NCBI GenBank assembly: GCA_016929195.1
Contig: JAFGJG010000078.1
Span: 1 to 38,649, forward strand
DNA: 38,649 bases
From: Thermoleophilaceae bacterium
GTDB lineage: Bacteria > Actinomycetota > Thermoleophilia > Solirubrobacterales > Thermoleophilaceae
Direction of reading: 5' to 3'
Shown here: piece after piece, positions 1-38,649 of the stretch
How the letters are laid out: each line of letters starts with the position of its first letter
Numbering within the stretch: position 1 is the first letter of the stretch
Notes under the pieces: generated by a model
The model's input: the letters and a program-made list of their open reading frames with translations, nothing else
Database searches by the model: none
What the model was told of the DNA's origin: nothing
Made by a program: the position numbers and the translations under genes

Positions 1-1
1 C

Positions 2-517
2 AACAACGCGGGGATCTCGCCGAACGACGACGCGTCGGTGCTCGACACGTCGCTCGAGGCCTGGCAGCGCGTGCAGGACGTGAACCTGAAGTCGGTGTTC
101 CTGTGCTGCAAGCACGGGATCCCGCACCTCCTCGAGAACGGCGGCGGCTCCGTCATCAACACGGCTTCGTTCGTCGCCGTTATGGCCGCCGCGACATCGC
201 AGATCTCGTACACCGCATCGAAGGGCGCCGTGCTCTCGCTGTCGCGGGAGCTCGGCGTGGAGTTCGCGAAGCGGGGCGTGCGCGTGAACGCGCTCTGCCC
301 CGGGCCCGTGAACACGCCGCTCCTGCAGGAGCTGTTCGCCAGGGACCCCGAGGCGGCGGCGCGCCGGCTCATCCACGTTCCGATGGGCCGGTTCGCCGAG
401 CCGCGCGAGATCGCGAACGGCGCGCTCTTCCTGGCGAGCGACGAGTCGTCCTACGTCACCGCCCAGGCCTTCATGGTGGACGGCGGGATCGCGTCCGCCT
501 ACGTCACGCCGGAGTGA
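2..517 (+). CDS. Short-chain dehydrogenase/reductase (SDR), 5' end missing
   Basis: This is the C-terminal part of a classical SDR, an NAD(P)-dependent oxidoreductase with a Rossmann fold. The reading frame is open from base 2, beginning with the NNAG motif that follows the central beta strand of the fold, so the gene starts outside the window. The catalytic Tyr and Lys are in YTASK, the catalytic Ser lies upstream in the INTASF stretch, and the PGPVNTPLL segment after the active site is the usual nicotinamide-side loop. The C-terminus (SSYVTAQAFMVDGG) is the common SDR ending. The substrate cannot be told from sequence. It converges with the next gene; the two 3' ends overlap by 19 bases. 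Confidence 0.93.
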   Translation, partial: NNAGISPNDDASVLDTSLEAWQRVQDVNLKSVFLCCKHGIPHLLENGGGSVINTASFVAVMAAATSQISYTASKGAVLSLSRELGVEFAKRGVRVNALCPGPVNTPLLQELFARDPEAAARRLIHVPMGRFAEPREIANGALFLASDESSYVTAQAFMVDGGIASAYVTPE

Positions 518-1215
518 CGGGCGGCCTCGGCGAGGAACCTCTGCGCGAAGCCCCGGCCGAGCTCGTTCCACTCGTCCAGCCGCGGCACCGTCTCGGCGCG
601 CAGGGCCTCCGGATCGAGGCCGATGCGCACGGCGTCCTCGTCGGCGTCGTATCCGTCCAGCCACCCGCCCACGTCGGCGCCCGCGACCTCCGCGTGGAAC
701 TGGATGCCCCAAGCGGGGGCTTCCGCCAGCCGGTAGGCCTGCACGCAGACTGCGCTCCGCGCGAGGATCACGCTGCCGTCCGGCGGCCCGGCCTCGTAAC
801 TGTGCCACTCGAACGCCTCGAAGCGCTCCGGCAGCGGGCCGGTGAGCGGGTCGCGGCGCCCCTCCGGCGTGAGCTCGACCTCGACCCAGCCGATCTCGGG
901 CTCGCTCGCCCGCCGCGGCGCCCCGCCGGCCGCCTCCGAGAGGAGCTGTGCGCCGAGGCAGACGCCCAGCAGCGGCACGCCCCGGCGCAGCAGCTCCGCG
1001 AGCAGGTACTTCTCGGCGGGCAGCCAGGGGTTGGCGTCCTCCTGGTCCGCGTGCATGGCCCCGCCGAACGTGAGCGCCGCGCCCAGGCCGCCGACCTCGG
1101 GCGGGCCCGACTCGCTCGGCACCCATTCGATCAGCTCGGCGCCGGCGTCGCGGAGCGCGTCGCCGAAGACGCCGGCGCCGGCGTCGCGCTGGTGGACGAT
1201 CGCCAGGACCAGCAC
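499..1215 (-). CDS. Class I glutamine amidotransferase-like protein (GATase1)
   Basis: A 238-residue stand-alone class I glutamine amidotransferase domain. The nucleophile Cys is in the elbow GVCLGAQLL, and the catalytic His is in IQFHAEV near the C-terminal third. These enzymes release ammonia from glutamine, or are adapted to hydrolyse gamma-glutamyl compounds. No synthase partner is adjacent, so the acceptor is unknown; family relatives include GMP-synthase-like and gamma-glutamyl-polyamine-type amidotransferases. The GTG start at 1215 lies one base after the TAG stop of the upstream membrane protein gene, so the two are almost certainly co-transcribed and translationally coupled. Its 3' end overlaps the converging SDR gene. 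Confidence 0.9.
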   Translation of the reverse strand: MLVLAIVHQRDAGAGVFGDALRDAGAELIEWVPSESGPPEVGGLGAALTFGGAMHADQEDANPWLPAEKYLLAELLRRGVPLLGVCLGAQLLSEAAGGAPRRASEPEIGWVEVELTPEGRRDPLTGPLPERFEAFEWHSYEAGPPDGSVILARSAVCVQAYRLAEAPAWGIQFHAEVAGADVGGWLDGYDADEDAVRIGLDPEALRAETVPRLDEWNELGRGFAQRFLAEAARHSGVT

Positions 1216-1216
1216 G

Positions 1217-1951
1217 CTACGGCTGGGCGGGAACCTCCGGGCCCGCCGGGGCGGGCGCGGGCGCCGCGGCGCCGCCCCCGTCGCGCAGGCGCAGGATCTC
1301 GAAGTAGACGACCGCCGCCGCGATCGCCGAGAGCGGGGCGATCAGGACGTTCGTGATGAGGTCGGCGAGCCCGTAGCCGAAGATCGTGTCGCTGATGGCC
1401 ACGGCGATGCCCGCCACGACGGTGCTCAGCACGAGCTTCACGAGCAGCAGCACCAAGAGGACGGCGAACACCTGCCAGCCGTGGCCGCGCACGAGCTCGC
1501 GGCTGCGGCCGAACGCGGCCAGCGCGCCGGTGCGCTCCACGACGATCACCGGGGCGAGCAGCGCCCAGATCGTCATGAGGAAGAGCCCGGGCACGATCAG
1601 CAGCACGAAGCCGATGCCGATGCCGAGCCCGCCGAGGATCCCGGCCACGAGCAGCGGCCCCACGACCGGCGCCACCGACGAGATCAGCGACCCGACCGTG
1701 TGGTCGCGGCGCCCGTCCATGATGTCCCTGGCGGCCTCGACGACCATCCCCTGGAACCAGTAGGTGGCGATCGCGCCGACCACGACGGCCACGAGCGCGA
1801 GGCCGAATCCGCCGCTCTCGCGAAGCACGCCGTTCAGGATCGCGACCGGGAGGAACACGATCAGCGCCGCCGGCACCAGCAGCGTGAACTGGTCGCGGTA
1901 CACGCCGAAGACCCGCTCGAAGACCTCGGCGACGACGAGTTTCCCGTTCAT
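1217..1951 (-). CDS. Multi-pass membrane protein of unknown function
   Basis: A 244-residue, very hydrophobic protein with about six predicted membrane segments and a Pro/Ala-rich tail. It resembles the broad family of DUF/YciC-like or 'glycerophosphoryl diester phosphodiesterase membrane region' proteins: an N-terminal amphipathic segment (VFERVFGVYRDQF), then paired long helices with Gly-rich turns. I place the start at the ATG at 1951 because the preceding 16 codons of the open frame are Arg/Pro-rich and look non-coding. A TACCGT hexamer sits 8 bases before this ATG, which would fit a leaderless transcript. It is followed directly by the glutamine amidotransferase gene. No catalytic motif is visible, so no function is assigned. 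Confidence 0.8.
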   Translation of the reverse strand: MNGKLVVAEVFERVFGVYRDQFTLLVPAALIVFLPVAILNGVLRESGGFGLALVAVVVGAIATYWFQGMVVEAARDIMDGRRDHTVGSLISSVAPVVGPLLVAGILGGLGIGIGFVLLIVPGLFLMTIWALLAPVIVVERTGALAAFGRSRELVRGHGWQVFAVLLVLLLVKLVLSTVVAGIAVAISDTIFGYGLADLITNVLIAPLSAIAAAVVYFEILRLRDGGGAAAPAPAPAGPEVPAQP

Positions 1952-2010
1952 GGCGCGCGACGGTACAGGTCCGCCGCGCGCGCTGCGCGTTTGGGGCACA
2001 ATCGAGACCG

Positions 2011-2538
2011 ATGGCCGACAGCCTCCGCGGACACCTCCTGATCGCAGCGCCTTCGCTGTTCGACTACTTCCGGCGCAGTGTGATCCTGGTGATCGAGCAC
2101 ACGGCCGACGGCGCGATGGGCGTTGTGCTCAACCGGCGCTCGGAGACCCCCGTCGCCGAGGCGGTGCCCGCGCTCGCCACCCTCCCCGGCGCCGACGACA
2201 CCGTCTACGTCGGCGGGCCGGTGGCGCCGGGATCGGTCGTCGCGCTCGGCGAGTTCGACGACCCGGACGAGGCCGGCACCCGGGTCACCGGGTCGCTCGG
2301 CACGCTCGACCCCGACCGGCCGAGCCCCTCGCTCCTGCGCCTTCGCGTGTATGCCGGCTACGCCGGATGGTCGGCCGGCCAGCTCGACGAGGAGCTGGGC
2401 GAGGGCGCCTGGATCGTCGAGCCCGCCGACGAGGAGGACCCGTTCACCGACGGCGACATCTGGTCGGAGGCGCTGCGGCGCAAGGGCGGTGGGTACTCGC
2501 TGCTCGCCACGATGCCGGGCGACCCGAGCGCCAACTAG
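2011..2538 (+). CDS. YqgE/AlgH family protein (UPF0301)
   Basis: A 175-residue protein that matches the YqgE/AlgH family along its whole length (usual length about 180-190). Diagnostic stretches are the N-terminal GHLLIAAPSLFDYFRRSVI, then HTADGAMGVVLNRRSE, VYVGGPVAPGSVV, and a C-terminal YAGWSAGQLDEEL. The family is widespread and cytoplasmic; the Pseudomonas member AlgH was linked genetically to alginate regulation, but the biochemical role is not settled. The gene diverges from the membrane protein gene across a 59-base gap. Downstream lies a nested hairpin before the converging SGNH gene. I assign family membership with confidence, not function. Confidence 0.93.
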   Translation: MADSLRGHLLIAAPSLFDYFRRSVILVIEHTADGAMGVVLNRRSETPVAEAVPALATLPGADDTVYVGGPVAPGSVVALGEFDDPDEAGTRVTGSLGTLDPDRPSPSLLRLRVYAGYAGWSAGQLDEELGEGAWIVEPADEEDPFTDGDIWSEALRRKGGGYSLLATMPGDPSAN

Positions 2539-2558
2539 CCGCCAACCGCACGCCCTTC

Positions 2559-2609
2559 GCAAGTGTCCTGCCCAGTGGTTGCTCTGCAACCAGAAGTCAG
2601 GACGCTTGC
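2559..2609. terminator. Nested hairpin between convergent genes
   Basis: A 12-base-pair outer stem (2559-2570 with 2598-2609, one G.T wobble) encloses an inner perfect 7-base-pair stem (2576-2582 with 2586-2592, loop TCT). It lies in the 101-base gap between the converging yqgE-like and SGNH genes. It has no T-run on either strand, so it would be a Rho-type or structure-only bidirectional terminator; it could also be a dispersed repeat unit. Confidence 0.45.
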
Positions 2610-2639
2610 CCGGACAGGCGCACAGGACGGTTTGACTCG

Positions 2640-3578
2640 CTAGCCGCCGAGCGCGGGGTAGTCCCGCTCCATCGCTCGCAGCACCAGCCGCGCCGGGACC
2701 ACCGCTCCGTCGCGCGTGAAGTGCACGCCGTCGGACTGGCGTGAGATCACACGCCGGCCGTCGATCTTCGAGATCGCCTTGAAGCGGCCGCCGTCGACGG
2801 TGTTGTAGATGTCGACGTAGCGGGCCCCCGGCACGGCCTTCGCGGCGCGGGCCACCGCGAAGTTCTGGACCCGGAAGATCCGGTTCAGCTCTTCGTCGCG
2901 CGCGGTCGGCGACGGGGCCCAGTAGACGGGTCGCTTGCCGCGCGAGCCGAGCACCCGCATGACGACGGCCGTGCGGCGCGCGTACTCCGTCTCCCACTCG
3001 GGGGTGAACGGACCGTACGCCTGGCCGTCCACGGTCACGTTGAACCCGTCGTTGCCGCCCATCAGCATCACGACGGCGTCCGGCTTGCGCGCCGCCACCT
3101 CCTGACGGGCGTTCACCTCCCAGTTGAAGAACTCGGGCCGCGTGAGCCCGGTGCTGTTGCGCGCGACCACGTCCGTGCGGATCAGCCCGCGTGGGGCCAC
3201 GTCCACGAGCCGCTGGCCGACGAACTCGGCCTGCGAGTCGCCCGTCACGAGCACGCGCAGCGGGCGGCCCGGCGCCGGCTGGGGGAACTGCGTGACGGTG
3301 CGGGTGCGCGGCTCGAGGATCGCGGTCGAGCCGCGCTCGAGCTGCGTGCCGCCGGCGGTCTTCGACTCCTGCCCGAACAGCCGGTCGAATCCCTTGCGCG
3401 GCAGGTGGAGGGCGACCGCCCCCGCCACGTCGTCGAGCGGACGGCCGACCGAGAGCACGACGTCGCGGGTCGGTCCGTCCTCCATCCCCTCGCCCGCGCG
3501 GACGATCGCCTCGGAGTTGAACAGCGCGGCCACCGCCAGCGCGACGACGAGAACGACGAGCACGCGACCCGCCGGCAT
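2640..3578 (-). CDS. SGNH-hydrolase-like protein (DUF459 type), membrane anchored
   Basis: A 312-residue protein with an N-terminal signal anchor (VLVVLVVALAVAALF) and an extracytoplasmic SGNH/GDSL hydrolase domain. Block I is VTGDSQAEFVG with nucleophile Ser115, block III is MGGND with Asn176, and block V is SDGVHFT with Asp283 and His286, so all catalytic residues are present. I chose the ATG at 3578 because AGGGAGGT lies just upstream; an earlier ATG at 3608 directly after the MBOAT stop is possible. It follows the MBOAT gene on the same strand. In known systems such as alginate acetylation, an MBOAT membrane protein passes acyl groups to an SGNH-fold partner outside the membrane, so this is probably the transferase or esterase partner; the polymer is unknown. 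Confidence 0.88.
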   Translation of the reverse strand: MPAGRVLVVLVVALAVAALFNSEAIVRAGEGMEDGPTRDVVLSVGRPLDDVAGAVALHLPRKGFDRLFGQESKTAGGTQLERGSTAILEPRTRTVTQFPQPAPGRPLRVLVTGDSQAEFVGQRLVDVAPRGLIRTDVVARNSTGLTRPEFFNWEVNARQEVAARKPDAVVMLMGGNDGFNVTVDGQAYGPFTPEWETEYARRTAVVMRVLGSRGKRPVYWAPSPTARDEELNRIFRVQNFAVARAAKAVPGARYVDIYNTVDGGRFKAISKIDGRRVISRQSDGVHFTRDGAVVPARLVLRAMERDYPALGG

Positions 3579-3609
3579 CGACACCTCCCTGTCCTCACGC
3601 AGCCACATG

Positions 3610-5010
3610 TCAGAAGCGGTAGTAGATGAACGGGGCCACGCCCTGCTGCCCAACCGCCGCGTCCGCCGCGACGACGAGCAGGCCGAGCGCCAGCCCCTGG
3701 GCCACGGCCGGGCGCGCGACCAGCCAGGCCTCGGCGGTGCGCCACCAGTCCGGGGGGATCGTCTGGATCGCTATGGCCGCGACCGCCAGCGCCACGACCG
3801 GCAGGGTCACGAGCGGCGACGGCCCACCCGCGCCGATCCGCCCGAGCACGTCGAAGGCGGTGCCGAGGTCGGGCGCCCGGAAGAACACCCAGGCGAGGCA
3901 GACGACGTTGAAGGTCACGAGCCAGCCCACCAGCGGCGGGATCCGGCGTGCGCCGAGCCGGGCGCGCAGGGCGCGCTCGCCGGACAGCGCCGTGCCGTGG
4001 ATGCCGCCCCAGACCACGAACGTCCAGGCGGCTCCGTGCCAGAGGCCGCCGATCAGCATCGTCGCCATCAGGTTGCGGTAGGTGCGGCGCGGGCCGTGGC
4101 GGTTGCCGCCGAGCGGGATGTACAGGTAGTCGCGCAGCCAGCGCGACAGCGTCATGTGCCAGCGCCGCCAGAACTGCCGCAGGCTGGTCGCCGTGTACGG
4201 CCGGTCGAAGTTCTGGGGCAGCCGGAAGCCGAGCAGCAGCGCCAGGCCGATCGCCATATCGGTGTAGCCGGAGAAGTCGCAGTAGATCTGGCCCGCGAAG
4301 CCGTAGATGGCGAGCAGTGCCTCCGGCCCCGAGTGGCCGAGCGGGTCGTTGAAGACCGGGTCGACCACACGCCGGGCCAGCTCGTCGGCCACCACCGTCT
4401 TCTTGATGAAGCCGCCGGCGACCAGGAACAGCGCCGGGCCCGCGAGGACCACGCGCGGGTCACGCGGGGTGCGGAGCTGCGGGAGCAGCTCGTTTGCCCG
4501 CACGATCGGGCCGGCCACCAGGTGCGGGAAGAACGCCTGGAGGATCGCCACGTCGCCGAGCGAGGCCGCCGGGGTGTCGCGGCGGTAGACGTCAACCACG
4601 TACGAGATCGCCTGGAAGGTGAAGAACGAGATCCCGATGGGCAGGACCACCTGCATCAGCGGTAGCGGCGTGCCGAGGCCCACGTCGTCGAGCGCGTCGT
4701 TCATCGAGTCCACGAAGAACCCGAGGTACTTGAACGTCGCGAGCAGGCCGACGTCGAACACGACCGCCGCGATCAGGGCGCGCTTGCGGACGGTGTCCGA
4801 GGGCGTCCGCGCGATCACCTGGGCCGCGAACGTGTTGACGATGCTCGACCCCACGAGCAGGAGCACCCAGCGCGGGTCGACCCAGCCGTAGAAGAAGTAC
4901 GAGACGACGAGGATGAACGGGCGCCACACCCGCGGGTGCGGCATGAACAGCCAGGACAGCACGTACACGACCAGGAAGAAGGCCGCGAACTCGATGGTCG
5001 GGAAGCTCAC
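3610..5010 (-). CDS. MBOAT family membrane O-acyltransferase (AlgI-like)
   Basis: A 466-residue polytopic membrane protein of the AlgI/DltB branch of membrane-bound O-acyltransferases. Typical signatures are the N-terminal SYFFYGWVDPRW, the FQAISYVVDVYR stretch, FPHLVAGPIVRANELLPQL, the DFSGYTDMAIG motif, LRDYLYIPLGGNR and the catalytic His in GLWHGAAWTFVVWG. The length matches the family. The enzyme would move an acyl group from a cytoplasmic donor across the membrane. The adjacent SGNH gene on the same strand would use it to modify an exported polysaccharide or cell-wall polymer. The start is a GTG at 5010. No glycosyltransferase genes are beside it, so the acceptor cannot be named. Confidence 0.95.
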   Translation of the reverse strand: MSFPTIEFAAFFLVVYVLSWLFMPHPRVWRPFILVVSYFFYGWVDPRWVLLLVGSSIVNTFAAQVIARTPSDTVRKRALIAAVVFDVGLLATFKYLGFFVDSMNDALDDVGLGTPLPLMQVVLPIGISFFTFQAISYVVDVYRRDTPAASLGDVAILQAFFPHLVAGPIVRANELLPQLRTPRDPRVVLAGPALFLVAGGFIKKTVVADELARRVVDPVFNDPLGHSGPEALLAIYGFAGQIYCDFSGYTDMAIGLALLLGFRLPQNFDRPYTATSLRQFWRRWHMTLSRWLRDYLYIPLGGNRHGPRRTYRNLMATMLIGGLWHGAAWTFVVWGGIHGTALSGERALRARLGARRIPPLVGWLVTFNVVCLAWVFFRAPDLGTAFDVLGRIGAGGPSPLVTLPVVALAVAAIAIQTIPPDWWRTAEAWLVARPAVAQGLALGLLVVAADAAVGQQGVAPFIYYRF

Positions 5011-5088
5011 CCTGGACCATCATTCCGCGGCGACGCGAGCGGCCCTTCAGGAGCCGCGCCACGTCGCGCGGGCCAGATGTACTGCGGC

Positions 5089-5301
5089 TCAGTTGGAAGA
5101 GGGGTCGGCCGGGAGGCGCACCCCGTCCCCCCGGAGGTCGAGGAGCGCGTGGCCGAACAGCCAGAGCGCCGCTTTCTCGTCCTCGTCGAGCGGCGCGTCG
5201 CGCAGCAGCTGCTCGTCGAGCTGCTCGATCGTCAGTCCCGCATCGAGCCCGGCCGCCACGCGCTCCTTGTAGACCCCGAAAACGCCCACGCGACGGAGCA
5301 T
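5089..5301 (-). CDS. Small hypothetical protein
   Basis: A 70-residue acidic, Leu-rich protein that I do not recognise. It starts at an ATG and contains a central predicted helical stretch (IEQLDEQLLRDAPLDEDEKAALWLFGHALLD is split by a Pro). Codon use is as GC-biased at third positions as in its neighbours, which supports a real gene, and the three other frames here show no better candidate. It precedes the MBOAT gene on the same strand with a 78-base gap, so it may be co-transcribed. There is no signal peptide, membrane segment or metal motif. Confidence 0.55.
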   Translation of the reverse strand: MLRRVGVFGVYKERVAAGLDAGLTIEQLDEQLLRDAPLDEDEKAALWLFGHALLDLRGDGVRLPADPSSN

Positions 5302-5426
5302 CCTCGGGAGTTCGTAGAACGCCTAGTCTCGGCGCGTCGCATTCCCGCAACTAGCGCCTGAACCGGTGCAGCTCCGCACGGTCTGCGAAGCTCATCCGGG
5401 CACGTGCCGAGGCCCGAGGCCGACAG

Positions 5427-7211
5427 ATGACCGACGGCCAGCTCATCCTGGTAGCCGGGGCCCTGCTCGCCGCCGGTCTCGGAGGGGCCCTGCTCGCCGG
5501 CCGGCTGCGCGTCCCGGGCCTCCTGCTCTTCCTCGCCCTCGGGATGCTGATCGGCACCGACGGCCTCGGCTGGATCGACCTCTCGGACTACGAGCTGGCG
5601 CGCCGCGTCGGGATCATCGCCCTCGCCGCGATCCTGTTCGAGGGCGGCCTGACGGCGGGCTTCCGCGAGATCCGGCCGGTGCTCCGGCCCGGGCTGATGC
5701 TCGCGTTCGTGGGGACGCTCGTCACCGCGGCGATCACCGGGCTTGCCGCCTCCTGGCTGCTCGGCCTGTCGACGCTCGAGGGGCTGCTCCTCGGCTCGAT
5801 CCTGTCGGTGACCGACGGCGCGGCGATCTTCGCGCTGCTCCGTACCTCGACGCTGCGCCGGCGCCTCGCGCGCACGCTCGAGGCCGAGGCCGGCTTCAAC
5901 GACCCGGTGGCGATCCTGCTCGTGATCGGCTTCATCGAGTGGATCGAGCAGCCGGACTACGGCATCGTCGACATGCTCGAGCTGTTCGTCCGCCAGATCT
6001 CGATCGGGACCGCGGTGGGTCTGGCAGTCGGCGGTGCGGCGGTGTGGGCGTTCCGCCGCGTGTCGTTCGCGACGGGCGGCCTGTACCCGGTCGCCTCGAT
6101 GGCGGCGGGCGCGCTTGCGTTCGGTGCGGCCGACAGCCTCCACGGCTCGGGCTTCCTCGCCGTCTATCTCGCCGGGCTGACGCTCGGCAGCGCCGCGATC
6201 CCGGCGCGCAACACGATCGCCGTGTTCCACCAGGGCCTGGCCTGGGTCGCGCAGATCGGCCTCTTCCTCACACTCGGCCTGCTCGTGTTTCCGAGCCAGC
6301 TCGACGAGGTCTGGGTGGAGGGAACGGTGATCGCCCTAGTGCTCGTCGCGCTCGCCCGCCCGGTTGCCGCGGCGGTCGCCACCGCGTTGGATCACTTCAG
6401 CGCCCAGGAGCGCTTCGCCCTCGGATGGGCGGGCCTGCGCGGCGGCGTGCCCGTGGTGCTCGCCACGTTCCCCGTGATCGAGGGCGTGCCCGACAGCCAG
6501 ACCTACTTCAACATCGCCTTCTTCGCCGTCGTGATCTCGACCGTTCTCCAGGGCGCGACGTTCGAGCCGCTGGCGAAGGCGCTCGGCCTGACGACCGACG
6601 AGCCGGCGCTCCCGCGCCCGATCGCCGAGACCGGCACCATCCGCCGGCTCGGGGCGGAGGTGGTGGAGTTCCCGGTGCACGAGTCGGACGCCGTCGTCGG
6701 TCGCTACGTCCGCGAGCTCGGCCTGCCGCGCGACGCGCTGCTCAACGTGATCGTGCGCCGCGGCGAGGCGATCCCGCCGCGCGGGTCGACCCAGATCGAG
6801 GCCGGCGACCGCCTGCACGTGCTCGTGCGCAAGGAGGTGGCGCGCCAGTTCCCGGACCTGCTCGAGCGCTGGCGCGAGGGCCCGTTCGCCCCGCAGCGCG
6901 AGCGCATGCCGAGTCTGCGCGGCGGCTCTGTGATCTTCTCGACGCGCCCGTGGAACGCGGAATCCGACGGCGATCCGGCGTACCCGCAGGCGCTCGTGGG
7001 CTGCGACGTGATCCGCCACCTGCGCACGCGCCGCGACACGCCCGGTTCGCTCGTTCTCCTCGACGACGGCCGCTATGCGATCACGGGCCCGTCCCTGGCC
7101 GTGGGCGCCGCGGCCCAGATCCAGCGCTACGCCCGCCGCCGCCTCAACGCCGGCCTGGCGGACGCGGAGCGCGCGTGGTGGCAGGAGGTGGTCGGCGCGC
7201 TGGCGCGCTGA
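5427..7211 (+). CDS. K+/H+ antiporter of the NhaP2/CvrA type with RCK-C domain
   Basis: A 594-residue protein. Residues 1 to about 390 form a CPA1-type antiporter membrane domain with some 12 helices; visible marks are FEGGLTAGF, SVTDGAAIFALL, and the ion-binding NDPVAILL stretch. Residues about 410-485 form a TrkA-C (RCK-C) ligand-binding domain (VGRYVRELGLP ... IEAGDRLHVLVR), followed by about 100 residues of cytoplasmic tail. This layout is that of the NhaP2/CvrA potassium/proton antiporters, which extrude K+ and help with osmotic and pH balance; the RCK-C domain gates transport in response to a nucleotide. The ion choice is inferred from architecture. It stands alone, converging with the asparaginase gene. 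Confidence 0.93.
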   Translation: MTDGQLILVAGALLAAGLGGALLAGRLRVPGLLLFLALGMLIGTDGLGWIDLSDYELARRVGIIALAAILFEGGLTAGFREIRPVLRPGLMLAFVGTLVTAAITGLAASWLLGLSTLEGLLLGSILSVTDGAAIFALLRTSTLRRRLARTLEAEAGFNDPVAILLVIGFIEWIEQPDYGIVDMLELFVRQISIGTAVGLAVGGAAVWAFRRVSFATGGLYPVASMAAGALAFGAADSLHGSGFLAVYLAGLTLGSAAIPARNTIAVFHQGLAWVAQIGLFLTLGLLVFPSQLDEVWVEGTVIALVLVALARPVAAAVATALDHFSAQERFALGWAGLRGGVPVVLATFPVIEGVPDSQTYFNIAFFAVVISTVLQGATFEPLAKALGLTTDEPALPRPIAETGTIRRLGAEVVEFPVHESDAVVGRYVRELGLPRDALLNVIVRRGEAIPPRGSTQIEAGDRLHVLVRKEVARQFPDLLERWREGPFAPQRERMPSLRGGSVIFSTRPWNAESDGDPAYPQALVGCDVIRHLRTRRDTPGSLVLLDDGRYAITGPSLAVGAAAQIQRYARRRLNAGLADAERAWWQEVVGALAR

Positions 7212-7232
7212 GACCGCGCGGCCCGGGCGCCA

Positions 7233-8243
7233 TCAACCGTCGTCCTGCCGGAACGCCCAGCGGACCTCGTCGATCGAGAGGCCCGCGGCCAGCGCGGCCA
7301 GCAGCTTCATCCGCGCAGACTGGGGCGAGAGGAAGCCGGCGGGGATCAGGCCGGTCCCGCGCAGGTCGCGCTCGGAGCCGGCGTAGCCGTACGTCGAGGA
7401 CAGGATCACGCCGCGCTCGGGACGGCAGTAGGCCACGATCGGGATCTGCTCCGCCGCCTCGGCCCACAGCTCGAGGACGGGCGGCGCCAGGTGGCCCGCG
7501 CCGAGCGTGCCGATCACCACTCCGTCCGGGTCAGTGGACAGTGCCGCGCGGGCCAGCGTGCCGTCGTCGCCCGAAGCGGTCGGAACGATGAGCACGCTCT
7601 TCTCCAGGTTCGGCGGGTCGAGCGGCGGGTTGCGCGGGATCCTCGACCAGATGATCGGATGGCCCTCGGTCACCCGTCCGAGGAGGCCGACCTGCGGCGA
7701 GGAGAACGCCACGAGGGAGACCGTGTCCGTCTTGCGAACGCAGCGCGCGTGGTGGATCTCGCCGCCGAAGCAGACGAGCACCCCCATGCCGGCGGCCTCG
7801 GCGCTGGCGGCCACGCTCACGGCGTCGAGCAGGTTCGCGGGCCCGTCCGCCCCCGGCGCGGACGCCGGCCGGATCGCGCCGGTGAAGACGATCGGCGCCT
7901 CCGCGTCGTGAAGAATGTCGCAGAGCATCGCGGTCTCCTCGAGCGAGTCGGTCCCGTGGGTGACCACGACCCCGGTGCCGCGGCGGGCCGCGTCGCGCGC
8001 CTGGCGGCAGATGTCGAGCTGGTCGTCGAGCGTGAGGTGGGCGCTCGGCTTGTTCACGACCGTCCGGCCCTCGACGCTCGCGAACGCCGAGAGGCCCTCG
8101 ACCGCCTCCACCAGCCCCTCGCCGTCGAGGGCCGGCAGAACGCCGTTCTGCCCCGACTCGAGCTCCCCCTTCATCGAGATGGTTCCGCCCGCGGCGAGAA
8201 CCAGCACCTTGCGCGCGTTCGGCACCTGGGTCGCAGCTGCCAC
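7233..8243 (-). CDS. L-asparaginase (asparaginase/glutaminase family)
   Basis: A 336-residue protein matching the asparaginase family (EC 3.5.1.1), which hydrolyses L-asparagine to aspartate and ammonia. The first catalytic Thr is in the N-terminal AAGGTISM signature; the second catalytic triad Thr-Asp lies in VVTHGTDSLEET. GAIRPASAPGADGPANLLDA is the loop after the nucleophile lobe. No signal peptide is seen, so it is probably cytoplasmic (type I-like placement). The GTG start at 8243 is preceded by TATCGT seven bases upstream, which fits a leaderless transcript. It diverges from the HAD gene across a 38-base gap. Side activity on glutamine is possible and cannot be judged from sequence. Confidence 0.93.
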   Translation of the reverse strand: MAAATQVPNARKVLVLAAGGTISMKGELESGQNGVLPALDGEGLVEAVEGLSAFASVEGRTVVNKPSAHLTLDDQLDICRQARDAARRGTGVVVTHGTDSLEETAMLCDILHDAEAPIVFTGAIRPASAPGADGPANLLDAVSVAASAEAAGMGVLVCFGGEIHHARCVRKTDTVSLVAFSSPQVGLLGRVTEGHPIIWSRIPRNPPLDPPNLEKSVLIVPTASGDDGTLARAALSTDPDGVVIGTLGAGHLAPPVLELWAEAAEQIPIVAYCRPERGVILSSTYGYAGSERDLRGTGLIPAGFLSPQSARMKLLAALAAGLSIDEVRWAFRQDDG

Positions 8244-8281
8244 CCTCGCGACGATACCGGGCCGTCTGCCACCCTTCCCGC

Positions 8282-9004
8282 GTGGTCAAGCTCCCCGAGA
8301 CGATCAGGGCGTGCCTCCTCGACATGGACGGGGTGCTGACGGACACCGCCTCCACGCACGCGCGCGCGTGGAAGCAGACGTTCGACGAGGTGCTCGCGCG
8401 CCACCCCGGCCAGGCGCCGTTCGACGCGGATTCGGACTACAAGGCCTACGTCGACGGCAAGACGCGCTACGACGGCGTTGCGAGCTTCCTGGCCTCGAGG
8501 AGGATCGAGCTTCCGAGGGGAACGGCCGATGACTCCCCGGAGGCAGAGACCGTGGCCGGAGTGGGGAACCGCAAGAACGAGCTCGTGCAGCGGCTGATCG
8601 CCGAGGACGGCGTGATCGTCTACGAGGGCTCGGTGCGCTTCGTGAAGGAGGTGCGTGCCGCCGGGTTGAAGACGTCGGTCGTGTCCTCGAGCGCCAACAC
8701 GGAGCAGATCCTCGCCGCCGCCGGGATCCCGGACCTCTTCGACGCCCGCGTGGACGGCGTCGTGATCGCGCGGGAGGGCCTGGCGGGCAAGCCGGCGCCG
8801 GACTCCTTCCTGCGCGGAGCCGAGTTGCTCGGCGTCGCGCCCTCGGCCGCCGCGGTCTTCGAGGACGCGCTGGCGGGCGTGGAGGCCGGCCGCGCCGGCG
8901 ACTTCGGCCTCGTCGTGGGCGTGGACCGCCACGGCGACCCCGATGCCCTCCGGGAGCACGGCGCCGAGATCGTCGTCCGCGACCTCGCGGAGCTGGTCGA
9001 GTGA
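8282..9004 (+). CDS. Beta-phosphoglucomutase-like HAD hydrolase
   Basis: A 240-residue HAD-superfamily protein. Motif I is LLDMDGVLTDT with nucleophile Asp14 and acid/base Asp16; motif II is the Ser in VVSSSAN; the motif III Lys is in GKPAPDSF; motif IV is in FEDALAGVEAG. The helical cap between residues about 20 and 95 contains the HARAWKQTF segment typical of beta-phosphoglucomutases. Its stop overlaps the GTG start of the GH65 gene by four bases. GH65 phosphorylases release beta-glucose 1-phosphate, and a beta-phosphoglucomutase turns it into glucose 6-phosphate, so the pair forms a short route into glycolysis. The same pairing is known in mycobacteria (Rv3400-Rv3401). A simple phosphatase role is the alternative. 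Confidence 0.9.
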   Translation: MVKLPETIRACLLDMDGVLTDTASTHARAWKQTFDEVLARHPGQAPFDADSDYKAYVDGKTRYDGVASFLASRRIELPRGTADDSPEAETVAGVGNRKNELVQRLIAEDGVIVYEGSVRFVKEVRAAGLKTSVVSSSANTEQILAAAGIPDLFDARVDGVVIAREGLAGKPAPDSFLRGAELLGVAPSAAAVFEDALAGVEAGRAGDFGLVVGVDRHGDPDALREHGAEIVVRDLAELVE

Positions 9005-11442
9005 CGCCCGAGCCGCGCCATCCGGTTGAGCCCTGGGCCCTCGTCGAGGAGGGCGTGGATATCGAGCGGCTCGCCCAGGCGGAGTCGCTGTTCGCCCTCT
9101 CGAACGGGCACATCGGCATGCGCGGCAACCTCGACGAGGGGGAGCCGGCCGGGATGAGCGGCACCTACCTCAACGGGTTCTACGAGTCCTTCCCGCTCGA
9201 GTACGGCGAGCGCGGGTACGGCTTCGCCGAGGACGGCCAGTCGGTCGTCAACGTGACCGACGGCAAGATCATCCGGCTGCAGGTCGAGGACGAGCCGCTC
9301 GACGTGCACCGCGGCGAGGTGATCCACCACGAGCGCCGGCTCGACTTCCGCGCCGGCATTCTCGAGCGGACCCTCCACTGGAGGGCCGCCTCGGGGCACG
9401 AGGTGAAGCTGCGCACGCGGCGGCTCGTGTCGTTCTCGCTCCGCAGCCTCGCCGCGATCGAGTACGAGATCGAGGCGGTGGATCGCCCGATACGGGTTGC
9501 GATCCAGTCGAACCTCCAGGCGAACAAGGTGGACGCCGCGCACGAGGACGACCCCCGCAAGGCGCGCGCGATGAACGACGTGCTCCGCCCGCTGCTCTCC
9601 GTGGACCACGGCATGCGCGTGGTGCTCGGTCACGAGACGAAGCGCTCCGGCCTCGTGATGGCCTCGGGGATGGAGCACGTGCTCGAGCACGACGGCGAGG
9701 TCAGCACGCTCACCCAGTCGGAGCCCGACCTCGGCCGCGTGACGCTTTCGGCCGAGCTCGAGCCGGGCCGCTCGCTTCGGCTGTGCAAGTTCCTGGCCTA
9801 CCACTGGTCCTCGCAGCAGAGCGTCGACTGGCTCCGCGACCAGGTGGACGCGAGCCTCGAGAGCGCCCTGGCCGAGGGCTTCAAGGGCCTGGCGGAGGCG
9901 CAGCGCGAGACGCTCGACCGCTACTGGCAGCGCGCCGACGTGGAGCTGGAGGGCGACCCGCAGCTTCAGCAGGCGCTCCGCTTCGCGATGTTCCACGTGT
10001 TCCAGGCCGCGGTCCGCAACGAGGGCCGCGCGGTCCCGGCGAAGGGCCTCACAGGGAGCGGCTATGACGGCCACGCCTTCTGGGATACCGAGAGCTTCGT
10101 TCTGCCGGTGCTCACGTTCACGGCACCCAAGACCGTCCGCCACGCGCTCGAGTGGCGCCACTCGACCCTCGACTCGGCGCGCGAGCGCGCCCGCCAGCTG
10201 AGACTGCGCGGCGCTGCGCTGCCCTGGCGGACCATCCACGGGGAGGAGTGCTCGGGCTACTGGCCCGCCGGCACGGCGGCCTTCCACGTGAACGCCGCGG
10301 TCGCGGCGGCCGTGCGCCGCTACGTGACCGTCACGGGCGACCTCGAGTTCGAGCGCCGCACCGGCTGCGAGCTGCTGGTCGAGACGGCGCGCCTGTGGGC
10401 GAGCCTCGGCTACCACGACGAACGCGGCGACTTCCGGATCGACGGCGTGACGGGCCCGGACGAGTACTCGGCGCTCGTGGACAACAACGTCTACACGAAC
10501 CTCATGGCGCAGCTGAACCTGCGCTCCGCGGTGGAGGCCACCGGCCGGCATCCGGAGACCGCCGCGGAGCTCGGCGTGGATGACGGCGAGCGCCATGAGT
10601 GGCAGCGTGCGGCCGACGCGATGTTCGTGCCGTACGACGAGGAGCGCGGTCTGCATCCACAGGACCAGGACTTCCTGGAGCACCAGCCCTGGGACTTCGA
10701 GAACACGCCGCCGGACGAGTACCCGCTGCTGCTCCACTACCCCTACTTCCAGCTCTACCGCAAGCAGGTCATCAAGCAGGCCGACCTCGTGCTCGCGATG
10801 CACTGGCGCGGGGATGCCTTCACGGCCGAGCAGAAGCACCGGAACTTCGACTACTACGAGCGCCTGACCGTGCGCGACTCGTCGCTCTCGGCCTCGACCC
10901 AGTCGGTGTTGGCCGCGGAGGTGGGCCACCTCGAGCTTGCGCGCGACTACCTCGAGGAGGCCGCGTTCATGGACCTCGAGGACCTTGCGCACAACACGAA
11001 GGACGGGCTGCACATGGCCTCGCTCGCGGGCGCGGTGCTGGCCGCGGTGGCCGGGTTCGGCGGAGTGCGCGACTACGGCGGACGGCTCTCCTTCCGCCCA
11101 CGGCTGCCCAAGGGCATCGACAGGCTCAGGTTCTCGCTCGAGGTGCGCGGCACGGTGCTGCGCGTGCAGATCGGGGCCGAGGACACGACCTTCACCCTGT
11201 CCCAGGGCGACTCGGTGCGCTTCACGCACTGGGACGAGGAGGTGACACTCCAGGGCGGCGAGTCCGTGACGCTCGACATCCCCGCGTACGAGGAGGAGCA
11301 GCCGCCCATCCCGCCGCCCGGCCGCGAGCCGCGCGCCGGCCGCAAGCGCCTCGACTGGCCCGAGCCGCCGCTGGCAGCGCACCCGTACGGCGAGGAGGTC
11401 CACTTCGTGGGCCCGAGCGCGCCGCACGGCGCGGACGATTAG
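9001..11442 (+). CDS. Glycoside hydrolase family 65 disaccharide phosphorylase
   Basis: An 813-residue protein with the full GH65 layout: an N-terminal beta-sandwich (from SNGHIGMRGNLDEGEP), a linker, an (alpha/alpha)6 barrel from about residue 320, and a C-terminal beta domain. Barrel marks are YDGHAFWDTESFVLPVL, YWPAGTAAFHVNAAVA, the general acid Glu in GVTGPDEYSALVDNN, and KQADLVLAMHW. Inverting GH65 enzymes phosphorolyse maltose, trehalose, kojibiose or nigerose to glucose plus beta-glucose 1-phosphate; which disaccharide is used here is not readable by eye. It is translationally coupled to the beta-phosphoglucomutase-like gene. The last 45 residues are Pro- and Arg-rich and extend beyond the usual end of the family. 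Confidence 0.94.
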   Translation: MTPEPRHPVEPWALVEEGVDIERLAQAESLFALSNGHIGMRGNLDEGEPAGMSGTYLNGFYESFPLEYGERGYGFAEDGQSVVNVTDGKIIRLQVEDEPLDVHRGEVIHHERRLDFRAGILERTLHWRAASGHEVKLRTRRLVSFSLRSLAAIEYEIEAVDRPIRVAIQSNLQANKVDAAHEDDPRKARAMNDVLRPLLSVDHGMRVVLGHETKRSGLVMASGMEHVLEHDGEVSTLTQSEPDLGRVTLSAELEPGRSLRLCKFLAYHWSSQQSVDWLRDQVDASLESALAEGFKGLAEAQRETLDRYWQRADVELEGDPQLQQALRFAMFHVFQAAVRNEGRAVPAKGLTGSGYDGHAFWDTESFVLPVLTFTAPKTVRHALEWRHSTLDSARERARQLRLRGAALPWRTIHGEECSGYWPAGTAAFHVNAAVAAAVRRYVTVTGDLEFERRTGCELLVETARLWASLGYHDERGDFRIDGVTGPDEYSALVDNNVYTNLMAQLNLRSAVEATGRHPETAAELGVDDGERHEWQRAADAMFVPYDEERGLHPQDQDFLEHQPWDFENTPPDEYPLLLHYPYFQLYRKQVIKQADLVLAMHWRGDAFTAEQKHRNFDYYERLTVRDSSLSASTQSVLAAEVGHLELARDYLEEAAFMDLEDLAHNTKDGLHMASLAGAVLAAVAGFGGVRDYGGRLSFRPRLPKGIDRLRFSLEVRGTVLRVQIGAEDTTFTLSQGDSVRFTHWDEEVTLQGGESVTLDIPAYEEEQPPIPPPGREPRAGRKRLDWPEPPLAAHPYGEEVHFVGPSAPHGADD

Positions 11443-11445
11443 CCC

Positions 11446-12627
11446 TCAGTCGCCGGCCGGCTCGGCCGCCAGCTGGTGCCGCAGCCGCTCGCGAAGCTCC
11501 GCGAAGTGGATCGTCTCGTAGGCGATCAGGGCCGCGAGCGCCGCGACCACCGCCGCCAGCGTCACGATCGCGTCCACCTCCTCGGCGAGCGGGATCAGCG
11601 CGGCCAGGAGCACCGCGCAGCCGACCCGCTGCGTGCTGAAACGGTGCACGTTGCGCCACCTGAACGCCACGTGGGCGAGCAGGTAGAGCGCGCAGCCGCC
11701 CAGGAGCGCGACGGCGGGCACGAGCTTAAGCGGCTCGTCCACATGCTCGAGCGTCTTCTTCAGCCCGAGCGCGGCCAGCACGATGCCGGCGACCATCGGG
11801 AAGTGGAGGTAGGAGAAGGAGTCGCGCGCGATCTCGTTGCGCTCCCGGCCCTCCTTCGCGTTGGCGAGCCGGCGCTCGGCCACGAGCGCGACGATGTCGA
11901 AGTACAGCCACCAGAGCGCCGCCGCCACGGCGATCCCGAGTGTCGCGGCCACCACCACGCCGGCGTCCACCTCGTTCTCGGCGCCCACGCCGATGGCCAC
12001 GATCGACTCGCCGAGGGCGATGATCACGATCAGCCCATGGCGCTCGGCGAAGTGGCCGGGCACGAGCTTCCAGCCCGAGCTGTCGATCACGAGCGGGCCG
12101 CCCATGTCGAGGGCGAGGGCGAGCGCCCACAGCCCGCCCTGGAGGGCGCCGTCGGCGAACGAGGCCGCAATCAGCAGGCCGACGCCCACGGTCGTGCTGA
12201 TCGCCAGCCCGGTCACGGAATGGCGCAGCGCCGGCTCGTCGCGGCTCGCCACCACGAAGAGGACGATCTGCCCGTAGCGGACGACCGCGTAGGCGCACGC
12301 GAACAGCAGGCCGAGGTCGCCGAAGGCCTGCGGCACGCAGAGCGCGACCACGAGCAGCGCCGCCATCGCGGCGAAGACCGGGAAGCGCACCGCGCCCTCC
12401 TCGGGATCCACCACGCTCGTGAGCCACGAGTAGCCGACCCATGCCCACCACATGACGCCGAGCACGAGCAGCCCGCGGCCGACCCCCTCCCAGTCCGGGC
12501 TGTCCGCCATCAGCGCCGTGCACTGCGTCAGCGCCAGCACGAACACCAGGTCGAAGAACAGCTCGAGCGGGGTCACGCGGTCCTCGGTCCGCATACGCGG
12601 GGCGTGGATGCGCGGCCCTGAGCTCAT
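11446..12627 (-). CDS. LtrA family low-temperature-requirement membrane protein
   Basis: A 393-residue polytopic membrane protein of the LtrA family. Signatures are the N-terminal VTPLELFFDLVFVLALTQ, a WWAWVGYSWLT helix, HFAERHGLIVIIALGESIV in the middle, and ALWWLYFDIVALVAER, all in the usual order. LtrA was named from a Listeria mutant unable to grow in the cold; its biochemical activity is unknown. I chose the ATG at 12627, giving the conserved N-terminus; the open frame extends far upstream but only as a shadow of the divergent signalling gene. It converges with the GH65 gene with a three-base gap and faces away from the partner-switching operon. Confidence 0.92.
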   Translation of the reverse strand: MSSGPRIHAPRMRTEDRVTPLELFFDLVFVLALTQCTALMADSPDWEGVGRGLLVLGVMWWAWVGYSWLTSVVDPEEGAVRFPVFAAMAALLVVALCVPQAFGDLGLLFACAYAVVRYGQIVLFVVASRDEPALRHSVTGLAISTTVGVGLLIAASFADGALQGGLWALALALDMGGPLVIDSSGWKLVPGHFAERHGLIVIIALGESIVAIGVGAENEVDAGVVVAATLGIAVAAALWWLYFDIVALVAERRLANAKEGRERNEIARDSFSYLHFPMVAGIVLAALGLKKTLEHVDEPLKLVPAVALLGGCALYLLAHVAFRWRNVHRFSTQRVGCAVLLAALIPLAEEVDAIVTLAAVVAALAALIAYETIHFAELRERLRHQLAAEPAGD

Positions 12628-12643
12628 CGCGCGATTCTTCCAG

Positions 12644-12673
12644 TTGGCAAAGTCCCCGCCGGGAAGAGAGAAT
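12644..12673 (+). promoter_or_regulatory. Candidate promoter of the partner-switching operon
   Basis: TTGGCA (12644-12649), 18-base spacer, GAGAAT (12668-12673), then 8 bases to the ATG at 12682. The -35 is one mismatch from TTGACA. The short distance to the ATG predicts a leaderless or nearly leaderless mRNA; no Shine-Dalgarno sequence is visible at this start. Confidence 0.5.
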
Positions 12674-12681
12674 GCCCGCCA

Positions 12682-14274
12682 ATGGATGGCCGCGACGGAG
12701 TGGACAAGCTCCGTGATCTCGAGCGGCTCACGGACTCCGCCCTCTCGTACCTCCCGTTCGAGGGCTTCCTCGATGAGCTGCTCAACCGCGTCGTCGAGAT
12801 CCTCGACGTGAACACGGCCGCCGTGCTGCTGCTCGAGGACGACGGGCGCACTCTCGTCCCGCGCGCGGCCAAGGGTCTCGAGGAGGAGGTCGAGCAGCGT
12901 GTCCGGATAGCGGTTGGGCGAGGCTTCGCCGGCCGCGTGGCCGGGACGCGCGAGCCGGTGCGGATCACCGATCTCGAGCACGCCGAGATCGTGAACCCAC
13001 TGCTCCGCGAGAAGGGCCTCAAGGCGCTTCTGGGCGTGCCGCTGGTCGTGGAGGGCGAGGTGATCGGCGTGCTGCACGTGGGGTCCTTCGAGGAGCGCAC
13101 CTTCACCGACGACGACGTGGACCTGCTCGTGAGCGCGGGCGACCGCGCCGCGCTGGCGATCCGCGGCCGCCTCGCCGAGCGCGATCGCGGCCTCGCCGAC
13201 GCGCTCCAGGCGAGCCTCATGCCGACGCTCCCCCAGGTTCCCGGCATCGGCCTCGAGGGCCGCTACCGGCCCGCCGCCTCGGCGAAGCTGGGCGGCGACT
13301 GGTTCGATGCCTTCCCGCTGCCCGGCGGGCGCCTCGGGATGACGATCGGCGACGTCTCGGGACGCGGCTTCCACGCCGCCGCGCTCATGGGTCAGCTGCG
13401 GAGCGGCCTCCGCGCCTACGCGACCGACCGCCCCTCACCCGCCGACGTGATCGAGCGGCTCAACAACCTCCTCCGCCAGATCGAGCCCGGCCGCAACGCG
13501 ACCGTGCTCTACCTCGTGCTCGACCCGCAGGAGGGCAGCCTCACGCTCGCGGGCGCCGGACATCCGCCGCCGCTCATCGCGCGCGCCGACGGCAGGGCCG
13601 AGTACGTCGAGGTGCCCAGCTCCGTGCCCCTCGGCGCCGTTCGCTACGCCCGCTACGAGGACACCTCCGCCCGGCTCGAGCCGGGGGAGACCCTCGTCCT
13701 CTACACGGACGGGATCGTGGAGCGCCCCGCCGAGTCGCTCGACGCCGGGCTCGGCCGCCTCCGCGAGGCCGTCGAGACCCTGGGCCCCCAGGCCACCGGC
13801 CTCTGCGACGCGATCCTCCGAGCGACGCTGCCGGGTGGCGCCACCCGCGACGACGTGGCGCTGCTCGTGGCGCGGTCGCTCCCGCTGGGGGATCCGCTCG
13901 AGCTCCGGCTGCCCGCGGACGTGGACACGATCCCGCCCCTCCGGCGCGTGCTGGGGCGCTGGCTGCGCGAGGCAGAGGCGACCACGGTGGAGATCGAGGA
14001 GATCTCGCTCGCCGCATCCGAGGCGTGCGCGAACGCCATCGAGCATGCGTACGCGCCCGGTCCGGCGGCGCTCGAGGTGCACGCGACCATCTCGGAGGCC
14101 GGCGAGGCGGTGATCTGCGTGCGCGACTTCGGAAGCTGGCGCCCGGCGCGCGGCAGCCATCGCGGCCGCGGGATGCTCCTCATGAAGGGCCTGATGGACT
14201 CCGTCGACGTCGACGCCGGCGACGAGGGAACGACCGTGCGCTTGGCGCGCCGGCTGGCCACGGGGCAGGCGTGA
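12682..14274 (+). CDS. GAF - PP2C phosphatase (SpoIIE/RsbU type) - anti-sigma kinase (RsbW type) fusion
   Basis: A 530-residue three-domain signalling protein. Residues about 24-166 are a GAF sensor domain. Residues about 186-398 are a PP2C/SpoIIE phosphatase with metal-binding acids in GGDWFDAF, TIGDVSGRG, YTDGIVERP and TRDDVALLV. Residues about 405-527 are a GHKL ATPase of the RsbW/SpoIIAB type with the N-box EACANAIEHAY (Asn451) and Gly-rich HRGRGMLLMKGL and GTTV boxes. In partner switching the phosphatase activates a STAS antagonist by dephosphorylation and the kinase inactivates it; here both activities sit on one chain with a small-molecule sensor. It opens an operon: its TGA overlaps the GTG of the first STAS gene. 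No sigma factor gene is adjacent. Confidence 0.94.
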   Translation: MDGRDGVDKLRDLERLTDSALSYLPFEGFLDELLNRVVEILDVNTAAVLLLEDDGRTLVPRAAKGLEEEVEQRVRIAVGRGFAGRVAGTREPVRITDLEHAEIVNPLLREKGLKALLGVPLVVEGEVIGVLHVGSFEERTFTDDDVDLLVSAGDRAALAIRGRLAERDRGLADALQASLMPTLPQVPGIGLEGRYRPAASAKLGGDWFDAFPLPGGRLGMTIGDVSGRGFHAAALMGQLRSGLRAYATDRPSPADVIERLNNLLRQIEPGRNATVLYLVLDPQEGSLTLAGAGHPPPLIARADGRAEYVEVPSSVPLGAVRYARYEDTSARLEPGETLVLYTDGIVERPAESLDAGLGRLREAVETLGPQATGLCDAILRATLPGGATRDDVALLVARSLPLGDPLELRLPADVDTIPPLRRVLGRWLREAEATTVEIEEISLAASEACANAIEHAYAPGPAALEVHATISEAGEAVICVRDFGSWRPARGSHRGRGMLLMKGLMDSVDVDAGDEGTTVRLARRLATGQA

Positions 14275-14645
14275 GCGGGGATCCCCGAGTCCGGCTGGCC
14301 GACCGCGGGTCCGTCCCCGTCGCCCACATCGCGGGAGAGCTGGACGTCGCCTCCGCGCCGGCCCTGCGCAACAAGCTCTTCGACGCCGTCGTGAACCAGG
14401 ACCTCGGGCTGGTGGTCGACCTGAGCGACGCGACATACGTGGACAGCGCCGGCCTGAACCTGCTGTTCGAGCTGGCCGAGCGGCTCGCGACCCGGCAGGT
14501 GGCGTTCGCGATCGTGTACCCCGAGGGTGGGATCGTCGACCGCGTCTTCGGCCTCGTCGACATCGGGTCGGTCGCACGCGTGCATCATTCGGTCGACGCC
14601 GCAGTGCACGACATCCTGAGCCACAGGACCGATCCCGGTGAGTGA
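14271..14645 (+). CDS. STAS-domain anti-sigma factor antagonist (first)
   Basis: A 124-residue single STAS domain protein, the size of RsbV/SpoIIAA. The GTG start at 14271 overlaps the upstream stop as GTGA. The core reads VAHIAGELDVASAPALRN, then VVDLSDATYVDSAGLNLLFEL, the strand-helix containing the usual phosphorylation site. Here the site is Asp58-Ser59-Ala60-Gly61 instead of the usual DS(S/T)G, so one hydroxyl residue remains. It should bind the kinase domain of the fused upstream protein, or another RsbW-like kinase, and release a held sigma factor or other target. Its end overlaps the second STAS gene by eight bases, so expression is coupled. Confidence 0.9.
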   Translation: MSGDPRVRLADRGSVPVAHIAGELDVASAPALRNKLFDAVVNQDLGLVVDLSDATYVDSAGLNLLFELAERLATRQVAFAIVYPEGGIVDRVFGLVDIGSVARVHHSVDAAVHDILSHRTDPGE

Positions 14646-14985
14646 GCACCGCTCGGCCCGCCAGGTCGTGTTCCAGCTGCTCCGGCTTCAGAGCCGTCGC
14701 GACGGCGATACCCACAGCGTGTCCGCCGAGGGCGAGCTCGACCTGTCCTCGAGCCCGGCCCTCGAACGCGAGCTGAGCGTCGCGCGCGAATCGGACGCCG
14801 AGCAGATCGTGCTCGACCTGACCGGCCTGACGTTCGTCGACTGCGCCGGTCTCCGCGTGATCCTGTGCATGGACGCGCGCTCGAGCGACCGGCCTGGGCG
14901 CTTCAAGGTGCGCCCGGCGCCGGAGAAGGTCCACCGCATCTTCTCCCTGACGAGCGCGGCGCGGCAGCTCTCGTTCCTCCGATGA
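14638..14985 (+). CDS. STAS-domain protein (second), acceptor site without Ser/Thr
   Basis: A 115-residue single STAS domain protein starting at a GTG inside the end of the previous gene. The fold marks are present: HSVSAEGELDLSSSPALE, then IVLDLTGLTFVDCAGLRVIL. The position usually phosphorylated reads Asp68-Cys69-Ala70-Gly71, so no Ser or Thr is available there. Such a protein may act as a constitutively active antagonist, or as a scaffold resembling RsbR/RsbS modules. Its stop overlaps the start of the monooxygenase gene as ATGA. The two STAS genes are only loosely similar to each other, so they look like distinct partners and not a recent duplication. Confidence 0.88.
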   Translation: MSEHRSARQVVFQLLRLQSRRDGDTHSVSAEGELDLSSSPALERELSVARESDAEQIVLDLTGLTFVDCAGLRVILCMDARSSDRPGRFKVRPAPEKVHRIFSLTSAARQLSFLR

Positions 14986-16430
14986 CGCGGCCGTCCATAG
15001 CGATCGTCGGCGGCGGCTTCGCGGGCATCGGCTCCGCGGTGATGCTGAGCCGCGAGGGCTACGGCGACGTGACCGTCTTCGAGCGCGGCGACCGCATCGG
15101 CGGGGTCTGGAACTACAACACGTATCCGGGGATCGCCTGCGACATCCCGTCGCACCTCTACGAGTTCTCGTTCGCGCCGAACCCGGACTGGTCGCGCCGC
15201 TTCTCGCCCGGCCACGAGATCCGCGCGTACATGGAGGACGTGGCCCGCCGCCACGGCGTGCTCGACAAGGTGCGGCTGCGCACCGAGGTGACGAGCGCCG
15301 GCTTCGACGAGAGCCGGGCGCGGTGGGTGCTCGAGACCTCGGCGGGGCGCCACGAGGCGGACGTGCTCCTGACGGCCTGCGGCCAGCTGTCCGTGCCGCG
15401 CATCCCGCCGATTCCCGGGCTCGGCGACTTCGCCGGGCCCGCGTTCCACACGGCGCGCTGGCGCGACGACGTGGACCTCGCCGGCAAGCGCGTCGCACTG
15501 ATCGGCACCGGCTGCAGCGCGATTCAGACCGGCCCTTCGATCCAGCCGGACGTGGCTCAGCTCGACGTCTATCAGCGCTCGCCCGGGTGGACGCTGCCGA
15601 AGTCGGACTTCGAGTACGGCCCGCGAGCGAAGCGCCTGTTCCGGCGCTTCCCGCTCATCGCCAGGCTCGACCGCCAGCTCGCGTTCTGGTTCATGGAGTT
15701 CGCCACGACCGGCATGACGCGCCGCCGCTGGATCCTCAGGCCGTTCGAGGCGGTCGGTCGCTGGCAGATCAACTCGAAGATCAAGGATCCGGAGCTGCGC
15801 CGCAAGGTCACGCCCACCGACGAGATCGGCTGCAAGCGGATCATGCTCACCGACGACTGGTACAGCACCCTCGCGGAGCCGAACGTGGAGGTCGTGACCG
15901 ACGCGATCCAGACGGTCACGCGGGGCGGCATCAGGACGGACGACGGGCGCGAGCGCCCCGCCGACGCGATCGTTCTGGCCACCGGCTTCAGCACCCACGG
16001 CTTCATCGCGCCGATGGAGGTGACCGGCCGCGACGGGCGCACGCTGAGCGACGCATGGGCCGGCGTTCCGAAGGCGTACCTCGGCATCACCGTGCCGGGG
16101 TTCCCGAACATGTTCCTCCTGTACGGCCCGAACACGAACGGCGGCGCCGGCTCCGTGATCTACGCGATCGAGGCGGCCGCGCAGCACGTGATCGCGGGGC
16201 TGCGGGAGCTCGAGCGCTCACGGGCCCGCACCATCGAGGTGCGCCGCGCCGCGGCCGACGGCTTCGACCGCGAGCTGCGCGACGCGCTGGCCGGGACGGT
16301 GTGGCACTCGGGCTGCGCCAACTGGTACGTGGACGAGAACGGCGCGGACCCGAACCAGTGGCCCTGGACCTGGAGCACCTACAGGCGCCGCACCGAGCGC
16401 GTCGAGCCGGGCGCCTACGAGCTGGTCTAG
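14982..16430 (+). CDS. Flavin-dependent monooxygenase, Baeyer-Villiger type
   Basis: A 482-residue FAD/NADPH monooxygenase. The N-terminal FAD site is IAIVGGGFAGIG (residues 6-17); the second Rossmann site for NADPH is ALIGTGCSAIQ; between them lies FAGPAFHTARW (residues 150-160), which fits the FxGxxxHxxxW fingerprint of Baeyer-Villiger monooxygenases. The ATATGF-like motif appears as IVLATGFSTHGF, and the C-terminal half has LYGPNTNGG. Such enzymes insert oxygen next to ketones or oxidise heteroatoms; the substrate is unknown. The ATG at 14982 overlaps the stop of the second STAS gene by four bases, so it belongs to the signalling operon. Its TAG shares the sequence CTAG with the stop of the converging small gene. 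Confidence 0.92.
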   Translation: MTRPSIAIVGGGFAGIGSAVMLSREGYGDVTVFERGDRIGGVWNYNTYPGIACDIPSHLYEFSFAPNPDWSRRFSPGHEIRAYMEDVARRHGVLDKVRLRTEVTSAGFDESRARWVLETSAGRHEADVLLTACGQLSVPRIPPIPGLGDFAGPAFHTARWRDDVDLAGKRVALIGTGCSAIQTGPSIQPDVAQLDVYQRSPGWTLPKSDFEYGPRAKRLFRRFPLIARLDRQLAFWFMEFATTGMTRRRWILRPFEAVGRWQINSKIKDPELRRKVTPTDEIGCKRIMLTDDWYSTLAEPNVEVVTDAIQTVTRGGIRTDDGRERPADAIVLATGFSTHGFIAPMEVTGRDGRTLSDAWAGVPKAYLGITVPGFPNMFLLYGPNTNGGAGSVIYAIEAAAQHVIAGLRELERSRARTIEVRRAAADGFDRELRDALAGTVWHSGCANWYVDENGADPNQWPWTWSTYRRRTERVEPGAYELV

Positions 16431-16642
16431 GAGAGGGTCCGGCGCATCAGCAGGAAGCAGACGACCGCCACGATCGCGGCCAGCACCGGGATCCCGAAGC
16501 CGATCACGCCGACCGCCGCGAGCACCAGGCCGACCACCGCCACGACGCCGGCGCCGCCGCCGACGAGCACCAGCCGGAAGGCGCGCTGCTCACGCGAACG
16601 CCGCGATGGAGGTCCGCCGCCGCTACGAGTCAGGTCGCTCAT
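16427..16642 (-). CDS. Small two-helix membrane protein, unknown function
   Basis: A 71-residue protein with a basic, Ser/Arg-rich N-terminus (about 22 residues) followed by two membrane helices separated by a short Gly/Phe turn. I do not recognise a family. The start is the ATG at 16642; TAGGGT lies 8 bases before it, which fits a leaderless transcript. Its stop codon shares the palindrome CTAG with the stop of the converging monooxygenase gene. Small proteins of this shape are common in actinobacteria next to divergent secreted proteins, but nothing identifies a role. Confidence 0.65.
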   Translation of the reverse strand: MSDLTRSGGGPPSRRSREQRAFRLVLVGGGAGVVAVVGLVLAAVGVIGFGIPVLAAIVAVVCFLLMRRTLS

Positions 16643-16681
16643 GGGGGAGAACCCTAGCCATCCGTGTAGGTTCGCCGCCCG

Positions 16682-16699
16682 GAAACGCTGCACCGTTTC
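16682..16699. promoter_or_regulatory. Operator-like 18-bp palindrome
   Basis: GAAACG (16682-16687) and CGTTTC (16694-16699) are perfect inverted arms around CTGCAC, in which the central TGCA is itself palindromic. It lies in the 101-base gap between the divergent small membrane protein and CAP-domain genes, a position suited to a dimeric repressor acting on both. The binding protein is not known. Confidence 0.4.
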
Positions 16700-16743
16700 A
16701 CCCCCATTGGCGAAAACCGAGCAGTCGTTGCCTTCTCGTATGA

Positions 16744-17313
16744 GTGGAACGGACTCCGCTTTGGATCGGCGCACTGGCCTGCGCACTCTCGATCGCCGTC
16801 GTCTCGCCGGGCGTGGCCGCCGCGCGTGGAAACGCCGAGGCGCGCTGCGTCAAGGCGTCGTCGACGGTTCGCGACAAGGCCGTCTCGCGCCTGACGGCGC
16901 GCGCCGCGCTTCTGTGCCTCATGAACCGCGAGCGCCGCAAGAACGGGCTCGCGCCGCTGGCCGAGAACGAGCGTCTCAGGCAGGCCGCGTTCCTCCACGC
17001 GCGCTGGATGGTGCGGAACAAGAACTTCACGCACTTCCGGCCCGGCGGGATCGACCTCGAGGCGCGGCTGCGCGCCCAGGGCTACATCCCGCGGGTCGGC
17101 GGGTGGTTCGTGGGCGAGAACATCGGCTACGGCCTGCCGCGCCGCTCCTCGCCGGCGGACCAGGTGCGCTTCTGGATGGCCAGCCCGGCCCACCGGGCGA
17201 ACATCCTCAACCCGCGCTTCCGAGCCGCGGGCCTCGGGGTCTTCAGCGGAACGCCGCGAAACTCGATCCCGATGGGCGCCACCTACGCGATCGATTTCGG
17301 CTCCCGTCGCTAG
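16744..17313 (+). CDS. Secreted CAP-domain (SCP/PR-1-like) protein
   Basis: A 189-residue protein with a signal peptide (WIGALACALSIAVVSPGVAAA) and one CAP domain. Marks are LLCLMNRERRKNGLAPL at the start of the domain, the HARWMVRNKNFTHF segment with a conserved His, VGENIGYG, and AHRANILNPRFRAAGLGV. CAP proteins in bacteria are secreted, with proposed roles in lipid binding, cell-wall association or calcium-dependent proteolysis; the biochemical function is generally unresolved. The GTG start at 16744 gives a normal signal peptide. Two Cys residues (near residues 35 and 58) could form a disulfide. The GST-like gene follows after 18 bases. Confidence 0.9.
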   Translation: MERTPLWIGALACALSIAVVSPGVAAARGNAEARCVKASSTVRDKAVSRLTARAALLCLMNRERRKNGLAPLAENERLRQAAFLHARWMVRNKNFTHFRPGGIDLEARLRAQGYIPRVGGWFVGENIGYGLPRRSSPADQVRFWMASPAHRANILNPRFRAAGLGVFSGTPRNSIPMGATYAIDFGSRR

Positions 17314-17331
17314 ACCGGCGATGATGCGCCC

Positions 17332-18087
17332 GTGCGGCGCCTGCTGACCATCCCGATCAGCCACTACTGCGAGAAGGCGCGGTGGGCGCTCGAGCGCGCC
17401 GGGCTCCCCTACCGGGAGGAGCGCCACGTGCAGGGCGTGCACGTCTTCGTGGCACGGCGGGCCGGCGGCCGGGAGACCGTGCCGGTGCTGCTCGCCGAGG
17501 AGGGCGTGTTCAACGAGTCGGAGGACATCCTCCGCTACGCGGACCGCCGGCTGCCGGAGACGGAGCGGCTGTTCCCGCCCGGGGACTCCGAGGTGGAGGA
17601 GCTGTGCCGCTGGCTCGACGAGGGGCTCGGGCCCGACGGCAGGCGGCTCATGTACCGGCACATGCTCGGCGTGCGCGGTCAGATGCTGCGCTTCAACAAC
17701 CAGGGCGTCCCGCGCTGGGAGGGTCGCCTCCTCGCCGCGATCTGGCCGGTGGCCACGCGGCTCGCGAACCGGCGCCTCGAGCTGGACGGAACCACCCAGG
17801 ACGAGGACGCCGCGCGCGTGTTCGCCGTGTTCGACCGGATCGCCGAGCGGCTCTCCGACGGGCGGCCGCGGCTGTGCGGCGAGCGCTTCACGGCGGCCGA
17901 CCTCACCTTCGCCTGCCTTGCCTCGGCGCTCGTGGTGCCGCCCGAATACGGCGTGCCGCTACCGCAGCCGGACGAGCTGCCCGAGCACATCGCCCGCGAC
18001 GTGCGCGGCTTCCGCGAGCACCCCGCCGGGGCCTACGCGCTCGAGCTGTTCCGCACCGAGCGCCGGTCGCCGGCCGCTCAGACCTGA
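17332..18087 (+). CDS. Glutathione S-transferase-like protein
   Basis: A 251-residue protein of GST shape: an N-terminal thioredoxin-like domain (LTIPISHYCEKARWALERA, with TVPVLLAEEGVFNESEDILRYAD split over the G-site region containing the cis-Pro and the Glu-Ser pair), then a helical C-terminal domain ending in LCGERFTAADLTFACLASAL, the N-capping region typical of GSTs. The Cys in SHYCEK stands where many bacterial GSTs have their catalytic Ser or Cys. Most actinobacteria make mycothiol instead of glutathione, so the thiol used is uncertain. The GTG at 17332 is preferred since upstream ATGs are out of frame. Its end overlaps the converging thioesterase gene by ten bases. Confidence 0.87.
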   Translation: MRRLLTIPISHYCEKARWALERAGLPYREERHVQGVHVFVARRAGGRETVPVLLAEEGVFNESEDILRYADRRLPETERLFPPGDSEVEELCRWLDEGLGPDGRRLMYRHMLGVRGQMLRFNNQGVPRWEGRLLAAIWPVATRLANRRLELDGTTQDEDAARVFAVFDRIAERLSDGRPRLCGERFTAADLTFACLASALVVPPEYGVPLPQPDELPEHIARDVRGFREHPAGAYALELFRTERRSPAAQT

Positions 18088-18875
18088 GCGCCGATCAGGA
18101 GCCCGAGCTGGCGCGACTGCGCCACGAGCGCGCCGTCCGGCGACCAGAGCACGCCGTCCTCCTCGAAGAACCCGTCACGCACGTGGCGGCTGTTGAAGCG
18201 GCCGAGCAGCAGCGGGCCGCGCGCGGGCAGCGGCGAGCGGAAGTGGACGGTCAGGTCGATCGTGGGCGCCGGGGCGAGACCGCTCAGGCGTGGCCAGGGG
18301 GCGGGAAACCAGGCGTCCGCGAGGACCGCGACGGCGAGCGCGTCGATCGGGCGGGCCTCGCGGAGGCCGAGCCAGCCGCCCGTCTCGCCGTGCTCGGACC
18401 GCGTGAAGAAGGGGTCGCCGAAGCGCGGCTCCATCACCATCCGCTCGGTGAACTCGGGCGGGATCCGGGTGCCGCCCGGGCCGCTGATCACCGAGCCGTC
18501 CGGCGCCCCGACCATGGGCATGGGGAGCTCGTCGAGCAGCGGGCTCTCGTACGGCTTCGAGTAGGCCCCGATCGCGAGGCCGAGCAGCTTCCCGTCCTGC
18601 TCGAGGCGGCCGGTGACGGTCGTGAGCGACCGGCCGGTGCGCTCCACGGTGGCCGAGACCGTGACGGGCCCGGGGTGGGGCGGGCGGAGGAAGTGCATGG
18701 TCACGGAACGCGCCTGGCGCTCCGGGTCTGCGACCGCGAGCTCGAGCCCGCGCATGACGATCGCCATCACGTAGCCGCCCAGGGGCCCGCGCGGGGTGCT
18801 CCAGCCCTCGGCCACGGCACCCTCCCAGCGGCCGTCCCCGGCGGGCGTGAGCCCGGTGTCCTCGTCGAACGGCAC
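18078..18875 (-). CDS. Acyl-CoA thioesterase-like protein (double hotdog, TesB-like)
   Basis: A 265-residue protein of the thioesterase-like superfamily with two tandem hotdog folds. The first contains GWSTPRGPLGGYVMAIVMRG and SVTMHFLRPPHPGPVTVSA, the second PTIDLTVHFRSPLPARGP and a C-terminal DGALVAQSRQLGLL, which is the end typical of TesB-like enzymes that hydrolyse acyl-CoA to free acid and CoA. The chain length preferred is unknown. The GTG start at 18875 has TAGGGT six bases before it, and the GIY-YIG gene lies nine bases upstream on the same strand, so it may be expressed from both an operon and its own leaderless promoter. Confidence 0.88.
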   Translation of the reverse strand: MPFDEDTGLTPAGDGRWEGAVAEGWSTPRGPLGGYVMAIVMRGLELAVADPERQARSVTMHFLRPPHPGPVTVSATVERTGRSLTTVTGRLEQDGKLLGLAIGAYSKPYESPLLDELPMPMVGAPDGSVISGPGGTRIPPEFTERMVMEPRFGDPFFTRSEHGETGGWLGLREARPIDALAVAVLADAWFPAPWPRLSGLAPAPTIDLTVHFRSPLPARGPLLLGRFNSRHVRDGFFEEDGVLWSPDGALVAQSRQLGLLIGAQV

Positions 18876-18884
18876 GGCGGGACC

Positions 18885-19151
18885 CTAGTCGGACGTGGCG
18901 AGGAGCAGCTTCTCCTCACGGGAGAGCCGCTTGATCCGCGCCTCCTCGCGCATCGCCTCCGAGCGCGAGGCCATCGCGCGCGACCAAGCCACCTCGACCG
19001 GCCGGCGCGCGCTCGTGTAGCGGCTGGCCGTGCCCGCCTGGTGCTGGCCGAGCCGCCGCTCGACGTCGGTCGTCCAGCCGCAGTAGAGGCTGCCGTCGGC
19101 ACACCGGAGCAGGTACACGAACGCGTCCACGCGCGGGAACGCTACGGACAC
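18885..19151 (-). CDS. GIY-YIG domain protein (UPF0213-like)
   Basis: A protein of about 88 residues that is a single GIY-YIG nuclease domain. FVYLLRCADGSLYCGWTTDVERRLGQH holds the two signature triplets in the form VYL and YCG, followed by the conserved Arg of the RRLxQH helix; the ARRPVEVAWSRAM strand and EARIKRLSREEK helix complete the small fold. Stand-alone members are widespread and may act on DNA; their cellular role is unproved. I prefer the GTG at 19151 because GAGGG lies eight bases upstream; a GTG at 19130 would also give a complete domain. It starts 28 bases from the divergent lipoprotein gene. Confidence 0.85.
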   Translation of the reverse strand: MSVAFPRVDAFVYLLRCADGSLYCGWTTDVERRLGQHQAGTASRYTSARRPVEVAWSRAMASRSEAMREEARIKRLSREEKLLLATSD

Positions 19152-19179
19152 GGCCCGACCCTCGCTACTCTGCGCCGCC

Positions 19180-20178
19180 GTGCGCCGAGTGATGCTCCTC
19201 CTGCTTCTCGCCCTCGGGTTGATCGCCGCGGGCTGCGGCGGCGACGACGGTGACTCGAACGGGTCGGGCTCCGGCTCGGGCGGCGGCGGCTCGGCGTTCG
19301 ACCGGCGCATCGAGGCGGCGCAGAACGTCTCGGCCGCCGACTTCCCGGCGCCCGGTCGCCAGACCCTCCGCGACCTCGGCAACCAGGTCGGCCAGGTCCA
19401 GATGGGGCTCGCGACCTCCGAGTTCAGCCCCGGGGAGAACCGGCTGGCCTTCGGCGTGATCGGCAACGACAACAAGTTCATCTACGGGAAGAGCGCCGTC
19501 TACGTCGCGCCGACCCCGGACGACGTGCCCGAGGGGCCGTTCCCCGCCCCGGCAGATCCGCTCGTGATCGACCCGCCGTTCCGCAGTCGCAACGCCGCGT
19601 CCGAGGGCGACTCGGTCGCGGCCATCTACGCCGCGAACGTGGACCTGAGCCCCGGCAAGTATGCGGTGCTCTCCGTGACGGAGACGCCTCAGGGGCTCGT
19701 GGGCGGGCCCGCCTACATCCAGGTCAAGAAGTCGAGCAAGATCCCGAACGTGGGCGACGCGCCGCCACGCGTGGACACCGAGACCGTCGAGTCCGCCGGC
19801 GGCGACATCAAGTCCATCGAGACGCGCATCCCGGCCGACGACATGCACGAGGAGAACTTCGCCGACGTGCTCGGCAAGAAGCCCGTGATCCTGCTGTTCG
19901 CCACGCCGGCGCTCTGCCAGACCCGGGTGTGCGGCCCGGTCACGGACATCGCCGCCCAGCTCCAGAAGGAGTACGGCGACCAGGCGACCTTCATCCACCA
20001 GGAGGTCTACGAGGACAACAAGGTGCAGAACGGCCTGCGCGAGCCGCTGCGCCGCTTCGGCCTGCGCACGGAACCGTGGCTGTTCGCGGTCGGCGCGGAC
20101 GGCAAGGTGGCCGCGCGGCTCGAGGGCTCGTTCGGTACCGGGGCGTTCCGCAAGGCCGTCGAGGCCGCGATCAACTGA
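19180..20178 (+). CDS. Lipoprotein with C-terminal thioredoxin-like fold
   Basis: A 332-residue exported lipoprotein. The signal peptide ends in the lipobox LIAAGC (Cys19), followed by a Gly/Ser/Asp linker of about 20 residues. Residues about 45-195 form an unidentified beta-rich domain (FSPGENRLAFGVIG ... VSVTE region), and residues about 225-332 resemble a thioredoxin fold with PVILLFATPALCQTRVCG, giving Cys246 and Cys251 as a CX4C pair, then a Thr-Glu-Pro cis-Pro loop (LRTEPWLFAVG). It should sit on the outer face of the membrane and could act in disulfide or metal (copper) handling, as in SCO-like proteins. The GTG at 19180 is preceded by TACTCT eight bases upstream. Confidence 0.85.
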   Translation: MRRVMLLLLLALGLIAAGCGGDDGDSNGSGSGSGGGGSAFDRRIEAAQNVSAADFPAPGRQTLRDLGNQVGQVQMGLATSEFSPGENRLAFGVIGNDNKFIYGKSAVYVAPTPDDVPEGPFPAPADPLVIDPPFRSRNAASEGDSVAAIYAANVDLSPGKYAVLSVTETPQGLVGGPAYIQVKKSSKIPNVGDAPPRVDTETVESAGGDIKSIETRIPADDMHEENFADVLGKKPVILLFATPALCQTRVCGPVTDIAAQLQKEYGDQATFIHQEVYEDNKVQNGLREPLRRFGLRTEPWLFAVGADGKVAARLEGSFGTGAFRKAVEAAIN

Positions 20179-21025
20179 CTGCGTCGTCCGGGGCCTCGCG
20201 GCCGCGCTCGATCTCGGCGTTCAGCTCGGCGCCGAAGAGAAGGGCGACGTTCGTGATCCAGAGCCACGCGACGAGGAGGATCGCGCCCGCGAAGGCGCCG
20301 TAGAGGGCGCCCACGTCCGAGATCCTCGACACGTAGAGGGAGAATCCGTACGAGGCGAGCAGCCAGAGCAGCACGCCCACGGCGGCGCCGGGCGTGAGCC
20401 AGCGAAACGAGCGCTGCTTCAAGTCCGGCGTTACGTAGTAGATCAGCGCGAAGATCAGCATGGCCACGAGGACCGCTCCCGGCCAGCGGCCGATGTTCCA
20501 GACGTCCGCGACCGTCGAGCCCAGGCCGATGAAGCCCAGCAGGTCCTCGGCGAAACGCCCTCCGACGAAGACCATCACGAGGCTCACCAGCACGAGCCCC
20601 ATGAGGACGAACGTCGACGCGATGTCGAGCGCCTTGCGGTGAAGGAAGCTGCGCCCGCCCGGCACGTCGAAGACCACGTTCAGGGCACGACGGGCGGCCT
20701 CGAGGGCACCGGTGGCTCCGTAGAGAGCAACGGCGGTGCTGATGATCAGCGCGGTGGCGGCGGTGTCCTTGCTCTGCAGACCGTTGCGCAGCGAGCGGTC
20801 GATGGGGTCGATCACCGACGGCGGTGCCACGTCCCGCAGGTATCCGATGATGGCGTTGTAGGTCTCGGGGTACTGGCCGATGAGGCCGAGCAGCGCAACG
20901 GCGAGCAGCAGCGCCGGAAAGAGCGACATCAGCACGTAGTAGGTGAGCGCCGCGGCGTGGTGGGTCATCTGGTCGTCGTAGAACGAGTGCATGGTCCGCC
21001 AGACGACGCGGGCCGTCCGTCTCAT
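20171..21025 (-). CDS. YihY/virulence factor BrkB family membrane protein
   Basis: A 284-residue membrane protein of the YihY (UPF0761, formerly 'ribonuclease BN') family. The N-terminal DDQMTHHAAALTYYVLMSLFPALLL is the family hallmark (split around HHAAALTYY), followed by six or so helices, a LYGATGALEAARRALNVV stretch, and the C-terminal LLFGAELNAEIER. The old RNase BN name is a misassignment in the literature; the true role, possibly envelope or lipid related, is unsettled. I chose the ATG at 21025, which overlaps the stop of the upstream antiporter gene as ATGA, so the two are translationally coupled. Its 3' end overlaps the converging lipoprotein gene by eight bases. Confidence 0.92.
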   Translation of the reverse strand: MRRTARVVWRTMHSFYDDQMTHHAAALTYYVLMSLFPALLLAVALLGLIGQYPETYNAIIGYLRDVAPPSVIDPIDRSLRNGLQSKDTAATALIISTAVALYGATGALEAARRALNVVFDVPGGRSFLHRKALDIASTFVLMGLVLVSLVMVFVGGRFAEDLLGFIGLGSTVADVWNIGRWPGAVLVAMLIFALIYYVTPDLKQRSFRWLTPGAAVGVLLWLLASYGFSLYVSRISDVGALYGAFAGAILLVAWLWITNVALLFGAELNAEIERGREAPDDAVS

Positions 21026-22284
21026 CGCTCTGGCACCACACGACGCGAGATGGGCGCGGCCGTCACACCGTGCACGAACACGGACACGACCACGCATGCG
21101 AGAGCCGTCCAGACGACGACGGCCGCGTCACCCGCGAGCGCTCCGCTGCCAACCGCGACGGCGGCGTAGTAGACGGAGCCGATCCCGCGCACTCCGAACC
21201 AGGCCACGAACGCCCGCTCCTTCCATTTCCGCTCCGAGCCGAGCAGCGCGAGCATCACGGCAGCGGGACGGATCACGATGAGCAGCAGCGGCACCAGCAG
21301 CCAGCCGGAGAGGCCGGGCTCGCGCAGCCCGTCCCAGCTGAGCATGCTGCCGAGCAGCAGGATCACGGCGAGCTCGCCGAACTTCTCGACGACCTCGGCG
21401 CCGTCGTGCACGCGGCGGTTGTGCTCATGCGTGTGTTCGTAGCGCCGGAAAGCGACGCCGCCGGCGAAGGCGGCGAGGAACCCGTAGGCGCCGACAATCT
21501 CGGTCAGGCCATAGACCGTGAGCACCGCCGGCACGGCGAGCCAGGCGTCGAAGTCGTCGGAGAACAGGTTACGGTCGCGCAGCCACACGGCTCCGGCCGC
21601 GATTGCGTAGCCGCCGAAGGCGCCGATGACCAGGCCCACGACAACGCCATAGAGCACGTCGGCTGTCGCCCACTCGGCGAGCCAGCCGGCGCCGTCGCGT
21701 GTGGCTACGTAGACCCCGAGGAGGAGAAACGGGAACGCCAGGCCATCGTTCAGGCCGGCCTCGCCGGTGAGGGAGAAGTTGGGCTCCCGCTCGTCCTCCT
21801 CGCCCGGCGGCCCCACGCCGACGTCGCCGGCGAGCACGGGGTCCGTCGGCGCGAGCGTCGCCCCGAGGATGAGGGCGACGCCGAGGGGCAGGCCCATGAC
21901 GCCCACTCCGAACAGCGCGATCGCGCCGATCGTGAGGGGCATCGCGAGTCCGAGCAGACGCCAGACGATCGACCACGACCGCAGCCCGAGCGGCCGGTCG
22001 AGCTTCAGCCCGGTGCCGAAAAGCGCGATGACCACGGCCAGCTCGCTCAGCACCTCGAGGAGATCCGCGTCGTCGATCGGGTGCACCCAGTTCACGTCCA
22101 GGAGGTCGATCACCGTGGCGGCCCCGACCCCGAGGCCGAGGTAGATCAGGCTCGCGGAGAAGGCGCGGTCGTGCTCGTGCGAAAGGGCCGCGATGGCCGC
22201 GAAGAACGCGAGCCCCAGGAAGAGGAGCGCGATCGCGTGAGGGGCGCCACCCGAGAACCCGGGCTCCGCCGCGGTCAGCGGCAA
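21022..22284 (-). CDS. Na+(K+)/H+ antiporter, CPA1 NhaP type
   Basis: A 420-residue membrane protein of the cation:proton antiporter-1 family. Ion-binding motifs are ATLAPTDPVLAGDV and GEAGLNDGLAFPFLLL (the paired Asn-Asp of helix 5), and the C-terminal AWFGVRGIGSVYYAAVAV is typical of NhaP members. It lacks the RCK-C domain found in the other antiporter of this window. The best start is the TTG at 22284, ten bases inside a short upstream open frame; there is no ATG or GTG before the first helix. Its stop overlaps the start of the YihY gene, suggesting that the two membrane proteins are made in fixed ratio. Confidence 0.92.
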   Translation of the reverse strand: MPLTAAEPGFSGGAPHAIALLFLGLAFFAAIAALSHEHDRAFSASLIYLGLGVGAATVIDLLDVNWVHPIDDADLLEVLSELAVVIALFGTGLKLDRPLGLRSWSIVWRLLGLAMPLTIGAIALFGVGVMGLPLGVALILGATLAPTDPVLAGDVGVGPPGEEDEREPNFSLTGEAGLNDGLAFPFLLLGVYVATRDGAGWLAEWATADVLYGVVVGLVIGAFGGYAIAAGAVWLRDRNLFSDDFDAWLAVPAVLTVYGLTEIVGAYGFLAAFAGGVAFRRYEHTHEHNRRVHDGAEVVEKFGELAVILLLGSMLSWDGLREPGLSGWLLVPLLLIVIRPAAVMLALLGSERKWKERAFVAWFGVRGIGSVYYAAVAVGSGALAGDAAVVVWTALACVVVSVFVHGVTAAPISRRVVPER

Positions 22285-22433
22285 AGTCCGCCGAGCAGCC
22301 GGTCGCGCCGCGACCGGTCCCGCGGCGCGAGTTCCGCCTCGAGATCGGCCGATGAGGTCAGCGCGAGCATGCGGCGGAGCTTGGCTCCGGGGTCGGTCGG
22401 CTTGCTGTCCGTGCGTGGGATGCCGTGAGCCAC
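22275..22433 (-). CDS. Candidate small protein upstream of the antiporter
   Basis: An open frame of 52 codons from GTG at 22433 to TGA at 22275-22277, ending ten bases inside the antiporter gene. The product is highly charged (rich in Arg, Asp, Glu, Leu; core LRRMLALTSSADLEAELAP), soluble and helical. By my count about 85% of third codon positions are G or C, close to real genes here, and the overlap with the next start would allow translational coupling. I recognise no family. It could equally be a chance frame in the leader of the antiporter mRNA. Confidence 0.35.
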   Translation of the reverse strand: MAHGIPRTDSKPTDPGAKLRRMLALTSSADLEAELAPRDRSRRDRLLGGLCR

Positions 22434-22469
22434 TACCGCGTCATGTACCCAGCGCCGATGCGGAGCATC

Positions 22470-22476
22470 AGGAGGT
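22470..22476 (+). promoter_or_regulatory. Strong Shine-Dalgarno sequence without a usual start codon
   Basis: AGGAGGT is a perfect ribosome binding site, yet the in-frame codons at the right distance are ACG, TCG, ATC and ATC (22478-22489). No ATG, GTG or TTG in any frame occurs at suitable spacing. It bears on the true start of the MpaB/Lcp-type gene. Confidence 0.45.
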
Positions 22477-22522
22477 AACGTCGATCATCGCTCCCGAGCC
22501 CGCTCCCACCGCCCTTCGAAAT

Positions 22523-23626
22523 GTGGATCTCGCCGTCGAGCGCCACGGCGACTTCGGTCAGCGGTGGCTCGACGGCATGTGGCACGGCGACCCGCTGGCC
22601 GATGCTGTCGTCGCCGACGGAGCCGTGCTGGTGCGGCGGGCCATCGCGGAGGGCGTGGAGGCGATCTCGGACGCGTCCGAGGCGCTGGCCGCCCTGTTCG
22701 CTGTGCTGGACGCGCCACCGGGATGGATGGATCCGGACCGCTGCGACCGCGCCGCCCGCCACCTCGTCCGCCAGGGGCGCGAGTACGGGCTCGTCCTCGG
22801 CGCTGCGTCGCTTCTGGCCGGGGCGCAGAACAGCGTCGCCGGCAAGCCGCTCACCTTCACAGGGCGCTACGCGAGCAACGCGGCGGTGCGCTCGATCGAG
22901 GTGGGGTCGTGGCTGATGGCGGTCACGACGCCGGGGGGCCTCGGCCGACGCGGGCCCGGCTTCGAGCGGACGGTGCGGGTGCGGATGATCCATGCGCACC
23001 TGCGTGCGCGCCTGTCGCGAAGCGATGCCTGGGACGCGGAGGGATGGGGCGTGCCGATCCCGCAGCCCTACATGGCGTTCACGCTCGCGGAGTTCTGCTC
23101 GGTGGCGCTGCGGGCGATGGCCCAGCTCGGCGTGCGCTACCGCGACGATGAGCTCGACGACATCGTGCACCTGTGGCGCTGCGTCGGGTGGTTCGTTGGG
23201 GTGGATGACGACTTCCTGCCGGTGACACTTGGCGACTACGCGCGCATCGAGGACCTGTACTCGGTGACGAGCCCGGGAGCCGACGTGGGCGACCGCGAGT
23301 TCATCGTGGCGTTGACGGAGTTCCAGGCCGACGAGCTGGGTCGCTTCCTGCCGCGCACCTGGACCCCGGCGATCGTCAACGGCCTCCAGCGGGCGTTCGT
23401 GGGCGACAGGGTGGCGGACGACCTGGCGATCGCGGACACGTGGCTCAAGCACCTGCCCAGGGTGGTCGGACCGCTGACCGCTCTCGTGAACGGAGCGCAC
23501 GACACGCTGGTGCCGGGCGGCCGGTCCCGCCGAACGGCGCGCGCCTTCCGGAGGCGAGCGGACGAGATGGACCGGCTCCGCGCCGCGTACGGGGTCGAGC
23601 ACGAGCTGGTCGACGACGCGGCGTAG
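22523..23626 (+). CDS. Oxygenase-like protein of the MpaB/latex-clearing-protein family (DUF2236)
   Basis: An alpha-helical protein of at least 367 residues matching the MpaB/Lcp catalytic-domain family. Marks in order are RWLDGMWHGDPLADAVV, the TVRVRMIHAHLR helix whose His is the probable haem ligand by comparison with Lcp, WGVPIPQPYMAFTLAEFCS, and DIVHLWRCVGWFVGVDDDFLP, all typical of DUF2236 proteins. Family members include rubber-cleaving Lcp and fungal MpaB; most bacterial members are uncharacterised, probably haem-dependent oxygenases or oxidases. The start is uncertain: the GTG at 22523 is the first usual codon near the conserved region, but a strong ribosome site at 22470 points to an ATC codon at 22484 or 22487. 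It has no signal peptide. Confidence 0.86.
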   Translation: MDLAVERHGDFGQRWLDGMWHGDPLADAVVADGAVLVRRAIAEGVEAISDASEALAALFAVLDAPPGWMDPDRCDRAARHLVRQGREYGLVLGAASLLAGAQNSVAGKPLTFTGRYASNAAVRSIEVGSWLMAVTTPGGLGRRGPGFERTVRVRMIHAHLRARLSRSDAWDAEGWGVPIPQPYMAFTLAEFCSVALRAMAQLGVRYRDDELDDIVHLWRCVGWFVGVDDDFLPVTLGDYARIEDLYSVTSPGADVGDREFIVALTEFQADELGRFLPRTWTPAIVNGLQRAFVGDRVADDLAIADTWLKHLPRVVGPLTALVNGAHDTLVPGGRSRRTARAFRRRADEMDRLRAAYGVEHELVDDAA

Positions 23627-23640
23627 CCCCTGACGATTCC

Positions 23641-23672
23641 CCCGCTCGCGGGTGGCCGACCAGCGGGTTTGT
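23641..23672 (+). terminator. Weak intrinsic terminator candidate
   Basis: CCCGCT (23641-23646) pairs with AGCGGG (23662-23667), followed by TTTGT. It lies 15 bases after the oxygenase stop. The stem is only six base pairs and the loop long, so the call is tentative. The rest of the gap up to the tRNA (23673-23743) holds nothing I can identify apart from a short GC palindrome at about 23719-23731. Confidence 0.33.
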
Positions 23673-23743
23673 CGACTTGTTCACCCTCAACGGGACGTGC
23701 TCTGCGTCACGCTGGAAAGCGGGGCCCGCCTGAGAGCGTCCGA

Positions 23744-23815
23744 TGGGCGCGGCTGGGTTCGAACCAGCGACCTCTCGCGTGTGAGGCGAGCGCTCTCCCA
23801 CTGAGCTACGCGCCC
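23744..23815 (-). tRNA. tRNA-Val (anticodon CAC)
   Basis: A complete cloverleaf on the minus strand: acceptor stem GGGCGCG paired with CGCGCCC plus discriminator A, D-arm with AGCTCAGTGGGAGAGC, anticodon stem CTCGC/GCGAG around loop CTCACAC (anticodon CAC, reading GTG), and T-arm GCTGG-TTCGAAC-CCAGC. CCA is not encoded. It lies 15 bases downstream of ridA on the same strand and may be co-transcribed with it; TAGACT at 23828-23833 could also serve as its own -10 element. Confidence 0.97.
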
Positions 23816-23830
23816 GGGAGAGGGGTCAGT

Positions 23831-24214
23831 CTAGAGCGCGACGACCGCGTCGATCTCCACGTCTGCCCCGCGCGGAAGGGCTCCGGCCTGGAGGGCGACG
23901 CGGGCCGGCGCGTCGCCCTCGAAGAACTCGCCGTAGACCTCGTTCACGCGCTGGAAGTCGTTGATGTCGGCGAGGTAGATCGTGACCCGCACGGCGTTCG
24001 CGAGGCTCCCGCCCGCCGCCTCGCAGACCGCCGACAGGTTCTCGAGGCACTGGCGCGCCTGGCCCGGTGCGTCCTCCTTGATCAGCTCGCCGCTCGACGG
24101 TTCGAGCGGGATCTGTCCCGAGCAGAAGAGGAGGTCGCCGGTCCGGATGGCCTGGCTGTAGGCGCCGATCGCGGCCGGCGCGGCATCGGTCTCGATCTTG
24201 TGGCGGTCGGGCAT
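23831..24214 (-). CDS. ridA: RidA family enamine/imine deaminase
   Basis: A 127-residue protein of the RidA (YjgF/YER057c/UK114) family, full length. Marks are IGAYSQAIRTGDLLFCSGQIPL at the N-terminus (split over the conserved Tyr and Gly residues), ENLSAVCEAAGGSLANAVRVTIYL in the middle, and the catalytic Arg in APARVALQAGALPRGADVEIDAVV. RidA trimers hydrolyse reactive 2-aminoacrylate and related imines released by PLP enzymes, protecting the cell. The start ATG at 24214 has a good Shine-Dalgarno AGGAGAG, directly preceded by a very stable hairpin at 24224-24263. The tRNA-Val gene follows on the same strand. Some paralogues in this family have other roles, but the Arg suggests an active enzyme. 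Confidence 0.94.
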   Translation of the reverse strand: MPDRHKIETDAAPAAIGAYSQAIRTGDLLFCSGQIPLEPSSGELIKEDAPGQARQCLENLSAVCEAAGGSLANAVRVTIYLADINDFQRVNEVYGEFFEGDAPARVALQAGALPRGADVEIDAVVAL

Positions 24215-24223
24215 GGCTCTCCT

Positions 24224-24263
24224 CCTCGGGGACCGGCCGCAGACTACGCGGCCGGCCCCGAGG
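24224..24263 (-). terminator. Very stable hairpin before ridA
   Basis: A 16-base-pair stem with one bulge: CCTCGGGG-A-CCGGCCGC on one side and GCGGCCGG-CCCCGAGG on the other, loop of seven (24241-24247). It lies between the stop of the collagen-like gene and the ridA start, ending right against the ridA Shine-Dalgarno sequence. There is no T-run, so it may be a terminator without a U-tract for the upstream gene, or a leader structure for ridA. Confidence 0.5.
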
Positions 24264-24272
24264 GCGGGAGAG

Positions 24273-24953
24273 TCAGGCGCCTGCGGAGGCGCAGAGGACG
24301 TAGATCACCACCGTGTGCGCCGCTCCGTCTGAGTTACGTCGAGCCTCGACGAACCAGCCGGTGGGTTCGGTTCCGGGCAGCGGAGCCGTTCCGGAACTGT
24401 CCGCCGGTCGATTGACCGTGACGATCACGTTCGGCTGGCCGCCGGAAGCGACAGTGGGGACGACATCGCTTCCGCCGCCGACCACGGTCTCACCCGCCTG
24501 GCACTGAGCGTCGTCCGACTGGACCTGGCCGGTCACGCCGTTACCGACCGGGAAGCTCAGTGAGGCGGTTCGCACCACAACCTGCTCCACGCCGGTCGGC
24601 CCGGGATCCCCCTGCGGCCCCTGAACGCCCTGCGTTCCCTGCACTCCCTGGCTGCCCGGAACTCCCTGCGAGCCCTGGACCCCGGCCGCCCCGCGCGCGC
24701 CGGCGGCCCCACGGGCGCCGGCCGCTCCGCGATCACCGTGCAGCTTCGTCCGCTCGGAAGAGCGGAAGTCGCTCAACGCGAGCGAGCTGTTCTTCACCTT
24801 CGCCGAGGACACGGCGTTCTTCTTGATGTGCCTAGCCCCGACGCTGTTCTTGGCCAGTTGCGTCGCTGCGTACCCGGTACCACCGAGTGCCACGAAGAGA
24901 GCGACGAGCGAGATGACGAGGGCGGGGGAAGGGCGACTGATGCGCCTTCTCAT
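24273..24953 (-). CDS. Secreted protein with collagen-like Gly-X-Y repeats
   Basis: A 226-residue exported protein. The N-terminus has a basic stretch and a hydrophobic helix ending in LGGTGYAA, followed by QLAKNSVGARHIKKNAVSS, a segment seen again and again in secreted proteins of Thermoleophilia and related actinobacteria. Residues 73-121 are 16 uninterrupted Gly-X-Y triplets, first Ala/Arg-rich and then Gln/Val/Pro-rich, able to form a collagen-like triple helix. The C-terminal domain (about 100 residues, with GETVVGGGSDVVP and a final VIYVLCASA) is probably a beta-sandwich head; it contains two Cys. I chose the ATG at 24953 because GGAGGT precedes it at seven bases. The role is probably on the cell surface. 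Confidence 0.88.
   Translation of the reverse strand: MRRRISRPSPALVISLVALFVALGGTGYAATQLAKNSVGARHIKKNAVSSAKVKNSSLALSDFRSSERTKLHGDRGAAGARGAAGARGAAGVQGSQGVPGSQGVQGTQGVQGPQGDPGPTGVEQVVVRTASLSFPVGNGVTGQVQSDDAQCQAGETVVGGGSDVVPTVASGGQPNVIVTVNRPADSSGTAPLPGTEPTGWFVEARRNSDGAAHTVVIYVLCASAGA
24591..24737 (-). repeat. Collagen-like triplet repeat region
   Basis: Sixteen consecutive Gly-X-Y codon triplets within the secreted protein gene. At DNA level the 5' part repeats a nine-base unit coding Gly-Ala-Arg/Gly-Ala-Ala, and the 3' part repeats Gly-(Val/Ser)-Gln units, so triplet number could change by slippage. Confidence 0.85.
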
Positions 24954-25061
24954 GGGACTGACCTCCATCCTTCGGTTTACCCAACATCCCCTGAGCACTC
25001 GGCACGACTCGCGCGAACTTCAGCCGGCGGCGGCCAACCTGGACGCGCTAGCCTTCACCCC

Positions 25062-25336
25062 GGACCGTGCTAGGCGGGGAGGTAGCGGTGCCCTGTCACC
25101 CGCAATCCGCTCTAGCGGGGCTGAATTCCCGTTCCGAGGGGTTCTGCCTTCGGGGCCAGTACGCCGGACAGAGGCGTCGATGGCCGGGTCCCGCGCGGTG
25201 GACGCTCGCGAACCAGGTCAGATCCGGGAGGAAGCAGCCTTAAGCGATACCGGCCATGCGTCGCGGACCAGCCTGGCCGGAGCCGATGACCGGCGGGCAC
25301 GCCCGGGGACGAGCTTCGACGGCGGGTGCACGGTCC
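25062..25336 (+). ncRNA. ffs: Signal recognition particle RNA, large (Alu-containing) type
   Basis: The 275-base RNA matches the Bacillus-type long SRP RNA in sequence order. The 5' Alu domain reads GGGGAGGTAGCGGTGCCCTG then CCCGCAATCCGCTCTAGC and TTCCGAGG; the S domain apex reads GAACCAGGTCAGATCC, a GGGA tetraloop, and GGAAGCAGCCTTAAG. The ends are fixed by a perfect nine-base-pair closing helix, GGACCGTGC (25062-25070) with GCACGGTCC (25328-25336). The RNA binds Ffh and targets membrane proteins to the translocon. A TAGCCT hexamer at 25049-25054, seven bases before the first base, is a likely -10 element. It lies near dnaX-ybaB-recR, a common neighbourhood for this gene. Confidence 0.94.
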
Positions 25337-25367
25337 ATTCCTTCCGCATCCCGGCCGCGGAGGGCGG

Positions 25368-26942
25368 CTAGAGGATGCTCGGGTGGCCGCGCTTCACGCG
25401 GTAGTGGAACTCGCCCGTCGGCAGCAGCTTGCCGCCCGGCTTGCGCACCGTGGCCACACGCTTCAGCGTGCAGCGGAAGTCCTTCTTCGACGCGACCGCC
25501 AGCCCATAGCCGTGGTGGTCGAACTCACCGCTCTTGACCCACGGGTTGCTCGACTTGAGGAGGTTGATGATCGCCTCGGGGGTCTTGGGGTTGTTCGGGT
25601 CGGCGGTCGGAAGGATGCCTCCGCCGCCCTCGCCGAGCCCGGGCGCCGAGATGGAGCCGCCCACGAACTCGGTGGCGAGCGCGCGCTTGTCGCTGTCGTT
25701 CAGACGCACGTCGCCGGCGACGAACGTGTGGATGTCGCCGGTCACGAACACGACGTCCTTGATCTTCTTGTTCCTGATGTGCCCGACCAGCTCCTTGCGC
25801 TCGGTCGGGTAGCCCATCCACGAGTCGAAGTTGATGATGTCGCCGCCGGGATAGTAGGTCCGCATGATCATCAGCTGATTCGCCACGACCTTCCACGCGG
25901 CGTCCGAGGACGCCAGGCGCTCCTTCACGAACTTCATCTGGCTGCGCCCGAGGTACTTGCGCGGCTGCTCGAGCTCCGGGCAGGCCGGGCCCACGACGGG
26001 ATCGCCGCAGGGCTGGTCGTCGCGGTACATGCGCGAGTCGCACAGGACGAGGTCCACGTTGCGGCCGAAGCGCGCCGCCCGGTAGATCCGCGTGCTCCCC
26101 CGCTTGGCGCCGTAGGTGGGCAGGCTCTCGAAGAAGGCCTGGTAGCCCGCCCGCTTGCGGGCATCCGAGTAGTGAAGCGCCGGGTCGAGCCCGCCGGTGG
26201 GCCCGGCGCCGCCGGCGTAGTTGTCCTGGACCTCGTGGTCGTCCCAGATGTTGATCATCGGGAAGCGCGCGTGCACCCGCCGGAGGTTCGGGTCGGTGCG
26301 GTAGAGCGCGTACTTCGACCGGTACTGGTCGAGCGTCTCGGCGGTGCCGACCGTGTCGTCGCGAACGCCGCCGGTGGGGCCGACCGGGTAGTAGTCCTCG
26401 GCGTAGATGTAGTCGCCCAGGCAGACCACGAAGTCGAGGTCCTCCTTCGCCAGCAGCGCGTGGGCGTTGAAGTACCCGAACGTGAAGTCCTGGCAGGAGA
26501 AGAAGGCGAAGCGCACCGGGTGGTTCGAGTCCGGCGGGAGCGCGGTACGGAAGCGCCCGATCGGGCTCTCCTCGTCGCGCGTGGCGAAGCGGTAGTAGTA
26601 CTCCTCGTACGGCCGCAGGCCCGTCACCCGCGCCTTCGCGTAGTGCCAGGTCGAGGAGTTGACCTTGACGAAGTCACGCGCGACGACCTTGCGGAAGCCG
26701 CGGTCGCGAGCGACCTGGAGCTCGACGGTGCCGCTGCCCTCCGCGGACGCCACCCGCGTCCAGAGCGTGATCCCGCGCGGAGCGGGGTCCCCCGACGCCA
26801 CGCCCTCGGCGAACCTGCCGCCGCGCAGGCTCGGCCGCCTCCGCGGCTTGGCGGCAATTGCTTCGGGCGCCAGCAGGACGGCGGCCGTGAGGCCGCTTGC
26901 CCCGGTGACGAACCGGCGTCGCGAGAGGAGGTCGCCGTACAA
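25368..26942 (-). CDS. phoD: Alkaline phosphatase D (PhoD family), Tat-exported
   Basis: A 524-residue phosphodiesterase/alkaline phosphatase of the PhoD family. The N-terminus carries a twin-arginine signal (SRRRFVTGASGL), then FAEGVASGDPAPRGITLWTR opens the N-terminal beta domain of PhoD. The metallophosphatase core has FFSCQDF, VVCLGDYIYAEDYY, NIWDDHEVQDNYAG and VTGDIHTFVAGD, providing the Cys, Asp and His ligands of the iron-calcium centre. It would act outside the membrane to free phosphate from organic phosphates or teichoic-acid-like polymers. The start is a TTG at 26942, nine bases after a TAGGCT hexamer that belongs to a good promoter, so the mRNA may be almost leaderless. Confidence 0.94.
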   Translation of the reverse strand: MYGDLLSRRRFVTGASGLTAAVLLAPEAIAAKPRRRPSLRGGRFAEGVASGDPAPRGITLWTRVASAEGSGTVELQVARDRGFRKVVARDFVKVNSSTWHYAKARVTGLRPYEEYYYRFATRDEESPIGRFRTALPPDSNHPVRFAFFSCQDFTFGYFNAHALLAKEDLDFVVCLGDYIYAEDYYPVGPTGGVRDDTVGTAETLDQYRSKYALYRTDPNLRRVHARFPMINIWDDHEVQDNYAGGAGPTGGLDPALHYSDARKRAGYQAFFESLPTYGAKRGSTRIYRAARFGRNVDLVLCDSRMYRDDQPCGDPVVGPACPELEQPRKYLGRSQMKFVKERLASSDAAWKVVANQLMIMRTYYPGGDIINFDSWMGYPTERKELVGHIRNKKIKDVVFVTGDIHTFVAGDVRLNDSDKRALATEFVGGSISAPGLGEGGGGILPTADPNNPKTPEAIINLLKSSNPWVKSGEFDHHGYGLAVASKKDFRCTLKRVATVRKPGGKLLPTGEFHYRVKRGHPSIL

Positions 26943-26951
26943 GCCGCGGCG

Positions 26952-26980
26952 AGCCTAACGGTGACCGTCTTCACACTCAA
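26952..26980 (-). promoter_or_regulatory. phoD promoter with palindrome in the spacer
   Basis: On the minus strand TTGAGT (26975-26980), a 17-base spacer and TAGGCT (26952-26957) form a good sigma-70-type promoter. The spacer contains the perfect palindrome ACGGT-G-ACCGT (26958-26968), a plausible operator, for instance for phosphate control. Confidence 0.5.
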
Positions 26981-27015
26981 GGGGGTCCGGAGGAATCGTC
27001 CGGTGCCCGGCTAGC

Positions 27016-28701
27016 ATGGAGCGCCCGATGCTCTCGCTCTACCGCCGCCACCGCCCCCGCACCTTCCAGCAGGTGGTCGGCCAGGAGCACATCGTCCGCA
27101 CCCTCCGGAACGCGATCGAGCTCGACAAGGTCCACCACGCCTACCTGTTCGTCGGCTCGCGCGGCACCGGCAAGACGTCGATGGCCAAGCTGCTCGCCTG
27201 CGCCCTCAACGCCGACGGCGGCTCCACCGCCGACTTCGACCCGGACTCGCCCGAGGCCCGCGCGATCGTCGCCGGCACCTCGCTCGACGTCGTCGAGATG
27301 GACGCCGCCTCGAACAACTCGGTCGACGACATCCGCGAGCTGCGCGAGAACGTCGCGCTCGCGCCGATGCAGGGCCACAAGCGCGTCTACATCCTCGACG
27401 AGGCTCACATGCTGTCCGCGGCCGCCTGGAACGCCTTCCTGAAGACGCTCGAGGAGCCGCCCTCGCACGTGGTCTTCGTGCTGGCCACGACCGAGGCGCA
27501 CAAGGTGCCGGCCACGATCGTCGACCGCTGCCACCGCTTCGACTTCCGGCGCCCGTCGCTCGAGCAGATCGCCGGCGTGCTCGACCGCGTGGCGACGGAG
27601 GAGGACATCAAGCTGCCCGACGCCGCCGTGGGCATGCTCGCGCGCGCGGCCACCGGCAGCTTCCGAGACGCGCTCGGCACGCTCGAGCAGCTCGTCACCT
27701 ACGGCGGCACCGAGGTGAAGCTCGACGACGTCCTCGACATCCTCGGCGTGGCCGACGCCGAGCTGGTGCTCGACGCGGCCGAGGCGCTCGCCGACCACGA
27801 CCCGAAGACCGCGCTCCTCACCGTCAAGCGCCTGTCCGACTCGGGCAGGGACATCACCCAGTTCATGCGCGACCTGTCCGCGCACCTGCGCCACCTGTTC
27901 GTCGTCCAGACGCTCGGGGAGGTGCCCGACTCGTTCTCGGTCACCGCCGAGAGCACGGAGCGGCTCTCCGCGCAGGCCGGCCGCATCACGCAGGGCGAGC
28001 TGCTGCGCGCGATCGACTTCCTCGCCGCCGGCCTGGCGGCGACCAAGGACGGCTCCGAGCCGCGCATCCAGCTCGAGATGGCGCTGCTGAAGGCGACCCA
28101 GCCCCAGGCCGACCTCTCCATCCAGGCGCTGATGCACCGCATCGAGCAGCTCGAGACGCAGCTGGCGTCCGGTCGCCCGGCGCCGGAGCAACAGGCGCCG
28201 CCGGAGCCGGAGCCGGAGCCGGCTCCGGAGCCCGAGCAACCCTCCGGGGGAGGGGGCGCCGCTGTTCCGCGCGCGGCCGCCGTGAGCCGCGGCCCGAGCG
28301 GCCAGGCCGCGACCGCCGTGGCGGTGAAGGAGGCCGAGCCCGCCGCGGTGCTGGAGCTCGACCGCGTGCTGGCGCTCTGGCCGGCGGTCGCCGAGACGGT
28401 CACCGAGGAGAACGGCATGCTCGGCGCGGCGATTGGCGCCGCCCGTCCCGTGGATGTGGTCGGCGACCGCATGACGGTGGCCTTCCCACCCGACGCCGCC
28501 TTCGTGAAGAAGAAGGCGGAGGCCAACCGGGAGCTAGTCCAGGACGCCATCCGGGGGCTCACGGGGGTCTCGCTGTCGGTCGCTTACGAGCTGCGCGACG
28601 GCGGACCGGAATCCGAGCCGGTTACCCTCGGCGAAGCGGAGCTCATCGAGCGCCTGCGCGCCGAGTTCGCCGCCGAAGAGGTCTTCGAAGACGAGGAGTA
28701 G
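27016..28701 (+). CDS. dnaX: DNA polymerase III subunit gamma/tau
   Basis: A 561-residue clamp-loader ATPase. YRRHRPRTFQQVVGQEHI opens the AAA+ domain; Walker A is GSRGTGKTS (residues 47-55), Walker B is YILDEAHML, then WNAFLKTLEEPPSHVVFVL with the SRC-type sensor in VDRCHRFDF. The lid and collar domains follow to about residue 365, then a Pro/Glu-rich linker (390-410) and a C-terminal domain of about 130 residues like tau domains. The four zinc-binding Cys normally found between Walker A and Walker B are absent (residues 65-82 read with Asp and Ala instead). I keep the ATG at 27016; the ATG at 27028, with GGAG before it, is equally possible. ybaB and recR follow as an operon. Confidence 0.96.
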   Translation: MERPMLSLYRRHRPRTFQQVVGQEHIVRTLRNAIELDKVHHAYLFVGSRGTGKTSMAKLLACALNADGGSTADFDPDSPEARAIVAGTSLDVVEMDAASNNSVDDIRELRENVALAPMQGHKRVYILDEAHMLSAAAWNAFLKTLEEPPSHVVFVLATTEAHKVPATIVDRCHRFDFRRPSLEQIAGVLDRVATEEDIKLPDAAVGMLARAATGSFRDALGTLEQLVTYGGTEVKLDDVLDILGVADAELVLDAAEALADHDPKTALLTVKRLSDSGRDITQFMRDLSAHLRHLFVVQTLGEVPDSFSVTAESTERLSAQAGRITQGELLRAIDFLAAGLAATKDGSEPRIQLEMALLKATQPQADLSIQALMHRIEQLETQLASGRPAPEQQAPPEPEPEPAPEPEQPSGGGGAAVPRAAAVSRGPSGQAATAVAVKEAEPAAVLELDRVLALWPAVAETVTEENGMLGAAIGAARPVDVVGDRMTVAFPPDAAFVKKKAEANRELVQDAIRGLTGVSLSVAYELRDGGPESEPVTLGEAELIERLRAEFAAEEVFEDEE

Positions 28702-28703
28702 CC

Positions 28704-29042
28704 ATGCCGGGGCAGCCCAACCTGGGCCAGATGATGAAGCAGGTCCAGCAGATGCAGGCCGAGATGGCGAAGGCCGAGCAGGAGCTGAAGAAGGAGGTCG
28801 TCGAGGCGAGCGCCGGCGGCGGGATGGTGACCGTGAAGGTCTCCGGCTCGCTCGAGCTGCGCGAGCTGAAGATCGACCCGGAGGCTGTCGATCCCGAGGA
28901 CGTCGACATGCTCCAGGACATGATCCAGGCCGCCGTGAACGAGGCCTTCCGCTCCGCGCAGGAGCTGGCGGCCAGCCGGATGGGCGCGGCCACCGGCGGC
29001 CTCGGCGCGAATCTCGGGAACCTGGGACTCCCCGGCTTCTGA
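28704..29042 (+). CDS. YbaB/EbfC family nucleoid-associated protein
   Basis: A 112-residue DNA-binding protein of the YbaB/EbfC family. The N-terminus is rich in Met and Gln (MMKQVQQMQAEMAKAEQEL), forming the long dimer helix; GMVTVKVSGSLELRELKIDPEAV is the family beta-hairpin (split by Gly), and MIQAAVNEAFRSAQELA the second helix. Dimers bind DNA like tweezers and are part of the nucleoid. It begins two bases after the dnaX stop with GAGGAG as ribosome site and is followed by recR, the usual gene order across bacteria, linking it to replication and recombinational repair. Confidence 0.96.
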   Translation: MPGQPNLGQMMKQVQQMQAEMAKAEQELKKEVVEASAGGGMVTVKVSGSLELRELKIDPEAVDPEDVDMLQDMIQAAVNEAFRSAQELAASRMGAATGGLGANLGNLGLPGF

Positions 29043-29049
29043 GCGGCAG

Positions 29050-29649
29050 TTGTTCGCCGCGCCGGTCAATCGCCTGATCGCGGAGCTCGCCCGGCTTCCC
29101 GGGATCGGGCAGCGCACCGCCCAGCGGCTCGCCTTTCACATCCTGAGCGTCTCGGACGAGGAGGCCCTGGCGCTTGCGGCCGCGATCCGCGAGGTGAAGG
29201 AGACCGTGGGGCAGTGCGAGATCTGCTTCAACCTCGCGACCGAGGCCACCTGCCGCATCTGCCAGGACGAGCGCCGCGAGCCGGCCACGATCTGCGTGGT
29301 CGAGCAGCCGAGCGACGTGATCCCGATCGAGCGCTCCGGCGAGTTCCACGGCCGCTACCACGTGCTCGGCGGAGCGCTGTCACCGATCGACGGGGTGGAC
29401 CCCGAGCACCTCCACATCGCCGAGCTGCTCGAGCGCGTGTCGGGCAACGGCGTCCGCGAGGTCGTGATCGCCACGAACGCGACCACCACCGGCGAGGCCA
29501 CGGCCCTCTTCCTGGCCGACTCGTTGCGCGAGCGCGCCCCCGAGCTGGCCGTCACGCGGCTCGCCAGCGGCCTGCCCGTCGGATCAGATCTCGAGTACGC
29601 CGACGAGATCACGCTCGGCCGCGCGCTCCGCGGCCGCCAGGCGCTGTGA
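29050..29649 (+). CDS. recR: Recombination protein RecR
   Basis: A 199-residue RecR of normal length. The helix-hairpin-helix is IAELARLPGIGQRTAQRLAF (residues 10-29), the zinc finger has four Cys in CEICFNLATEATCRIC, and the Toprim domain runs from TICVVEQPSDVIPIE through HVLGGALSPIDGVDPEHL to the ATNATTTGEATA region. RecR rings load with RecO/RecF to place RecA on gapped DNA. The start is a TTG at 29050, seven bases after the ybaB stop; the usual residues after the start (FAAPVNRLI) agree with that choice. It ends the dnaX-ybaB-recR operon. Confidence 0.96.
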   Translation: MFAAPVNRLIAELARLPGIGQRTAQRLAFHILSVSDEEALALAAAIREVKETVGQCEICFNLATEATCRICQDERREPATICVVEQPSDVIPIERSGEFHGRYHVLGGALSPIDGVDPEHLHIAELLERVSGNGVREVVIATNATTTGEATALFLADSLRERAPELAVTRLASGLPVGSDLEYADEITLGRALRGRQAL

Positions 29650-29664
29650 CGGATACTTAGGCCC

Positions 29665-31695
29665 ATGGCCCAGCGCGTCGTCCACGCCGCGTGCCCGCAC
29701 GACTGCCCCGACACGTGCGCGATGCTCGTGACGGTCGAGGGTGAACGGGCGACCGCGGTGGCCGGCGACCCCGAGCATCCGATCACGGCGGGCTTCCTGT
29801 GCGGCAAGGTCTCGAACTACCTCGACCGCGTGTATGCCGAGGACCGCATCCTCCATCCGCTGGCCCGCGACGGCGCCAAGGGCGACGGCCGCTTCCGCCA
29901 GGTCAGCTGGGACGAGGCGCTCGACCGCGTGGCGGAGGGCCTGCTGCGCGTGCGCGACGAGCACGGCGGCGAGGCGATCCTGCCGTACAGCTACGCCGGC
30001 ACGCAGGGCCTGATCCAGGGCAACACGATGAGCGCGCGCGTGATGAACGCGCTCGGCGCGACGTCGCTGGAACGGACGATCTGCGCGACCGCCGGCATCG
30101 CCGGGGTCGTGGGCACGCACGGGATCTCGCCGGAGGTGGATCCCGAGGAGTGGCCGCATGCCCGTTACGTGCTGGTCTGGGGCTGGAACCCGATGTCCAC
30201 GGCCCCGCACCTGTGGCGCAAGCTGCTCGACGCCCGGCGCGCGGGCGCCCGCCTGGTGGTGGTGGACCCCTTCCGCAGCCGGACCGCGCGCGTGGCCGAC
30301 GAGCACCTGCGGCCGCTGCCGGGCACCGACGCGGCGCTGGCGATCGGGATGATGCGCGCCGTGGTGGACGCCGGCCTCCAGGACGAGGACTGGTGCCGTG
30401 AGCACGCCGACGGCTACGACGACCTGCTCGGCGTCCTGGCCGAGCACCCGGTCGAGCGCTGCGCGGAGATCTGCGGGGTGGACCCGGACACGATCGCGCG
30501 AGTCGGGCGGGAGTTCGCCGCCACGCGCCCGTCGCTCGTGAGGCTCGGGGTGGGGGCGCAGCGGCATCTCGGGGCGCCCGCCGCGTACTCGACGATCGCC
30601 TCCCTGCCCGCGCTGACCGGTGCCTGGCGCGACCGCGGCGGAGGCTGCTCGTACATCCCGACCGCCACGGCCGCCGCCGTGAGCTCGCACCCGCTCGAGC
30701 GGATCGACCTCCTGCCGGGGCCGGTGCGCACGGTCAACATGGCCCAGCTCGGCGACGCGCTCACCGACGAGGCGCTCGCCCCGCCCATCAGGGCGCTCGT
30801 CTGCTGGAACTCAAACCCGGCCTCGATCGCGCCGGACCAGACGCGGGTGCTCGCCGGGCTGCGCCGGGACGACCTGTTCACGGTGGTCCTCGAGCAGTTC
30901 ATGACGGACACCGCGCTCCACGCCGACGTGATCCTGCCAGCGACGACACAGCTTGAGCACGAGGACGTGGTGTTCTCGTGGGGCCACCACTACCTCACCT
31001 GGAGCTCGCCGGCGATCGAACCGCGCGGCGAGGCTCTCCCGAACACGGAGGCCTTCCGGCGGCTGGCCGAGCGGCTCGGCCTGGACGACCCGGCCTTCCG
31101 CGAGACCGACCGCGAGCTGATCGACTCGATGCTCGCCTCCTCGCCTCCGGTTGCCGGCCGGGCGGACGAGCTGCGCGAGCGCGGCTGGATCAAGATCGAC
31201 GTCGGCAAGGGCAGCACGCCGCACGCGGAGGGGGGCTTCGGCACCGCGAGCGGCAGGGCGCTGCTCCAGGCCCGCTACGAGCCGCCGGCGGAGGTGGCCG
31301 ACGCGGAGCTGGCCGATCGCTTCCCGCTCGCGCTGGTCACGCCCAAGACGCACCTCTTCCTGAACTCCACCTTCGCCAACCAGGCCCGCCAGCACTCGGC
31401 TCAGCCAGAGCCGCCGCTGTTCGTCCATCCGGACGACGCGGCCGCCCGCGGGATCGCCGACGGCGCGCTCGTGCGGGTCTACAACGACCGCGGCGAGTTC
31501 ACCTGCGCGGCGCACGTCTCCGACGACGCCCGGCCGGGCGTGCTGGTGGCGCCGATGGGCTGGTGGAACCGCGACTACGCCGCCGGGATGAGCAGCCAGG
31601 CGACCACGTCCCAGCGGCTGACCGAGCTGGGGCACGCGCCGATCTTCAACGACAACCGCGTGGAGATGGCAGCGGCTCACCCGAGCAGGCCGTAG
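29665..31695 (+). CDS. Molybdopterin-dependent oxidoreductase (DMSO reductase family)
   Basis: A 676-residue catalytic subunit of the DMSO-reductase superfamily. The N-terminal [4Fe-4S] site has Cys10, Cys14, Cys18 and Cys46 (CX3CX3CX27C), then VSWDEALDRVAEGL, the universal segment before the active site. Cys140 in RTICATAG is the likely molybdenum ligand, as in formate dehydrogenase-type enzymes. Later landmarks are VWGWNPMSTAPHLW, LVVVDPFRSRTA and the C-terminal molydopterin-binding domain (LALVTPKTHLFLNSTFANQ). No signal peptide or partner subunits are seen, so it is a cytoplasmic, stand-alone type; the substrate is unknown. A GATACT hexamer seven bases after its start region suggests a leaderless mRNA. 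Its end overlaps the converging GH3 gene. Confidence 0.92.
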   Translation: MAQRVVHAACPHDCPDTCAMLVTVEGERATAVAGDPEHPITAGFLCGKVSNYLDRVYAEDRILHPLARDGAKGDGRFRQVSWDEALDRVAEGLLRVRDEHGGEAILPYSYAGTQGLIQGNTMSARVMNALGATSLERTICATAGIAGVVGTHGISPEVDPEEWPHARYVLVWGWNPMSTAPHLWRKLLDARRAGARLVVVDPFRSRTARVADEHLRPLPGTDAALAIGMMRAVVDAGLQDEDWCREHADGYDDLLGVLAEHPVERCAEICGVDPDTIARVGREFAATRPSLVRLGVGAQRHLGAPAAYSTIASLPALTGAWRDRGGGCSYIPTATAAAVSSHPLERIDLLPGPVRTVNMAQLGDALTDEALAPPIRALVCWNSNPASIAPDQTRVLAGLRRDDLFTVVLEQFMTDTALHADVILPATTQLEHEDVVFSWGHHYLTWSSPAIEPRGEALPNTEAFRRLAERLGLDDPAFRETDRELIDSMLASSPPVAGRADELRERGWIKIDVGKGSTPHAEGGFGTASGRALLQARYEPPAEVADAELADRFPLALVTPKTHLFLNSTFANQARQHSAQPEPPLFVHPDDAAARGIADGALVRVYNDRGEFTCAAHVSDDARPGVLVAPMGWWNRDYAAGMSSQATTSQRLTELGHAPIFNDNRVEMAAAHPSRP

Positions 31696-32891
31696 TCCTC
31701 CTTGGCGGCGAGGATCCGGCCGACCGCCTCGTCGAGCCGAGCGCGCGGGATGCGTCCGCTGCGGGCGGCGCCCAGCACGGCGTCGTAGGCGGCCCGCTCG
31801 TCCTCCAGCGGGCCCGAGATCCAGAGCATGTCCGCGCCCGCCCGGACAGCCTCGACCGCGGCCCCGGGCACCGGCGCGGCGATCTCGACCGCCGGCTGCG
31901 CGAGGTCGTCGGTGAGCGCGACGCCCTCGTAGCCGAGCTCGCCGCGCAGCAGGTCCGTGAGCACCTCTTTCGAGAGCGATGCGGGCGCCGTGAAGTCGTT
32001 CATCGGGTAGAGCGCGTGGCTCACGATCATGGCCGGGGCGCCGTCCTCGATCGCCGCGCGGAAGGGCAGCAGGTCGCGCTGCCGCAGCTCCGGCAGGTCG
32101 AGGCCCACGCTGGCGGGCCCGCTGTCGGTCGACTGGTCCGCGGAGCCGAGCCCCGGGAAGTGCGAGACCGCGGTCAGCAGGCCCGCCTCGCCGTAGGCCC
32201 GGATCTCGGCGTCGGCGAACGCCGCCACCTCGGCGGGGTCGTCGGAGTAGGCGAGGTCGCCGAGCGCGGAGCCCCCTTCGGGGCTGACGTCCAGTGCCGG
32301 GCCGAGCACGCCCGTCACGCCGAGGCCGGTCAGCGCGGACGCCGACTCGCCCGCCTCCGTGGCGGCCTGGCCGGCCGACCCGAGGTCGGCCGGGGCCGTC
32401 GCCGGCGGCAGGTCCGGGAACGAGTTCAGCTCCCCGCCCGGCTGGCTGACCATGACGAACGGCCGGACGTGGCCGACCTCGTCGGCGATCACCCGGGTCT
32501 CGCCCGCCATCTGCCCGAGCATGTCCGAGCCCACGTAGTTGTCGGGCCCGATCACGATGCCGCCCAGGTCCTGGCCGCGCAGGCGCTCGAACACCTCGGC
32601 GGTCAGGTCCGTGCCCTCGAAGCCCACGAGGAAGAGCTGGGCGACCTTGCGCTCGACCGACAGCGTCCTGGCGGCGGCCACGGCGTCGCCCGGCACGGGC
32701 GGCGGCCTGCGGGGCCGGCGCGCCCGCGCGGGGGCCGGGACCACGGCGGCCAGGAACGAGCGGCCGGGGCGCAGGGCGTCGGCCTCATCGGGATCGTCGT
32801 CCTGGCTTGCCCCGAGGACGACGCCCACGGCCGCCGCGGCGGCCGCGACGCAGGCCAGCAGCGCAATCAGCAGACGGCGTCCACGGGACAC
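31677..32891 (-). CDS. Glycoside hydrolase family 3-like protein with eroded active site
   Basis: A 404-residue exported protein: signal anchor (residues 5-28), Pro/Arg-rich linker to about 70, then one GH3 (alpha/beta)8 domain of the NagZ branch. Fold marks are VERKVAQLFLVGFEG, GGIVIGPDNY, LGVTGVLGPALDVSP, and YEGVALTDDLAQPAV, so the nucleophile Asp is kept. However, DQEGG is SQPGG (149-153), KHFPGHG is SHFPGLG (243-249), and the DSH acid/base dyad is DSG (256-258). NagZ enzymes remove N-acetylglucosamine from muropeptides; this one lacks most substrate and acid/base residues and may be a binding protein. The GTG start at 32891 follows TAAGTT by six bases and lies 15 bases after the propeller gene. 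Confidence 0.87.
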   Translation of the reverse strand: MSRGRRLLIALLACVAAAAAAVGVVLGASQDDDPDEADALRPGRSFLAAVVPAPARARRPRRPPPVPGDAVAAARTLSVERKVAQLFLVGFEGTDLTAEVFERLRGQDLGGIVIGPDNYVGSDMLGQMAGETRVIADEVGHVRPFVMVSQPGGELNSFPDLPPATAPADLGSAGQAATEAGESASALTGLGVTGVLGPALDVSPEGGSALGDLAYSDDPAEVAAFADAEIRAYGEAGLLTAVSHFPGLGSADQSTDSGPASVGLDLPELRQRDLLPFRAAIEDGAPAMIVSHALYPMNDFTAPASLSKEVLTDLLRGELGYEGVALTDDLAQPAVEIAAPVPGAAVEAVRAGADMLWISGPLEDERAAYDAVLGAARSGRIPRARLDEAVGRILAAKEDYGLLG

Positions 32892-32906
32892 CCGCCGAAC
32901 TTAGCT

Positions 32907-34721
32907 TCAGCGCTTGACGACGCGGAAGCCGAGCCGCCTGGCGCTCGAGCGGTTGCCCGCGCCGTCGACGGCGCGCAGCGTCGCGCGGTACCTGCCCGCC
33001 TTGAGCGCCCTGCGGCCGATGCGGCCGCTGAAGGCGGTCGAGTCGCGGCCCGGGCCCTCGCCCGAGCGGGAGAGCGTGCCCACGCTCTTGTAGCGGGTGC
33101 ACCTGCGGTTCCCCGCACGCTTCCTGCTCGGCGGGCGGCACGGCCCGGAGCGCTTGCGGGCGCGCCGGCCCGGCAGCGCGCGCTCGATCTTGATCCAGAC
33201 CGTGGACCGCTCGCTGAGCGTGTAGCGGAACGTCGTGCCGGCCTTGGCCGCGGCGCTGATCGGGGTGCGCTTCCTGCCGACCTTGAAGCGCCGGCGGCTC
33301 ATGCCGACCCGCGAGACGCGCGGCTTCGTCGTGTCGTTCCCGCCGCCGCCGTTGCCGCCCGCGGCCGGCGGCGCGCCGATGTCCCGTGTGAAGACGTTGC
33401 TGTAGGTGTTGTTGTCGTCGTCGCTCAGCACGTCGGCGTCGGACTCGAACCCCACGAACGCTCCGTTTGCGGAGATGGCGGGCGCGAACGACGCGTCGTC
33501 CGCGGCGGGACCACCGGCCCCGCTCCCGCGGCTCACGAACGTCGTGGTCGCCGACACGAGGTCGCGGACGAAGACGTTGGAGTGCGCGTTGTTGTCCTCG
33601 GTGCTGATGCTGTTCGCGGTCGTGCGGAACGCGACGCGCCTGCCGTCGTCGGAGATCGTCACGGAGTACGAGCTTGCGTCGGACGCCACGCCGTCCGGCC
33701 CGTTCGCACGGCTGGCGAAGACGGTCGTGTTGGCCGACAGGTCGCGGACGAAGACGTTGGTGTACGTGTTGTCGTCCTCGGCCGAGAGGTTGTCGCCCGC
33801 GGACCGGAAGACGACCCTGCCTCCGTTCGTGGGGTCGGGATCCGAGGAGTCGCCGTCCACGGCGGCACCGGCCGTCGTCCGGCTGACGAGCGTCAGGTCG
33901 TTCGTGTCCAGGTTCCGCACGAAGGCGTTGAAGTAGGTGTTGTTGTCGTCGGCGCTGAGGTTGTCCGCGTCCGACTCGAAGCCGACCTTCCGGCCGTCCG
34001 GGGAGATCGAGGCGTCATAGGACTGGCCGTCCGCGCCGGTGCCGGTCGCGCCCGCCCCCCGGCTCACGAGCGTGGTCGTGTTCTCCTGAAGGTCGCGGAC
34101 GAAGATGTTGTAGTACGTGTTGTTGTCGTCGGGGCTGAGGTTGTCCGCGATGCTCTCGAACGCCACGTAGCGGCCGTCGGCAGAGATGCTCGCGTCGTAG
34201 GAGTTGTCGTCGCCTCCCGTCCCCGCGGCGCCCGTCGCCCGGCTGACGAGCGTGGTCGTGTTCTCCTGAAGGTCGCGGACGAAGACGTTCACGTAGGTGT
34301 TGTTGTCCTCCGCGCTCAGGTTGTCGGCACCCGACTCGAACGCCACGTAGCGGCCGTCGGCGGATATCGACGGCAGGTAGGAGTTCGTCGTTCCTCCGGC
34401 GCCCGCTGGCCCGGTGGCCCTGCTGACCAGCGTCAGCACGCCGGTCTGGAGATCGCGCCGGAAGATGTCGGAGACGTTGTCCACGTCCTCGCCGCTGAGG
34501 TTGTTGGCGACCGACTCGAACGCGACGTAGCGCCCGTCGGCCGACACGCTGGCGTCATATGAGTTGCCGTCCGCGCCCGCTCCGTTGGGGCCGCTGACCC
34601 GGCTGACGAGCGTCGTGTCGTCCTTCGCCGCCCACGCGACGGCCGCGACGAGGCCTGCGAGCAGCACGCCCGCCGCCAGTGCGGCGAGCCGGGCAGTCCT
34701 CCGCGGGCCAGCAGCGGACAT
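32907..34721 (-). CDS. Secreted seven-repeat beta-propeller protein (TolB/WD40-like)
   Basis: A 604-residue exported protein. Residues 1-33 are a signal sequence or anchor. Residues 36-448 are seven tandem repeats, six of 60 residues and one (the fifth) of 57, each of the form TLVSR ... [17 protein letters not shown] ... ADNLSxEDNNTYxNVFVRDL (split for length), as in TolB/WD40-like beta-propellers, so a seven-bladed disc is likely. After a Gly-rich linker, residues about 470-604 are very basic, with an Ig-like fold and four Cys in a short stretch (GPCRPP ... RRCTRY), a tail common on secreted proteins of Thermoleophilia. It is probably a surface or cell-wall binding protein; the ligand is unknown. 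Its start has a clear leaderless-type promoter. Confidence 0.88.
33378..34616 (-). repeat. Seven tandem ~180-bp coding repeats
   Basis: Repeats of 180 bases (171 in the fifth) coding the propeller blades. Adjacent copies 2, 3 and 4 share long identical stretches, such as the segment coding for [16 protein letters not shown], showing fairly recent duplication or gene conversion between blades. Confidence 0.88.
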
Positions 34722-34727
34722 GGGCGC

Positions 34728-34757
34728 AAGCTACCGGCTCCCGTGGGCAGGAAGCAA
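34728..34757 (-). promoter_or_regulatory. Promoter of the propeller gene, leaderless type
   Basis: On the minus strand TTGCTT (34752-34757), an 18-base spacer and TAGCTT (34728-34733), then six bases to the ATG at 34721. On the plus strand of the same gap TATCTT (34778-34783) lies nine bases before the aspartokinase ATG, so the 71-base gap serves both genes with very short or no leaders. Confidence 0.5.
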
Positions 34758-34792
34758 GTTGCCGAAACGTCCAGGGCTATCTTGTGCTGTCC

Positions 34793-36097
34793 ATGTCCAT
34801 TGCGGGAGCACAGACCGTGGTCATGAAGTTCGGCGGCACCTCGGTGGCCGACGCCGAGCGCATCAAGAACGCCGCCCGGCGGATCGTCCAGCGCGCGGAG
34901 GAGGGCGGGCGCGTCGTCGCCGTGCTCTCCGCGCGCGGGAAGCACACCGACGAGCTGATCGCCGCGGCGCACGAGGTCTCGCCCCGCCCGCATCCGCGCG
35001 AGATGGACATGCTGCTGTCGACCGGGGAGCGCGTGTCCTGCGCGCTCGCCGCGATGGCCATCAACGATCTGGGCCACGAGGCCATTTCGCTGACGGGGTC
35101 CCAGGCCGGGATCGTCACGGACACCTCGCACACGAAGGCGCGCATCCTGGAGGTCAAGGCGCACCGCGTCCACGCCGCGCTCGACGAGGGCCGGATCGTG
35201 CTCGTCGCGGGATTCCAGGGCGTGTCGCACGACTCGCTCGACGTGACCACGCTCGGCCGCGGCGGCTCCGACACGACCGCCGTCGCCCTGGCGGGGGCCC
35301 TCGGGGCGGAGGTCTGCGAGATCTTCACCGACGTGGCCGGCGTGTTCAGCGCCGACCCGCGGCTCGTGCCGACCGCGCGCAAGCTGCCGGTGGTCACCTT
35401 CGAGGAGATGCTCGAGATGTCGGCCTCGGGTGCCGGGGTGCTCCAGCTCCGCTCCGTCGAGTACGCCCGCAACTACGGCATCACGATCCACTGCCGTTCG
35501 AGCTTCGACGATGGACCCGGTACCGTCGTCCAGGACGAAGAGCAGACCATGGAGCGACCACTCGTCACAGCCGTCACCCACTCCACCTCGGAGGCGCGCA
35601 TCACGCTGACCGGGCTCCCGGACAGGCCGGGCGTGGCCGGGCGCGTGCTCAGCGCCCTGGCGGAGGCCGGGGTGAACGTGGACATGATCATCCAGAACGA
35701 GCCGCTCAGCGAGGGGCACCTCGCGGACATGTCCGTGACCGTGCCGCGCGACGACCTCGTGGTCGCCGGCGAGGCGCTCTCGGCGATCAAGGGCGAGCTG
35801 GGCTTCGGCGAGGTCCTCTCTGACGACCGGATGGGGAAGGTGTCGCTCGTGGGGGCCGGGATGAAGAGCCACCCGGGCGTCGCGGCCACCGCGCTCACCG
35901 TCCTGGGCGAGGCCGGCGTGAACATCGAGATGATCTCGACCTCTCCGATCAAGATCTCGTGCGTGGTGCGAGAGAAGGACGTGGAGACCGCCGTCCGGCA
36001 GCTGCACACGGCCTTCGACCTGGGGCGTGAGGCGGTGCTCCCCGAGGACGTGGCCGGGGTGCACCGCCCGAAGGTCCGTGAGGAGGCCGCGTCGTGA
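34793..36097 (+). CDS. lysC: Aspartate kinase (aspartokinase)
   Basis: A 434-residue aspartokinase, which phosphorylates aspartate in the first step towards lysine, threonine, methionine and diaminopimelate. [15 protein letters not shown] is the N-terminal substrate loop, [14 protein letters not shown] the nucleotide-binding region, and [18 protein letters not shown]-like residues follow. The C-terminal part holds two ACT domains ([17 protein letters not shown] and [19 protein letters not shown]) for feedback control by lysine or threonine. An internal ATG at 35549 (residue 253) precedes the ACT part exactly where the Corynebacterium beta subunit starts. I chose the ATG at 34793, nine bases after TATCTT. 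Its stop overlaps the asd start as GTGA. Confidence 0.95.
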
Positions 36098-37122
36098 GGG
36101 TCGCCGTGGTGGGCGCCACCGGCGCCGTGGGATCGACCATGCTCGGCGTCATGCGGGAGCGCTCGTTCCCCGCGACCGAGATCGTCCCGTTCGCCTCCGA
36201 GCGCTCGGCCGGCCGCCGGATCGACTACGGCGACGAGCGCCTCGAGGTGCGTGCGCTGAGCGACGAGGCGATCCAGGGCTTCGACCTCGCCCTCTTCTCC
36301 GCCGGGTCCGGCATCAGCGAGGACTGGGGGCGGCGCTTCGCCGACGCCGGCGCGGTGGTCGTCGACAACTCGTCCTTCTGGCGGATGCACGAGGACGTGC
36401 CGCTGGTCGTGGCCGAGGTCAACCCCGAGGCGCTCGAATCGCACCGCGGGATCGTGGCCAACCCCAACTGCACGACCATGCAGACGGTCGTGGCGCTCAA
36501 GCCGATCCTCGACGCCGCCGGGATCGAGCGCGTGGTGGCATCGACCTACCAGGCGGTCTCCGGCACCGGCCAGCGCGCCGTCGAGGAGCTGCACGACCAG
36601 GCGCGCGCCACGCTGGAGGCGAAGGACATCCCCGCGCCGAGCGTCTACCCGCACCAGATCGCCTTCAACGTGCTGCCGCAGGTCGAGAAGTTCCAGGACG
36701 GCGACGACTACACGACCGAGGAGCGGAAGGTGATGCGCGAGACGCGCAAGATCCTCGGCCGCGACGACATCGGCGTCTCGGCCACCTGCGCGCGCGTCCC
36801 GGTCTACACCGGGCACTCCGTGTCCGCGAACGTCCAGACGCGCGAGCCGCTCTCGCCCGAGGAGTGCCGCGCGCTGCTGGCCACGGCGCCGGGGGTGAGG
36901 GTGGTGGACGACCCGGCGAACGGGCTCTACCCGCTCCCGCTGGACGCCGCCGGCCGCGACGACGTGCTCGTGGGGCGCATCCGCCGCGACCCGTCGCACG
37001 AGCGCTGCCTCAACCTCTGGATCGTCGGGGACAACCTCCGCAAGGGCGCGGCGACGAACGCCGTGCAGGTGGCGGAGCTCCTGCGCGTGCGGAACCTCCT
37101 GGGCGCCGCGCGCGCCGCGTAG
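36094..37122 (+). CDS. asd: Aspartate-semialdehyde dehydrogenase
   Basis: A 342-residue enzyme that reduces aspartyl phosphate to aspartate semialdehyde with NADPH, the second step of the aspartate pathway. The Rossmann start is [29 protein letters not shown] is the conserved NADP-loop, the nucleophile Cys is in NPNCTTMQ, and [17 protein letters not shown] together with the [20 protein letters not shown] region (split for length) form the substrate pocket, including the catalytic His in GHS. The GTG start at 36094 overlaps the aspartokinase stop, with GAGGAGG upstream as ribosome site. The pair forms a classical ask-asd operon. It converges with the regulator gene with three bases between stops. 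Confidence 0.96.
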
Positions 37123-37125
37123 GAC

Positions 37126-37764
37126 CTACGTCGGCGCGCCCGTGCGCTGGTCCAGGGTCACGAGGCCCTGGCGCTCGAGGCGCGCCAGCTCGCGCCGTGA
37201 GGCGATGCCGAGCTTGCGGTAGATCTTGCGCGCGTGGGTGCGGACGGTCTCGACGCCGATCGCCAGCCGCGCGGCGATCTCGGCGTTCGTCGCGCCCCCC
37301 TGCAGCTGCTCCAGCACCTCGCTCTCGCGCGGCGTGAGCTGGCCGACTCCGAGGATGCGGACCGGGTCGCCGCCGTGCGCCTCGGTCTCCTCAGGCAGCA
37401 CGTGCAGGCCGCGGGCGGCGAGGTGGATGGCGCTGATCACGTCGCGGGCCTGGGTCTCCTTGGAGAGGCACGCCGTCGCGCCGAACGAGAGCATCTGGTT
37501 GAAGTCCGCGGCGGTCGGCCTGTTCGCGAGCACGACGAGCGCCGTCTGGGGGTAGTCGCGGCTCAGCTCCCAGACCTGGGCGGGCGAATGCAGCGTGCCC
37601 ATGTTGAGGATCGCCACCTGCGGGCGATGCTCCCGGATGGCGTCCTCGAGGTCGTCGACGGAGACGTCCGACTGGATGAGATCAAGGTTCGGGTCCTCGG
37701 CGATGAGGACGCTCAGAGCGAGCGCGACGAGATCCTCGAACCGGGCCGAGACCACGGTTGGCAT
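37126..37764 (-). CDS. LuxR/NarL-type regulator with degenerate receiver domain
   Basis: A 212-residue protein in the NarL response-regulator layout: a receiver-like domain (1 to about 118), a linker, and a GerE/LuxR helix-turn-helix (LTPRESEVLEQLQGGATN, then IAARLAIGVETVRTHARKIY). The receiver lacks the usual chemistry: the phospho-acceptor Asp is Asn54 (AILNMG), the acidic pair near residue 8 is absent (SARFED), and the switch Thr is Ala80, while the Lys (SKE, residue 102) remains. It is therefore likely phosphorylation-independent, controlled by ligand, partner or its own level. No histidine kinase is adjacent. TAGACT lies ten bases before the ATG, and an intrinsic terminator separates it from the gene upstream. 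Confidence 0.9.
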   Translation of the reverse strand: MPTVVSARFEDLVALALSVLIAEDPNLDLIQSDVSVDDLEDAIREHRPQVAILNMGTLHSPAQVWELSRDYPQTALVVLANRPTAADFNQMLSFGATACLSKETQARDVISAIHLAARGLHVLPEETEAHGGDPVRILGVGQLTPRESEVLEQLQGGATNAEIAARLAIGVETVRTHARKIYRKLGIASRRELARLERQGLVTLDQRTGAPT

Positions 37765-37790
37765 CGCGGGCAGCAGTCTAGGAGGGCTTG

Positions 37791-37821
37791 TAAAAGCGGG
37801 CAGGAATCCTGTCCGCTTTTA
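37791..37821 (-). terminator. Rho-independent terminator
   Basis: A near-perfect inverted repeat: AAAAGCGGGCAGGA (37792-37805) with TCCTGTCCGCTTTT (37807-37820), one G.T pair, plus a flanking T-A pair. Read on the minus strand the stem ends in a run of T, so it terminates the HdrB-like gene before the regulator gene. Confidence 0.85.
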
Positions 37822-37856
37822 GTACCGGATTTCCGGAAAGTGCTGGGTTGACGGGC

Positions 37857-38649
37857 TCAGGCGGCGGCCGCGAGGGCGGAGATCTTGCGCACGACGTCCT
37901 TTGTGGAGACCACGTGCTTGTCCATCCCGAGCTCCTTCGGCTCGAGCCCGAGCGCGAGGCCGACCACCTGCGGGAGGTGGAGCACCGGCACGTCGAGGTC
38001 GCGCTCGACGAACCCGGCGGCGGCCGGCTGCTGCATGTCGAGGTTCAGGTGGCAGAGCGGGCAGGGGGTGACGAGGCAGTCGGCCCCGGCGTCGATGGCG
38101 TCGGCAAGGTGCCGGCCCGCCTGCCGCAGGGACGTGGTCCGGTTCATCGTGATCACCGGGAAGCCGCAGCACTTGCGGGCACCCGCGTAGTCGACCGGCT
38201 CGGCGCCCAGCGCCGTGATCAGCTGCTCCAGGTACTGGTCGCGCTCCGGGTGCTGGTCGAACCCGAGGCGGCGCGTGGGGCGCACGATGTAGCAGCCGTA
38301 GAAGGGCGCCATGCGGAGCCCCTCGAGCGGGCGCTTGACGCGCTCGCGGAGCGCGTCGAACCCGATCTCCTCGGCGAGGATCCAGAGGAAGTTCTTGTTC
38401 CACCAGCCGTCCGACTTCTCGTAGGTGAGCTGCTCCGGCCCCAGGTGGGTGTTCACCTCGGCGCGGTAGGAGGAGCTGGCGTCGAGCCGCTCCTGGCACT
38501 CCGACTGCGCGCCCTGGCAGGTGGAGCAGATGTTCATCATGCCCGCGGCGCCCTCGACCCGCTGAGCCATCGCGAACGTGCGGGCGTTCAGGGTGTCGGC
38601 GAGCTCCTGGTTGTGCTCGGCGATGACGCCGGCGCCGCAGCAGTTGGCG
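37857..38649 (-). CDS. HdrB-like protein with CCG (cysteine-rich) domains, 5' end missing
   Basis: The reading frame continues past the right edge: upstream of the first internal ATG (38570) codons read [19 protein letters not shown], a CCG motif, so the gene starts outside the window. Two cysteine-rich CCG domains are present: the first with NCCGAG and ICSTCQGAQ, the second with FYGCYI, KCCGFPV and [11 protein letters not shown]. These bind the non-cubane [4Fe-4S] clusters of the HdrB type, also found in succinate/fumarate reductase-like and glycolate-oxidase-type complexes. It would pass electrons between quinones or thiols and soluble partners; an iron-sulfur subunit (HdrC- or FrdB-like) is expected just beyond the window. 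The C-terminus has a 60-residue extension. Confidence 0.9.

What the first reader, a model, noticed from the sequence alone, without database searches (positions are those of the whole stretch)
25062..25336. Long Alu-type SRP RNA in an actinobacterial setting
The RNA contains a full Alu domain and a perfect 9-bp closing helix, as in Bacillus. Most studied actinobacteria (Streptomyces, Mycobacterium) have the short form. Retention of the Alu domain suggests translation-arrest function or an ancestral state in this lineage.
Basis: partly seen in the sequence, partly recalled or inferred. Interest (0 to 1): 0.5.

Follow-up and report, generated by a model that had tools for sequence, protein, structure and literature searches.

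The report
Long SRP RNA with Alu domain
This is the ordinary long form of a universal protein-targeting RNA, which keeps a translation-slowing domain that well-known actinobacteria such as Streptomyces lack; it is the usual form in this bacterium's own class, although several relatives have lost the domain separately.

Summary
Window 25062-25336 (+) is a full-length match to Rfam RF01854 (Bacteria_large_SRP, 162.6 bits, model 1-256), with a complete Alu domain and a perfect 9-bp closing helix. It is the only SRP RNA found in the genome, which is class Thermoleophilia by its Ffh protein. Support: covariation, five-base loop-loop complementarity in 78 of 81 other long-form loci with paired changes in the other 3, and a -10-like element just upstream of the closing helix in 39 of 41 class members.

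It is not unusual for its setting: 114 of 149 genomes of the class and about 170 of 296 of the phylum sample (hand counts) carry the long form. The class of G023, unnamed but Streptomyces-like in size, has 0 of 197 above the cut-off.

Ancestral retention is supported. RpoB+RpoC trees need at least 4 form changes in the phylum sample and 5 in and around the class; one origin of the short form is rejected. In one genus the Alu domain is missing from the same dnaX-linked locus. Translation slowing is inferred from Bacillus, not tested.

The parts
25062..25336 (+). Long-form SRP RNA gene (Bacteria_large_SRP), about 275 nt
   Evidence: RF01854 162.6 bits, model 1-256; single copy
25049..25054 (+). 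Likely promoter -10 element, TAGCCT, which would put the transcript start near the first base of the closing helix
   Evidence: TAnnnT begins 13-17 nt before the model start in 39 of 41 class members, the window included; 0 or 1 of 41 in each of 11 control windows. Noticed and tested on the same 41. The sigma-70 consensus scan found no site
25062..25070 (+). Closing helix (helix 1), 5' strand
   Evidence: 9 perfect pairs with 25328-25336; 5 of the 9 show changes on both sides among 33 sequences
25328..25336 (+). Closing helix (helix 1), 3' strand
   Evidence: as above
25076..25094 (+). Alu hairpin, helix 3; loop side holds AGCGG 25084-25088
   Evidence: cmscan structure; loop
25099..25119 (+). 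Alu hairpin, helix 4; loop holds CCGCU 25107-25111, complementary to AGCGG of hairpin 3
   Evidence: AGCGG/CCGCT in 78 of 81 other loci, both loops changed in the other 3
25182..25281 (+). S domain (small-SRP match, the Ffh-binding part); tip GUCAGAUCCGGGAGGAAGCAGC at 25217-25238
   Evidence: RF00169 60 bits; sequence
27016..28701 (+). dnaX, found near the SRP RNA in 12 of 18 other loci searched; here separated from it by one gene on the other strand
   Evidence: ORF; tblastn with a relative's DnaX hits 27034-28176, 40.5% identity, E 9e-78

Best explanation
The feature is the cell's only SRP RNA, in the ancestral bacterial long form. It is transcribed from a promoter just upstream, and its ends pair into helix 1. 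The S domain binds Ffh and recognises signal sequences emerging from the ribosome. The Alu domain folds into a closed, tRNA-like knot held by a five-pair loop-loop pseudoknot and by helix 1 in place of SRP9/14. It most likely reaches the elongation-factor site and slows translation until docking at FtsY ('dock and block', as in Bacillus). Shown here: identity, single copy, structure by covariation, likely promoter, distribution and history. Inferred from other bacteria: Ffh binding, ribosome docking and the slowing.
For: RF01854 full-length match and single copy. Covariation in the closing helix, helix 5 and the S domain. The five-base loop complementarity is present in 78 of 81 other long-form loci (79 Actinomycetota, 2 Firmicutes; 30 of them the best-scoring); the other 3 changed both loops: AGGGG/CCUCU twice (middle pair becomes G-U, all five pairs kept) and CGUGG/CCACU once (middle pair becomes U-A, one outer pair lost). 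This matches the five-pair pseudoknot and helix 1 described for bacterial Alu domains, and the dock-and-block mechanism for B. subtilis (passages of PMC8137916). A -10-like element lies just upstream of the closing helix in 39 of 41. Ffh and an HU-family protein are encoded in the genome. 114 of 149 class genomes carry the long form.
Against: Relatives live without the domain: 15 of 149 class genomes have only a short-type match, and 2 of family f104 a 209-214 nt form without a recognisable Alu core, so it is dispensable. HU, the proposed Bacillus Alu partner, does not track the Alu domain: 58 of 60 genomes have it, including all 17 short-form ones, and the 2 without a match are long-form drafts. 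Folding energy is only weakly better than shuffles. No expression data.
Confidence: 0.77

Rival explanations
1. The Alu domain is a structural relic: the long RNA is made, but the domain no longer slows translation in this lineage and serves at most for RNA stability or processing.
For: Repeated loss in relatives shows that it is dispensable; no arrest test exists here.
Against: The two hairpin loops are nearly invariant in the loci examined and change together where they change, which a relic would not show.
Confidence: 0.16
2. The long form was regained by horizontal transfer, for example from a Firmicute, rather than retained.
For: The Alu core is close to the Paenibacillus and Pseudobacteroides sequences in the alignment.
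Against: Long form in most of the class and in most deep branches of the tree. By eye, the S domain resembles that of class relatives (no SRP RNA tree was built). In one genus the short and long genes share a closely similar S domain and a dnaX neighbour, so that change happened in place.
Confidence: 0.04
3. Only a short RNA from the S domain is made; the Alu part is not transcribed or is removed.
For: No RNA data; no terminator or promoter found by the consensus scan.
Against: The conserved -10-like element lies just before the closing helix in 39 of 41 class members; both strands of the closing helix covary.
Confidence: 0.03

Closest known systems
Bacterial large SRP RNA (Rfam RF01854; type case B. 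subtilis scRNA, by recall)
   Same: Full-length match, helix 1, two Alu hairpins with five-base loop-loop complementarity, long helix 5, S-domain tip
   Different: Found in Actinomycetota, class Thermoleophilia; 71% G+C; 16 of 101 model pairs not standard in the window
Bacterial small SRP RNA (RF00169; E. coli 4.5S, 82-nt Streptomyces scRNA)
   Same: Same S domain (60 bits, 25182-25281)
   Different: The short form lacks the Alu domain and helix 1. In the class of G023, 0 of 197 genomes exceed the RF01854 cut-off

Membership tests
Bacteria_large_SRP (RF01854) | Covariance-model score above the curated cut-off over the whole model | tested here: met
   162.6 bits against 60, positions 1-256
Bacteria_large_SRP (RF01854) | Alu domain with two hairpins and loop-loop complementarity | tested here: met
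Bacteria_large_SRP (RF01854) | Helix 1 closing the two ends | tested here: met
   nine perfect pairs in the window, 5 of 9 covarying in relatives
Bacteria_large_SRP (RF01854) | S domain with the Ffh-binding tip; Ffh gene present | tested here: met
   RF00169 match inside; Ffh on another contig
Bacteria_large_SRP (RF01854) | Transcribed as one RNA of about 270 nt | not testable with these tools
   only a conserved -10-like element
Translation-slowing Alu domain (dock and block) | Binds the elongation-factor site and slows translation | not testable with these tools
   reported for B. subtilis (PMC8137916 passage)
Translation-slowing Alu domain (dock and block) | HBsu/HU protein as partner of the Alu domain | tested here: inconclusive
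   Only presence was tested: HU family in 58 of 60 class genomes, including G000 and all 17 short-form ones; the 2 without are long-form drafts. Binding cannot be tested

The most novel reading that the evidence does not exclude
In Actinomycetota the SRP Alu domain is an ancestral, intact, ribosome-acting module that has been deleted in place again and again (at least 4 form changes on the phylum tree, at least 5 on the class tree), against a published statement that all Actinobacteria lack it. Sister genomes with and without it at one dnaX-linked locus would then be natural replicates for asking what SRP-mediated translation slowing is for in bacteria.
Probability: 0.65. Interest if true: 0.5.

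Novelty: new member of a known kind. Interest (0 to 1): 0.3.

Why it matters
The RNA itself is ordinary. The distribution is the useful part: a 2006 paper states that the Alu domain is absent from all Actinobacteria and considers a single loss in their ancestor (PMC1586193, passages). More than half of the sampled phylum contradicts this, and loss is seen even within one genus. That gives matched pairs for testing the role of Alu-mediated slowing. It also shows that an RF01854 hit above the cut-off does not prove a long form: by hand count 42 of the 212 such genomes are short-type matches; the 18 of these that were re-scored span 98-232 nt.

Tried and rejected
Rejected: that the long form is exceptional in this phylum; that the short form arose once (AU test p 2e-31 for 32 short rows against 40 long; p 1e-28 for 28 rows without the clade G131, G027, G012, G088, a split chosen after seeing the tree); that HU presence tracks the Alu domain; horizontal gain. 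The RF01854 cut-off was dropped as a test of length, because Alu-less RNAs pass it; I used match length and score or, where one search printed no coordinates (rows weaker than E 1.6e-25), E below 1e-15.

Limits of the counts. The 170 is a hand count (245 matched minus 75 weak); with 42 weak rows above the cut-off it meets the tool's 212, give or take a borderline row. One of the 170 (G135) is cut by a contig end. Of the 15 short-type class genomes 12 were fetched and 10 could be read at the RNA; the rest are classed by score and span. In the phylum tree three rows (G321, G327, G333) are called short only because RF01854 did not match; RF00169 was not run on them. The rows were chosen by me from the families seen, not at random; both outgroup rows were known to be long. 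Trees are quick LG+G4 searches; G540 has 38% and G553 44% of the columns. G199 (232 nt, ambiguous) was left unlabelled. Left out for lack of a usable RpoB: 7 of the 80 genomes (G000, G045, G138, G170, G274 no match; G022, G144 partial) and 5 of the 49 (G488, G503 no match; G548, G595, G564 fragments). G000 is thus in neither tree; its place rests on Ffh and the tool's kinship labels. No match: 3 of 16 genomes, 18 of 149, 28 of 296 with RF00169. The control B. subtilis did not ring in the SRP searches, so no match is not proof of absence; two other Firmicutes did ring. Promoter and terminator consensus scan: nothing.

Literature: nine searches (several with only the first 15-20 of many papers listed) showed no title or abstract start on a long SRP RNA in Actinomycetota. 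Nine papers were opened, by term search only, passages seen in eight and no term found in one. [quoted passage not shown]

Full report
What is there. Rfam's large bacterial SRP model matches 25065-25333 (+) end to end with 162.6 bits. The 5' part holds both Alu hairpins, followed by a long helix 5 and the S domain with its conserved tip. It is the only SRP RNA found in the genome; the small-SRP model finds only the S domain inside it. Nearby are a tRNA-Val, a collagen-like ORF and a PhoD-like phosphatase, and dnaX further downstream on the same strand.

Is it real structure? On 33 long forms (31 of the class, 2 Firmicutes) 53 of 101 pairs show changes on both sides (shuffles 40.5) and 80.6% of cells pair (shuffles 73.3%, slid 35-48%). 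In the closing helix 5 of the 9 pairs covary. The two Alu hairpins vary little, but their loops are complementary over five bases, AGCGG (25084-25088) with CCGCU (25107-25111). So it is in 78 of 81 other long-form loci; in the remaining three both loops changed, twice keeping all five pairs (one as G-U) and once keeping four. PMC8137916 (passages) describes a five-pair loop-loop pseudoknot and a helix 1 that makes up for the lack of SRP9/14 in bacterial Alu domains. Against: 16 of the 101 pairs are not standard in the window itself and energy alone is weak (z -1.70).

Transcription. A TAnnnT element starts 13-17 nt before the model start in 39 of 41 class members, against 0 or 1 of 41 in each of 11 control windows; in the window it is TAGCCT at 25049-25054. 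The pattern was noticed and tested on the same sequences. It points to a transcript that starts at the closing helix. A generic consensus scan found neither promoter nor terminator.

Whose genome? Ffh is 87% identical to a Thermoleophilaceae MAG and 73% to Candidatus Solirubrobacter pratensis: class Thermoleophilia, order Solirubrobacterales by the names of the best hits.

How common? Own class: 131 of 149 genomes matched; 114 have the full long form (131 bits or more), 2 a 209-214 nt form, 15 a short-type match; 18 had no match (split by hand; 114 + 10 = 124 is the tool's count above cut-off). Phylum sample: about 170 of 296 long, 75 short-type, 51 without an RF01854 match (hand count); 268 of the 296 match RF00169. 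Short-type RNAs can exceed the RF01854 cut-off, so the cut-off is not a test of length. The class of G023, an unnamed 9.2-Mb genome that looks streptomycete-like by size only, has 0 of 197 above the cut-off and 43 weak matches. Of 16 genomes reached through named records 13 matched, 12 of them at full length (10 of 14 Actinomycetota, Solirubrobacter pratensis among them, and both Firmicutes); the 13th, G304, is a 220-nt form without a recognisable Alu core.

History. RpoB+RpoC tree of 73 genomes, 72 of them labelled: at least 4 form changes (the FastTree differs in weakly supported places). Holding all 32 short rows together is rejected (p 2e-31). The two outgroup rows and most deep branches are long. 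In the class tree (61 rows) the form changes at least 5 times among 59 rows (56 of the class, 3 long outsiders; 15 short), leaving out the short outsiders G131 and G027. In one genus, G582 is long and G540 short, with closely similar S domains and dnaX just downstream in both, though only its first 25 or so codons are visible in G582: the Alu part was lost in place. G538, a single-contig genome of the own order, is short too. Parsimony gives no direction by itself; the outgroup and the shared Alu core make repeated loss likelier than repeated gain.

How it works. The S domain with Ffh recognises signal sequences; the Alu domain, folded by the pseudoknot and helix 1, most likely enters the elongation-factor site and slows translation, as stated for B. 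subtilis (PMC8137916) and suggested by ribosome profiling of B. subtilis (PMC4359368, passages). None of this was tested here. HU, the proposed Bacillus partner, whose role a review calls unknown (PMC6022935), is present in 58 of 60 class genomes irrespective of RNA form; the two without a match are long-form drafts. If they truly lack it, HU is not an obligatory partner.

Against the literature. A 2006 paper (passages) says that the Alu domain is absent from all Actinobacteria; the data here contradict that. Another says that Gram-positive bacteria typically have it, and S. lividans has an 82-nt RNA. Nine literature searches, with capped lists, showed no held paper that maps the form across Actinomycetota; the SRP RNA survey that reviews cite was not available, so priority cannot be judged.

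Verdict. A true long-form SRP RNA, a member of a known family, standard in its class. The interest lies in the repeated, in-place loss around it.

Noticed in passing
window 23744-23815 (-): tRNA-Val (CAC) upstream of the SRP RNA, on the other strand; tRNA genes also lie near the SRP RNA in some relatives (L138, L139, L148, L259, L270, L126).
   Followed up: no
window 25368-26942 (-): PhoD-like phosphatase ORF, convergent with the SRP RNA, 31 bases beyond the RNA's 3' end; it separates the RNA from dnaX, which follows directly in some relatives.
   Followed up: partly
window 24273-24998 (-): Collagen-repeat-like ORF (Pfam PF01391, E 4e-9), divergent from the SRP RNA.
   Followed up: no
Short-type SRP RNAs score 60-89 bits with RF01854, at or above its cut-off, so annotation pipelines may label short forms as 'large SRP'.
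   Followed up: yes
(control genomes): B. subtilis, by recall the type case of the long form, does not ring in either SRP search, while two other Firmicutes do; unexplained.
   Followed up: no
L260 (G016), L262 (G057), L154 (G177): Divergent Alu loops with changes on both sides (AGGGG/CCUCU, CGUGG/CCACU), natural variants of the pseudoknot.
   Followed up: yes
G484, G485 (family f105): Two long-form class members without a match to the HU family.
   Followed up: no
L333 (G540) against L334 (G582): Same genus, dnaX just downstream in both, closely similar S domain: one RNA long, the other a hairpin without the Alu domain.
   Followed up: yes
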